Of a stretch of DNA of 64,000 nucleotides, positions 1 to 64,000 are shown one piece after another. The notes beneath the pieces were generated by a model that was given only the letters and a program-made list of their open reading frames with translations, was not told the DNA's origin and made no database searches. Both the position numbers and the translations under genes were made by a program. The stretch's first letter is position 1. Each line of letters starts with the position of its first letter. Source of the DNA: Conchocele bisecta (lineage: Eukaryota; Mollusca; Bivalvia; Lucinida; Thyasiridae); contig CM055277.1 in the NCBI GenBank assembly GCA_029237695.1, positions 37,482,242 to 37,546,241 of the forward strand, read 5' to 3'.

Positions 1-129
1 AATTGAATAATTGCCTCTATATTGAAACTCCCTACAACAGCCACCTCTCTACAATAGTTAGTTTCATGTCTTCCCATGTTTGGCTGTTGAAGAGAGGTTG
101 CACTGAAAACCTAACAGACAAATGATATT

Positions 130-840
130 TTAGTGTGACCTTGATTTTCGAACTAGGGATATTTGTCTTGCATACTCTATTACATTTCATGATGGTAAGT
201 GTTTCTGTGTAGTTATTCGAGAATCCATCAAATGATTTGGTATATGGCCCTAACACACATTTTTGTTCTTATTTTTGATATTTGACCTCCATGTGTGACC
301 TTGGATCTATGGACCAGTTTATTATGGGTGTCACATTGTCTCATGATGAATCCATTGAAATGGTTTGGATATATGGCACCATTTGTTCCCATTTTTTATC
401 TTTGACCTTCAAGTGTGACCTTCACCTGAGACCTAGGGACCTGGTTCTTATGCGTACTTCGTCCTCTGATGATGATGACATTTTGTGCGTAGTTATTTGA
501 AAATCCACCAAACAGTTTTGGATATATGGTCCTAGCTGGATATTTTGTTAAAATGTTTTACCTTTGACCTACAAGTGTGACCTTGATCTAGCACCTAATG
601 GAACTGTATCTCGTGTGTCCATCATCCTTTGATGATGATAAACATTTGTGTGTAGTTATTCCAAAATTCACCAAACGGTTTTGGATATATGGCCCCAGAT
701 GGACATTTTGTTCCCAATTTTGACCTTTGGCCTCTAAGTGTGACCTTCACCTTGAACATAGAGACCTGGATCTTATTCATACATTTGTGTGAAAGTTATT
801 TGAAAATCCACCAAACGGTTTGTAGATATGGCTCCGGACG
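130..840. repeat. Diverged tandem repeat, about 165-bp unit
   Basis: Four to five diverged copies share TTTGACC..AAGTGTGACCTT, then a CTTTGATGATGAT segment, GTGTAGTTATT, and ATCCACCAAACGGTTTTGG followed by ATATGGC. The copies belong to the wider GTGACCTT repeat group of this window. They run up to about 100 bp from the HIP1 exon at 944. Confidence 0.75.
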
Positions 841-943
841 GATGGAAGGACAGACTATGGTCAGGTGTACACAATACCAACCTTATGGACAAGCTGCCAT
901 CTGTGACTACACTGCGAGTGAGTTGTGGTTGCGAGGTCTATAC

Positions 944-1081
944 CTGTTTGGCTGCCATGAGGTCGGTGTTGGCGGTGACAGTACGGCCCAACTGCTGGGT
1001 GACGTCGTCCGCCGACTGCTGGAGACTCGTCTGTATGAGCTGCCGCTCGGCCTCCAATCGAACCACGTCGGCCGCACCATC
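944..1081 (-). CDS. HIP1: HIP1 exon (coiled coil), last one in the window
   Basis: This 138-bp, phase-0 exon has acceptor CATGTTGGCAG and donor GTATAG. It encodes 46 residues from DGAADVVRLEAERQLIQ to DLMAAKQ, a continuous coiled coil in heptad register with the previous exon. No further HIP1 exon is visible between here and position 1, so the remaining coiled coil and the THATCH domain lie outside the window. Confidence 0.9.
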
Positions 1082-1255
1082 CTGCCAACATGCGGCCAGG
1101 TCAGTGCATGCATGCAAGGCTGCTGGGTTACCATGCAATGCCAACAAATGCAAAAATGCAACACAACTAACATAATTTATATTCTATTTCATTCCAGGCT
1201 GCTGTGTTAGCATGCAAACATGTAATGCCAACAAATGCTACCTGGAGTAACCAGA

Positions 1256-1918
<663 letters not shown>

Positions 1919-1983
1919 AACAAGAGTGCCGGAGGTCAAAAACATGTGGCACAAATACAACACAACTAACATAATTTATATGC

Positions 1984-2175
1984 GGCTGTGACTGGAGAAA
2001 TGGGCTTATGGGTTTTGCGATCAATGCGCACAGCCTGATCAGGATCTGCACTGTTCGCCATTCAATCAATGGAATACCAGACCTGCTTCTAACAAGCAAT
2101 ATAGATCATAAATCAGCCTACAGGAATGTACTTTTTGATATGACATTGGTAAGCCCCATTTCTCCAGTCACAGCC
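1984..2175. mobile_element. MITE, GGCTGTGACTGGAGAAATGG family
   Basis: About 190 bp bounded by inverted ends GGCTGTGACTGGAGAAATGG and its complement, CCATTTCTCCAGTCACAGCC. The interior holds the GATCAGGATCTGCACTGTTC motif. There is no coding capacity. Related copies occur at 2857, 7245 and 52258, with partial copies at 57953 and 59947. Confidence 0.8.
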
Positions 2176-2357
2176 CCATATTTGATTTCATTGCAGGTGT
2201 CTACACGCCCTGCTTCCATAGTCCCTGGTGTGGGATCACTTGGTGGCAGGCAATGCTGATTTTTGTTCACTAGATTTTCCTTCATTAACTTTCAAATAAC
2301 ACAACAAGAGATCCTTTCACTGTTTGCATTATCTGTAAATGCAACTAGAAAATGTAG

Positions 2358-2497
2358 TCTGTCGACGCACTTAGGGCCCCTATACGTGATTTGAGAAACT
2401 CTTACAAAAACATCCAAAAAATTAAACGGATGGACAGACAAATAGACAGACAGGACAAAACCTATAGGGCACCGGCAAATCTCGCCGGGGCACTAAT
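2358..2497. mobile_element. 3' end of a hairpin-ended element
   Basis: A segment with GTCGACGCACTTAGGGCCCC, GACAGACAGGACAAAACC and the terminal stem CACCGGC..GCCGGGG followed by CACTAATA. The same layout, including the GACGCACTTA motif, recurs at 9315-9893. Confidence 0.55.
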
Positions 2498-2676
2498 AAG
2501 TTTATTTAGTAAACGGTATAGCTCCATATCTGTCTGTGTATTCTCAGTCTGATCAGTAACTACACTGTTTGGTGAAAACACAGAAAATCATTCAGAATTT
2601 ATCATAGTTTTAGTATGTATTTTATCACATGAAAACCATTCTATGCCATGCTGTAACCCATTTAATAAATGACAAC

Positions 2677-2755
2677 GGATGTACACACAGACATATAGAC
2701 GGATGTACACACAGACATATAGACGGATGTACACACAGACATATAGACGGACCTA
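2677..2755. repeat. Three copies of a 26-bp tandem repeat
   Basis: Three near-identical direct copies of a 26-bp unit containing GGATGTACACACAGACATAT. Short open frames here are low-complexity artefacts. Confidence 0.9.
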
Positions 2756-2856
2756 CAGTCCACACACTAGATGCTCTACGAGACCGAGGGGGGGGGCATA
2801 GAAATAGGTGCATGTACTTATTGTCAAGATATTTCAGGCCAATTGAGTTCAGCATG

Positions 2857-3293
2857 TGGCTGTGACTGGAGAAATGGGGCTTAAGGAAGTGCATCTGGCT
2901 TCGCACAGTGTACGTGGCTTCGCACACCTCGATATATTACTCGTGTGACGACTGTTGTTAGTTTTTTGGATCGTGTAAACACATTTGACTTTCCGAAAAA
3001 ATTGTCTTAAAAAAACATAATTAACAATGAAATAAGTAAAAAATACGAAGCCACGTAGACTGTGAGAAGCCAGTAACACTCGCTCTATGGGTTTTGCCAA
3101 CAGTGTAGATCCAGATCAGCCTGTGCATCCGCACAGTCTGATCAGGATCTGCACTGATCGCCATTCCATCAATGAAGCACCCATTAAGCTTCTCACAAAG
3201 AAATAAGATCGTTATCAGACTACAGGAGTGTGCTATTTGATCAGGAGCTACACTAGTCACAAATATCAGTAGCCCCATTTCTCCAGTCATAGC
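2857..3293. mobile_element. MITE of the GGCTGTGACTGGAG family, enlarged by an internal insertion
   Basis: The left end GTGGCTGTGACTGGAGAAAT and right end CCATTTCTCCAGTCATAGCC match the 1984 copy, but the element is over twice as long. The extra 190 bp after AATGGGGCTTA (about 2885-3085) is absent from the related copies and probably inserted later. Confidence 0.65.
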
Positions 3294-3570
3294 CATAAAT
3301 ATGTTAAGCAGGAACTGCTTGCACATTCATTAATTAGCAAGCATTATAGATAGATCAATCTTGTGATGTTGATATTGATACCAGATTTTTCAGAAGTTAT
3401 CGGAGGCCTTATAATACATGTATACCCAGCAGGTTGGTCGGTTCGATTGCATCAAAATGATCAAGTATTGGATTTGAAATATATGTATCACATGAACCAT
3501 TTTCCACTGAGAATCCAATTTGATGTACCGGTATATTTCACCCACAGGGACACTATATCAACATATCAGA

Positions 3571-3768
3571 AAAGGTGAAGGTGAATGTGGTTTAACGTCC
3601 CAGCAATTGCTAAGGTCATATAGAAACGGGACCACAGTTTAAAGTCTCATTAGAGACCAGCGGGATGGAAATAATATGAAAGTATTTTTTGATGCCCTAT
3701 GCAAAGTTTGAACCCACAACCTCCGGATTAGAAGTCAGGTGTTCTCACCCCTAAGCCACAACCAGTCG
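3571..3768 (-). mobile_element. tRNA-derived SINE with 13-bp target duplication
   Basis: On the minus strand the 5' part looks like a tRNA promoter: A box TGGCTTAGGGG and B box GGTTCAAAC. A body follows, then a 3' domain reading GACCTTAGCAATTGCTGGGA and CGTTAAACCACATTCACC. The direct repeats TCAACATATCAGA at 3558-3570 and 3769-3781 flank it exactly, as expected of LINE-driven insertion. The GACGTTAAAC core resembles that of SINEs reported from bivalves. Confidence 0.85.
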
Positions 3769-4316
3769 TCAACATATCAGACAGACTACTGACGTTTGAT
3801 CATTAATTTTCTACCAAGTTTCGTTGCAATCAAAAATCCAGATCATGAAATGAAGTCATTAACATCAAGTGACCTATTTTTCCATGATGGCCATCAGTTT
3901 AATCAACATCAGATGAACTGATCAGGTGATGATTATATAAAATGTTAACAGACAAATGAGGTAACAAGCAGACTGGATCATTTGGCATGTGTAAGCTAAT
4001 AAAAATATTTATGAAGCAGCAGAATGCGTATTAACCCTAAATATTTGCATTGGAAATTTAGGGGTTTCCGAAAAGAAATTGTATCCAAATACATTGCTGT
4101 TGTGATTAAACCAATACTGCCACACTATCCCTAAATATTGGCACGCTCACTGTTAAGGTATTCCACAAAGAAATGGTGTCCGAATATTGAGAGTTATTAC
4201 GTTGCATGCACATTTCATTTGTAATGGTATAAAACAGTGAGAGAACTGCATACCAAGATATCCACTGTGACTGTGACTGTTGCTATAAGACATGATTGAT
4301 GACAATATGATATATA

Positions 4317-4626
4317 CCTGTAGCCTATTTCACCAACATTGCAAAGTATACTTATCTAGCAAAGTATACTTTGAGGGAGAAATTTTCAATTTAAATATAA
4401 ATTTATTAATTTTTATTGTACTGAATTTATTACATTATCACAGCCATTTTGGCTGTGATAATGTAATAAATTCAGTATAATAATTCCGCATACTTTTAAT
4501 CATCAAATATATGCAGTGGTGAGTTCTATATGAAATAATGCATTTCGGGAAAATAAATGATTACTCCCTGAACGTATACTTTGCTAGATAAGTATACTTT
4601 GCAATGTTGGTGAAATAGGCTACAGG
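4317..4626. mobile_element. Fold-back MITE with about 53-bp inverted ends
   Basis: A 310-bp element bounded by CCTGTAGCCTATTTCACC and its complement; the arms continue through TTGCAAAGTATACTTATC. A second palindrome around TTGGCTGTGATAATG sits at 4422-4474. A deleted relative is at 10386-10548, and pieces of the same sequence occur at 25897-26045 and 27186-27250. Confidence 0.85.
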
Positions 4627-5446
4627 GGGCCGTTTCACTAAGCTTCGTACCACTGAAATGAAGTGCAAATTTAGGATTTTCTGGAAATTTCAATCGATGG
4701 ATTTACATATATTGAGCATAGGCTGCATATGCAATAAATCCAATAATCGTTTACAAGAAAACATTGTTAATGTGAAATTTACAGACTATCATAAGTTTGC
4801 ACTTACCGGTACAAACATTTTAGTAATGAATACGAAGTTTAGTGAAACTGTCCCCTGAACTCTAAATATATACTCTAAATATATATTTTGCATCTCATGC
4901 TATTTTTAACCCATTACAGACGGGATACAATTATGGTAGTATGAAACTTTTGAGGGGAAAAATCCCTATGTTCTTTATTTCATCTCAAAAGTATATGTTG
5001 TTACCACTCGTTTGAACCGTCTGTTCAAATAAGTGGTAACAGCATCTTCCTTTATGGAGAAATTAATGTGATATTTGTCAACAAAAATGATCATATCCTC
5101 AGACTGAAATGGGTTAAGAAACAAAAAGCTGTGTGGATAGAAACACATATTACTTGCTATTAATGACAGGGCACTAAATGAATGAAAATATATACAGTTT
5201 GCAAATGTCACACAGAATAAGACTTATAAATATGAGCTTCAAATACATATTTAGTTAGTATCATTATATCATAGCTTGTACTGTCCAAATATGTTCACCG
5301 ATATCTGTTCTATTAGTACGCAAGAATATCCAGGTGATATCTAGTTGATCAGGCAAGGCTAGGAAGAAGTAGGCATCCCGAGGCTCACCAAGGAATCTAT
5401 ACCATTTCCAAGCCAAACCTCATTTACTGGGATTTTATGTTTAACC

Positions 5447-5695
5447 CTTTCACCCCTATTAAAGTAACTGGAATGGATTTTTTGGTATGTTAATCTTACA
5501 GCCAATCCAAGTGTCACAAAATGATTTTTAGACTAGTCCATTTATGAAAAGAGGGTGGTTTTCGTTCTCAAAAATGTGAAAATTACTTGCAAAAAGTGCA
5601 GATCCTGAAGAGACGGCTCGTCATGAGCCGACTCATCTGGATCTACACTGTTTGCCAATACCACTATACAGGTCTGTAGTGTCGAAAGGGTTAAG
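5447..5695. mobile_element. MITE, TTAACCCTTTCACCCC family
   Basis: About 245 bp with short inverted ends TTAACCCTTTC and GAAAGGGTTAA and an inner palindrome GACGGCTCGTCATGAGCCG. A second copy is at 57701-57940, and partial copies are at 12005-12120 and 38727-38818. Confidence 0.8.
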
Positions 5696-6009
5696 GTTTA
5701 AACTTTATTTATTTTGCAACAATTACAAATAAGCACGAGGACACTTATGCAAATGCTTTAGTTGGCACAGATGGGGGCAATAGTGATCCTTAATGTGAGA
5801 GGAAACCAGAGCATCCGGACAAAACCTATTTGTCCGGTCTGGAGACCATAGTACTACATGTATTTTTGTTGAAATGAACACAGATTTGTTTACGTAGTAT
5901 ACTTATCATGATGTGATTAGATAATGTCGCATAATCAGTCGGTATGTATTTAATCAAAGCATACTTGATAAAACATGGGCATCATTATCACTAAGCTAAT
6001 CCCCTCGCA

Positions 6010-6286
6010 AATCACAAGTCCTCAGTGACCTTCACCTTGGGTGGTCGTATGCAAAACAAAGCATCATCCCTAGAGCACACATTGTGGTCAAATATTATCA
6101 AAATCGGTGAAGGGTTCATAAGTTATAAAATAAACAAAAAACATTTGCCTTACAAACAAGGTGAACATAAGTCCTCAGTGACCTTCAGCTTGGGGACGTG
6201 GGTCGTATGCAAAACAAAGCACCATCCATAGACACATATTGTGGCCAAATATTATCAAAATCAATGAAGTGGTTCATAAGTTATTG
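6010..6286. repeat. Two copies of a 150-bp repeat
   Basis: Two tandem copies contain AGTCCTCAGTGACCTTCA, CGTATGCAAAACAAAGCA and ATTGTGG-CAAATATTATC. A third, single copy occurs at 28258-28395. Confidence 0.75.
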
Positions 6287-7200
6287 AACAAGAGTTGTCA
6301 GAAGACAACGAAGCTCGCCTGTTGGCAGCCTTCACTCAAACTTGGCATAGTTGTATAAAAAACATGAATATGATATAACTTGAGCTTAGGTTAAGGGGTG
6401 TGCGGTGGACCTTGACATTGGGGTCAGTGGTGGAAGGTGGGTCGTGGATTTGCTATAGCATGATATAGCATATTAATATGAATGCATGTATGAAATATCA
6501 ATGCACTCCCTGAAAACAGAAGTTATACAAAATTTAACCCAACGTTAAGTTTATGAATGCACTAAGTGTGTGACCTTGACCTTGGGTAAAGGGGTGGGTT
6601 GGGTGGGTCATGGATTTGCTGTAACACAATAGAGAATCATCAGATGAATGCATGTATGAAATAGCAAGGCGGTCTCTGTAAAGAAACAGAAGTTATAAAA
6701 AGACATTTACTCCAACGTTATGTTTATGATGTTGATCTTGGGGAAAGGGGTGGGAGGTGGGTCATGGATTTGCTGTAGAACAATAGAGGATCATCAGATG
6801 AATGCATGTATGAAATATCAAAGCGTTCCCTGTAAAGAAACAGAAGTTACACAACATTTACCCCAACATTAAGTTTATGAACATGCTAAGTTTGTGATCT
6901 TGACCTTGGGGTAAGGGTTTGGTGGTGGGTCATGGATTTGCTACAGCATGATAGAGGGTCATCTGAGGAATACATGTATGAAATATCAAGGTGTTCCATG
7001 AAAGGAAACAGATGTTATAAGATATTTACCCCAACGTTAAGTTTATGAATGTGCTAAGTTTGTGACCTTGACATTGGGGTAAGGGGCGGGTGGTGGGTCA
7101 TGTCTTTGCTATAGCACGTTAGAGTATCATCAGATGAATGCATGTATGAAATATGAAGGCGTTCCCTGTAAATAAACAGAAGTTACACAACATTTATTGA
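6287..7200 (+). mobile_element. AACAAGAG-type repeat element with five tandem units
   Basis: The element starts AACAAGAG followed by the palindrome GTTGTCAGAAGACAAC, then holds about five diverged units of roughly 170 bp with GTGACCTTGACCTTGGGGTA, GGTGGGTCATGGATTTGC and GAATGCATGTATGAAATATC. The first 250 bp are nearly identical to 13254-13515. No coding capacity is seen. Confidence 0.65.
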
Positions 7201-7244
7201 ACTAATATAGTTTCAAATGCAGATTTCATTACCACTGCTACAAT

Positions 7245-7470
7245 ATGTGACTAAAGAAATGTGGCTTATGGGATTTGTGACCAGTGGAGATCCAGATCAA
7301 ATATCACACCCCTGTTACCTGATAACGATCTACACTGCATCTTAGAAGCATGACAGGTGTATTATTGATGAAATGGGAACAGTGCAGATCCTGATCAAAC
7401 TGTGTGGATACACAGGCTGATCTGGAGATACACTGGTTGCATGACCCATAAGCCATTTCTCCAGTCACAA
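7245..7470. mobile_element. MITE of the GGCTGTGACTGGAG family, degraded ends
   Basis: The diverged left end TGTGACTAAAGAAATGTGGC and right end GCCATTTCTCCAGTCACAAC flank the family's inner CAGATCCTGATCAAACTGTG segment. It ends about 50 nt from the donor of the HIP1 exon at 7521. Confidence 0.7.
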
Positions 7471-7520
7471 CAACATACATCTGCATATTTTCTACCTCCG
7501 AAATGGACAAAGACTGGTAC

Positions 7521-7589
7521 CTTAATAATTTGTTCTTTTTCCTCCAATGATTTCTTATCAGCACCCAGTTGTTTTGTGGCATCTGCATG
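7521..7589 (-). CDS. HIP1: HIP1 exon (coiled coil, HADATKQL)
   Basis: This 69-bp, phase-0 exon has acceptor CTTTTCATTACAG and donor GTACCA. It encodes 23 residues, HADATKQLGADKKSLEEKEQ and then IIK. Relatives show an LLR-x(1-3)-A-(D/E)-V/A-TKQ junction at the same place. A MITE of the GGCTGTGACTGGAG family lies about 50 nt past the donor. Confidence 0.92.
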
Positions 7590-7755
7590 CTGTAATGAAA
7601 AGAACACACTGATGCAACATTAGTGAGTTTCTGAACAGCTTCTCCAAAAGACAGACAGACATACAGTCAATGTTGAATCAAAAAAGAAAACGTGTGCTTT
7701 TATATGCGCCATAATTTAAATAACGAAAATGGCTTGAAATTTTCACAAGTAGTTA

Positions 7756-9137
7756 AACAAGAGGGCCATGATGGCCCTAATTCGCTCACCTGACTCCATG
7801 AACACCAGAGGAGAATGTGACATTGAGTTCATGTGTTTTAAAAAAATTGTGCTATTTTTAGATGGCGGTCATCTTGGATTAAGCGATGACTGTCATTTTA
7901 CCAAATCTGAAAATGCTTCACCCAAGGATCTTAACTTCCTATGAAGTTTGGCCAGCATCGGCCATGTGGTTCCTGAGAAAAAGACGTTCAAAATCTTGAA
8001 TAAATGGACCTTTTGGTGGCCATCATGGATGACATAATCATCCGATTCCGACAAATATTGCACCAGAGCAATCGCCTCATCGATACCTTCAATTTGGTAT
8101 ATGGCATGAGCATATTCGGTCAAAAATAATATTTTACCCCAATTTGACCCCACGGGCCATGCCCATTTTTGACCCTGGGGTCACCATTTTCACAACTTTG
8201 AAAGAGCATTGTAAATCGATCATTCCTACCAAGTTTAGTTGAAATCCGGCCAGCGGTTCATGAGAAGATTTTTTAAGAATTTATGCTATTTTTAGACGGC
8301 GGCCATCTTCGGTCAAAAATAAAATTTGACCCGACGGGCCACGTCCAATTTTGACCCCGGGGTCACCATTTTAGCAACTTTGAAAGAGCATTGTACATCA
8401 ATCATTCCTACCAAGTTTCGTCGAAATCATGCTAGCGGTTCATGAGAAGAAGATTTTTTAAGAATTTATGCTATTTTTAGACGGCGGCCATCTTCGATTA
8501 GCGATGACCTCCATTTTAACAAATCTGAAAAGGCTTCACCCATGGACCATAACTTTTAAGTTTCGCTACCATGCGCCAAGCGGTTCATGTGAAGAAGAAT
8601 TTTGAAATCTCTAATAAAAGAACGACCTTTTGACCTTTCGGTGGCCATCTTGGATGACATAACAATCCGATTTCTACAAAAAATGCACCAGAGTGATCGC
8701 CTCATTGATACCTTCTATTTGATATATGACATGACCATATTCAGTCAAAAATAAAATTTGACCCCAATTTGACCCCACGGGCCACGCCCATTTTTGACCC
8801 GGGTCATCATTTTAACAAGTTTGAAAGAGCAATGTACATCGATCATTCCTACCAAGTTTTGTCGAAATCCGGTTGGCGGTTCTTGAGAAGAAGATTTTTT
8901 AAGAATTTGTGCTATTTTTAGATGGCGGCCATCTTGGATTACGTAATTACATCATTTTAACAATTTTGTAATCCCCCTAGCTAAGGACCATGACCATGAA
9001 GTTTGGTGACTATAGACCCAATGGTTACCGAGGAGAAGACGTTTGAAAATGTTCACGGACGACGGACGACGACGGACGACGGACGACGGACACATTGCGG
9101 TAACAATAGCTAACATGAGCTTCGCTCAGGTGAGCTA
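7756..9137 (+). mobile_element. AACAAGAG-type element with terminal hairpin
   Basis: A 1.38-kb element starts AACAAGAG with the palindrome GGGCCATGATGGCCC. It then holds three diverged long units (TTGACCCC-GGG, GGCGGCCATCTT and TACCAAGTTT-GTCGAAATC motifs), a GGACGACGGACGAC run (9057-9090), and ends with a stem-loop, CATGAGCTTCGCTCAGGTG, then AGCTAA. No coding region is visible. The end structure and absence of inverted repeats recall Helitron-like non-autonomous elements, but that is inference. Confidence 0.7.
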
Positions 9138-9314
9138 AAAAGGTATGGTTTACTATATGTAATAAAACATGTAGAATCGCAGATTCACTGTAACTGTGAA
9201 GTTGTATATCGCTACATGTGAGTTTGCTATTTTTGTATGTGAAAGGTGTGGCGAGTATATGAAGGCCGGTGAAATGTTTTACCTCATTATGTAGGCACTT
9301 TACAAGCAGAATCC

Positions 9315-9893
9315 AAAAATGTGGCCTGCCGACGCACTTACGGCCCCTATTTGAGAAACAGTTACAAAAACTTTAAAATAAATAAACAGACAGACAGACG
9401 GACATACGCTCAGTAGCGAGGGTAATTGTATTAACGTGGAAGGATGTATCGTTACTACATAATGAATGTGTGCAATATGAAGATATTAACTGAATGCAAA
9501 GAGAAATTATAGGTTATTTGAGACTCTTACAAAAACTTTCAAATAAATAAACAGACGGATGGACGTACTATCAGTAGCGATGGTAATTGTATGAATGTGG
9601 AATGATGTATAGTTACTTAGTAATGCATGTGTGCAATAGGAACATAGTAGCTGAAGGCAAACAGAAATTATAGGTGATTTGAGAAACTGTTACAAAAATT
9701 TTCAAATAAATAAACAGAAGGCAGACATACGATCAGCAACGAGGGTAATTGTATTTGTATGTACCGTAGCTGTAGGCAAACAGAAATTATAGGTGATTTG
9801 AAAAACTCACAAAAACAGACAGACAGACGGACAGACAGAAAGACAGGGCAAAACCTATAGGGCAGCGCCGATTCTCGGCGGGGCCCTAAAAAA
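9315..9893 (+). mobile_element. Hairpin-ended element with tandem GACGGACA tracts
   Basis: Four short units each contain a TTTGAGA/TTTGAAA-ACT-TTACAAAAAC segment, an AATAAATAAACAGACAGACG-like tract and TCAGTAGCGA-GGTAATTG. The last ends in ACCTATAGGGCAGCGCCG and the stem GCGCCG..CGGCGGGGC followed by CCTAAAA, the same terminus as at 2358-2497. Confidence 0.6.
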
Positions 9894-10385
9894 CACATGA
9901 CATTTCTCAGAGATAAATCTCTTTACCAAAATGAACGCTTCTAAGCAACTACAATGGTACCAGCTGAAGAACCGCTGCTGCCCATAGTTAAGGTGCTTGG
10001 TTGTCGTGTAAATAGTATATAGTGCCTTCAAAGTCTTTCTAGATCACATGTGATGGCTAGTATAGGTTACATTCTGGTTTAAAATCAGATAACGTCATGC
10101 AGTACCGACAGGTTTATTATGCTGTCGTACCTTCGATGTCATTTCAAAACCAGCATCCATCAACAACAGTCAGGGAAGTCGACATCCCCCCCAAAAACCA
10201 TTTGAGACAAATTGGTAATCCTGTGATACCATGTCATACAATCAATGGTCAGACATAAATACTCACAAATGCAATGTTCTGGTGGTGGAGTCATTTGACG
10301 TCAAATTAAATGGACTAGGGTTTTCAAGCCAAGATTCAGTTTGTATCATGTGGATTCAACTCTGCGTGCATGATTTTCAAACCGC
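9894..10385. other. Intronic sequence with no recognised feature
   Basis: No coding pattern, repeat array or element end was recognised in this 490-bp stretch of a HIP1 intron. Confidence 0.6.
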
Positions 10386-10548
10386 CCTGTAGCCTATTTC
10401 ACATTGCAAAGTATACTTTGAGGGAGTAATCATTTATTTTTCCTGAAATGCATTATTTCATATAGAACTAACGACGACATCTATTTGATGATTACAAGTA
10501 TGCAGAATTATTATACTGAATTTATTACATTATCACAGCCAAAATGGC
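10386..10548. mobile_element. Deleted copy of the 4317-type fold-back MITE
   Basis: It begins CTGTAGCCTATTTCAC, carries GCAAAGTATACTTTGAGGGA and TGAATTTATTACATTATCAC, then breaks off in the central palindrome. It lacks the right arm. Confidence 0.7.
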
Positions 10549-10576
10549 TTTCACATTATTGCAGAAGAGAGGCGGA

Positions 10577-10738
10577 CAACGGTAACCACACCTATCAATC
10601 AATGGTAACCACACCTATCAATCAACAGTAACAACACCTATCAATCAATGGTAACCACACCTATCAATCAACGGTAACCACACCTATCAATCAACAGTAA
10701 CCACACCTATCAATCAACGGTAACCACACCTATCGATC
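10577..10738. repeat. Seven copies of a 23-bp minisatellite
   Basis: Consecutive near-identical 23-bp units read GGTAACCACACCTATCAATC plus AAC or AAT. Only single-base changes separate the copies. Confidence 0.92.
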
Positions 10739-11104
10739 AAATCATCTGCATAAACTGAGTTTACCCGACAATATTTTCACCTTATTATTGACCCTTCCCT
10801 AGAAATGAGTTTGTTAATTTTGACCCCTGTGCCGTTTGAGCTAAGGTGACATTAACTCTGTTTACAATTACATTTTCACATTTTTATAATGGGTTGACAT
10901 ATGAATTTTCCTAAATTTAATGCAATATACATGTCATACATATCTTGTAATGTTGGGATAAGTGCATCAAATCATAAAATATGCAGTGCACACTTTCTTT
11001 TTTGAATCAGTACAGTTAGTGGAGTTTAGATTTACAACTTCCTCTGTACAACAATGTCTCTAAATGACGAGACTGCGAGAGCAGGCTCCACCGTATCATC
11101 ATAC
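10739..11104. other. Intronic sequence with no recognised feature
   Basis: AT-rich sequence leading to the HIP1 donor at 11104. I see no repeat or coding pattern. Confidence 0.6.
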
Positions 11105-11193
11105 CTGTCTTAACAGAACGATGTGTTCATCACGGAGCTTCTGGTAGACATCCTTCATTTTCTTGAACCTGTCTTCATTGGCTTTACTGTGCT
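11105..11193 (-). CDS. HIP1: HIP1 exon (coiled coil, KLRDEHIVLLR)
   Basis: This 89-bp exon has acceptor CTCTATTACAG and donor GTATGA. It completes a Lys codon and encodes 29 residues, HSKANEDRFKKMKDVYQ then KLRDEHIVLLRQ, ending in phase 0. The pattern A-NE-(R/K)(F/Y)-x-K(L/M)K followed by a short loop and LLR is characteristic of the HIP1/HIP1R coiled coil and gave the first family assignment. Confidence 0.94.
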
Positions 11194-11770
11194 CTGTAAT
11201 AGAGAAATATAGCATTTACTGTGACCATCAATACTGAAATTATGCCAGTATAAGCCACTAGATGTTTTAGCCCAATGTCGGGGTGAGGTTAAGCCTCAGA
11301 GTTTGTGAAAAAGTATTACCTCACCCACGAAATTTACCAACGCCGACACAAATCTAATTAAATATGACAGTCAATATCCGGTTCATTTCAACAGGACACG
11401 ATTGTAGTTGATGTTCCACGTCAACATCTATCGTTTATATGCCCTTAGTAAGAACGAATTTGTAAAATTGCATTAATATAAATTTTCAGACAGCCCGATT
11501 TAGTTAATATGCTAAACTGTCAGGGGTGGGAACAGTTCAAAATGACAAATCCTGAAAATGTCTAAACATATTTTTGCACCTACAACTGTGTAAGAGTGTG
11601 CTTCCATTGTTGAAGCATTAGTATTTTTCTACAATTATCAGGAATCTACTGAGGTTTCTGATAATGGCAGATTCCCACCTGTGACCGTACATATTTTCCG
11701 TTTCTAATTGGCACATTGATACAATTTACAGATGGTCGGTCTGATTTACTGTACTACACTCTGGACGTAC

Positions 11771-11942
11771 TTTCAGTTTCCGTGAGTTTGCCGGCAGCGC
11801 CCACGTGGACATTGGCCTGGTCTAGCTGCTGCTGCAGGGCGACCATGTCGGCATGAGTGGTGTGGGCGGCCCCCCGCAGCTCACCCATCTCTGTCTCCAG
11901 GCGGTGCAGCTGGCGTCGCAGGCCCGCTATCTCATGCTCATC
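11771..11942 (-). CDS. HIP1: HIP1 exon (coiled coil)
   Basis: This 172-bp exon, the longest in the window, has acceptor CTGGGTTACAG and donor GTACGT. It encodes 57 residues starting DEHEIAGLRRQLHRLE and ending KLTETE, then one base of a Lys codon (phase 1). Heptad-spaced Leu, Met and Val with abundant Arg, Glu and Gln predict a coiled coil. It is notably GC-rich against its AT-rich surroundings, as are the exons at 944 and 29785. Confidence 0.93.
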
Positions 11943-12099
11943 CTGTAACCCAGGGGTCGTGCCACGATGATAATGTTTGTACGAAGATATTTATAATTTT
12001 ACTTAACCCTTTCACCCCTAAATAACTAGAATAGATTTGATATGTTAATTTTCCGACCAATCAAGTTGTCACTAAGGCAAGAAACATTAATGATAATTT

Positions 12100-13250
12100 G
12101 AGAATCTATAGCATTTAGGCCCTGGGCGTACCGGCACAAAATAGGGTTTTTAGTACCATCTCTGCGCACCAAAGATTTGTGTTACCAATGTGACTAAACA
12201 TATAATACTCTATATATCCCACATGATAGACCTCCAGAAGTAGTAGTTTAAGCCTAATAATTTGCATAAACAAGATGGCCGCCAATGAAAAAGTACTTTA
12301 CGACATGTAGGGAAATATCATCTTGTGGAAGCAGTTTTAAAAGCACAAATACCGATCAACTTCAGGCATTTAATACTTCATAGACGACTAAATGTTTATC
12401 AATCCATTTTATTAGGAATAATTATGATGCACAGAAACCAACATGGCCGCCCTTTTACACAAATTCTATGAATTATTTCAAGAAACAGGCATGCACGAGC
12501 AATTACCGGTAAGTGTTGACACCACAAACATATATGAAACTAATATAGTCCCAAGGTGTTGAGCATATTAGTATTAATAATATGCAACAAAAACATAACA
12601 TTTGTGATATAAAGGTGTTATATTGCATATACAATATGTCCGACCTTATGAAATGCATATCCAGTTTCTGGGATATTTATATGCAACATCGTTGTTTCAG
12701 CAGTCACAGAATGGTTAATGCAAACATAATTCTGAAATGTGATAACTGACATATTATACAATGCTTAAAACCAATTTCACAATAAAAAGAAAAATGTGTA
12801 AATCCAAAATGGCCGCCATTATATACTTTCGTAAACTATACATGTACTTATAACTTTGATATCAATGTCGGTACCACATATCCCTTCAAAACTGCAATGA
12901 TCACACACATTTTATACACATTAGTTGATCTACAGCTTACTAAAAGCATGAAAAGGAACATACACATATTAATTTGCATATGTAAGATATCTTATCACTA
13001 CTGTAAAATTGGAACAGCAATTTTCTGGAATTCAGACCTATTCACGTATTACAAAAAACATATCAGACTAGAGCATACCGATCAGCTTCACCGATTAAAC
13101 CATCACTGTATCCATTGGTATGCCCCAAAAGGTTTATCAATACTCACTTGAGGCAAATATTATTTGCATACTATCAAAATGGCCGCCATTTCGTACAATA
13201 TGTGTAGCAATAAAACAAAATCACCATACCCATTATATTAGTAGCGGATG
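12100..13250. repeat. Diverged repeats with recurring ATGGCCGCC
   Basis: A 1.1-kb AT-rich stretch in which AAGATGGCCGCCA, ACATGGCCGCCC, AAAATGGCCGCCATT and AAAATGGCCGCCATTT occur near 12264, 12440, 12809 and 13178. The surrounding words (TTTGATATCAAT, ATCAGACTAGAG and similar) are only loosely alike, so this is an old degenerate array at best. Confidence 0.4.
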
Positions 13251-13253
13251 AAT

Positions 13254-13530
13254 AACAAGAGTTGTCAGAAGACAACGAAGCTCGCCTGTTGGCAGCCTTC
13301 ACTCAAACTTGGCATAGTTGTATAAAAAACATGAATATGATATAACTTGAGCTTGGGTTAAGGGGTGTGCGGTGGACCTTGACATTGGGGTCAGTGGTGG
13401 AAGGTGGGTCGTGGATTTGCTATAGCATGATATAGCATATTAAGATGAATGCATGTATGAAATATCAATGCGCTCCCTGAAAACAGAAGATATACACAAT
13501 TTAACCCAACGTTAAAGCCCAACAATCGGT
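13254..13530 (+). mobile_element. Second copy of the 6287 AACAAGAG element, truncated
   Basis: About 260 bp are roughly 98% identical to 6287-6545 by eye, including the starting palindrome. It stops after CCCAACGTTAA and runs into the target site of a truncated SINE. Confidence 0.8.
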
Positions 13531-13542
13531 GCCCTGGTACAG

Positions 13543-13590
13543 TGAGTGAGTGAGTGAATAGGGTTTAACGTCCGCTTTTCTGACATAGAG
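13543..13590 (-). mobile_element. 48-bp 5'-truncated SINE end with 12-bp target duplication
   Basis: The insert is only the SINE 3' end: on the minus strand GCGGACGTTAAACCC followed by a TCAC tail. GCCCTGGTACAG is duplicated at 13531-13542 and 13591-13602. The GACGTTAAAC core is shared with the SINE at 3571, and the exact duplication defines both borders. Confidence 0.85.
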
Positions 13591-13602
13591 GCCCTGGTAC
13601 AG

Positions 13603-15100
13603 AATTTAGTAGGAGGGGCATATCCAATTACTGATAGCGTCCCTAGCCTGTCAGTTATACACTGGCTTTATAAATAGAATACATAAACAGCAGCACATGT
13701 TTGTCTTCTGCTCTCAATGTAGAACAGTGAGGGGGCTGCTGGATAGCCAGTGTAGGTGTTTCTGTACTGACCAGTATCTAGATATATGGTATGTAGGTTT
13801 GTTATCAAACTTGTGGTCCCATAAAACACAAAAATGATACAGTGTATACCAGTCCCTCTAATAGTATCTGTATGTTTTATTTGTGCAGGAAAATGATTGA
13901 GAATTTCCTAAAAGTGTTAAAACTTATATAGTATTTTGCTGCTAACTATTTCAAAGCAAAGAGTATGTTGATGTTATTATATAAATTATTAAAATAGAAA
14001 GAAGTAAAATTGAATGAAACACCTTTCCATGTGTCACACAATAACAAAATGGGGCTTATTGAGTGTTTGATCAGTTTAACTCACAATCAGATAGCACATG
14101 ACTATAGCATGCAGTTTACATCATTAATTAGAGCCACCATGAATGACCACCAAACTTAACAGTGTAGATCCTGATGAGGCTGCCAGGATGCACCAGCTGT
14201 GTGTCATGTACATATAGTGAAACCTATATTGTACTTCTGGACCTGAACAAGGTTCCTATCTCCGATGTATTTTGTAAGTACATGTAGTAACCAATATATA
14301 AGAATATGTGGTTGTAATAAGTCGGTATTTGATAAAAATGTGTAACTGTGTCATGTCATTCCACAGATAACCCCATCCCAGTTAGACTGCATTACTGCAG
14401 ATATAATATATGCAGACAGCTAATTAGAGACCAGTGTTGAAATAGCCATACTGGTATGTGTTAGGATACAGGAAATAAGGCTGCTAGCAAACTTGAATTC
14501 ATGTAGTCATGTAAATTCCAGATCAGACTGCACATACATGCTGTTTTGTGAGTGTGCATACTAACCCGAGTATATGCTGTTGATAATTAGTATATACTGC
14601 ATTTTCACAGCCACTGTATCCAGTTTCTAGGCGACATATTTCTCTTGCTGGTCTATTAAACCATGGTTTTGTTTTATTCACCTTGTTATGTGTATACCAA
14701 ACACATATTTAATTTGATATTACTGTCCAAAATCAAAGTTGTGCAGCTGGCACACTGTCTGATGTTGACCTTACAGGCAGTTATAGCTGTTAGCGTTATC
14801 ACTAAACACATGGGGTTGTTTACAATGTCGGGCCATGAACTCAGCTCTATGAATGAATTACATACATAACAGCTACGCTCCGCCCAGCAAGTTTGAATCA
14901 GTTGTCAGTTGAGTACATTGTGTTACTTCAAAAGCACATTTACATTTGTTTTCTTAAATCCAATTTTTTCTAAACCTTTCATAGTTGTATTATCTATGTC
15001 TGTGTGAAATAGTGTACTTATTTGTTCAGTGGTATTTCTAAAATATCTGAATATGTGTCCCTGAAGTGAAGCATGCATAACATGCATGACCCATGGAATG
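13603..15100. other. 1.5 kb of intron without a recognised feature
   Basis: AT-rich intronic sequence. Around 14048-14200 are scattered words of the GATCAGGATCTGCACTG MITE family (GGGGCTTATTGAGTG, GTGTAGATCCTGATGAG) with no intact end. The 68-residue open frame at 14663-14869 has no recognisable domain and I do not call it a gene. Confidence 0.55.
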
Positions 15101-16053
15101 TGCTACGTTTGTGACCTTGACCTTGGGGAAAGGGGTGGGTGGGTGGCTCATGGATTTGCTGTAGCACAATGGAGGATCATCAGATGAATGCATGTACGAA
15201 ATATCAAAGCATTCCCTGTAAAGAAACAGAAAATACACAACATTTACCCCAACGTTAAACGTTAAGTTTATGAACGTGCTAAGTTTGTGACCTTGACCTT
15301 AGGGTAAGGGTTGGGTGGTGGGTCGTGGATTTGCTACAGCATAATAGAGGGTCATCTGAGGAATGCATGTATGACATATCAAGGCGTTCCATGTAAGGAA
15401 ACAGATGTTATAAAACATTTACCCCAACATTAAGTTTATGAATGTGCTAAGTTTGTGACCTTGACCTTGGAGTAAGGGGTGGGCGATGATCATGGATTTG
15501 CTATAGCACGATAGAGTATCATCAGATGAATGAATGTATGAAATATCAAGGCGTTCCATGAAAGGAAACAGATGTTATAAGACATTTACCCCAACGTTAA
15601 ATGTATGAATGTCATTATGTGATAAGTTTGTGACCTTGACCTTGGGGAAAGGGGTGAGAGGTAGGTCATGGATTTTATATAGCATGATAGAGTATCATCA
15701 GATGAATGCATGTATGAAATATGAAGGTGTTCCCTGTAAATAAACAGAAGTTACACAACATTACCCCAACGTTAAACGTTAAGCTAATGAACATGCTGAG
15801 TTTGTGACCTTGACCTTGGGGTAAGGTTTAGGTGGTGGGTCATGGATTAGCTACAGCATGATAGAGGGTCATCTGAGGAATGCATGTATGAAATATCAAG
15901 GCGTTCCATGAAAGGAAACAGATGTTATAAGACATTTATCCCAACGTTAAGTTTATGAATGTGCTAAGTTTGTGACCTTGACCTTGGGTTGGGTGGTGGG
16001 TCATGGATTTGCTACAGCATGATAGAGTTTCATCTGAGGAATGCATGTATGAA
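15101..16053 (+). repeat. Tandem array of about 170-bp GACCTTGACCTT units
   Basis: Five to six units each read AAGTTTGTGACCTTGACCTT, a GGGTGGTGGGTCATGGATTT segment, GCATGATAGAG-ATCATC, GAATGCATGTATGAAATATC and AGGCGTTCC..GAAACAGA. They are the same unit type as in 6287-7200. The last unit is cut by the next element at 16054. Confidence 0.85.
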
Positions 16054-17680
16054 ACTAGATTGGTCAGTAAGCGAGGCTTACGGAATACCCCCCGTGTGGG
16101 CCCAGGTACCCCTAAAATATGTAAAAATTTCCAAGCGTGTGGGCTTGTGACCTTGACTCTGGGCTTAGCGGGAGCGGCATGAACGTGAATTTGTCACAGG
16201 GTGGTAGGGGTCCATTGGAGCAATGCGTGTGTGAAATTTGAAGCAGATCCGAGCAAGGAAATAGAAGTTATAACCGATTTCTCTGATGACTAAGTATGTG
16301 AGCTTGACCTCGAGATCAGCGGGAATTTGTCACAGCATGATAGTAGAGCCTGAGAGGAATGCATGCATGAAATATTAAGAATTTTCGATGAAAGAAAAAG
16401 AAGTTATAACATATTTCTCTGATGTTAAGTTTTGTAAAGAGACTAAGTATGTGACCTTGACCTTGGGATCAGCGGGGGTTGGACGGTCGTGGATTTGGCA
16501 CAGCATGGTAGTAGAGCCTTAGAGGAATGCATGTGTGAAATATTAAGCATTTTAGATGAAGGAAATAGAAGTTATAACAATATTTCTCTGATGTTAAGTT
16601 TTGTAAAGAGACTAAATATTTGACCTTGACCTTGGGATCAGCGGGGGTTGGACGGTCGTGGATTTGTCACAGCATGGTAGTAGAGCCTTACAGAAATGCA
16701 TGTGTGAAATATTAAGCATTTTATATGAAGGAAATAGAAGTTAAAACAATATTTCTCTGATGTTAAGTTTGGTGAAGAGACTAAGTATTTGACCTTGACC
16801 TTGGGAGCAGCGGGGGTTGGACGGTCGTGGATTTGGCACAGCATGGTAGTAGAGCCTTACAGGAATGCATGTGTGAAATACTGAGCATTTTAGATGAGAA
16901 GTTATAACAATATTTCTCTGATGTTAAGTTTTGTAAAGAGACTAAGTATTTGACCTTGGGATCAGCGGGGGTTGGATGGTCATGGATTTGGCACAGCATG
17001 GTAATAGAGCCTTACAGGAACGCATGTGTGAAATATTAAGCATTTTAGATGAAGGAAATAGAAGTTATAACAATATTTCTCTGAAGTTAAGTTTTGTAAA
17101 GAGGCTCAGTATTTGACCTTGACCTTGGGAGCAGCGGGGATTGGACGGTCGTGGATTTGGCACAGCATGGTAGTAGAACCTTACAGGAATGCATGTGTGA
17201 AATATTTAGCATTTTAGATGAAGGAAATAGAAGTTATAACAATATTTCTCTGATGTTAAGTTTTGTACAGAGACTAAGTATTTGACCTTGACCTTGGGAT
17301 CAGCGGGGGTTGGACAGTCGTGGATTTGGCACAGCATGGTAGTAGAGCCTTACAGGAATGCATGTGTGAAATATTAAGCATCTTAGAAGAAGGAAATAGA
17401 AGTTATAACAATATTTCTCTGATGTTAAGTTTTGTAAAGAGACCAAGTATTTGACCTTGACCTTGGGGAGCAGCGGAGGTTGGACGGTCGTGGATTTGGC
17501 ACAGCATGGTAGTAGAGCCTTACAGGAATGCATGTGTGAAATATTGAGCATTTTAGATGAAGGAAATAGAAGTTATAACAATATTTCTCTGATGTTAAGT
17601 TTACGGACGGACGGACGGACGGACGGACGGACAAACTGACTCCAGTATACCCCCCACAACTCGTTGCGGGGGGTATAATA
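16054..17680 (+). mobile_element. Hairpin-ended element with seven-unit internal array
   Basis: The element starts ACTAGATTGGTCAGTAAGCG and continues with AATACCCCCCGTGTGGGCCC. Inside are about seven tandem units of roughly 170 bp containing TTTGACCTTGACCTTGGGAT, CAGCGGGGGTTGGACGGTCG and TGTTAAGTTTTGTAAAGAGA. It ends in a GGACGGACGGAC run (17604-17631) and the strong hairpin TATACCCCCC-loop-GGGGGGTATA with loop ACAACTCGTTGC, then ATA. The layout matches bivalve pearl/CvA-like Helitron relatives as I remember them; classification is inference. Confidence 0.75.
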
Positions 17681-18603
17681 ACTAGATTGGTCAGTAAGCG
17701 AGGCTTACAGAATACCCCCCGCGTGGGCCCAGGTACCCCTAAATATGTAAAATTCTCTAAGTGTGTGGGCTTGTGACCTTGACTTTGGGCTTAGCGGGGT
17801 TCACAAACGTGAATGTGAAGCAGATCCAAGCAAGGAAATAGAAGTTATAACCGATTTCTCTGATGTTAAGTTTTGTAAAGAGACTAAGTATGTGATCTTG
17901 ACCTTGGGATCAGCGGGGATATGTCACAGTATGATAGTAGAGCCTTAGAGGAATGCATGCATGAAATATTAAGCATTTTAGATGAACTTATAACATATTT
18001 CTCTGATGTTAAGTTTTGTAAATAGACTATGTATTTGACCTTGACCTTGGGATCAGCGGGGGTTGGACGGTCATGGATTTGGCACAGCATGGTATTAGAG
18101 CCATACAGGAATGCATGTGTGAAATATTAAGCATTTTAGATGAAGGAAATAGAAGTTATAACAATATTTCTCTATGTTAAGTTTTGTAAAGAGACTAAGT
18201 ATTTGACCTTGACCATGGGATCAGCGGGGGTTGGACAGTCGTGGATTTGACACAGCATGGTAGTAGAGCCTTACAGGAATGCATGCGTGAAATATTAAAC
18301 ACTTTAGATGAAAGAAATAGAAGTTATAACAATATTTCTCTGATGTTAAGTTTTGTAAAGAGACCAAGTATTTGACCTTGACCATGGGATCAGCGGGGGT
18401 TGGACGGTCGTGGATTTGGCACAGCATGGTAGTAGAGCCTTACAGGAATGCATGTGTGAAATATTAAACATTTTAGATGAAGGAAATAGAAGTTATAACA
18501 ATATTTCTCTGATGTTAAGTTTACGGACGCACGGACGCACGGACGGACGGACAACCTGACACCAGTATACCCCCCCCACAACTCGTTGCGAGGGGTATAA
18601 TTA
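17681..18603 (+). mobile_element. Second, shorter copy of the 16054 element, inserted head to tail
   Basis: It begins with the same ACTAGATTGGTCAGTAAGCG immediately after the hairpin of the previous copy, has four internal units instead of seven, a CGGACGCACGGACGGACGGA run, and ends in the same hairpin with the ACAACTCGTTGC loop. Head-to-tail abutment without spacer is notable. Confidence 0.78.
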
Positions 18604-19080
18604 CCTGTAAGTGGTCAGTGGTCAGTTGCACATGCTAGCACATGCACAGGTGAATAGTCTGTATATAGCACTTACGAGCTTATGCTACTAGACAAAAATT
18701 GAAAAAGAATTTGAAAAAAAATGGAAAAAAAAGTTTAAAAATAATAATGCTTGCTACTGGAGTCCAGAATTTTTTTTTAATAGTCCTATATTTATCTACA
18801 TATATCTGCACAGGTCCACATAATGCCACAATATTTTCAACACAGTCTACGGAAATGTATTATCCAATGTAGTAATTTACCTGTATAAATTACCTGTGGT
18901 CAAGAGTGGTCAAGACTGGACATTTGCACATGCTAGCACATGCACAGGTGAATGGTTCTCCCAGTCTCTATTGTTCTCTCTACAGGTAAGGTGTACAGAG
19001 CACACGAGAAAACGGGTCTTCATGTATTATTGTCCAGTTTGTAGAGTGTGCAAAACAAAAAAGGGAGATAACTCAAAAAT
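18604..19080. repeat. Two copies of a CACATGCTAGCACATGCACAG segment
   Basis: Near 18605 and 18880 the sequence repeats TTACCTGT..GTGGTCA and TTGCACATGCTAGCACATGC followed by ACAGGTGAAT. Poly-A and poly-T tracts lie between. No gene was seen. Confidence 0.6.
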
Positions 19081-19742
19081 TAGCTAAGCAAGAGTTGTCA
19101 TTCTTGTGCGCGATACATCTCCGGGTCGTGGTCTATGCATGTGTGAAGTTTCATGAAAATATTCCAAAGGGTGGTCGAGTTATGCTCCGGACAGGAAATT
19201 AGTGCGCGAAAACAAAAAAGGGAGATAACTAAAAAATTAGCTATGCAAGAGTTGTCATTCTTGTGCACGACACACCTTCGGTTCGTGGTCTAATTGAATG
19301 TGTGAAGTTTCATAAAAATATTCCAAAGGGTGGTCGAGTTATGGTCAATCAGTGCGTGAAACAAAAAAGGGAGATAACTAAAAAATTAGCTATGCAAGAG
19401 TTGTCATTCTTGTGCGCGACACACCTTCGGGTCGTGGTCTATGCATGTGTGAAGTTTCATGAAAATATTCCAAAGGGTGGTCGAGTTATGCTCCGGACAC
19501 GAAATCAGTGCGCGAAACAAAAAAAGGGAGATAACTCAAAAATTAGCTATGCAAGAGTTGTCATTCTTGTACGCGACACACCTTCGAGTCGTGGTCTATG
19601 CATGTGTGAAGTTTCATGAAAATATTCCAAAGGGTGTTCGAGATATGCTCCGGACAAGAAGTGTCTGCGGCGGACACGGACGCGGACGCGGCCCGCTGTC
19701 AAATCCATAGTATCCCCAGACGGAGTCCGGGGGATACAATTA
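19081..19742 (+). mobile_element. Hairpin-ended element with four to five 145-bp units
   Basis: Tandem units contain AAGGGAGATAACT-AAAAATTA, GCAAGAGTTGTCATTCTTGT, GGTCGTGGTCTATGCATGTG and AATATTCCAAAGGGTGGTCG. The array ends in CGGACACGGACGCGGACGCG and the stem GTATCCCC..GGGGGATAC, then AATTA. The same terminus is at 21228-21280. Open frames across the array are repeat artefacts. Confidence 0.75.
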
Positions 19743-20290
19743 AATCAATACTCCAACCACTGAGCGTGGAATGCATGTTTGTGCCACATTCAAAGCTCCT
19801 CGACCACCGCTGTGTGCGTCTTATGTGTTTAACCTGGTGTATTGCGTTAGTTTCTTCTGTACATAGGATCATGTTTCTCGCTTGCGTATCTTGTCATGTA
19901 TTGTCCATAGCATACCATGAACAAAGATAATGAGATATGACAACGAGACATTTATGAAACTGCCACAGAAATAATTTATTCACATGGGTTGTTTATCATT
20001 TCTGAAAATAATACTACTAAGTAGAACTAGGAATATAAACTTTGATCATGAAACATGAAGACTTATAGGCAAAATGAATAATTATGCTGGATAAACCACT
20101 ATGTTGATTTATATGTGTCGCCTAATTTCTCGTTATACAGTATGATGGATGCTGAAGTGTTATAGATAGAATGCATCACCATGCTTTGATTTTCCACACA
20201 CAGCTTGTCACCTTGATGATTCTGTTATTACCAATGTACGGTGATCTATTATGTGTGGTCTCATTTCTGTACATTATCAATATTCTTAAT
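19743..20290. other. Intronic sequence with no recognised feature
   Basis: No repeat array, element end or coding pattern was recognised in this 550-bp stretch. Confidence 0.55.
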
Positions 20291-20295
20291 AAAAC

Positions 20296-20385
20296 AAGCG
20301 GTACAGCGTCTGACTTTGGACAGGCAGAAGATAGAAGTATTATATGTTCAGCTCTAGGTTCGATGCCCCAACCAGGAGGCAGCAA
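20296..20385 (+). repeat. Possible tRNA-like SINE head
   Basis: Spaced like an internal RNA polymerase III promoter are AGCGTCTGAC (A-box-like) and GGTTCGATGCC (good B box, 20357-20367). No clover-leaf could be completed and no target duplication was found, so this is probably a decayed SINE head rather than a tRNA gene. Confidence 0.3.
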
Positions 20386-20556
20386 ATATCGACAGTCCAC
20401 ATTAATACTACTAAAACAAAAACAAAACAATTTTGATTATGATTATAATATAATATCCACCCAGTATGTGCAGCATATCAAGGGGTAAAGCAATCTCCTT
20501 GTCGTCTTTTGTTTATTTTAGTACTTCCACCTATAACATAAACATGATAAAATCAA

Positions 20557-20940
20557 GGTCATGTTAATGGCGGCATGAGTGTGTTTCAAATGCTTATATG
20601 TATCAAGTGTCCAAATATTGAAGCAATCCAGCAAGTAATATTAATGTTATACAATGATGAAGAAATTTGTACAAACTTTTTGACGCAAAAATTGGTTAAG
20701 TGTTTCCGCAAAAAATGTGAAGGTAAAAAAGCTCAGGGTCATGTTAATGGTGGCATGAGTGTGTTCCAAATGCTCACATGTATCAAGTGTCAAAATATTG
20801 AAGCAATCCGTCAAGTAATATTAAAGTTATACCATGATGATGAAGCTTGTACAAACTTTTTGACATTTCAGACGACAACGATGACACGGACGACGGAAAA
20901 AGCGGCGACTATAGTCGTGACTTCTGCTAAAGCAGGCTAA
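20557..20940 (+). mobile_element. Two 180-bp units ending in a CTGCTAAAGCAG hairpin
   Basis: Two tandem units contain AGGTCATGTTAATGG-GGCAT, GTATCAAGTGTC and GAAGCAATCC. The element ends GACGACGG..ACTTCTGCTAAAGCAGGC, the same terminal stem as the element ending at 50687. The 121-residue open frame through it is an artefact of the repeat. Confidence 0.6.
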
Positions 20941-21280
20941 ATTAAAAAATATTTTTTTTGGCATATAACAAGCAAGGTGCATATCTTCGATTTGTGTAGA
21001 AGACATGTGTATAGTTTCAGATCAATTGACAGAACGGTTTCAGAGGAGTTGTGTACACAAACCCTGTACCCTATATAGAATTGTATACAAAAATGTCGAA
21101 AAAATGGCTATGTTAAAAAGGCGATATTTTTGTTAAAAAAATTTTTTTCAGCATAAAAACACTAAGCCACACATCTTCAACATGTGTAAAAGAAGTGTGT
21201 ATAGTTTCAGATCAATTGATTGACGCGGCCCGCTGTCAAATCCATAGTATCCCCCGACGGAGTCCGGGGGATACAATTAC
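20941..21280 (+). mobile_element. Short hairpin-ended element
   Basis: Two diverged units with TGTGTATAGTTTCAGATCAA and a TTTTTGTTAAAAAAATTTTT tract run into GACGCGGCCCGCTGTC and the GTATCCCCC..GGGGGATAC hairpin shared with 19081-19742. Confidence 0.55.
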
Positions 21281-21365
21281 TTCTAAAAAGTGCAGATCCA
21301 GGAACAGCAATTCACTGTCTATAGCAGCCACGCTATTATATCCATGCTATTCCACATTTAATAAA

Positions 21366-21512
21366 TGTTTGGTTCACCATTAATACATATGAACCCCCCC
21401 CCCCCATATCCATGCTATTCCACAATTCAATAAATGTTTGGGCCACCATTAATACATATGAAATCCCCCCCCCCCATATCTATGCCATTCCACATTTCAA
21501 TAAATGTATCAT
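21366..21512. repeat. About 75-bp tandem repeat with C-runs, split by transposons
   Basis: Two to three units read CCATGCTATTCCAC, AATAAATGTTTGG, CCACCATTAATACATATGAA and a run of C. A further unit lies at 25682-25750, so the intervening 4 kb appears to have been inserted into an older array. Confidence 0.75.
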
Positions 21513-21583
21513 CTGAAAATATAATATTTTCGTCAGATTATAAACTATGACAATTGCACATTGAAAAATAAATAAAGAGAATA

Positions 21584-23018
21584 CAGTCGAACGTGTGAAC
21601 AACGACCGGCAAAGGGAAGTGGCCAAAGTGGTCATTGTTGACAGGTGGTCGTTGTTCCAAGGGTCGAACATTTTCCCGGTTTCACAACAAAGTCGGCCAT
21701 GTATTTAGCATTCTATTGTAATCTATATGCATGCATAGAAAACGTCTTGGCTGTATACACTTCCACCTGACGATTCGCTATTGCACGATCGTGGAGTGTA
21801 TCTGCTTTTCATCAATTAAAAATTGCATGAAAATGGCTAAAATTGTCAATTTATTTTGTTTTGTCATCTTGTTGTTAGTGTTCTGAACCCAGCCTCGCTT
21901 TGGAAATTATATACAAAGGGGAGTAATTATCTTCACGATAAGTATATCCCGCGGCTTGCTTTGTGCACCATTTAATAGCTTGTCGTAATTACATGTAAGT
22001 GGTTTAATTCAGCATGACCATTAGTGAAAACCGCGATTTTTTTTGTAACAAAAATGTTTCATTGAATGTGTCAAGTCGAGTAACCCCCACAAGCTAGGTG
22101 TCCAAATCAGGAGAGAACACCAGGCTTATTTGCTTTCTGTCCAATGTATACTATCCTGGTGAAGCCAGAATATTTAAGCAGCCTATGACGAATTGGCAAT
22201 GTCCGCTGACGTAATTACTGATGTTTTTAATTAGAGATTCGCGAGCATTGTAAACCATGGGCAGACTACGCGAATCCACTGCCTGGTCTGGCCGCTAATG
22301 CAATAAGCCGGGATTTGTCAGAGATCGAGACCCAATTCATATAAACACGATTGTCGCGTCACTTTAGACTGGTTCCCGGTCGCTAGGAATAACGCTAGGC
22401 TGCGCATCCGACAGGGTACCAGTCTAGTGTGGACTACGTGACTGATGTCAGCAACCGCGTGTATTGATCTTTGATATGGCCTTGTGCCCCGCGGTGTGAA
22501 ATTTACACTTGACACGCGCGGTGTGTTCGCAGTCTTAGTCTTGTCACTGTAGACGAATCAGCATCGTGTAAACACAGTTTGCCAGCTAATGATGGAGTTT
22601 TATGACTTGCGCGGAATTGAATTATGCCTATTGGGATACACGACACGGAATACATATTTTTCATAGAAAATGTTTAATGTCGCCAAAATGACACCGACCA
22701 TATCAGGCAAGGTAAATGTTTTTGATGACTAATTGGTTACGACCAGTTGCAATTCAGATGATAGCGACCAGATTTTGATGAAAGGAAAATAGCGATTGTG
22801 GTGCTATTTTATTTTTTGCCGACAAAAACATGACATGGTCGCTGTTCACATACAAAAATGCCGTGTGGGAATCAAAATAGCTGGTCGCTGGTCGCAGTTG
22901 GGGGGTGGTCGTTAATCCAAGGTCTTATAAAGAACAAAATTGGACGGGGGGGGTTTTAACTGGCCGTTGTGGACAGGTGGTCGCTATTCACAGGTGGTCG
23001 TTAACACAGGTTCGACTG
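21584..23018. mobile_element. 1.4-kb DNA transposon remnant, CAGTCGAAC ends, TA target duplication
   Basis: Inverted ends CAGTCGAACGTGTGAACAAC and CAGTCGAACCTGTGTTAACG (the latter read on the minus strand) are flanked by TA on both sides. Internal GGTGGTCGTT and GGTGGTCGCT motifs are repeated near both ends. TA duplication with CAG termini fits the Tc1/mariner-pogo group. No transposase frame survives, so it is non-autonomous or decayed. Confidence 0.78.
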
Positions 23019-23448
23019 TAAATAGTAATGTCTGTTAACATTTTAAGGAAACATGGTTATCGCCCCTGATATCAGTGTGAAAACTTACCTCTTATATAAA
23101 ATGTATAATAATGCTAATCAAGACGTGGGGTAATGGTGAATGAATGTTTATTTTGCCAGAAAATGTCTCAGATGATGTCTCTCAGGGGTTGAAAAAATCC
23201 TTTTTTTCCACTCGCCCAACTGGGCGAGTACAAAAAAAAATTACTTGCCCAGGTCAAAAAGTTACTTGCCCAGTTTTTTTTAAAAATAAATTGCTATTTC
23301 CAGTATTTGTAATGTTGCATCTTATTTAAAAAAAAAAAGCTTTTACATATGATCATTACCAAAACGTATGAGACATATTCACTATTATTGTTATTTATAT
23401 TTTAAGTATTAAATGAACATAAACAAACAAATAGCAGCGAATTTGCTC

Positions 23449-25021
23449 AGGGCTATTCCAGGAAAAAAATTCTCTGGGGGGGTCGGAAGATTTGGCAGCA
23501 CATGAGAAATGTTTTTGTAAAGAAATACCGATTTATACATGTCGTGTTTGGGACATGCTACAATCTCGCGTTTTCGCGATCTCGCGCAGGGGTCGAGATC
23601 GCGAAAATGGTCGTGGTCTTAAGAGCTCAAAACGAAAACGAGACATAGTCTTAACAAAACATGTTTTTACTGTACTGTGCATATGAGAATCGTCTCCTAT
23701 GATGATTCTCAAGTTTTGTTAAAACATGTTCTTGTAGGAAATTGAAAAATATTTTTTTAATATTTTTAATTTCTTAATAAAACTATATTGGCAGCACACT
23801 AGAATCGTCTACTAAAACTAAATATTGATGCTTTTATATTAGTTTTATTCCTTAATAAAATAGGTTTGGTAGCAGATGTTAATCCTCTCAATTTCCGTGA
23901 AATATGTGTTGGTGTGTTTTAAGTATTAGTATTAGTTTTATGGGAAATGCGATCGATTACAACACGAAAATCTTGGAAGAAAATGTCAATTGTCACGTAG
24001 GCCGTTTACCTTTTCCCGCCGTTATGTCGGCTGTTATTTTAAATATGTATGGTCGCTCGATTTCCGTCGATTACTCAAATTATGTTTCCTCGTCGTCAAG
24101 GATGACCTGTAAGCTGACAGTGTGACGCGCCGTGTGTTAACTCGGTGGGTCACTGGGGGGGGGGGGGGGGGGGGGGGTGGGGGGTGTGTGCAGGGGAGGG
24201 GACTCTCCATCTGATCACGGGTCAGTGGACGAAGGCAAAAATCGCGCTGAGAAGTACTGTATGCAGTGGCGGATCCAGGATTTCACTAAGGGGGGGGGGG
24301 GGGTGTGCGAGGGAGTTGGCTAGGGGGGTCCGGGGGCATGCTACCCTGGACAATGTTTGAATTTAGGAAGCCATTTCCTGCATTCTACGCTCAATATTTT
24401 GTAAAAAAAAAAAAACAATCTGAATTTCTGAAGGGCCCCCCCCCCTGAATCCGCCACTGGTATGTACATGTGATGCTGCCGTGTTCTGCCGAAACGCGTC
24501 CTTGCGTATGTAACAATTTGTCAAAAAGATCGTGAATGACGCATGAAAATGCTGGCGAGCCGAAAGTGTTTGTCTTATCCGTCGGTGGCGAAATGGAAAC
24601 GAACGAACAACGCTTGGTACGAATTGCAGCTTCCGGACGTAATTATCTATCGGCAGTTTTCACTGGACGCTACTTTGGAATTGTCATTTTGTTGGCCAAT
24701 CGACATGAGCGTTTTACAATGCATGATGCATTGTGAATAACACGAAATAGAACCTGTGAGGCAGCGAAAATCTAATTTTCTAATCGACGCGAACACCCAC
24801 AGCATTGAATTAATTATAGAGTGCACACCCCCCACCCCCCCCCCCCCCCCAACAGAATCAAGTAAATTGAATACCCCCCTACCAACAAGAACAATATAGC
24901 TTCCGACCCACCCACAACCAACCGGCAATTAATTAATTTTGTCGGACACCCCCACCACAGGTCAAAAATAAAAGTGCGGTCCGACCCCCCCCCCCCGCCC
25001 CCTTTTTCCTGGAATAGCCCT
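23449..25021. mobile_element. Nested element with AGGGCTATTCCAGGAAAAA ends
   Basis: AGGGCTATTCCAGGAAAAA at the left is matched by its complement TTTTTCCTGGAATAGCCCT at the right. Long C and G runs lie just inside both ends. It sits inside the 23183 element and holds the 24264 element. I found no clear target duplication. The open frames at 24536-24740 overlap in two frames and show no domain. Confidence 0.7.
24264..24459. mobile_element. Innermost MITE, CAGTGGCGGATCCAGG ends, 5-bp target duplication
   Basis: The 196-bp element has inverted ends CAGTGGCGGATCCAGG and CTGAATCCGCCACTG, and GTATG duplicated on both sides. A G-run and a C-run face each other inside and would pair in a hairpin. A partial relative with CCCCCTCAATCCGCCCATGG is at about 44160. 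Confidence 0.8.
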
Positions 25022-25765
25022 CAGAGGCTTGCACACTTCTTATTTTCTATAAGCGTTGAGTGACATAGATTTTGTTTAATTTATAGTGGCTATGTTTGCA
25101 TGCGCTGCGCGCTGCCTTAATTACTAAATTCAATGGTTCCGGACCCGGCGCCTACCGTTTCGTCCCAAGCCGTTATGTTCGGCGTCTGAAATGCACGTTA
25201 ACCCAACTGTATACGAGACGATATATGTGGCCGCGTATACACTAGTCTATACTCGCAGTCATATTATTTGTTAGCCCGGCCTCGTACAGCCGACAAATAA
25301 TCCGTGAATTAAACTTGCCCGATATGGACCGTGTTCAAAATCGCTAGCGATTCTACCCATAACCGTGTACATAGACACTGCTTGAATCTTACTTCCCGCA
25401 AATTGACGTGAACTGTAAACAACAAATGGTCGCTGAATTAATACCATTTGTTGGCCGTTATTGATGGAATTAATTGGCAATTTCTTCCAAAAAAAAAATC
25501 CTGACCAAATCTTTCACTCGCCAAACTGGGCGAGTGCCTGTAGAAAGTACTTGACCGCCACAAAAAGCACTCGCCATGGCGAGCTGGGCGAGTGAAATTT
25601 CAACCCCTGTCTCTGATATAAACATTGTGTGTCTACTGAGTGGGCATGTACCTTTAAAACGTATCAAATCCCCAACCCTCATTTATCTATGCTATTCCAC
25701 GTTTCCATAAATGTTTGGGCCACCATTAAAACATCCTCCATCCCCCCATTTTATTGGTGACTAAC

Positions 25766-25838
25766 CTCAGCCTTCACTTGTTCCAGCTGTGCCTGTAGCT
25801 GCTGTATCCGCTGCTTAAGCTGTTCAATCAGCTCGTCC
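25766..25838 (-). CDS. HIP1: HIP1 exon (start of coiled coil)
   Basis: This 73-bp exon has acceptor TTCTTGCAG and donor GTTAGT. It completes an Arg codon and encodes 24 residues beginning DELIEQLKQRIQQLQ, with leucines and isoleucines in heptad spacing and many Gln and Glu. It ends in phase 0. HIP1 coiled coils begin with the same DELIE-type segment. The exon sits about 150 bp beyond the right edge of the nested transposon block. Confidence 0.92.
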
Positions 25839-26045
25839 CTGCAAGAACAACAATCTCGCTACATGTATGTATACGTTGGGGAGCAATTTTCAATTTATGC
25901 TTATATTCATGAATAATTTTATTTAATGAAATAAAATATGTTCCAATAAATCAATGGTTGTGGTAATGTAATAAATAACGCATACGAAAGCTGAATAATT
26001 TTGATCATAAAATATCAACAGGTGTTTGTTCTATATGAAATTGCA

Positions 26046-26460
26046 AGTCAAAATTTTTGTTTACCTGAGCGTTAAAGTTTTTGAAGCACCAGGTATGTGA
26101 CCTTGACCCTGGGCTTGGCGGGGGCAGGACGAACGTGGATTTGGCACAGGGCAGTAGAGGACCATTAGAGCAATGCGTATATGAAGTATGAAGCTGATCC
26201 GTGAAAGGGAACAGAAATTATAAGATATTTACCCGAGCGTTAAAGTTTTTGAAGCACCAAGTATGTGACCTTGACCCTGGGTTTGGCGGGGGCAGGACGA
26301 ACGTGGATTTGGCACAGGGCAGTAGAGGACCATTAGAGCAATGTGTATAATGTGTATATGAAATATGAAGCAGATCGGTCGAAGGATGAAGAAATTATTA
26401 GACGGGACGGACGGACAAGGGTAACACTAAATGCCCCCTCCACTATCGTGGTGGGGCATA
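26046..26460 (+). mobile_element. Hairpin-ended element with two 170-bp units
   Basis: Two close copies contain GAGCGTTAAAGTTTTTGAAG, TGTGACCTTGACCCTGGG and GGATTTGGCACAGGGCAGTA. A GACGGGACGGACGGACAAGG run leads to the stem ATGCCCC..CCAC-TATC-GTGG..GGGGCAT. The same terminus closes the element ending at 39442. Confidence 0.72.
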
Positions 26461-26464
26461 AAAA

Positions 26465-27185
26465 GTGATAAGTATTCATACAAACAGTTATGAAGGTCAA
26501 AAGGTCATATTAAGGGCAGCATGGATGTGTGGCCACAAGTATGATGTATTGAAATATTAAAGTAATCCATAGAGGAATATAGAAGTTATGACAGAATTGA
26601 GAAGCTCCGGCGAACTTCTTAATGTGTGAAAAAGTTCAAAGTTGTGAAGGTCAAGGTCATGTTAAGGGCAGCATGGATGTGTGGTATTTGTCCATAAGTA
26701 TGATGTATTGAAATATTAAAGTAATCCATCAAGGGATTATTACTGAATTGAGAAACTCTGGCAAACTTCTTAATGTATGTAAAGGTTCAAAGTTATGAAG
26801 GTCAAAAGGTCAATGTCATATTAAGGGCAGCATGGATGTGTGGCAGTTGTTCACAAGTATGATGTATTGAACTATTAAAGTAATCCGTCAAGGAATATAG
26901 AAGTTATGACAGAATTAAGAAACTCTGGCGAACTTCTTAATGTGGGAAAAAGTTCAAAGTTCTGAAAGTCAAAAGGTCAAGGTCATATTAATAGCAGTAC
27001 GGACATGTGGAATTTGTCCACAGGTATATGTTGAAATAATTAAGTAATTCTTCAAGGGATATAGAAGCTATGACATAAGTTGAGAAACTACGGCAAACTT
27101 CTTAATGTGCCGGACACACGGACCCACGGACACACAGTCCAAACACAATATGTCTCCGGCTCTACCGAGACGGGGGGCATAATAA
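26465..27185 (+). mobile_element. Hairpin-ended element with four 165-bp units
   Basis: Units contain GAAGGTCAAAAGGTCATATT, AAGGGCAGCATGGATGTGTG, GTATGATGTATTGAAATATT and AACTCTGGCGAACTTCTTAA. The end is CGGACACACGGACCCACGGA, then a TCTCCGG..CCGAGACGGGGGGC hairpin and ATAATAA. Fold-back MITE fragments of the 4317 type flank it at 25897-26045 and 27186-27250. Confidence 0.7.
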
Positions 27186-27250
27186 ATAATTACTCCTTCA
27201 AAGTATACTTAGCTAGATAAGTATACTTAAAAATTCTAGCGAAATTGGAT

Positions 27251-28257
27251 ACCGACAAGACTCCACACTCTCCAGTCGCGTAGCCAGGGGGTTGCAAAGT
27301 TTGCGAACGCACCGCCTAAAATATGGCCAGGTGTGTATTTTTACTTTAACTTACGTTTTTCGAAGAGAAATAACGGGGTAGCTAAAATCTATAGCTTCAA
27401 TGTCACTATAACCAAGAAAATTGTTAGAAATAACCATTTTTTCTGAGGAAGGTAGTTGCGGGCAGTAACTCTGTTTCCATTATTTAAACATGATGGCGTG
27501 CATCAACATCATACCTCTGTATTTGAGTGACTATGACCATAGTTATAGTCTATGGGTAATGTGTGCAATATGTATCATCACAATATGGTCAATGTTACAG
27601 AAGAAGACAATAACGTTTATAAATTCACAAGGGCCTACATGACACTGTACATGTGTTTATCTGACAATGGAATGGTGGCAACGTTACATGGAAATGGGAC
27701 AGATGACAACTATATGGGGATGTAAAATAAGTGTAAAACAAAACAAATGTGGTCTTGTCGGAGGTCAAATGCCCCCGGTGGCAGACTGGAGAAACTCAGT
27801 AAAACTTTTTAACCGACAGACATACAAATGAAGATGCAGTCCAAACACTATATGCATCCCACCTCTACGTGGACCGGTGCCATAACAAATGATATATAAT
27901 TTTACAGGTACCAATTGAATTGTTTGCCAAATTCAGAAAAGTATACACTTTGTTACCACATTTTCACTAATTTATTTTGACGAAAACTCACTGTGCAGTA
28001 AGTGCATAAACAGAGACATCCTTTTTTTCTGATGCATATAGATGTGTGCAATACATGGTACGTGGTTTTTTATTTTATGGGCTGCAAATTATGTATATCA
28101 ACCTGATGCACCATTTTCTTTGATCAGATTTAATGAGTTTGTGGTTTATTTAACTACACCAGTTACTGCAACAAGGGCATCTTTAACACTAAACCAATCC
28201 CTCGCTGGCAGCCTTGATAAAATAAAAATAACCATAACTTTTTGCGCTACAAACAAA
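27251..28257. other. Intronic sequence with fragments of hairpin-ended repeats
   Basis: Around 27780-27890 there is a decayed element end (GACAGACATACAAATG, then ACCTCTACGTGGACCGGTGC). The remainder shows no recognisable feature. The open frame at 28042-28266 has no domain. Confidence 0.5.
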
Positions 28258-28500
28258 ACAAGGTGAATATAAGTCCTGTGACGATGACCATGGGCAGTCG
28301 GACGTGGGTCATATGCAAAACAAAGCACCATCCATAGACACACATTGTGGCCAAATATTATCAAAATCGGTGAAACATTTCATGAGTTATTGAAAAAGGA
28401 AAGGTGTTACTAATGAACGCACGCACATACGTACATGGACTAAATCCCCTGTTGCCTATCAGCGAAGGGATACTAAACAGGGGAGACAATTGGCTAACAC
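28258..28500 (+). mobile_element. Single-unit hairpin-ended element
   Basis: One copy of the 6010-type unit (CATATGCAAAACAAAGCACC, then ATTATCAAAATCGGTGAAAC) is followed by ACGCACGCACATACG and a terminal stem CCCCTGTTGCCTATC..AGGGGA. Confidence 0.55.
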
Positions 28501-28673
28501 ATTTATGCTATAACTGTACCAGTGATAATAATTTTAACAGTATTCTTATGTGTTACAAAATGATGATATTATATGACATTTAGAAAGCATCAAAGTGAGA
28601 AGGTGATTGTTGACAAAATCTCTACAAGATCAATGCTGCATAACTGACAGCTGTTACTATATGAAGTACTCAC

Positions 28674-28753
28674 CGTTCGTCAACGTCGTTTGGTCCGCCA
28701 CTGAAGTTGAAACCACCGAGATTATTACCAAAGGCTGCATCAAATCTGTCTTC
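28674..28753 (-). CDS. HIP1: HIP1 exon (linker, Phe/Asn/Gly-rich)
   Basis: The exon is 80 bp with acceptor TTATTGTCACAG and donor GTGAGT. It encodes 26 residues, EDRFDAAFGNN followed by GGFNFSGG and NDVDE, and ends in phase 2 within an Arg codon. Short Phe- and Asn-rich segments before the coiled coil are typical of HIP1 linkers, where they recruit endocytic adaptors. A 69-bp MITE ends 22 nt upstream of the acceptor, inside the expected branch-point region. Confidence 0.92.
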
Positions 28754-28775
28754 CTGTGACAATAAAAATAAACTA

Positions 28776-28844
28776 CAGTGGAACCTCTCCAAACTGAACA
28801 CCCTGAGAGGTCCCCAGGATGTCCGGTTTGGAGATGTTCCACTG
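28776..28844. mobile_element. 69-bp pogo-type MITE, 22 nt upstream of a HIP1 acceptor
   Basis: Inverted ends CAGTGGAACCTCTCCAAAC and CAGTGGAACATCTCCAAAC (the latter read on the minus strand) are flanked by TA on both sides, and almost the whole element folds back. The end resembles the right end of the pogo-like transposon at 52776-56058 (CAGTGGAACCTCTCTAAACC), suggesting that family mobilised it. Confidence 0.85.
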
Positions 28845-28924
28845 TAAATCAGACATGTTAGCGCTTCATGACACATTCTAGTGTGTTTCAATCATGACAA
28901 GTCATTGTAATCAGAGATACATAA

Positions 28925-28990
28925 CAGTTAAACACATCTAAGTGAAACATCCATATTTTCCCAAGTGTCCGGTTTAGAGGGGTTCCACTG
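28925..28990. mobile_element. Second, degraded 66-bp pogo-type MITE
   Basis: The right end GTCCGGTTTAGAGG-GGTTCCACTG is well preserved and followed by TA. The left end, CAGTTAAACACATCTAAG, is diverged. It lies 80 bp from the copy at 28776. Confidence 0.65.
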
Positions 28991-29065
28991 TATGTGCCAA
29001 ATATTAATATGGTTAGTTTGATCATTCTACCACAAACAAGGGCAATGTTGAAGACCATAGATATT

Positions 29066-29784
29066 GTCACCGCTATAACACAATGGTACAGTCACGGTTG
29101 ACTTGATCAATACCACATACGCAGCTACATGTGATGCTAGTTATGTGTACTGACCTGTGCTGTATCTGAGGTATGTATAAGGTCCTAGTGGTACAATCAC
29201 GGTTGACATGATCAATACCACATACGCAGCTACATGTGATGCTAGTTATGTGTACTGACCTGGGCTGTATCTGAGGTATCTATAAGGTCCTAGTGGTACA
29301 GTCACGGTTGACTTGATCAATACCACATACACAGCTACATGTGATGCTAATTATGTGTACTGACCTGGGCTGTATCTGAGGTATCTATAAGGTCCTAGTG
29401 ATACAGTCAAGGTTGACTTGATCAATACCACATACGCAGCTACATGTGATGCTAGTTATGTGTACTGACCTGGGCTGTATCTGAGGTATCTATAAGGTCC
29501 TAGTGGTACAGTCAAGGTTGACTTGATCAATACCACATACGCAGCTACATGTGATGCTAATTATGTGTACTGACCTGGGCTGTATCTGAGGTATCTATAA
29601 GGTCCTAGTGGTACAGTCACGGTTGACTTGATCAATACCACATACGCAGCTACATGTGATGCTAGTTATGTGTACTGACCTGGGCTGTATCTGAGGTATC
29701 TATAAGGTCCTAGTGGTACAGTCACGGTTGACTTGATCAATACCACATACGCAGCTACATGTGATGCTAGTTATGTGTACTGAC
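29066..29784. repeat. 105-bp tandem repeat carrying HIP1 splice-donor copies
   Basis: The landmark TGTACTGACCTG recurs at exactly 105-bp spacing, with TGACCTG at 29151, 29256, 29361, 29466, 29571, 29676 and 29781. The last is the real HIP1 exon end and donor. Each unit holds, in HIP1 sense, a 30-nt copy of the exon tail, the GTCAGTACAC donor, and an intron piece with TGATCAATACCACATACGC on the plus strand. The units differ by only a few bases, so the array is young. Confidence 0.95.
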
Positions 29785-29928
29785 CTGGGGTGGATCTGAG
29801 GTGTCTATAAGGTCCTCTACCGAGTCTGTGTCTGGGTCACGGTCGGGCTCAGACTCGGGTTCCGGCACCACGACAACCGGCGTCACATGCTTACTGAAGT
29901 CCGACTGGATCAGGAAGTTGGGAGGATC
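29785..29928 (-). CDS. HIP1: HIP1 exon (PPNFL and acidic linker)
   Basis: This 144-bp exon is phase 0 at both ends, with acceptor CTCTTGCAG and donor GTCAGT. It encodes 48 residues: DPPNFL, then KHVTPVVVVPEP, then a stretch rich in Asp and Glu, ending DLIDTSDPPQ. PPNFL and the PVVV-P-E segment mark the ANTH-to-linker boundary in HIP1. In known HIP1 proteins the linker carries clathrin and AP2 motifs; DLIDTS only weakly resembles a clathrin box. The last 30 bases are repeated six more times in the adjoining 105-bp array. Confidence 0.94.
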
Positions 29929-30024
29929 CTGCAAGAGAAGGCATATTCGAAAGTCCTCAACTAAACATGGAGTACTGCAAATAATTTGAGGATGTACCGT
30001 GGAGCCTCTCTAAAATTATATAGG

Positions 30025-30056
30025 ACACCGCCGATTTTCAGTGGGGTCCTAAAAAT
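30025..30056. repeat. Isolated hairpin terminus of a repeat element
   Basis: TATAGGACACCGCCGATT, a TTCAGTGGGGTCC arm and AAAAA match the termini at 2460 and 9850 without their bodies. Confidence 0.5.
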
Positions 30057-30110
30057 GGTTGCTTCCAAGTTGGCTGTCAATATAGGAATGAATGGCGTTT
30101 TTGTGGAATT

Positions 30111-30210
30111 TATCGGCATATAAACTTGGAAAAGTCGCGGGAATACTGGACGAAAGCCGGAAGGCCTCGTCCAGTATTCCCGCGACTTTTCCAAGTTTAT
30201 ATCCCCGATA
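30111..30210. repeat. 100-bp near-perfect palindrome
   Basis: Arms of about 45 bp (TATAAACTTGGAAAAGTCGC, then GGGAATACTGGACGA) are followed by their complement around GCCGGAAGGC. A nearly identical palindrome lies at 58626-58723, and the flanks share GAATGAATGGC and TGTGGAATTTATC, so this is a fold-back MITE. Confidence 0.92.
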
Positions 30211-30214
30211 TTGT

Positions 30215-33200
30215 GCATGTACAATCTAGGTCTATGTAACTGTAGTGCATGTACAATCTAGGTATATGCAACTGTAGTTCATGTACAATCTAGTATATGT
30301 AATGTAGATGTACAATCTAGGTCTAGTAGTGTCGTCAAGACATCTAGGTCTATGTAACTGTAGTGCATGTACAATCTAGGTCTATGTAACTGTAGTGCAT
30401 GTACAATCTAGGTCTATGTAAGTGTAGTGCATGTACAATCTAGGTCTATGTAAGTGTAGTGCATGTACAATCTAGGTCTAGGTAACTTTAGTGCATGTAC
30501 AATCTAGGTATATGCAACTGTAGTGCATGTACAATGTAGGTCTATGTAACTGTAGTGCATGTACAATCTAGGTCTATGTAAGTGTAGTGCATGTACAATC
30601 TAGGTCTATGTAAGTGTAGTGCATGTACAATCTAGGTCTATGTAACTGTAGTGCATGTACAATCTAGGTCTATGTAACTGTAGTGCATGTACAATCTAGG
30701 TCTATGTAACTGTAGTGCATGTACAATCTAGGTCTATGTAAATGTAGTGCATGTACAATCTAGGTTTATGTAACTGTAGTGCATGTACAATCTAGGTCTA
30801 TGTAACTGTAGTGCATGTACAATCTACTTACAGCTGGTGTATATGAAACTGTAGTGCATGTACAATCTACTTACAGCTTATGTCTATGTAACTGTAGTGC
30901 ATGTACAATCTACATACAGCTGGTGTCTATGTAACTGTAGTGCATGTACAATCTACTTACAGCTGGTGTCTATGTAAGTGTAGTGCATGTACAATCTACT
31001 TACAGCTGTTGTCTATGTAACTGTAGTACATGTACAATCTACATACAGCTGGTGTCTATGTAACTGTAGTGCATGTACAATCTACTTACAGCTGGTGTCT
31101 ATGTAAGTGTAGTGCATGTACAATCTACTTACAGCTGGTTGTCTATGTAAAGTGTAGTGCATGTACAATCTACTTACAGCTGGTGTCTATGTAAGTGTAG
31201 TGCATGTACAATCTACTTACAGCTGGTGTCTATGTAAGTGTAGTGCATGTACAATCTACTTACAGCTGGTGTCTATGTAAGTGTAGTGCATGTACAATCT
31301 ACTTACAGCTGGTGTCTGTAAGTTATGTAAGTGTAGTGCATGTACAATCTACTTACAGCTGATGTCTATGTAACTGTAGTGCATGTACAATCTACTTACA
31401 GCTGGTGTCTATGTAAGTGTAGTGCATGTACAATCTACTTACATCTGGTGTCTATGTAACTGTAGTGCATGTACAATCTACTTACAGCTGGTGTCTATGT
31501 AAGTGTAGCGCATGTACAATCTACTTACAGCTGATGTCTATGTAAGTGTAGTGCATGTACAATCTACTTACAGCTGGTGTCTATGTAAGTGTAGTGCATG
31601 TACAATCTACTTACAGCTGATGTCTATGTAAGTGTAGTGCATGTACAATCTACTTACAGCTGGTGTCTATGTAACTGTAGTGCATGTACAATCTACTTAC
31701 AGCTGGTAACATGATTGAGAGGTCTATCTAACTGCAGTGCATGTACAATCTACTTACAGCTGGTAACATGATTGAGAGGTCTATGTAAGTGTAGTGCATG
31801 TACAATCTAGGTCTATGTAAGTGTAGTGCATGTACAATCTAGGTCTATGTAACTGTAGTGCATGTACAATCTAGGTCTATGAGTGTAGTGCATGTACAAT
31901 CTAGGTCTATGTAACTGTAGTGCATGTACAATCTAGGTATATGCAACTGTAGTGCATGTACAATCTAGGTCTATGTAACTGTAGTGCATGTACAATCTAG
32001 GTCTATGTAAGTGCAGTGCATGTACAATCTAGGTCTATGTAAGTGTAGATTCTATGTAAGTGTAGTGCATGTACAATCTAGGTCTATGTAACTGTAGTGC
32101 ATGTACAATCTAGGTCTATGTAACTGTAGTGCATGTACAATCTAGGTCTATGTAAGTGTAGTGCATGTACAATCTAGGTATATGTAACTGTAGTGCATGT
32201 ACAATCTAGGTCTATGTAACTGTAGTGCATGTACAATCTAGGTCTATGTAACTGTAGTGCATGTACAATCTAGGTATATGCAACTGTAGTGCATGTACAA
32301 TCTAGGTCTATGCAACTGTAGTGCATGTACAATCTAGGTCTATGTAAGTGTAGTGCATGTACAATCTAGGTCTATGTAAGTGTAGTGCATGTACAATCTA
32401 GGTCTATGTAACTGTAGTGCATGTACAATCTAGGTCTATGTAACTGTAGTGCATGTACAATCTAGGTATATGCAACTGTAGTGCATGTACAATCTAGGTC
32501 TATGTAACTGTAGTGCATGTACAATCTAGGTCTATGTAACTGTAGTGCATGTACAATCTAGGGATATGCGAACTGTCAGTGCATGTACAATCTAGGTCTA
32601 TGTAACTGTAGTGCATGTACAATCTAGGTCTATGTAACTGTAGTGCATGTACAATCTAGGTCTATGTAAGTGTAGTGCATGTACAATCTAGGTCTAGTGC
32701 ATATACAATCTAGGTCTATGTAACTGTAGTGCATGTACAATCTAGGTCTTATGTAAGTAATTTAAGTTGCATGTACAATCTAGGTCCTATGTAAGTTGTA
32801 TGTGCATGTACAATCTAGGTTCATGTAAGTGTTAAGTGCAAGTACAATCTAGGTATATGTAACAAGTATACAATGAGACATCTAGGTCTAATGTCAACAG
32901 TAAAGTGCATGTACAATCTAGGTCTATGTAAAAGTAGTGCATGTACAATCTAGTCTAACGTAACTGTAAGGTGCATGTACAAAACTCTAGGTATGATGTA
33001 ATCTGTAGTGGCATGTACACAATCTAGGTCTATTGTATCTGTATGTGCATGTACTAAATCTAGGTATATGTAACCTGTAGTGCATGTAAAATCTAGGTCT
33101 GATGTAACTGTAGTGCATGTAAAATCTAGGTCTAATGTAACTGTAGTGCATGTACAATCTAGGTCTATGTAAATGTCAGTGCAGTTACACAATCTAGGTT

Positions 33201-36200
33201 CTAAGTTTAACTGTAGTGCAATGTTACAAGCTAGGTATATGTAACTGTTAGTGCATGTACAATCTAGGTCTATGTTAACATGTAGTGCATGTACAATCTA
33301 GGTTTAAAGTGTGAACTGTAGTGCCATGTACAAAATCTAGGTCTATGTAACTGTAGTGCATGTAACAATCCTAGGTATAAAGTGTTAACTGTAGTGCATG
33401 GTACAAAAATCTAGGTCTATGTAACTGTAGTGCAAGTTTACAATCTAGGTCTAATGTAAACTGGTAGTGCATGTAACAATCTAGGTCTATGTAACTGAAG
33501 TGCATGTACAATCTAGGTCTATGTAACTGTATGGCATGTACAATCTAGTCAAGTGCGATGGTACAATAATAGGTCTAATGAACTGTAGTGCATGTACGAA
33601 TAAATGGTAATAGGTCAAGTGTATGCAATGTACAATCGAAGTCTCGTAGTGTATGCATGTACAATCTAGGTATAGGTAACTGTAGTGCATGTAAAATCTA
33701 AGGTCTTTGTAAGTGTAGTGCATGTACAATCTAGGTCATGTAAGTGCAGTGCATGTACAATATAGGTCTATGTAAGAACTTAGTCAATGTACAATCTAGG
33801 TCTACTGTAAGTGTAGTGCATGTACAATCTAGGTATATGTAACTGTAGTGCATGTACAATCTAGTTACAATGAAACTGTAAGGTTCATTACAATCTAGAA
33901 TAATGCAACTGTAGTGCATGTACAATCTAGGTATAATGCAACTGTAAGGGTACATGTACAAAAATCTAGGATCTATGTAAGTGTAGTGGCATGTACAATA
34001 TAGGTCTATGTAAGTGTAGAGCAAGAACAATCTAAGGGTCTATGTAACTGTTGTGCCATAGTAACAAAAATCTAGGTCTATGTAACTGGTAGTGCTGTAC
34101 AAATCTAGGTCCTAATGTAAACTGTATGCAATGGACAATCAAGGTCTATGAACTGTAGTGCATGTTACAATCTAGTATATGTAACTTGTAGTGCATGTAC
34201 AGATCTAGGTCTATGTTAAACTGTAGTGCATGTACAATCTAGGTATGATGTTCCAACAGATATGCATATGAACAATCTAGGTCTAATTGTAAATGCAACT
34301 GTTAATGCATGTACAATCTAGGTCTATGTAAACTGTAGTGCATGTACAATCTAGGTCTATGTAACTGTATGCATGTACAATCAGGTCTATGTAAAGCATG
34401 TACAATCAGAAGGGTATATGTAACTGTAGTGCATGTACAATCTAGGTCTATGTAACAGTAGTGCATGTACAATCTAGGTATAATGCAACTGTAGTGCATG
34501 TACAATCTAGTCTATGCCAACTGTAGTGCATGTACAATCTAGGTCTATGTAACTGTAGTGCATGTACAATCTAGGTCTATGAATAACTAGTAGTGCATGT
34601 ACAATCTAGAATAATGTAACTGTAGTGCATGTACAATCTAGTCTATGAAACAGTAATAGTGCATGTACAATCAGGGTCTATGTAACTGTAGTGCAAGTAC
34701 AAGCTAGGACCCTATGTAATGTATGCATGTACAATCTAGGTCCTATTGTTAACTGTAGTGCATGTACAATCTAGGTAACTATGTAACTGTAGTACATGTA
34801 CAATCTAGGGTCTATGTAACTGTAGTGCATACAATCTAGGTATAATGTAGTTATGCATTTACAATCTAGTTCTATGCAACTGATAGTGCATGTACAATCT
34901 AGGTCTATGTAAAGTGTAGTGCATGACAATCTAGGTCTATGTAACTGTAAGTACATGTACAATATCAGGTCTGGAATGTAACTGTAGTGCATGTACAATC
35001 TAGTAACTATGTCAACTGTTAGTGCATGTAACAATCTAGGTCGATGTTAACTTAGTGCATGTACAATCTAGGTCTATGTAATGTAGTGCATGTACAATCT
35101 AGTTCTATGTAACTGGATGCAAGTACACTCTAGTCTATGTAACTGTAGTGCATGTACAATCTAGGTCTATTAAGTGTATGCATGTACAATCTAGGTCTAT
35201 GTAACTGTAGTGCTGTACATCTAGGTCTATGTCTGTAGTGCTGTCAATCTAGTCTATGTAAGTGTAGTGCATTTACAACAGTCTAGGTAAACTTGATGCA
35301 GTACAACTAGGTCTATGTAAGTGAAAGTGCATGTACAATCTAGGTCTAGTAACGTAAGTGCAAGTACATCCTAGTCTACTTAATGGTAGTACATGTACAA
35401 TCTAGCTTATGCAACTGTAGTGCAGTACAATCTAGGTCCTATGTAACTAGTAGTAACATGTACAATCTAGTCTATGTAACTGTAGTACATGGCGCATGTA
35501 CATCTATCAATCAACTGATGCCATGTACAATCCTACTACCTGGTGTCTATGTAACTGTAGTGCATGTAAAAATTCTACTTACAGCTGGTGTCTTTAACTG
35601 AAGTGCAATACAATATACTTACAGCTGGTGTCATGTAAATGTAGTGCATGGTACACGTTCTATCTATGTAACAAGCTGGTGTCTATGTAAAAAAACAGTA
35701 GTGCATGTACAATCTACTTACAGCTGGTGTCAATGTAACTGGAGTTGGCATGTACATTTACTTACAGCTGGTGTCTATGTAACTGTAGTGCATGTACAAT
35801 CTTACTTACAGCTGGTTCCCTATTTAACTGTTAGTGCATGTAACTTAGATTACAGCAGTGTCTATGTTAACTGAAGTGCATGTACAAGCTACTACAGTCT
35901 ATGTAACGTAGTGGCATGTACAATCTACTTACAGCTGGATGTCTATGTAACGTATGCAGTACAATCTAACTTACAGCTGTTCTATGTAACTGTTATAGCA
36001 ATGTATCTACTTACAGCTGGTGTCTAAGGTAACTGTAAGTGCATGTTTACAATTCTACTTACAGCGTGCTATTAACGTAGTGCATGTACAATCCTTACTT
36101 ACAGCTGGTGTCTATGAACTGTAGTGCAAGTTCCAATCTACTTACAAGCTGGTGTCATGTACGTAGTTCATGTACAATCTACTTACAGCTGGTGTCTATG

Positions 36201-38580
36201 TAACTGAAGGTGCCATAACCAAATCTATTACAGCTGGGTTGATATGTAACTTTATGCATTGGACAATCTACTTTACAGCTGGTGTCTAAGTAATGTAAGT
36301 GCAATGTACGAATCTATGAGGTCTAATGTAACTGTAGTGCAATGTACCATCTACTTACAGCAAATGGATGTCTATGTAACTGTAGTTGTGCATGTACAAT
36401 CTACTTACAGCTGGTGTCTATGTAACTGTAGTTGCATGTACAATCTACTTTTAGGTCTATGTATTGTAGTGGCATGTTACAATCTACTGATAATCATGTA
36501 ATGTAGTGCATGTACAATCTACTTACAGCTGGTGTCTATGTAACTGTAGTAAGAACATGTACAAAATCTACTGATTAGGCTATGTAACCTGTAGTGGCAT
36601 GTACAATCTACTTACAGCTGTGTCTAATGTAACGTAAGGCATGTACAATCTAACTCTATAGTGCAATGACAGTGGTAGTCTATGTTACCAATCTACTGTG
36701 AGTCCTACATGTACAATCTACCTTACAGCTGGGTCCTATGTACTATGCAAGGTCTATGAAGTGTAGTGCATGTACCAATCCTACTTACAAGCTGGGTGTC
36801 TATGTAACTGTTAGTGCATGTACAATTCTACTGGATAAGTCTATTGTAATGTAAGTGCATGTACAAAATTGATAGGCTAATGTAATTATGCATTACAATC
36901 TACCTACAGCTGGTGTTATGTAACTATGCAATGTACATCAGTCTTAACTGGATAGTCTAAGGTATGTAAAGGTCATAATAGTGCAATGTACAATCTATTG
37001 ATAGGTCTATGTAACTGTAGTGCATGTAACAATCACAAGTAATCTATGTTTACTGTAGTGCATGGTACAAAATCAACTGATAGTCCTATGTAAGGAATGC
37101 ATGTACAATCTACTTGATAGCTGGTGTACTAATCTATGCTGGTCTAGTGCATGTACAAACTACTGATAGGTCTATGTAACTGTAGTGCCAAGTACAATCT
37201 ACTGATAGGTACTATGGTAAGTGTAGTGCATGTACAATCTACTGATAGGTCTATGTAACCCTGTAGTGCATGTACAATCTAACTTACATGCTGGGTAAGG
37301 TCTATGTAACATGTAATTACATGTACTAATCTACTGATGAGGTCTAGTAAGTGTAGTGCATGTACAATCTACTTACAGCTGGTGTCTATGTAACTGTAGT
37401 GCATGTACAATCTACTGATAGGTCTATGTAAGTGTAGTGCATGTACAATCTACTGATAGGTCTATGTAACTGTAGTGCATGTACAATCTACTTACAGCTG
37501 GTGTCTATGTAACTGTAGTGCATGTACAATCTACTGATAGGTCTATGTAACTGTAGTGCATGTACAATCTACTGATAGGTCTATGTAACTGTAGTGCATG
37601 TACAATCTACTTACAGCTGGTGTCTATGTAACTGTAGTGCATGTACAATCTCCTACAGCTGGTGTCTAAGTAACTGTATGCAGTACAATCTACTGTAGGT
37701 CTATGACTGTATGCATGTACAATCTACTGATGGTCTATGTAAGTGTAGTCATGCAATCTACTACAGGTCTATGTAACTGTAGTGCATGTACAATCTAACT
37801 GATAGGTCATGTAATGTATGCATGTACAATCTACTGATAGGTCTATGTAACTGTAGTGCATGTACAATCTACTGATAGGTCTATGTAACTGTAGTGCATG
37901 TACAATCTACTGATAGGTCTATGTAACTGTAGTGCTAAATCTATGATAGGTTCAATGTAACTGTAGTGCATACAATCTACTGATAGGTCTATGTAACTGT
38001 AGTGCATGTACAATCTACTGATAGGTCTATGTAACTGTAGTGCATGTACAATCTACTGATAGGTCTATGTAAGTGTAGTGCAGTACAATCTACTGATAGT
38101 CTATGAACTGTAGTGCATGTAACAATCTACTGATAGGTTCTATGTAAGTGTAGTGCATGTACAATCTACTGATAGGTCTATGTAACTGTAGTGCATGTAC
38201 AATCTACTGATAGGTCTATGTAACTGTAGTGCATGTACAATCTACTGATAGGTCTATGTAACTGTAGTGCATGTACAATCTACTGATAGGTCTATGTAAC
38301 TGTAGTGCATGTACAATCTACTGATAGGTCTATGTAACTGTAGTGCATGTACAATCTACTTACAGCTGGTGTCTATGTAACTGTAGTGCATGTACATGAT
38401 TAATAGGTCTATGTAACTGTAGTGCATGTACAATCTACTTACAGCTGGTGTCTATGTAACTGTAGTGCATGTACAATCTACTGATAGGTCTATGTAAGTG
38501 TAGTGCATGTACAATCTACTTACAGCTGGTAACATGATTGACAGGTCTATGTAAGTGTAGTGCATGTACAATCTACTTAC
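30215..38580. repeat. 8.4-kb minisatellite seeded from a HIP1 splice donor
   Basis: More than 200 units share GTAGTGCATGTACAATCTA. Three unit types occur: about 31 bp with GGTCTATGTAACT, about 43 bp with CTTACAGCTGGTGTCTATG, and one with CTGATAGGTCTATG. The 43-bp type dominates 30820-31790 and 35520-36650 and is mixed with the third type up to 38580. CTTACAGCTGG read on the HIP1 strand is CCAGCT-GTAAG, the exon end and donor at 38581. From about 32680 to 37900 many units have one-base indels; the outer parts are clean. Confidence 0.97.
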
Positions 38581-38656
38581 AGCTGGTAACAATGGAACTT
38601 GGACTAGATTCTTAAAATATTGCAGATTGGAACTGTTGAAGTAGAACTGTTTTAAC
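38581..38656 (-). CDS. HIP1: HIP1 exon (end of ANTH domain, SSNLQYFK motif)
   Basis: This 76-bp exon has acceptor TCTTATTGCAG and a full-consensus donor, GTAAGT. After completing an Arg codon it encodes 25 residues with the SSNLQYFK signature and ends in PLLPA, phase 0, so that PPNFL follows in the next exon as in other HIP1 proteins. The last bases, TGTTACCAGCT, and the donor are also the seed sequence of the 8.4-kb minisatellite that starts immediately downstream. Confidence 0.94.
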
Positions 38657-38726
38657 CTGCAATAAGAAATATTCAATTAATATTAAAACATCAGAGGAAA
38701 GTATAATTTTCTTATTATATTAATCC

Positions 38727-38818
38727 TTTCACCTCTAAGTAGCTGGAATGGAATTTGATACGTTAATTTTGCAACCAAACCAATGGTCACAAAATGATTT
38801 TCAGACTAGTCCATTTAT
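38727..38818. mobile_element. Left part of a TTAACCCTTTCACC-type MITE, interrupted
   Basis: It matches 5450-5540 and 57703-57790 from TTTCACC to GACTAGTCCATTTAT, where an AACAAGAG element interrupts it at 38819. It begins about 70 nt upstream of the HIP1 acceptor at 38656. Confidence 0.7.
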
Positions 38819-39442
38819 AACAAGAGTGCCGCAAGTCACAAAATACGCCCGTCGAATATGGGCCAGACAGCGTCGAATATGGGCCAGACAGCGAAGATGC
38901 AGAAATGTGAAGCTATCACCAAGGCAAGAAACATTAATGAGAATTTGAAAGTCTATAGCATTATTTCTTCATCTCGTTGTGCTAAACATGTATACTAATT
39001 TAGGCACGGATAGGAAAGTAGAGTGTAAAGTAGAAATGATAGGGAATTGGATACAATATTAATGTAGAAAAAAAGTTAAAAAGGTGATATTTTTGTTAAA
39101 AAATATTTTTTCGGCATAAAAACACCAAGGTCGAAGCAAATTTTGCCCATCTACTAATGAAGCTACATACCAAGTTCCAGGTGTGTAGCTATTAGGGTCT
39201 AAAGATTTTACGAGTTACAAGCCAAAATAGTAAAATTCTAAATCGAAAAGGGGGAGATAATCCATGAGCCAGGGGTCGAATCAAAAATTGAAATAAACTT
39301 TGCACATCTACTCATACCAAGTTTCAAGTCTGTAGCCAGTACGGTTTAAATGTTTTACGAGGTACAAGGTTGGTGACGGACGGATGGAGCTTGCGGACAA
39401 GGGTAACACTAAATGCCCCCTCCTCTATTGAGGTGGGCCATA
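38819..39442 (+). mobile_element. AACAAGAG-type element inserted in a MITE
   Basis: It starts AACAAGAGTGCCGCAAG exactly where the MITE sequence stops. A GTCGAATATGGGCCAGACAG unit occurs twice, then two diverged units with ACCAAGTT-CAGGTGTGTAGC. It ends in GACGGACGGATGG and the hairpin ATGCCCCCTCC..GGTGGGCCAT, then AA. It may be two merged elements, since part of the MITE (GGCAAGAAACATTAATGA) reappears at 38922. Confidence 0.55.
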
Positions 39443-39649
39443 ATTAAAATTATTTATACTGCAACTATTGCTCAAAGTAGCATAATAAAATGGGGTGAAT
39501 AAATGTTATTTACGAATTAAGAATTTAAGTACCAAGAATTAAGCAGAATTAAACGTCTCACCCATCAAGGCCTGTCCGAGTCATCTACATATCAGCAATA
39601 TAAATGCATGCATATGGTAACTAGAGCAAGGTAGCATAGGCTAACAGAT

Positions 39650-40124
39650 ACCCCCGGCCGCCGCCTGGACCCACAAACAAAAACTTTAACGCAAATATTT
39701 CAAATAAATGTAAAGTAATTTGACCTTGACCTTGGACATGAAGGCCGCATGGGTGTAGTATGGAAAGAAAATATGGATGATGATAAAGAAGTATATGAAG
39801 TTTGAAGTCAATCTGACTTACTATTGCAGAGATAATGGGTACCCGGAAACTTTAACGCAAATCTTATGGACGCAAATTTCTAAGTAATTTGACTCTGACC
39901 TTGGACATGAGCCGCATGGGTCTGGTATGGAATGAAAATATGGATGATGATAAGGAAGTTTATGAAGTGTCTGACTTACGGTTGCAGAGATAATGAGTAC
40001 CCGAAAACCTTAACACAAATCTTACGGACGGACGGATGGATGCACGGACGGACGGACAGATGGAATGACCGGTATTCTACCGGTATATACCCCTTGACAT
40101 ACTTCGTATGCCGGGGGTATAAAC
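39650..40124 (+). mobile_element. Hairpin-ended element with two 150-bp units
   Basis: It opens near CCCCCGGCCGCCGCCTGG. Two units contain AAAAACTTTAACGCAAAT or its variants, TAATTTGACCTTGACCTTGG and GAAAATATGGATGATGATAA. A GACGGACGGATGGATGCACG run leads to the stem TATACCCCTTGACATAC-TTC-GTATGCCGGGGGTATA. Confidence 0.7.
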
Positions 40125-40299
40125 ATGAAAGCAGACACGAGTTAAGTATTGAAGTTAGTGGTGCAGCTATGGTGAATATAATGTGTAGGCATACTCATAT
40201 AAGCGAGGGACAACGTCTTGATTATGCTAAAGGGAAGGGGGGGGACCTTCTATTGTGGCAAAGCATTCTCAACGTCATCTGTAAACCCTTGCTTGCCGG

Positions 40300-40554
40300 T
40301 TAACGCCGCCGAAATCTTGACTCAGCACTGTAGACAATGTTGTTACAGTTCTGTAGCGCAATACGAAGGCGCTGCCCAGCCCAATGAATGTGCTCCTGAT
40401 GGTGACGCCGGGTAGGCCCAATGTATGGCCTCCTAGATCTTATTTCTCTTAGTTCTCTCAGACGTCGTGACACAGTCCGGAGGTGAATACGTACTCCATG
40501 CGTAACACAGTTGATGTCGATGTGACGTAAGATATTATCCCGACGTGGTAGCAT
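40300..40554 (-). pseudogene. Tc1-type transposase fragment, catalytic Asp lost
   Basis: The 84-residue minus-strand frame resembles the second HTH and start of the DDE domain of Tc1/mariner transposases: RTVSRRLRE, then SRRPYIGPTRRH, a W-A-Q-LR segment and NNIVYSAESRF. Active relatives have D-E-S in the last motif, with the Asp the first catalytic residue. Here it is Ala, so the copy is dead. The frame covers only about a quarter of a normal transposase and no inverted ends were found. Confidence 0.8.
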
Positions 40555-40863
40555 AAATGTGTTGATACAAGGGTTGGCTGGAATTCATATATGAAGGCGA
40601 GTTCGGACGCTAAGCAGGAGTTGACGTATTGGCGCGAGAACGCTCGCTGTTTAAAGGACAGATGGGAGAGGACCACAATAAGTTCTGCTTTCGGTCAAAT
40701 CCCATTAGTTACCATGTATCATTTATCACTTATATTGAATGAATAAAATAGTTTAAAAAAAAATAAAAAATTAAAGGCATGTACTAATGTTGATGCATGT
40801 GTATATTCAGATGCAAGTGGTTCTGCATATGGAGGGTATGTATCAATATGTAAGCCTGATCAG

Positions 40864-41174
40864 TTTGTTTGTTTGTTTATTAGTGTTTAACAGCCTATCA
40901 ACAGCTAAGGTCATGTAAGGCCGGGCAAACGGGTTAGATCCCATTTTAACCTGCTGCATTGGGGGGAAAATCCCAAAATCAGAACGGAATATTTACATCA
41001 AAATAAATTATATTCAGCCCTGAAATTAGAATAACGGGTATAACCAGATTCAACTGTCACATACAAAATGCCAAAGATGTATGCGAGGGCCAAACTAGGT
41101 CTCCAGTCGGGATTCCGGTAAGGATGAACCCTGATCGTTAAATTACCCATCGCGTGCTCCCACCTGCCATGCAC
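40864..41174 (-). mobile_element. Full-length tRNA-derived SINE, 14-bp target duplication
   Basis: The 311-bp insert is exactly flanked by GTAAGCCTGATCAG (40850-40863 and 41175-41188). On the minus strand it begins with a tRNA-like head (TGGCAGGTGGG and GGTTCATCC as A- and B-box candidates), has a central TTACATGACCTTAGCTGTTG and GCTGTTAAACAC domain, and ends in an AAAC-type tail. The central domain corresponds to that of the SINE at 3571. Confidence 0.88.
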
Positions 41175-41276
41175 GTAAGCCTGATCAGATTATGCATGGA
41201 CATACAGAAGTAAGCCATAGGTCGGCACGTGCTTGTTAGCAATGGTCAATAGCAGGAAGCCAGTCACTGTTTCATG

Positions 41277-41480
41277 GGGCTCCCGGAAGTGAGCCAAGAC
41301 ATAATTCTGCTCCCGGAAGTGAGCAGGGAGTTAATGAGGCTCCCGGAAGTTAGCCAAGACATAATCCTGCTCCCGGAAGTGAGCAGGGGGTTAATGAGGC
41401 TCCCGGAAGTTAGCCAAGACATAATCCTGCTCCCGGAAGTGAGCAGAGGTGTAAGGAGACTCCCGGAAGTGAGTCATTAC
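41277..41480. repeat. Seven ETS-like sites in an exact 30/60-bp tandem repeat
   Basis: TCCCGGAAGT occurs at 41281, 41311, 41341, 41371, 41401, 41431 and 41461, spaced exactly 30 bp. Alternate units differ (GAGCCAAGACATAAT against GAGCAGGGAGTTAATGAGG), so the true period is 60 bp. CCGGAAGT is the consensus for ETS/GABP factors. The LPEVSQDI-repeat open frame across it is a consequence of the 60-bp period. Confidence 0.9.
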
Positions 41481-43340
41481 GTAACTCGGCTGAGGAATCA
41501 AGCGACAGGTTGATAAACGTCCTTGAAGGTAATGAACAAGTGTCCATTTAGGATGTTATCAGGTTAGTAACATAGGATGTGTGCAGACGGACAAAATGGA
41601 AAAGTGTGAGAATAACAGCGAAAAATATGAGTTGAGCGGATCAGGTGTATGGAACATGGTTTAAGGGTTAAATTATAATCTAAATTTAGTAGTTGATAAA
41701 TCAACATGGATAGGTATTGGATACCGCTCTTACCTTTGTACCAGGTTCTAATGCAAGTCTTGCCCACTGCAAAGAGGTGTTGTGTTGTTTGTGCAGAGGT
41801 ATGTTAGACTTGGAAGTACTCCACGTTTCGCAGTATAGCGCAGAACGTTATGTCTTAACATGGTAAAGCACAATGCTCATTACTCGAGCATATCGGCCAG
41901 TGTAGGCGGTTACATGGTTACGTGTAAGCGAGGGGCGGTTAGCCTGTGGTGGATAAAAGTGGTCAGTTCTAGGCATGACTTTCACCGAAGAACACATAAT
42001 TTTAATAAAATTGTAACATGGACAATGTATAATGGCAATAGTTTGAATGTACGAAGTAGTGTATAGCGCACGAGATCATTGTTTGTGCTATGGTCCGTAC
42101 AACACATTATTCCTGAGGAATTGCGATTTGAGAATGCCACGGACACAGGGTTCCTCCTAAGGAAAGAAAAAAGGGAGTTTTACCGGGGCGACCAGATTCC
42201 TAGGATGGAATAATCAATTCTGCTACACAGTATTTTTATGCAGGTAGAAATATTGTTTATCAACATTGCTCATGCCATTACATGAAGGGTTAAAGGGTTG
42301 GTGGTGATATTGATAATCATAGACATATGAGTATATAATAGACAAACGTATTGCATTGTGTCCACCAACATGAAGCGTCAATAAAATGCAAGTCTTATCT
42401 TAATCTTAAGAGGTGTTGTCTTGTTTGTGCGGAGGTATGTTAAGACTGTGTGTGGTCAATCGAGAAATGTGCCTGCAGTAAAGTCAACGAAGTAGCCGCA
42501 CTACAGTTGATCTGGGCAAGTTGAATCACCTGGCAACCATGGTCTGCAGAACCACCGCTTCAAACAATCCGAGCATTCTGTGTCTGTCATTTACATTTAG
42601 TCTCGACATTGTAAGACTGTTCTGAATCTTTAACTTTCATGTAGATATTGTGTTAGCATAACGTGATGCGTGTTCACTGACCAATTTTCCATTTGATTTT
42701 GCACTTGCATTTCGAGTAAATGCGTCAAGGAGGAAAGCTGAGTCGCTGTCAAGTGCACAGAGCGACATGGTTAACTATAAACCGTGAATAGGCTATAATT
42801 AGCACGAGTAGTAATGAACAGTGAGATAATAAACAGTGAGGTGTCTCTAAAGTCCACCAGTATATAATTCAGACGGACGCACATGCAAGTAATTGTCTCA
42901 CTTTCTGCTCTAATGCTTAATAATAAATACACATGCAATACATATTATATGCTCGGGGAGTGTAATAAAATCAGGAAAATATTTTTTTTCTTATCGTATT
43001 GTGTAGGGGGTGATTCTTGTTTTTTTTTAATTCAGCATATTTCATTAAATTGCATAACATGTACTTTATGTTTATGTTATCAATGTATTTTAGCGATAAA
43101 GTTTAACGAATTGTACGTTAAAATGTAATAAAACAATATCCTATATACTACATTTGATCATATATCGCCGAAATCGTCCGTAAAAAATACCCCACCCACA
43201 CCGATTTCCATTGTAATAGCTAGTGTACTTCACAAACGGCGTGGAATATGCCACTTGTTGGGTTTGTTTCATGATATTGCTTACACATACCATGCAGTTG
43301 CATATCCATCGTCAATAACCGATATATGTATATACATAGA
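41481..43340. other. Intronic sequence, one direct repeat
   Basis: About 55 bp containing AGAGGTGTTGTGTTGTTTGT and GAGGTATGTTA recur as a direct repeat near 41776 and 42411. No long terminal repeat or reverse transcriptase was recognised. Short open frames (for example 42883-43128) show no domain. Confidence 0.5.
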
Positions 43341-43346
43341 TATATG

Positions 43347-43379
43347 AGCCGCGCCATGCGAAAACCGGGCTTAATGACA
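43347..43379. repeat. Interspersed repeat GCCGCGCCATGCGAAAACCG
   Basis: The 33-bp segment recurs in inverted orientation at 45224-45262 (GTCATTAAGCCCGGTTTTCG, then ATGGCGCGGCCCATATATA). Both have ATATA tracts beside them. They may be ends of an element or two separate copies. Confidence 0.6.
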
Positions 43380-45220
43380 CAATTTTCAGTTATTACTTTT
43401 TCACGTATTCTGAATTGTACATCTTTTAAAAGCCATATGCCGCCAAAATTATCAATGTATCCCAATTATTTTTCATTTTAGAAGTATTTTTATGACGCGT
43501 GGTAAAAACTTATATGATGTTTTAGATCAATGACGTTGAAATTACGACGTTTTTATCAACGGCGTATACAAGGGGTGTGTTGATAGAATACCCGGACAAG
43601 TCCTATAGATTTGTCATCTGTTATCGCATGTCAACCAAATTTGGATATCTCGTAGCCTTTCCAAGTGTTTCCCATTAGACCAAGACAAAGTATGAACATA
43701 ATGTGTATTGCAGTTGCTATTAATGTAACGTCATGTTTTGGATTGCGGCCCAAGTAACGTAATTCCGTATGAATAATTTTCAAATAAGGAATTGCTGCAA
43801 ATGGAGTATTTGTTTGTAGACAGTGCACGTGGACATTTGCAGTAGGCGGCTTATAACATTAACTTTGTGACAAAACACGACGTCTGGCAGATTTGGTAGC
43901 GTGATACCTTATAATTGTTGCCAGGTGTCTTTCTTGAGGATCGCATTACCATCGCCTGATTCAGGTATACATTATTATGCAGTCAAGTGGTAAGCTGATG
44001 ATTTGATACTACAAATCGTGCGAAAATCAAGTTTATGACCATCAAATTTCTTTTTTGAAATCTACATCGCATTTCCTGCGTTCTGGCGCATTTTGGAGCA
44101 AAAAACGTGCCTTGTAACTTGCAAAAAATATTTACTCGGCGAATTTTGGGGCGGCGCGCGCCGGGTCCGCCCCCTCAATCCGCCCATGGTTAACCCACCC
44201 ATCTTTAAACACTGAAAACTGTAATGTACTATAACATGAGAACATGTTGAATATTTAACCAAGCTTACCGACACAGGTTACTTGGAGGTTGAGATTCCCA
44301 TTATTGTTCTCTGTTTGATATGTGTTCATTTCTGCCACAATGTGGAAATGACATATTCTGCACCGCATAATCCGATATTCAGTCTGTAAAAAATACTTTA
44401 ATTGTTGTTACATGGTAGTTAAGACTTTATTAAACTTGTTGAATTGACATTCGTTCTCGTATACTATTCTCAGCCAATATTTAGTTGATAGTGTACATCC
44501 TTGTTGGTGCGGAGCTACCAAACCCGATATCTGGATAATCATCCTGACAAAAACCAGACTGCATGTCCCTTACAATATAGTTGCATGTCTACCTCCGTTT
44601 ATGATAACATGAGTGGCATTAAATGGCATATCATTCGCTAAGTACTGGATAGAATTGTTCAAAAGTGTCTCAATTTACCAAGATAATAGATGGTAATATC
44701 GTTGGCATACACTAGGTTGTTCATATTTAAGATTATTTAGGATTCAAGGTGCAGTGTAAGCGAGGACTTCGCTGATATGTAGCCAGTTAAATTATGCGTT
44801 CAACATTTTGAATTCATAAGGATAACCGACGAAAATGAGTGACAATGTCAAAGAACGACAGTTAGGCGACAATGCACAGCGCCTGAAGCATTTCACTGAT
44901 GCTGCGAGGAACTCGTGTTAGTATCATTGCTATAATATTTTGTCACGACACCATGGCCATAACGTCAAACATGTATTCACGTTCAGTGACGTCACAAGTA
45001 CGTGCCATCAAGTCATGACGTCATAATATGTGTACTAAGGTGCAAGGCATCGTGTCTCATATTAGTGAAAGTTTCAGTAAGTTATAATTTTCCGTTTTCT
45101 GTTCACACTAAATGTTAATTGACACCAGTGAACGTAAATGGGAGGGAAAAATGTGAACTTTTACAGCGACGCTGCAAACGTCGTTTTTCCTACGTCGTTT
45201 ACCGCTTTTCATGACTTTGT
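43380..45220. other. Intronic sequence, partial MITE at about 44060-44190
   Basis: At 44060-44190 there is a G/C-rich fragment ending TCCGCCCCCTCAATCCGCCC, similar to the right end of the MITE at 24264-24459. Nothing else was recognised. Confidence 0.45.
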
Positions 45221-47648
45221 CATTAAGCCCGGTTTTCGTATGGCGCGGCCCATATATATACGTGACATTTGTGGGCCTAATACGACATTGCTCATCATGC
45301 TCACGAGTCGTATATATTTTCCTGAACATACTATTATATAGTGCATTGTTTTTAGCCGTAATTTAGCAGTGTCTCCAATATCTACCAAATACACTCAAAC
45401 TTCTCCTTCGTGAATTGTTCGTTGGCAAAGATATAGACAGAAAAGTGGCATCTATCGGTCAAGCAATAATGCAATGTGATCGTACTAGAGCTATAATAGC
45501 CCATTGCAACTAGGACTTGCCATACAGATGCATCGGCAGTTTGGCTCAAGATTTATTATGGATTCCCTTAATAGTCATGGATTTTGTTCGTCTTACTCAG
45601 AAGTGCAGACATATGAGCGTAACGCTACAGTACACCAAATGAAGGTACTGATATATCTAGCTTTTCCCCAGGAAGTTTCATACAACATGTAGCTGATAAT
45701 GTTGACCATAACATTAGAACTCTCGATGGGTTTGATACATTTCATGGAATGGGTATCATATCTACAGTAACAACTGCGTGCCGTATAAACACAGTCGTGC
45801 CCAAAGTAACCGTATGATTAGAGGACATTGTGGCTGTCAGGAAACTAAACATCACTTTCTATCGTAGACCTTGTGCAGAAAAGTCTGATTTGGCATTTAA
45901 GTATCTTCCCATATTTATTGCGGATGATGACACATGCAATACCGACTTCCTCTGGAAAACGTTGTGGTTGTTACATCCACATAGACCATCATGGAATGGG
46001 TTTATGCAAACAGTGCATGGTGGAAATCGCCCTGGCGTACCAACCATTGTGTTTATGCCCATGATAAATATGAAATCAAATGACGAATCATGTCTTTACT
46101 CAACAATGCATTTTGTGTGTGACCAATCAAGACGATATGATGTGACACCTATCCTAACATTTGACCAGCCGCTGTGGTGGAAAGCCATGGAAATACAACA
46201 TGATGAACCCTCTGGCTACAATCTATCGTTCTCCGACTTGGTGGGCTCCATACGGAAATGAGCTATTTAGGTTGCATTGGACATCTAATGGGTGGGTCAG
46301 GAAACAATCAATGCAGAAACAACAATCGGGCATATATTAAGTGGTAAAGCCATTGCACACGCAACACGGGGACATATTCTGGTAGAAGCAGTGAACAACA
46401 CCATGCTTCTATCAAAACTATATGCCATACCATTACCTGAAGAGAAACCAGACGGTGCTCCAGAGATGGAACTGGTAGTGGAGAAGTAGATCAGGATAAT
46501 GCGGAGGGGCAACACATGGCCGCAACCGAAGATGCAAATGTAGAAGATGACTCAGTTAAAGACCGTCTCGCTGATAATTCAGACGCAATTACCGACTTAC
46601 ACAAAGCAGGGGATATTTTCGTGAGTCTCCTGAAAGACAATACTGATTTAGATGCAATTCGAACAGAATCTGATGAAGTATTATCGAAAATCAGCGAGCA
46701 CATTGGTAGATATAAGGACCGTCTGGTATCATCTCGAACGTCAATGCTTTGGCTGCAGTACTTAGACATGGTTGAACTACTCAGGCGTTTTATCAAAGCA
46801 GAGAGAACTGGAAATTGGGCGCTTCATCTTCAAGCAGTGGCTGAGATGTTGCCATATTTCGCTGCTTCTGTCCATAATCTGTATACAAAATCAGCATATA
46901 TGTACCTGCAAAAGATATCGGTGCTCGAGCAGGTACATCCTGATGTACATAGGTTCTTCCAAAATGGATTCCATGTAATTAGACGGACTGATAGGTACTG
47001 GGCCGGCATTTCTACATATCTTGCCATTGAACAAGTTCTTATGCGAAGCGTGAAAACAAGCGGGGGGGGGGGGGGGGGTGGTCACAAGAGGTAGAGGTAT
47101 GTCAGATGTCCAACGAACGGTGTGGTTACTGTCGACACCTGCATGTGCTGAAATCAATAGAGCAATGCAAGACTTTTTGGGAGTCTCATATATTACCAGT
47201 GAGCAACACAAAGAGAGTACCCCAGCGCGACGAAACAGAGATCAACATGATATGATGCTGATCCTGCAATATATTGAACCACGTAACCAATTTGCTGACA
47301 ATGATGCACTGGGCAGCATAACCAATGGAGTGACAGCTGATGGTTCTGTGAATGTAGATCAAGCAAAGACAGTTGGACAATCAGTTATTCAGTCAATGGC
47401 GGAAAATGCGTACACGAGTTTGCATTTAAAAAGAAAGAAAAGACGGTTACGCTACTCACCAAAGAGGCAGTTAAGTGTGACAATGAGGAAATCCACATAG
47501 ATCCACAGCTACTATTCCAGAGACTTGTATCTTCATCTAGATACAATTTTACAGGAGGTAATTTAGAGCTCTTGTTCACATATGAGTTGTCTACGTACCC
47601 CCCCACCACCTCCCCACCCCACCGTTTCTTTTTTTCCCATGGACGTCT

Positions 47649-47969
47649 TTGTTTACCATGGACGGGCTACTCCGTGAAGCAAATAAGCCACCACTGGCAG
47701 ATGATATAGAAATGAGCGTCGATTCTGTACCCACAGAACCATCATCCACAGTCAAATATGTAATTGATGGCGGGTCATTGTTACAAAGAATTTCCTGGCC
47801 AAAAGGCACTTCATATGATGGACTGTGTGGAATTTATATCAATCATATCAGACACAAATATGGTGACAATGCCACTGTTGTGTTTGATGGATATACAGAT
47901 GAACCTACCACTAAGGACACAACCCACCTTAGACGGTCAAAGGGACAGATAGGTGAAGTTTACGAGTAG
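47649..47969 (+). pseudogene. Open segment of the pseudogene: start of PIN-like nuclease domain
   Basis: This 106-residue uninterrupted piece of the pseudogene covers the start of the nuclease-like domain. Asp in YVIDGG and in VVFDGYTDEP are the candidate metal ligands. It ends at a TAG after GEVYE, and homology continues in the same region after the stop (NPMNKQRFISML). Confidence 0.75.
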
Positions 47970-48297
47970 CAGGAGTATGAACTTGTACAAAAAAACATTT
48001 CTTGAAAACCCTATGAACAAACAAAGGTTTATATCCATGCTTAGTGAAAAGATGGCGACTGCAGGCATCACGGCAAAACATGCAGCGGGAGATGCTGATT
48101 GTCTAATTTTACAGACTATCGTCAGTGCTGCAGCTATGTCTGCAGTGGTGTGGGCGAAGACACAGACTTGTTGGTCCTATTGTGCTACCATGCCAACACG
48201 CAGAATAGCACATTTTTCTTGAAGTCAGAAATCAAACCAAACAAAGACTCAGCGTGTATGGAACATAACACGTACAAAGGAAAGCCTATGTGAAGAT

Positions 48298-48852
48298 GTG
48301 TGTAAGAATATATTGTTCATACATGCCATATTAGGTTGTGACACCACCTCGCACATATTTGGTCTAGGAAAGCCATTGTCATTAAAACGATTTGAGAACG
48401 ACTCGGATTTTCGTAAACATGCATCCGTGTTTATTAACAAGGCATCCCCGAAAGACAGTATTGTAGAAACCGGAGAACGGGTATTGGTCATATTGTACAA
48501 TGGAAGAGCAACCGAAACACTTGATATGCTACGGCATACTCGCTTTTTCCAGAAAGTTGGATCGAGCAGTAAATTTGTAGGGCCAGAAAATATTCCACCA
48601 ACATCCGCAGCTGCCAAATATCACAGTTATAGGGTATATCATCAAGTGCAAGTATGGCAAGGCCGAGATGATATACAACCTGAAGAATGGGGATGGGCCG
48701 TGAAAGGAGGGTTCATGTTCGGAATCCAGACTGACAAACCTCCCGCTCCGGATAGCCTGTTGAATGTCATCCGATGCAAATGTAAAACTGATTGCCACAC
48801 TAATCATTGCTCATGCAAGAAACATGGACTTGAGTGTTCTGTTATGTGCTAG
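48298..48852 (+). pseudogene. Open segment of the pseudogene: C-terminal half with CXC cysteines
   Basis: This 184-residue open piece is the longest intact part after 46516-47094. It contains GCDTTSHIFGLGKPLSLKR, a helical middle and then CKCKTDCHTNHCSCKKHG, spaced like half a tesmin/TSO1 CXC module that binds zinc and usually DNA. A TAG follows VMC, but in-frame ECKGVSC after the stop shows the tail originally continued to about 48924. Confidence 0.8.
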
Positions 48853-49237
48853 GAATGCAAAGGCGTGAGCTGTCTAAATTCTCCTGCTGTCAGTTTAGAT
48901 GTCAGTGACGAAGTTGTTCTAGAATAAAGAAAAATATCCAGAAAATGTGGTCATTATCAAGTTCGCAACCAAAGATAAAAAACAATATATATGTGCATAA
49001 TCAACAGCTCCAAATACAGACAGCATGTATATATTACATGTACAATACATATGTGCTATTAAAACATTCAGTAGTTATATAGATTTCATTGATATTCCAT
49101 ATACATGCTAAAAAAAGTGGGTGGGTTAATGATATCGATTTTTTAAAATACTATTGACTATTTGATCATAACTTTCATTTTAATAGTTGTATGAAGTTGT
49201 ATAGCCTTTAATACACTACAATTGTTCAAAAACACAC

Positions 49238-50687
49238 ATTATGGGCGGGATATATGGGGATATACGCAAGGACACCCGGACATCATTGTCCGGACCTTGA
49301 CCTTTGGGGTTAGCGGGCACCATGGGCTTTTTGTAGAATGATGGGGTTTCTGTAGAATGATGCGGGATGTTGTTACAAATGCATTATGGAATATTAAGGC
49401 ATAAACTGAGCATTAATTTCTAAGTCAGTGACCTTGACCTTTGGGGTTAGCGGGCACCATCGGCTTTCTGTAGAATGATGCGGGATGTTGTTACAAATGC
49501 ATATATGGAATATTAAAGCATAAACTGAGCGTTAACTTTTACAAACACGGAAATTTCTAATTCAGTGACCTTGACCTTTGGGGTAAGCGGGCACCATGGG
49601 CTTTCTGTAGAATGATGCGGGATGTTGTTACAAATGCATGTATGGCATATTAAAGCATAAACTGGGCGTTCAAACTGAGCGTTAACTTTTCCAAACACGG
49701 AAATTTCTAAATCAGTGACCTTGACCTTTGGGGTTTGCGGGCACCCTGGGCTTTCTGTAGAATGATGCAGGATGTTGTTACAAATGCATGTATGGAATAT
49801 TAAAGCATAAACTGAGCGTTAGCTTTTCCAAACACGGAAATATCTAAGTCAGTGACCTTGACCTTTGGGGTTAGCGGGCAACATGGGCTTTCTGTAGAAT
49901 GATGATGCGGGATGTTGTTACAAATGCATGTATTGAATATTAAAGCATAAACTGAGCGTTAACTTTTCCAAACACAAAAATTTCTAAGTCAGTGACCTTG
50001 ACCTTTGGCATTAGCGGGCATCATGGGCTTTCTGTAGAATGATGCAGGATGTTGTTACAAATGCAGGTATGGAATATTAAAGCATAAACTGAGCGTTAAC
50101 TTTTCCAAACACGGAAATTTCTAAGTCAGCGACCTTGACCTTTGGGGTTTGCGGGCACCATGCGCTTTCTGCAAAATGATGCTGGATGTTGTTACAAATG
50201 CATGTTTGGAATATTAAAGCATAAACTGAGCGTTAACTTTTCCAAACACGGAAATTTTTAAGTCAGTGACCTTGACCTTTGGGGTTAGCGGGCACCATGG
50301 GCTTACTGTAGAATGATGCGGGATGTTGTTACAAATGCATGTATGGAATATTAAAGCATTCCATTGAGGGAAACAGAAGTTACAATGAATTAACCTGGGC
50401 GTTAAGTTTTAGAAACAGAGCTAAACGCAAAAACTTAAAGCTGAATGCATGTGAAAAGTAGGTCAATGAACCATGAAAACTAGGTCAAGGTCACATGGGC
50501 TCCCTCTGTGTGAGATAGTTACACCACAGTGTTGATGTATACCAAGTATGGAGGTCGTAGGAGTTATAGTTTTCTGGAAACTGAGCTAAACGCAAAAACG
50601 TAACGTGAAATATTGACGCTGCCGCCGACGCCGACGGAAAAGCTATGCCTATGTCCCGCTTCTGCTAAAGCAGGCGGGACAAAAAGA
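49238..50687 (+). mobile_element. Hairpin-ended element with eight 138-bp units
   Basis: It starts near GGGCGGGATATATGGGGATA and the small hairpin CCGGACATCATTGTCCGG. Eight close units contain AGTCAGTGACCTTGACCTTT, GGGGTTAGCGGGCACCATGG, GAATGATGCGGGATGTTG and TAAAGCATAAACTGAGCG. It ends with GACGCCGACGGAAAAGCTAT and the stem GTCCCGCTTCTGCT..AGCAGGCGGGAC. The terminus matches that at 20940. Confidence 0.8.
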
Positions 50688-50691
50688 TAAG

Positions 50692-50794
50692 TTAATATGG
50701 TATTTACTAAACTTGTTGACTGATTGCATAAGAAACTCGGCAGAGTCTCGTTTCTTAAGCAATCAGTAAACTTGTTTAATAAACACCATATTAA
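50692..50794. repeat. 103-bp palindrome (fold-back element)
   Basis: Arms run TTAATATGGTATTTACTAAA with CTTGTTGACTGATTGC and their complement. The centre AAACTCGGCAGAGTCTCGTT is also the centre of the unrelated-armed palindrome at 62083-62215. Confidence 0.88.
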
Positions 50795-50821
50795 ATCTTC
50801 ACTCATATAAGATTCTCTATT

Positions 50822-51972
50822 GTCTGTTCCACGAAGTGCTGCCCAAAATTTATTGCTATAAAAACACTCCAATCTGCTTATTTTTTTATATAAAACAATG
50901 TAAAACTATTTTTTAGAAATGAGCCTACTTTTTATTTTAAGAAAATCCGTCTAATAACAAAGTTATTTCGAATAAACAGTCATGGATGGGCTTTTGCCTT
51001 ATAAATTCATTTTACCGAATTTTAGTTGTTGACAATAAAACAAGAAACTACTATTGCAATAATCACTTCCGGTAAACAACAACAACTATTATTGCGAACT
51101 GAACACAAATTCTTAATAAATTTGTTTATTAACATCATTTTCTGGCATATAACTTAAACAATTTGCATTAAAATATACCAATTAATCATTTAATCTTCAT
51201 ATATTTAGCGAATCATTCATCCATAAGGTTCCAAGTCGATCTGATACTATTGCTAATACGTTCTAATGTATTGTGAATGCTAACGAACTTGATTCGATTA
51301 AACTCGTGACCTTCACCAACCAATCAGCATTTAGTAAACCAAGTTGTCCGCCGGAAATTCGTCCGGCAAAGAAACTGGTTCACAGGAAGTGACTGTATAC
51401 TTCCGCCGGAAATGACGTATATATGGTGTTCCCAAGTCATACCATTAGAGAATGTAGATTTACACTGGTGTCGATGTGCGAGGATATGTGCAATTAATTT
51501 TGCGTGGTAGGAACAGAACAGCGTGCCAACCTCAGCTTGGCGTTGTCAATAGATACGAAAGCTGTAGCAGATGATGATGACATCATGTTGTATTTTGACC
51601 AAATTCTCGGTATTTTCTTCTGGAATTCTTTTACAAACACCGAGAAATGGAGGCTCGATTCCTTTATTTTTCAACCTGGCAAGATTTGCTCTCATAAATA
51701 CAAGGTTAGTGTCTTTTTTTTAATGATGAAATCCAGCAAGCAGTTCGATGCTAGAAAAATGTTGAAAATCTGACCACACGCGACATTTTAACATTGCAAC
51801 CCTGCATTCAATTCTTGATTTATGGCTATTACTTCATTATAGGACCGAAATTCAATAAATAAAAAGATGGCTCATTGCTAAATTTTGCTGAAAAATGATT
51901 TTATGCCAAAAAATAAGAGTTTTAGGGTGTTTAAATAGGTGTAAAAGTTGGGCAGGTTAACATGAAACAGAC
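50822..51972. mobile_element. 1.15-kb element related to the 56854 fold-back element
   Basis: The left end GTCTGTTCCACGAAGTGCTG and right end GGGCAGGTTAACATGAAACA, followed by GAC, are diverged inverted repeats matching the ends at 56854-57460. The subterminal GAGCCTACTTTTTATTTTAA is also shared. Interior open frames show no transposase. Confidence 0.5.
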
Positions 51973-51997
51973 AGTAGTTCTGGTGGTCCTGTTGAGG

Positions 51998-52140
51998 ACA
52001 GTGGAACATCTCTAAATTGCACACCCTGTAAAACCCTCTGTGGGTAATTTTGTTCGTAATCGCAAAGCACGAAAACATGTCTTGAAGTATACATATGCCT
52101 GATAAACAACTCCATAACCAACACCCTGGGGACCCGATTT
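51998..52140. mobile_element. One recognisable pogo-type MITE end
   Basis: CAGTGGAACATCTCTAAATT, then GCACACCCTG, resembles the left end of the MITE at 28776. The right end is not recognisable (CAACACCCTGGGGACC near 52120 is the nearest match). It lies just past the donor of the HIP1 exon at 52163. Confidence 0.45.
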
Positions 52141-52162
52141 ATCATTGGCTGCTGCTACTCAC

Positions 52163-52220
52163 CGTTTGTATTGCGATAGGAACCTGTCCCTATGGCCAGA
52201 CAAGGTATCAGGTGGCAGAC
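52163..52220 (-). CDS. HIP1: HIP1 exon (ANTH domain, SGHRDRF motif)
   Basis: This 58-bp exon has acceptor TCTGCTTGCAG and donor GTGAGT. It completes a Ser codon, encodes LPPDTLSGHRDRFLSQYK, and leaves two bases of an Arg codon (phase 2). GHRDRF is strongly conserved in HIP1 relatives. A 240-bp MITE lies about 37 nt upstream of the acceptor, and a degraded pogo-type end lies on the other side. Confidence 0.94.
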
Positions 52221-52257
52221 CTGCAAGCAGAATATATATATACAATGTACATGTCTG

Positions 52258-52495
52258 GGACTGCGACTGGAGAAATGGAGCTTATGTGTTTTGTGACTAG
52301 TGGAGCTCCTGCTCAGACATCACACTCCCGTAGCTGGATAACAATCTAGATTTCTTATTAGAAACATGACAGGGGTTTCATTGATGGAATGGCGAAGAGT
52401 GCACATCCTGATCAAACTGTGTGGATGCACAGGCTGATCTGGATCTACAAGTGTTGCAAATCCCAGTTCTCTAGTCACAGCCACATATATAGCGG
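52258..52495. mobile_element. MITE of the GGCTGTGACTGGAG family
   Basis: The left end GACTGCGACTGGAGAAATGG and right end CCAGTTCTCTAGTCACAGCC flank the inner GATCAAACTGTGTGGATGCA segment. It begins about 37 nt upstream of the acceptor of HIP1 exon 52163-52220. Confidence 0.75.
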
Positions 52496-52922
52496 ATCTT
52501 AAATGAGTTTCCATTTGATATCAGATTTATGAAACGAGTCACACACAATTTATGCACCGAGCCTCTAGTGAGGTGCAAAAAATTGCGGACGAGTTTCATA
52601 AATCTCATATCAACAGGAAACGAGTTTGAGATTCTGTTTATCACATGACTTCAGCCTCCAATGAGCAGAAAACTTGGAGATAGCCAATACGTTTCAGTGA
52701 GCAGATGCCATTAACTATTTTCGCATATATTTGAAAATCTCCACAGAGAAAAATAGTTTCAATCCTAGTATCGTACAGGTACCTGATCTCGAACCCGACC
52801 TGTTCTCGAACCTTTCATTCACGCGCTCTTAGTTTACTTCCGGAAATGCGTATGACGTCATCACTTTGCATGTACAGGTGCTTTGTTTACGTGAACAACG
52901 CTCGTAGCTGTCAAACTAGAAG

Positions 52923-52937
52923 ATGAGTCTAAAACAG
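52923..52937 (+). CDS. Possible first coding exon of the pogo-like transposase
   Basis: ATGAGTCTAAAACAG followed by the donor GTATTTAAG would supply the start MSLKQ. It joins in phase 0 to the acceptor TATATATTTCAG at 53683, giving MSLKQ-SNPMRRAMM. It is supported only by splice signals and position within the element; the Met in SNPM could be the start instead. Confidence 0.4.
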
Positions 52938-53683
52938 GTATTTAAGAGAACATTTTTCGTATTACTTGATAAAATTGATGAAATTACTATTACTTTTTCA
53001 TGTTATAAACACCAATTCCTTTTGTTCCCTTGGAAACACACTTTTAATGAAGATTTTATTTTGGCATCTGCCCGACGCTGTCAGCAGCTTCATCAGGTCA
53101 CGTGACCGACATGGTTAATCATGTGACTTGTTAATTATAGTAACACTATTAAATCTACAGTGCAGACCACCTAGCTTGTTCCACAATAATGAACAACCAG
53201 TTTTCTTCAAATATTTTGGTAGTAGTTACTTCATGATTGTCTTGTAAAGTGAATTTTCCTGTGGAATTTCAAAAACAGTGATAAAGTATCACATTTAAAT
53301 ATTTTTAAATAAAAATAACTTGTGGATTATTTCAATATGCATGTAAATAGTAGTTGTGAACTACTTTAAGATTTGCTGTTTATAGAAATAAAAAATATTT
53401 TTTATTGACAAAATTCATGAATATCAGAAAATAAAACATGTTTTTTTTATTAAAAATATTGTATTGAAATCAACAATATAATGCTGGTGTATGTTTGTAA
53501 ATGTAAACTAGGGTTCAATTCAAGTGTGTATGGAGTTAGATGCTGTATATGTTTAGTTTTATTGAAAAATTTAAATGTCAAAAACTAATAGCAGCTATCA
53601 CAACCCAACTTGATTGGGTCGGTGATGTTCTCGACTATGATTTTTGTTGCTTTTATTTATTTTATTTTGTATATATATTTCAG

Positions 53684-55497
53684 TCCAATCCGATGAGAAG
53701 AGCAATGATGCAGCCTGGCTATTCACCTACAGCTCTTTACAATGCGTATATGTTAGTGAAGGACACTGGAATCCCTATTAAAACTGCTGCTCGTCAATAC
53801 GGTGTACCTCATTCAACCCTGCGTGATCGGGTAAAGGGTAGGATTAACCCAGAGACTGTCAAGCCAGGCCCGGATCCATTGTTTAATCAAGAGCAGGAGG
53901 GCCAAATTGGTTGAACACATTAAAACTATGGCTGAACTTGGGTATGGTTTTACCATCACTGAAATAGTAGACAAGGCCAGCGACTATGCCGTGTATTTGA
54001 AGAAGAGAACGCGTGACAAGCCCCTCAGTACTAAGTGGTTCAAGGGTTTCATGCAGAGATGGCCTGAATTACGAGTAATCAAACCGAGAGCTCTCACAAA
54101 CTATAGGGCTGCTGCAACAACACACGATGCTGTCCAAGATTACTTTTCCAACTTAAAGGCTGTCCTAGAGACCAATAATTTAATGGACAAAACAGAGTGT
54201 GTGTATAATGTCGATGAGAAGGGTGTACAGACCGAGCATGCGCCACCCTACATTGTCAGTGCTAAGGCCAGAATACCAGCAATAACATCTTCTAGGTCAG
54301 CGATAACAACAATAATTGGGTGTGGAAACGCACTTGGCACACAGATACCACCGTACTTTGTTTTCAAAGGGCAACAGATGAATGCTGATCTGCTATGTGG
54401 TTCGACTCCAGGATCCAGTGGCATGATGTCAAAAACAGGATGGTCCAACTCAGCCATGTTTCTGGAGTACTTGGAGGCCCACTTCATTAGGTACATACAA
54501 CGTGCAAGCCCAAGTCAGTCAGTGTTACTTATTTTTGATGGACACAAATCACATGTGAATGTACCAGTATTGGACTGTAATAAAATAATGTATAATAATG
54601 TAGTATTATTTGTGTTACCAGCACACACTAGCCATGTGCTACAGCCATTGGACGTTGCCTGCTTCGGCCCTCTGCAGAAGATTTACAATGCCAGCTGCCA
54701 CCACTTTCTGAGGCAAAATCCAGCTTCGAAGATCACCAGGTACAACGTTGCAGCCCTGGCATCCTCTTCTTATGTGACAGCACTGTCAAGCAACAACCTC
54801 AGGGCAGCCTTCAAGAAAACTGGAATTTTCCCATTTGACAACACCGCAATTTCTGCCGACCAAATTCAGCCATCGATGCCATACACCACTCCTGCTAAGG
54901 ATAAGCCGGTCTTATCAGATAGCCAAGAACCAGACATAGCTTCATTTTTTGAATTGGCAGAGGAGGTCATTGAGAAGAAAAAAAGAGTTCAACCATACCA
55001 TGAAAAGGAACTCTATCAGCAAACTTGTATCTGGAAGGGAGATAACTGATCCTCTTATCCATAAGGAACTTCAAGACAGAACCAAACCTGTGTTAGCCGA
55101 AACCCCAGCGTCGTCCAAGAAAAGAAAGTCTAATAGTAAATCTGCTGGTAGTGTTTCTACTAAAAGGCCCAATCATTCCAAAATGCCGACTATACAGCCT
55201 GGTCAGCTAACCCACCCAGAACCACATCCGGGACCATCACACATTAACTTAGCGAATGACACCGACTCCAGCTCAGATGAAGAGATAGATGATTCTGATA
55301 AATGCTGTGTGTGCAAGCTGTATCAGCCAAGAGAGCTTCACCATTGTGTGTCACTGGTCTTCACTAAATGGGCACAGTGTGATGCCCCAGACTGCAGTCA
55401 TTGGACCCATCTGAAGTACTGTTGTGGACAGTCTGTGATAAGGCGTAATGATGTATTCATCTGTCCCTGTCACGAGCACACACACACTGAAGAATAG
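53684..55497 (+). pseudogene. Pogo-like transposase with PHD-like C-terminus, two frameshifts
   Basis: The first part (to 53914) holds a psq-type HTH, AARQYGVPHSTLRDRVKG. The second frame (53907-55049) continues with a CENP-B-type HTH (STKWFKGFMQRWPELRVIKP) and the DDE domain: Asp in YNVDEKG, Asp in LLIFDGHKSH and Asp in LQPLDV, with 37 residues between the last two. The third frame (to 55497) has a Ser/Asp linker and a PHD-like finger with WAQCDAPDCSHWTHLKYC and ICPCH. All three catalytic Asp are present. The frames are broken by one extra base near 53900 (GGAGGGCC) and one shift at the A7 run at 54978-54984, either decay or assembly error. The three parts together are about 600 residues, normal for the group plus the finger. 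Confidence 0.88.
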
Positions 55498-56058
55498 ACA
55501 AAGAACAGCATTTATTTCTTGTTACAGGTTTAATTAATAGTTTCCAGTTATTTAGTTGAACATTTGGAACATTTGTTATGAACTGCACTGTAAAAATTTG
55601 GAGGTTCGAGAATAGGTCACACAATTTTAGCCGCCATGACAGTTTTGAGTTTGTGAGTCATCAGGAAGATGGCTTGATTTATCAGTGTTGCAGAGACAGT
55701 GCACCGAAATGATTTGACACAAGTATGTATAAATGTTCAAAATATGTTATTTAATTGTTATTTAATTCAAAAATTGATTTTGTTTATGCATTACTTTTGA
55801 TGAACATTAAGGGGTTCGAGAACTGGTCTTTCCACGCTAATACAATTATTACAAATATGCCATGTAACAGGTTCCTGTTCTTTGTAAACACTTCATACTA
55901 TCATATGGGAGCTCATTCTGACAATTCCAGTAATTTTAATAAGTCACGAACACTTCTAATGACGTTTAAAACATGATGACGTCAATGCGTAAAATTTTGC
56001 AATTTGGGAACTTAAACACGGGCGAAGAATTCAAGTCCGGTTTAGAGAGGTTCCACTG

Positions 56059-56528
56059 TAGTGAGCCTCGGACCAGGCTGCACATCTGTGCAGCTTGATC
56101 AGGGTCTACACTGTTAGTCATTCCTTCACGTTAGTTAAAGTGTGTAATGTAGAAAATATTTAATATTTCTATTCAATTTATTCTGTAAAGAATTCAAAAT
56201 AATGACTTGAAAATTTATGATATTATGATTATCAGGAAATTAAAAAAATACCTTGAAAATTCAAGAAAAGATGAATAATTAAAAAAAAGATCTTGAAATT
56301 CAAGATGTTATTTATAAATGGAAATAAAATAGATCAACTGTGGCCCTAATGTGCTTCCATAGTTCGCTTACAGAACTCTGATTAGTCTAAAATGACACAC
56401 CTGTCTGTCACTTGGCGACTTCAAACAGTTGCCACGCTGTCAATTTTAAAGTTATCACATAGAGACAGTAACTGGACAAAGGCAGATAGCTGGACAACCA
56501 GAGTAACAACAATGGCACTCTGCTACAC
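56059..56528. other. Intronic sequence with no recognised feature
   Basis: AT-rich sequence. One short GCACATCTGTGCAGCTTGAT and CAGGGTCTACACTGTTAG fragment at 56085-56120 belongs to the GATCAGGATCTGCACTG MITE family. Confidence 0.5.
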
Positions 56529-56671
56529 AGGTATTTCATGGTCATTCAGGGAGCAGTCAAAACAAATTGCCCATCGGTGCTGTGAACGACCCGAGGTACA
56601 TTGACCCGGGTCATCCACAACACCTCAGGGCAATAATTTTGACTGTTCCCCAAATGTCCATGAAATACATG
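56529..56671. mobile_element. 140-bp fold-back MITE
   Basis: GGTATTTCATGGTCATT with GCAGTCAAAACAAATTGCCC on the left is matched by the diverged complement GGGCAATAATTTTGACTG with CCATGAAATACAT on the right. GACCCGAGG and GACCCGGGTC lie in the centre. Confidence 0.7.
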
Positions 56672-56853
56672 TTTTATTACTCAACCTGTAATATATTGTA
56701 TATGTATAAATAGCGTTGAATTTTATTACGGTAACTTCGACAATAATCATGATTTTAGGGGTGAAAATAGTTTTGAGTATTCCACAGGCACACGGACATA
56801 TTACCAAGGCACATGAAAATATTTCCCAGACACGTTAAAATCCAGGGAATTAT

Positions 56854-57460
56854 AGTCTGTTTCACGAAAGCTGCCCAAATTTTACGGCCATATAGGCAAT
56901 TCAAAAACCATATTTTTTTCGATAATATTAAATTAAAGGACAATTTAAGAATTAGCCTTCTTTTTATTTCGTGAAATTTGGTCAAATATTGATTTTATTG
57001 CGAAAACAAAATTTCCCCATGTTAAATCCCCATAGACATCTTCACTCCGTGAAGATGTCTATGGGGATTTAACATGGGGAAATTTTTGAGAATTTCAGAA
57101 ATACTGGACCGATTTTTAAAATTTAACTTTTGTTTTCTTAGTTAGATCATTTCCAAGCTATCTAGCTAGGTTTCGGAGTGGGGGAAAAAGAGGTAGAGGA
57201 CTTGTGGGAGTATTCAAAAAACAATTTTTTTTGGAAATTGTTTTTTGACTACTCCACAAGTCCTCTACCTCTTTTTCCCCCATGTTAAATTCCCATAGAG
57301 AAATCAATTTTTCGTAATAAAACCAATATTTAACCAAATTTCACGAAATAAAAAGAAGGCTCATTCTTAAATTTTGCTTTAATTTAATATTATCGAAAAA
57401 AATATTGTTTTTGCATTGTTTATATAGCCGTAAAATTTGGGCAGGTTTCGTGAAACAGAC
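56854..57460. mobile_element. 607-bp composite fold-back element, TA duplication
   Basis: Inverted ends start GTCTGTTTCACGAAAGCTGC (left) and GTCTGTTTCACGAAACCTGC (right, read on the minus strand), flanked by TA, with arms of about 180 bp. Two further palindromes sit inside: one centred on CTTCACTCCGTGAAG near 57050, and one of about 110 bp at 57180-57290 with GAGGTAGAGGACTTGTGG arms. The whole would fold as a branched hairpin. A relative is at 50822. Confidence 0.85.
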
Positions 57461-57517
57461 TATAGTCGAATTATGTAATAGGGAGTGTGGAGTTGGGTAA
57501 TAGTTATGTATGCTTAC

Positions 57518-57658
57518 TCGAATGAAGCTTGAAGAGGGATTTAACGATGAAGTCGTAAAGCTGGCACGAGTCCAGGATGCACAGGATCAGTGGTGCGAGG
57601 CGGCACTGGCCGGAACTTGTCATCGAGTTGGACCGCGACATATCCAGTGAAGCAAACA
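57518..57658 (-). CDS. HIP1: HIP1 exon (ANTH domain, SGQCRLAPLI core)
   Basis: The exon is 141 bp with acceptor TTGTTTCAG and donor GTAAGC. It encodes 46 full codons, FASLDMSRSNSM through SGQCRLAPLI to LFKLHS, and ends in phase 1. SGQCRLAPLI followed by a C-x-LYD helix and LFKLHS is one of the best conserved HIP1/HIP1R signatures. It is hemmed in by mobile DNA: a MITE begins about 40 nt upstream of the acceptor, and a fold-back element ends about 57 nt past the donor. Confidence 0.95.
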
Positions 57659-57698
57659 CTGAAACAAGAAACAGTACATAGTTGATTACTGGATTTAA

Positions 57699-57940
57699 AA
57701 CCCTTTCACCCCTAAATAACTGGAATGGAATTTGATATTTTAATTTTCAGACCAATGTTGTCACAAAATGATTTTCAGACTTGTACATTTATGAAAAGGG
57801 GGTGGTTTCTTTCTAAAAGAGAAGAAAGTTACTTTCAAAAAGTGCAGATTCTGATGAGACGGCTCGTTACGAGCCGGCTCATCTGGATCTGCACTGTTTG
57901 CAAACACTAAAATAGAGTACTGTTGTGTGGAAAGGGTTAA
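57699..57940. mobile_element. MITE, TTAACCCTTTCACCCC family
   Basis: It matches 5447-5695 from CCCTTTCACCCCTAAATAAC through the inner palindrome GACGGCTCGTTACGAGCCG to GGAAAGGGTTAA. It begins about 40 nt upstream of the acceptor of the HIP1 exon at 57518. Confidence 0.8.
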
Positions 57941-58304
57941 ATATGTTACTGTGACTGGAGAATGGGGCTTATTGCATTAGTGTCCAGTCGAGGTCATGAT
58001 CTACTATTACACTCTTTGGTGCTTTGATAGCAAAATTCTAAGTCCAAAAGAGGTATATAATCCGTGACCATGGGGTCAAATCAAAATGAATAGACAGATG
58101 GACGGATATAGGTGGTAAAATTGACAAACACAAAATCAAATTAAGTTTCAAATATACGGGATCCCAGCACATGGCATTGATGTGGGGGTACTTCTACCAA
58201 CCCTCTCCCTACCTTAGGCCAGCGGCGGAACATTTGCCGGCCCAATCCTATGATGCTAGTGATGCTATGAAGTCCGTCAGTGTACAACATTTACAACAGC
58301 TCAC

Positions 58305-58366
58305 CTATATGCTGCAGATGCAAAACTTCGTCCATGTAATCCAGCAGATCAACACTAATTTCGAAG
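58305..58366 (-). CDS. HIP1: HIP1 exon (ANTH domain, LLDYMDE helix)
   Basis: The exon is 62 bp, with acceptor TTATTTTCAG and donor GTGAGC. It completes the split Tyr codon, then encodes 20 residues (FEISVDLLDYMDEVLHLQHI) and leaves one base for a Val codon, phase 1. The DYMD motif is typical of the HIP1 ANTH domain. The exon is far shorter than the overlapping plus-strand open frame at 58171-58572, which I regard as a shadow. Confidence 0.92.
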
Positions 58367-58625
58367 CTGAAAATAAGAAAGTTACAATGAATCAAATCTG
58401 CATAAGTGACCACAGTGGTACAAACGAAGGAAATTTCAAGCATTCTGATACAGATGCTGTACCTTTTGCATCCAGTTTGGACCGACTGATTGGAGTTTTA
58501 CGTCTCTTCAACAGCATGGTCATAGTACGACAGGAATGCACATGTATTACACAAATTTCAATAGAAAACTAATTACATATTTCAAGGCGAGCCCAGGTGA
58601 TGTTATCAGGAGGCTTGATAAAAAA

Positions 58626-58723
58626 ATCGGGGTATAAACTTGGAAAAGTCGCGGGAATACTGGACGAAGGCCGGAAGGCCTCGTCCAGTATTCCCGCGAC
58701 TTTTCCAAGTTTATATCCCCGAT
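58626..58723. repeat. 98-bp near-perfect palindrome, twin of 30111-30210
   Basis: Arms ATCGGGGTATAAACTTGG, then AAAAGTCGCGGGAATACTGG, and their complement surround GGCCGGAAGGCC. The flank ATAAATTCCACAAAAAGGCC is shared in inverted orientation with the copy at 30111. Confidence 0.92.
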
Positions 58724-59064
58724 AAATTCCACAAAAAGGCCATTCATTCCTTGTAATTCCAGCATTTGAAATAAATTCATTAAGAAAATGTGTTTATTTT
58801 CCGTTTTCTTAAGAATTATTTTAACTGCGCCTCACAGTTACGGAAAGTAGTTCGGCATGGGAGTTTACTGGGATATAAATTTTGGACAGAGACTTGCTAC
58901 TGACCAATCAAATGTTAGGGAATTGTGTAAATATGTTTGTGCTGGAATTATTCAGCCAAAACTTACATATGCTTGGTACATATGTGATATCGAGTTTCAT
59001 ATCTGCCCTCATATCGACCTATAGATCTCTCAATTTAAAGCTTTCGAGCAAATATAGGAGTCTT

Positions 59065-59210
59065 CAGGGCACGAAAATTCCACTCGTCTTCGTCCTGGCG
59101 AGTGGAAATGCCTGCAGAACGAGTGGAATTTCAATATTTTGTAATGTACATTTCTTAATTTTGCCATTCCTGTCAATGAAAGTAAACATTTCAAGAATTT
59201 CCGTGCCCTG
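59065..59210. mobile_element. 146-bp MITE, CAGGGCACGAAAATTC ends, 5-bp target duplication
   Basis: The left end CAGGGCACGAAAATTCC and right end GAATTTCCGTGCCCTG are inverted. GTCTT directly abuts each outer edge. A CCACTCG..CGAGTGGAA palindrome lies inside, recalling the CTCGCC palindromes of the 23183 element. Confidence 0.82.
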
Positions 59211-60559
59211 GTCTTGGGCTGATATGAAAAATGCCATATAATCATCTTATATTAGTGTTTCCCCCAGACTGAAAAATGGGCAGGGCGCTCGTTGAAAAAA
59301 AGGGGCACTTTTTTCACTAAGATATTGGTACATCTGAATATTTGGTTTATATAATAGTACAGTATATTGCTATAGCCATAGGTCTACCCGCTCCATAGGT
59401 TGAGGCCCTAAATTGAGCCAAAAATATCAATCTCGGGCCATGTCGCAGCCATAATTCGACTCCCCGTCTTCAGAAACTGAAAATCTATCGGCTATTGGGT
59501 GCAGGCGAAATTAGGTTACCTCTCGCCTCCATAGCTTGGCTAAGTTTTGTGCTTTCATCAGTTTATCTGAAGCGAAGACACTTCGTGTAAACATAGAAAA
59601 TATATCTTATGGTTACTGTACTATATTTATCGATTTTTGTCATGGAAAAGTCGTGTTTGAAACATTTACTGGTAATACACACATGCTCTTCGATGTGTTG
59701 TCATAAATCGGCGGTTATGTGAATTGGACAAACAAGATAATATAGTTAATCAAGTTTAAAAATTGAAATGTTTTACCATAATTCTGGTGTAACAGCATAC
59801 ACAAACAATTATTAACTGTTAGGGAACGATAATATCAACTCTAAAGAGGTAAATGGAACAGCCGTTACCTGGCAATTGCCAGCTGATCAGGTTAATGACC
59901 AGACACTGTTTGATTTTGGGAGTCTGAATTGACTGGTAATGTGTGCAGTGGCTGTGACTGGATAAATAGGGCTTATAGGAATTGTGACCAGTATAGCTCT
60001 TGGTTGTATACATGTACAACCAAACTACACAGTGTGATTTTTACACAACACATTATGTTATTTTGTTTCTCTTTTTTGTGACTTTTTAAATACGATTGAT
60101 CTCGTTGGGAACAAAAATATCACTGTGTCATCGGTGTGCGTGGATAGTGACTGATTTGTCGGCACCTTCAGATAGCCATTGTCATAAATATTTGGTGACG
60201 CAAGACCCTAATTGACCCACACAATATGTCACATTGGCGTGTGTGGCTAGAAAATCAATATCTGGTAACACGAGGCACGTGTCAGCTGTGTATTGTGCCG
60301 CTAATCGGGATATCCGTTATCATGGTTATCGAGGTGTGTAACTTCACACATCACACAAATAAACTAGTGGCATGTTGTGTATTATTTTGGGCATTCGGAG
60401 CGTGGATTGAGTTGTCGACACGATCTGATTTGAAGATTCAGCCAGAAAAAGACAGACATTTATGGAAAAACAGGCAAGAGGGCGCAGCCAAAAAGGGGGC
60501 AGGACGCCGCTCCCTCCTATTCCTACGTAGGGGAAACACTATATATTATTCAATACTAG
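59211..60559. other. Intronic sequence, one partial MITE at about 59947
   Basis: GTGGCTGTGACTGGATAAAT at 59947 is one end of the GGCTGTGACTGGAG family; no partner end was found. The 172-residue open frame at 60226-60744 runs into a repeat element and has no recognisable domain. Confidence 0.45.
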
Positions 60560-60735
60560 ATGGCAGCGGCCCGTATGTCGCGCCCACCGAGGCTTTGATA
60601 GTACACCAAAAAACTTTAACCAAAAACCTTAACAAGGACGCATGTACGTATGGATGTATGTACAGACGTATGTTACACCAATGTGCCGACTATATCACGC
60701 TGTCACAAGTGGGCTCGACAAAAATCATTAAATGT
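60560..60735 (+). mobile_element. Short relative of the 1256 hairpin-ended element
   Basis: GGCAGCGGCCCGTATGTCG at the start and CACAAGTGGGCTCGACAAAA at the end match the termini at 1256-1918, with only an AAAAACTTTAACCAAAAACC and ACGTATGGATGTATG-type core between. Confidence 0.6.
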
Positions 60736-62082
60736 AATAAATGATATTCAAAGTTGGTAAACATCTCATGATAGATGCGGAACTTCAAGGATATTTCCTG
60801 TTTGATGTTTGACCAGGGGCTTCACCATCATTTTGTTTACAGACTGATCTTTGTTGAGATAGTTTGCCGAAAGTTCAACATAATGATCACGATAATATCC
60901 TGGTCTGTGTCGATGTGCGAATTGGAAATTTGTGCATCGGTTCTTTATTTATAACTGGACAGACACGACATGCAGGCACGGGTCATTTTGTTTAACCCTA
61001 AGAATGCAGGAAACAAAAATTGTCATCTGCTGTTGTGTTCTTTCTGAATAAAAACATGGTTTGAAAGAACTTGAGAATCATTTCCATTGTTGTCCTTTTC
61101 TCGCATACCCAGAGTCCATTTCAATGTTATTTCCGAAGCCACGCCCATGTGGGATTTTTTTGTCTCACACGGCTATCTCACACGGCTGACATGTCACACA
61201 CTGCCGGAACTACTTTTTGTGTATTGGCTTCCAAATGTCGTCTGCATTGTTTACAAACACACGCTCTCTACACAGTACTGTCAGTAGACAACAATGTCAA
61301 CAACGTCGCTCTGGATTTGTTATGTAGGCTATTATTTATTTCAGGTGTTATCCAGTTTTATCAAATTTGCGTAAATTTGTGGGACGAGTTGTGTAAGGGG
61401 CGTCTGTAAATCAGTTGGCCGAACATTATTATTAAAAAAAAACACATGTAATTGACAGCAAACTATTTACCTCGTATGTTGTTGATTCTTCCCCAAACAT
61501 ATGTATAGTGACAGTTGATAGTGATTGGAATATTTGTTTAATAATCCAGTGATCAAGAATTTCTTGAAAACGGCAACGGCCAACGTGTTGAAATGACAAA
61601 TGTCCGTCGGAGTGAAACTTTCGGCGGACTGATATTTGCGTAATTGAAGACAGCGTCTCGGAATTGCAATAAATACTCAAAATAAAAACATAAAATGATT
61701 CTGTAAACATTATTGTACAAATTTGAATCGAGGATATATGGTCTATTTTCAATATTTATATGAGTTTGTCTCGTACTACGTCCTATTTATTTTGTGTATG
61801 TAGTAATTGGGTTTACACATGATGTCATGGGCGTCTTCAGACCGTATTTTCATTGGGCCGTTATGTGTTAAATGTTTCGATCCAATGTAGGAGACTCTAA
61901 TTTGTTGGTGTAAACTTTGTTTACACCCATTTGTTGATACGGGTAATGCGATTGAGTGGTTGTATTCGAGATAGCATATAAAGAAAAAAAGTTAGTATTA
62001 TACTATGGTGGTTCGTTGATGGCGTACTATGGCTAAACATGATTCTGGACTTAGTAGGTATGCGAGAAAAAGTATTCCAGAT
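60736..62082. other. Intronic sequence with no recognised feature
   Basis: 1.3 kb without a repeat array or element end that I recognise. The open frames at 61071-61409 (plus) and 61432-61752 (minus) show no domain. Confidence 0.5.
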
Positions 62083-62215
62083 ATACTCCGGTGTGTGACT
62101 AAGGATATTCCACCCTCGTGGTCAGAATATGTCGTCAGAAACTCGGCAAAGCCTCGTTTCTGACAACATATTCTGACCACTCGGGTGGAATATCCTTGTC
62201 ACACACCGGAGTATA
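62083..62215. repeat. 133-bp palindrome plus a duplicated arm end
   Basis: Arms TATACTCCGGTGTGTGACTA, then GATATTCCACCCTCGTGG and ATATGTCGTCAGAAA, pair with their complement around CTCGGCAAAGCCTCG. The distal CACACACCGGAGTATATATG unit is repeated once more after the right arm (62225-62255). Confidence 0.88.
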
Positions 62216-62699
62216 TATGGAATACTCTTAGTCACACACCGGAGTATATATGGAATACTCTTAGTCCCACATCAGTACATATGATGGATACTTTTCTCGC
62301 CCCTTATAGAACATATTTGCGAATCTTAAAAAACTCTCTGAATTTATGCGACTTTTGATACGTGTTCGCCATATCAACAAATGAGTTAAAATAAAATTTT
62401 CACCAACAAATTGGACGCAAATTCCAGTTCAGTGGATCGTTTAAAAATGATTATCAAATTAATGTTCAATGTCATCACCATTCAGCCCTGACAACGCCAA
62501 AATGTACATCGCACGTTGCTGATGTCATCAAATTTAAAACCATGTCGTGACGTTATGACGTGATAATAAACACGTTCCATTGGAAATGATTCTCAAGTGT
62601 TGTCAAAACATGATTTTGTCGAGAAAATGGAAAATAGAAAATAAACAGCAGACGACAAATTGTAATTCAGCAATATGTATACTGCAAGTCAATACTTAC
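62216..62699. other. Intronic sequence
   Basis: Near 62585, ATGATTCTCAAGTGTTGTCA and AAACATGATTTTGTCGAG resemble words at 23705-23735 in the nested transposon block. Otherwise nothing was recognised up to the HIP1 donor at 62699. Confidence 0.45.
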
Positions 62700-62776
62700 T
62701 AGTTATTTACATCGGATCCACATATGCGGGCAAATTTATCATCTACTAGCATCAGGTTGCCTGGAATTTCTGGATT
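62700..62776 (-). CDS. HIP1: HIP1 exon (ANTH domain, NPEIPGNL segment)
   Basis: This is the first HIP1 exon visible in the window. The acceptor reads TTATTTCAG before AATCCAG, and the donor is GTAAGTATT. It encodes 25 residues, NPEIPGNLMLVDDKF to GSDVNN, and ends in phase 2, splitting a Tyr codon with the next exon. The NP-x-x-PGNL and DVNN segments lie in the ANTH domain of HIP1 relatives, just before the helix containing LLDYMD. The upstream exon is outside the window; between here and 64000 I see only repeats. Confidence 0.9.
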
Positions 62777-62879
62777 CTGAAATAAGTTGCAACATCATTG
62801 TTATTTGGACTTTTACTAAGTCGGAATATGCGGTGTGGAGACTTGTGCATAAACGCCTCGTAAAACATATTGTGTCAAC

Positions 62880-63205
62880 AACGTATAGTGTATATTGGTG
62901 GACAATGGGTGGATAACCTTCAATGTGAGGAAGCTATTGATGAAGTTTGGTAATGATCCAACGGATCATGGGAAATTCAACATCCAAAATTGCTGACACA
63001 AAGGTCAATGTCACCAAGGTCAAGGCCACCCAAATGACACTGGGTGGATAGCGATCCATGTAAAAAAGCTATTGATGAACTTTGGTAATGATCAGGAGAT
63101 ATGCAACATTTGGTCAAGGCCACCGGAATGACACTGAGTGGATAGCCAGCATGATCAATGTGAGGAAGCTATTCATGAAGTTTGGTAATGATCAAGAGAT
63201 ATATA
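62880..63205. repeat. Three diverged copies of a 100-145-bp unit
   Basis: Units share GTGGATA, ATGTGAGGAAGCTATTGATG and AAGTTTGGTAATGATC, with AAGGTCAAGGCCACC between them. This is the GGTCAAGG-orientation relative of the GACCTTGACC repeats. Confidence 0.75.
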
Positions 63206-63224
63206 TGTCCAAAATTATTGACGC

Positions 63225-64000
63225 CTGCTGCTGCTACTACTACGTATTAACTACTACTACTACTATTAACTACTAACACTACTATTGAAACTTAAACTAC
63301 TACTACTATTAACTACTTGAACTACTATTAACTAACTAACTAACTAACATTAACTACTACTAACTATTAACTACTAACACTACTATTATTAACTACTACT
63401 AACTAATTTAACTAACTACTACAAAACTACTATAACTACTACTAACTACTTAACTTAACTACGACTCACGTATTAACTAACTACTACTACTAAAATTAAC
63501 TACTAACTACTATTCACGAACTAAACTAACTACAAATAACTACTACTTACAAACTAATAACTAACTACTATACTTCAACTATAACTACTACTACTATTAA
63601 CTAACTTACTACTACTAATTCAACTACTACTACTATTAACTACTAATAACTACGATAAACTATTTAACTAACTACTACAACTTACTACTTACGTTTAAAC
63701 TACTACTACTACGCTATTAATCTACTACTACTACTATTAAACGAACATACCTACTACTATTAACTACTACTAACACTAATTACTAACTACTCACACACGA
63801 TATAACTTACTTAACTACTACTATTAACTACACTACTTAACTATTTAACTACTACTTACTATTAACTACTACTACTATAACTAACTTACTACTACCTATT
63901 AACAACTACTAACTACTATTAACCTTACTACTACTACTATAACCTACTTACAACTATTAACTACTCTAACTTAACTATTAGACTCACGTATTAACTACTA
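63225..64000. repeat. ACT-rich low-complexity repeat with many indels
   Basis: Irregular mixture of ACTACTACT and TTAACTACTA words with scattered one-base indels and occasional ACTCACGTATTAACTA islands. It looks like a long TAACTACTA-type satellite read with poor base accuracy. It continues past the window edge. Confidence 0.9.

Follow-up and report, generated by a model that had tools for sequence, protein, structure and literature searches.

Two minisatellites probably seeded by duplication across donor junctions of HIP1 in the bivalve Conchocele bisecta

HIP1 and two arrays at consecutive 5' splice sites

The window analysed here, a stretch of 64,000 nucleotides of Conchocele bisecta contig CM055277.1, carries HIP1 on its minus strand, where tblastn placed the exons of P0003 in order from 62779 to 944. 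Among the best 120 of the 1543 homologues found, the best-scoring named entries (P0004-P0009) were from bivalves (Mactra, Ruditapes, Mercenaria, Mya, Dreissena and Tegillarca), and the closest shared 71% identity, no near-identical protein being present. Two of the homologues, P0004 (Mactra antiquata) and P0045 (Bulinus truncatus), bear the source name 'histidine permease', apparently a misannotation.

The exon at 38581-38656 (minus strand), identified by translation, tblastn with P0003 and direct reading of its splice sites, lies inside a 93% identical match to P0003 residues 238-264. Positions 38655-38581 translate as LKQFYFNSSNLQYFKNLVQVPLLPA, and the exon closes with ...LVQVPLLPA, its last codons (VPLLPA) being followed by the donor GTAAGT. 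Read directly, the true 5' splice site and its flanks (38569-38592, minus strand) are TTGTTACCAGCT/GTAAGTAGATTG, with the slash at the exon/intron border, and an earlier note on this DNA described correctly both the 43-bp units and the exon end beside them, ACCAGCT/GTAAGTAGATTG. The next exon, DPPNFLIQSDF...DLIDTSDPPQ, was located by translation and tblastn at 29785-29928 (minus strand), and the intron separating the two measures 8652 bp, as the 8.6 kb given earlier had indicated.

A minisatellite of 8.4 kb (30213-38591, minus strand), defined from its TRF rows taken together, a Viterbi parse and motif counts, spans the donor junction, the last TRF row ending 11 nt within exon 38581-38656. Parsing with five unit classes yielded 228 units (133 of 32 bp, 50 of 43 bp, 37 of 38 bp, four of 57 bp and four of 36 bp), with 54 in two donor-bearing classes and 174 in classes lacking a donor. 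Exact GTAAGT was present in 44 units, all from the donor-bearing classes, compared to a mean of 1.96 on the gene strand in 200 mononucleotide shuffles of the array; the rest of the window holds 19 on the same strand. Identical 11-mers, GCTGTAAGTAG, with U1 pairing equal to that of the true donor, surround 35 of the 44 extra copies, whilst there are 31 copies of ACCAGCTGTAAGT, that at the true donor among them, and none on the opposite strand. The dozens of full-consensus donors announced in the earlier note are thus present in number, but conform to the consensus on the intron side only, the exon side reading GCT rather than CAG. One 28-base pattern taken from the unit, searched for exactly, had no match in viral_contigs. 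At its far end the array is abutted by a MITE-like, hairpin-like inverted repeat (30111-30210), a second copy of which lies at 58623-58751.

A second array, delimited by TRF and dissection at 29084-29816 (minus strand), starts inside exon 29785-29928, where its TRF row ends at 29816. In each of its 105-bp units, 30 nt copied from the end of the exon are followed by CAG/GTCAGT, with six donor copies beyond the true one, the last reading GCACAG. This array (29084-29816) was absent from the earlier note, as was a block of noisy sequence within the larger one (32740-37380).

Unit anatomy, sequence quality and origin

The 57-bp unit adjoining the exon junction (38513-38569, minus strand) contains the intron start, an 11-nt copy of the exon tail and the first downstream donor at 38523 (+57 nt), and its core, TGTTACCAGCT/GTAAGTAGATTG, matches the final 11 bases of the exon together with the start of the intron, the array thus having the exon junction itself as its first unit. 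At 31690-31803 (minus strand) lie another two 57-bp units that carry the exon tail and agree with the parse consensus except for 0 and 2 differences. Outside the noisy block the tail is thus present in three units of this length; the fourth is poor and falls inside it. The shorter classes can be read as the 57-bp unit with bases removed: 14 bp for the 43-bp unit and 25 bp for the 32-bp unit (0 mismatches each) and 19 bp for the 38-bp unit (1 mismatch), with the rare 36-bp unit giving a worse fit (3 mismatches). The earlier suggestion that the array grew out of the exon/intron junction is therefore well supported, by the exon tail in three 57-bp units, the shorter units being deletions, and the similar construction of the second array. 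The 43-bp donor unit described in the earlier note is present (50 of 228), but the 57-bp unit is the likelier seed, with most units in the donor-less classes.

We infer that the direction was from exon to array. In VPLLP, the peptide that the copied tail encodes, LP is common to homologues; since the tail is coding and LLP is conserved among HIP1 proteins, the exon is the likely source. At the second array, exon 29785-29928 keeps DTSDPPQ, as does the Ylistrum homologue P0015 (DLVDTSDPPQ), while the array copies read DTSDTAQ, which likewise argues that the exons seeded the arrays. We consider it likely that both are minisatellites of the type called 'mirages' in amphioxus, seeded by duplication across donor junctions of this molluscan HIP1, with the larger one spliced out through the proximal donor and near-neutral. 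Duplication and then expansion, presumably by slippage or unequal exchange, would have started from a 57-bp stretch with the GTAAGT donor between 11 nt of exon tail and 40 nt of intron, and internal deletions would have generated the 43-, 38- and 32-bp units, the latter two without a donor. The array would be removed with the 8.6-kb intron via the exon-proximal donor and may be close to neutral.

Sequence quality varies along the large array. Within the noisy block (32740-37379), which makes up 55% of it, only 1 of 127 units is perfect and differences number 12-17 per 100 bp, mostly indels, compared to 58 of 101 perfect units and 1.5-4.5 differences per 100 bp outside. Of the 16-mers in this block, 70% occur once in the array, the values for the blocks on either side being 12% and 21%, and 19 of the 44 extra GTAAGT copies lie inside it (25 outside). 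Abrupt edges, an excess of indels and private errors indicate that the block is probably uncorrected long-read sequence, an older degenerate block being less likely. The error load and the single 16-mers might also suggest that a large part of the array is an assembly artefact, a collapsed or padded repeat whose true size differs, yet the array ends are cleaner and both joined to unique sequence, over half of the units outside the block are perfect, and such an artefact would affect copy number rather than the existence of the array; we regard it as unlikely. Many indels were also seen in the TRF rows at 63234-63965.

The position of the arrays was compared with chance expectation. With Smith-Waterman probes, several of whose edges missed the true junction by as many as ten bases, strong copies in the next 4 kb of intron were detected for 2 of 12 donors, which scored 58 and 50 while the remaining ten stayed at or below 22. 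Strong nearby copies were detected for none of 12 acceptors (22 or less). Amongst 1000 random probes, 28.7% reached a local match score of at least 30 and 23.5% at least 40 (90th percentile 55), and the two donors are therefore not outliers by score alone. Merged arrays (period at least 10, score at least 100; n = 22, the large array counted as two) cover 18115 of 64000 bases, 28% of the window. Two overlapped donor edges where 0.39 were expected (P = 0.059 by random placement, 0.056 by circular shift), and two overlapped any exon where 3.74 were expected. The presence of two arrays at donor edges is thus borderline, barely above chance, and with P near 0.06 the coincidence alone is weak evidence; random tandem duplication combined with selection against arrays within exons could suffice.

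Downstream donors, folding and polyadenylation

Beyond the true donor of exon 38581-38656, decoy donors occur at +57, +138 and +217, then at +966 and further. Only that at +57 gives an open in-frame extension, and since a stop lies before +138, splicing at either +138 or +217 would yield a truncated protein. Pairing with the U1 5' end, computed with the sequence that we take this end to have, was at least as strong as for the true donor (-7.0 kcal/mol) at 43 array sites, and site strength consequently gives no ground for dismissing competition. Local folding predicted an unpaired probability of 0.000 for the true donor, and the first three decoys had 0.000, 0.008 and 0.001, a model result that favours neither. 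ACTTAC, the complement of GTAAGT, occurs 48 times on the gene strand of the large array and 7 times elsewhere on that strand, and follows within 40 nt of 15 of 45 array donors compared to 0 of 19 donors elsewhere on the strand. GTAAGT/ACTTAC hairpins of special stability were considered and rejected, as seven folded stretches gave z values of -0.04 to 1.63 against shuffles.

Homologous proteins continue through the exon 38581-38656 junction without insertion: none of the best 120 of the 1543 homologues, all from other species, carries one, and in the alignment 116 of these 120 have the same junction length as the window. Three Mytilus coruscus entries read PGTSKLL at the junction, and P0045, which was dropped from the alignment slice, nevertheless had an ordinary junction when inspected separately.

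These observations bear on the functional reading in the earlier note, in which the donors would act as a decoy array, competing for U1, lengthening the exon in frame by 19 codons (57 nt) or tying HIP1 splicing to repeat number. The 44 extra GTAAGT copies, with 35 in the shared 11-mer that pairs with U1 as the true donor does, and the stop-free extension opened at +57 are what such an array would offer. Set against these are the truncation expected from +138 and +217, the distance to the next donor (+966 exceeds usual exon sizes), the uninterrupted junction in all 120 listed homologues, the 174 of 228 units in classes without a donor, and hairpins no better than shuffles in the five donor-bearing stretches (z -0.04 to 1.03). 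Function as a decoy array, whether by competition, exon extension or repeat-number dependence, accordingly appears unlikely.

Alternatively, the array might form a U1-binding platform that shields a long intron from premature polyadenylation (telescripting), a role to which its density of U1-like sites would be suited (5.14 per kb, compared to 1.48 per kb for that strand when both arrays are left out). The 8652-nt intron, however, contains neither AATAAA nor ATTAAA, motifs that reach 1.1-4.4 per kb in the seven other introns longer than 2 kb, and so holds nothing of that kind to protect against. We reject this explanation as the least probable of those weighed here. With no such motif in the intron, no insertion in the 120 listed homologues and hairpins no better than shuffles, the decoy role is left unsupported, and removal of a near-neutral array through the exon-proximal donor is preferred.

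At the second array, the 30-nt copies follow an AG, keep the reading frame and contain no stop, the first ones encoding DLIDTSDTAQ, whilst read-through into the intron from exon 29785-29928 meets an immediate stop (VSTHN*). The unit anatomy (...CACTAG/30 nt/GTCAGT, phase 0, stop-free over 30 nt) would allow the copies to be spliced as tandem mini-exons repeating DLIDTSDTAQ, an incipient exon or intron gain that would accord with the mirage model of intron gain, as set out in the part of PMC3087553 consulted. However, the tract before CTAG is pyrimidine-poor by eye, the copies stand only 75 nt apart, and a repeated DLIDT was absent from the 58 homologous junctions inspected of the 120. Mini-exon splicing is therefore judged highly improbable, and we retain duplication across the donor junction as the preferred account of this array.

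Likeness to amphioxus mirages and the source exon

In the sections consulted of PMC3087553 and PMC3902484, amphioxus mirages are described as minisatellite-like duplications of exon/intron boundaries, unstable in length and a possible source of new introns, which according to the authors apparently leave regular splicing undisturbed. Amphioxus loci of this kind are Adh3, the globins BflGb6 and BflGb9, TnC and PGBD5, and unit lengths of 10-160 bp are given in PMC3087553, a range that includes the 32-57 and 105 bp of the HIP1 arrays. The HIP1 arrays, known here from the genomic sequence of one haplotype, share this anatomy: both span an exon/intron boundary, with TRF rows ending inside the exons (38591 and 29816), and their units copy the exon end with its splice signal (GTAAGT in 44 of 228 units; six extra CAG/GTCAGT). 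They differ in their molluscan host and in size, with approximately 228 units over 8.4 kb compared to six and three in the two BflGb6 haplotypes described in those sections. Most units of the large array have lost the donor, and two consecutive exons are affected, both at 5' splice sites.

The model of Rogers, as cited in the part of PMC3087553 consulted, derives intron gain from tandem duplication of AG/GT proto-splice sites. Tandem duplication of splice-signal sequence is the point of likeness, but the HIP1 copies sit within an existing intron and have introduced no new intron into the coding sequence. With ordinary intronic VNTRs, which show unit homogenisation, deletion variants and intron location, the large array shares all three traits, whereas it begins inside a coding exon and multiplies a splice donor. 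No mollusc mirage was named among the titles listed in the literature searches, which does not establish absence from print, and the one gastropod intron paper among them (PMC7931591) contained no occurrence of minisatellite, tandem repeat or mirage. Overall, the HIP1 arrays are ordinary in kind and unusual in size, pairing and, within the literature covered, phylum. The mirages in those two papers are from lancelets; a neighbouring pair in a mollusc, including a very large one, would point to donor-junction duplication as a mutation to be expected generally where animal genomes are rich in repeats. The arrays also offer a natural test of how far a spliceosome can pass over identical donors repeated dozens of times downstream, and of whether arrays of this type contribute to intron gain or alter the source exon.

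The last codon of the source exon (38581-38583) encodes Ala (GCT), where all 117 scorable homologues of the 120 have Asp or Glu. One residue class accounts for at least 95% of the homologues at 109 columns, and the window differs at five of these, one of which is probably a misplaced exon edge; the Ala is the only departure without exception among the homologues. This codon hints that the junction may not be evolving wholly neutrally, and array-to-exon conversion is possible, a single substitution being insufficient to show it. A broader proposal, that alternative splicing at the first decoy (+57 nt), with the addition of VSRLYMHYTYIDLSIMLPA, and use of the 30-nt exon copies give HIP1 isoforms in repeat-number-dependent proportions, and that flow from array to exon replaced the otherwise invariant acidic codon by Ala, seems to us improbable. 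One 43-bp unit, at 31474, reads GAT in place of GCT.
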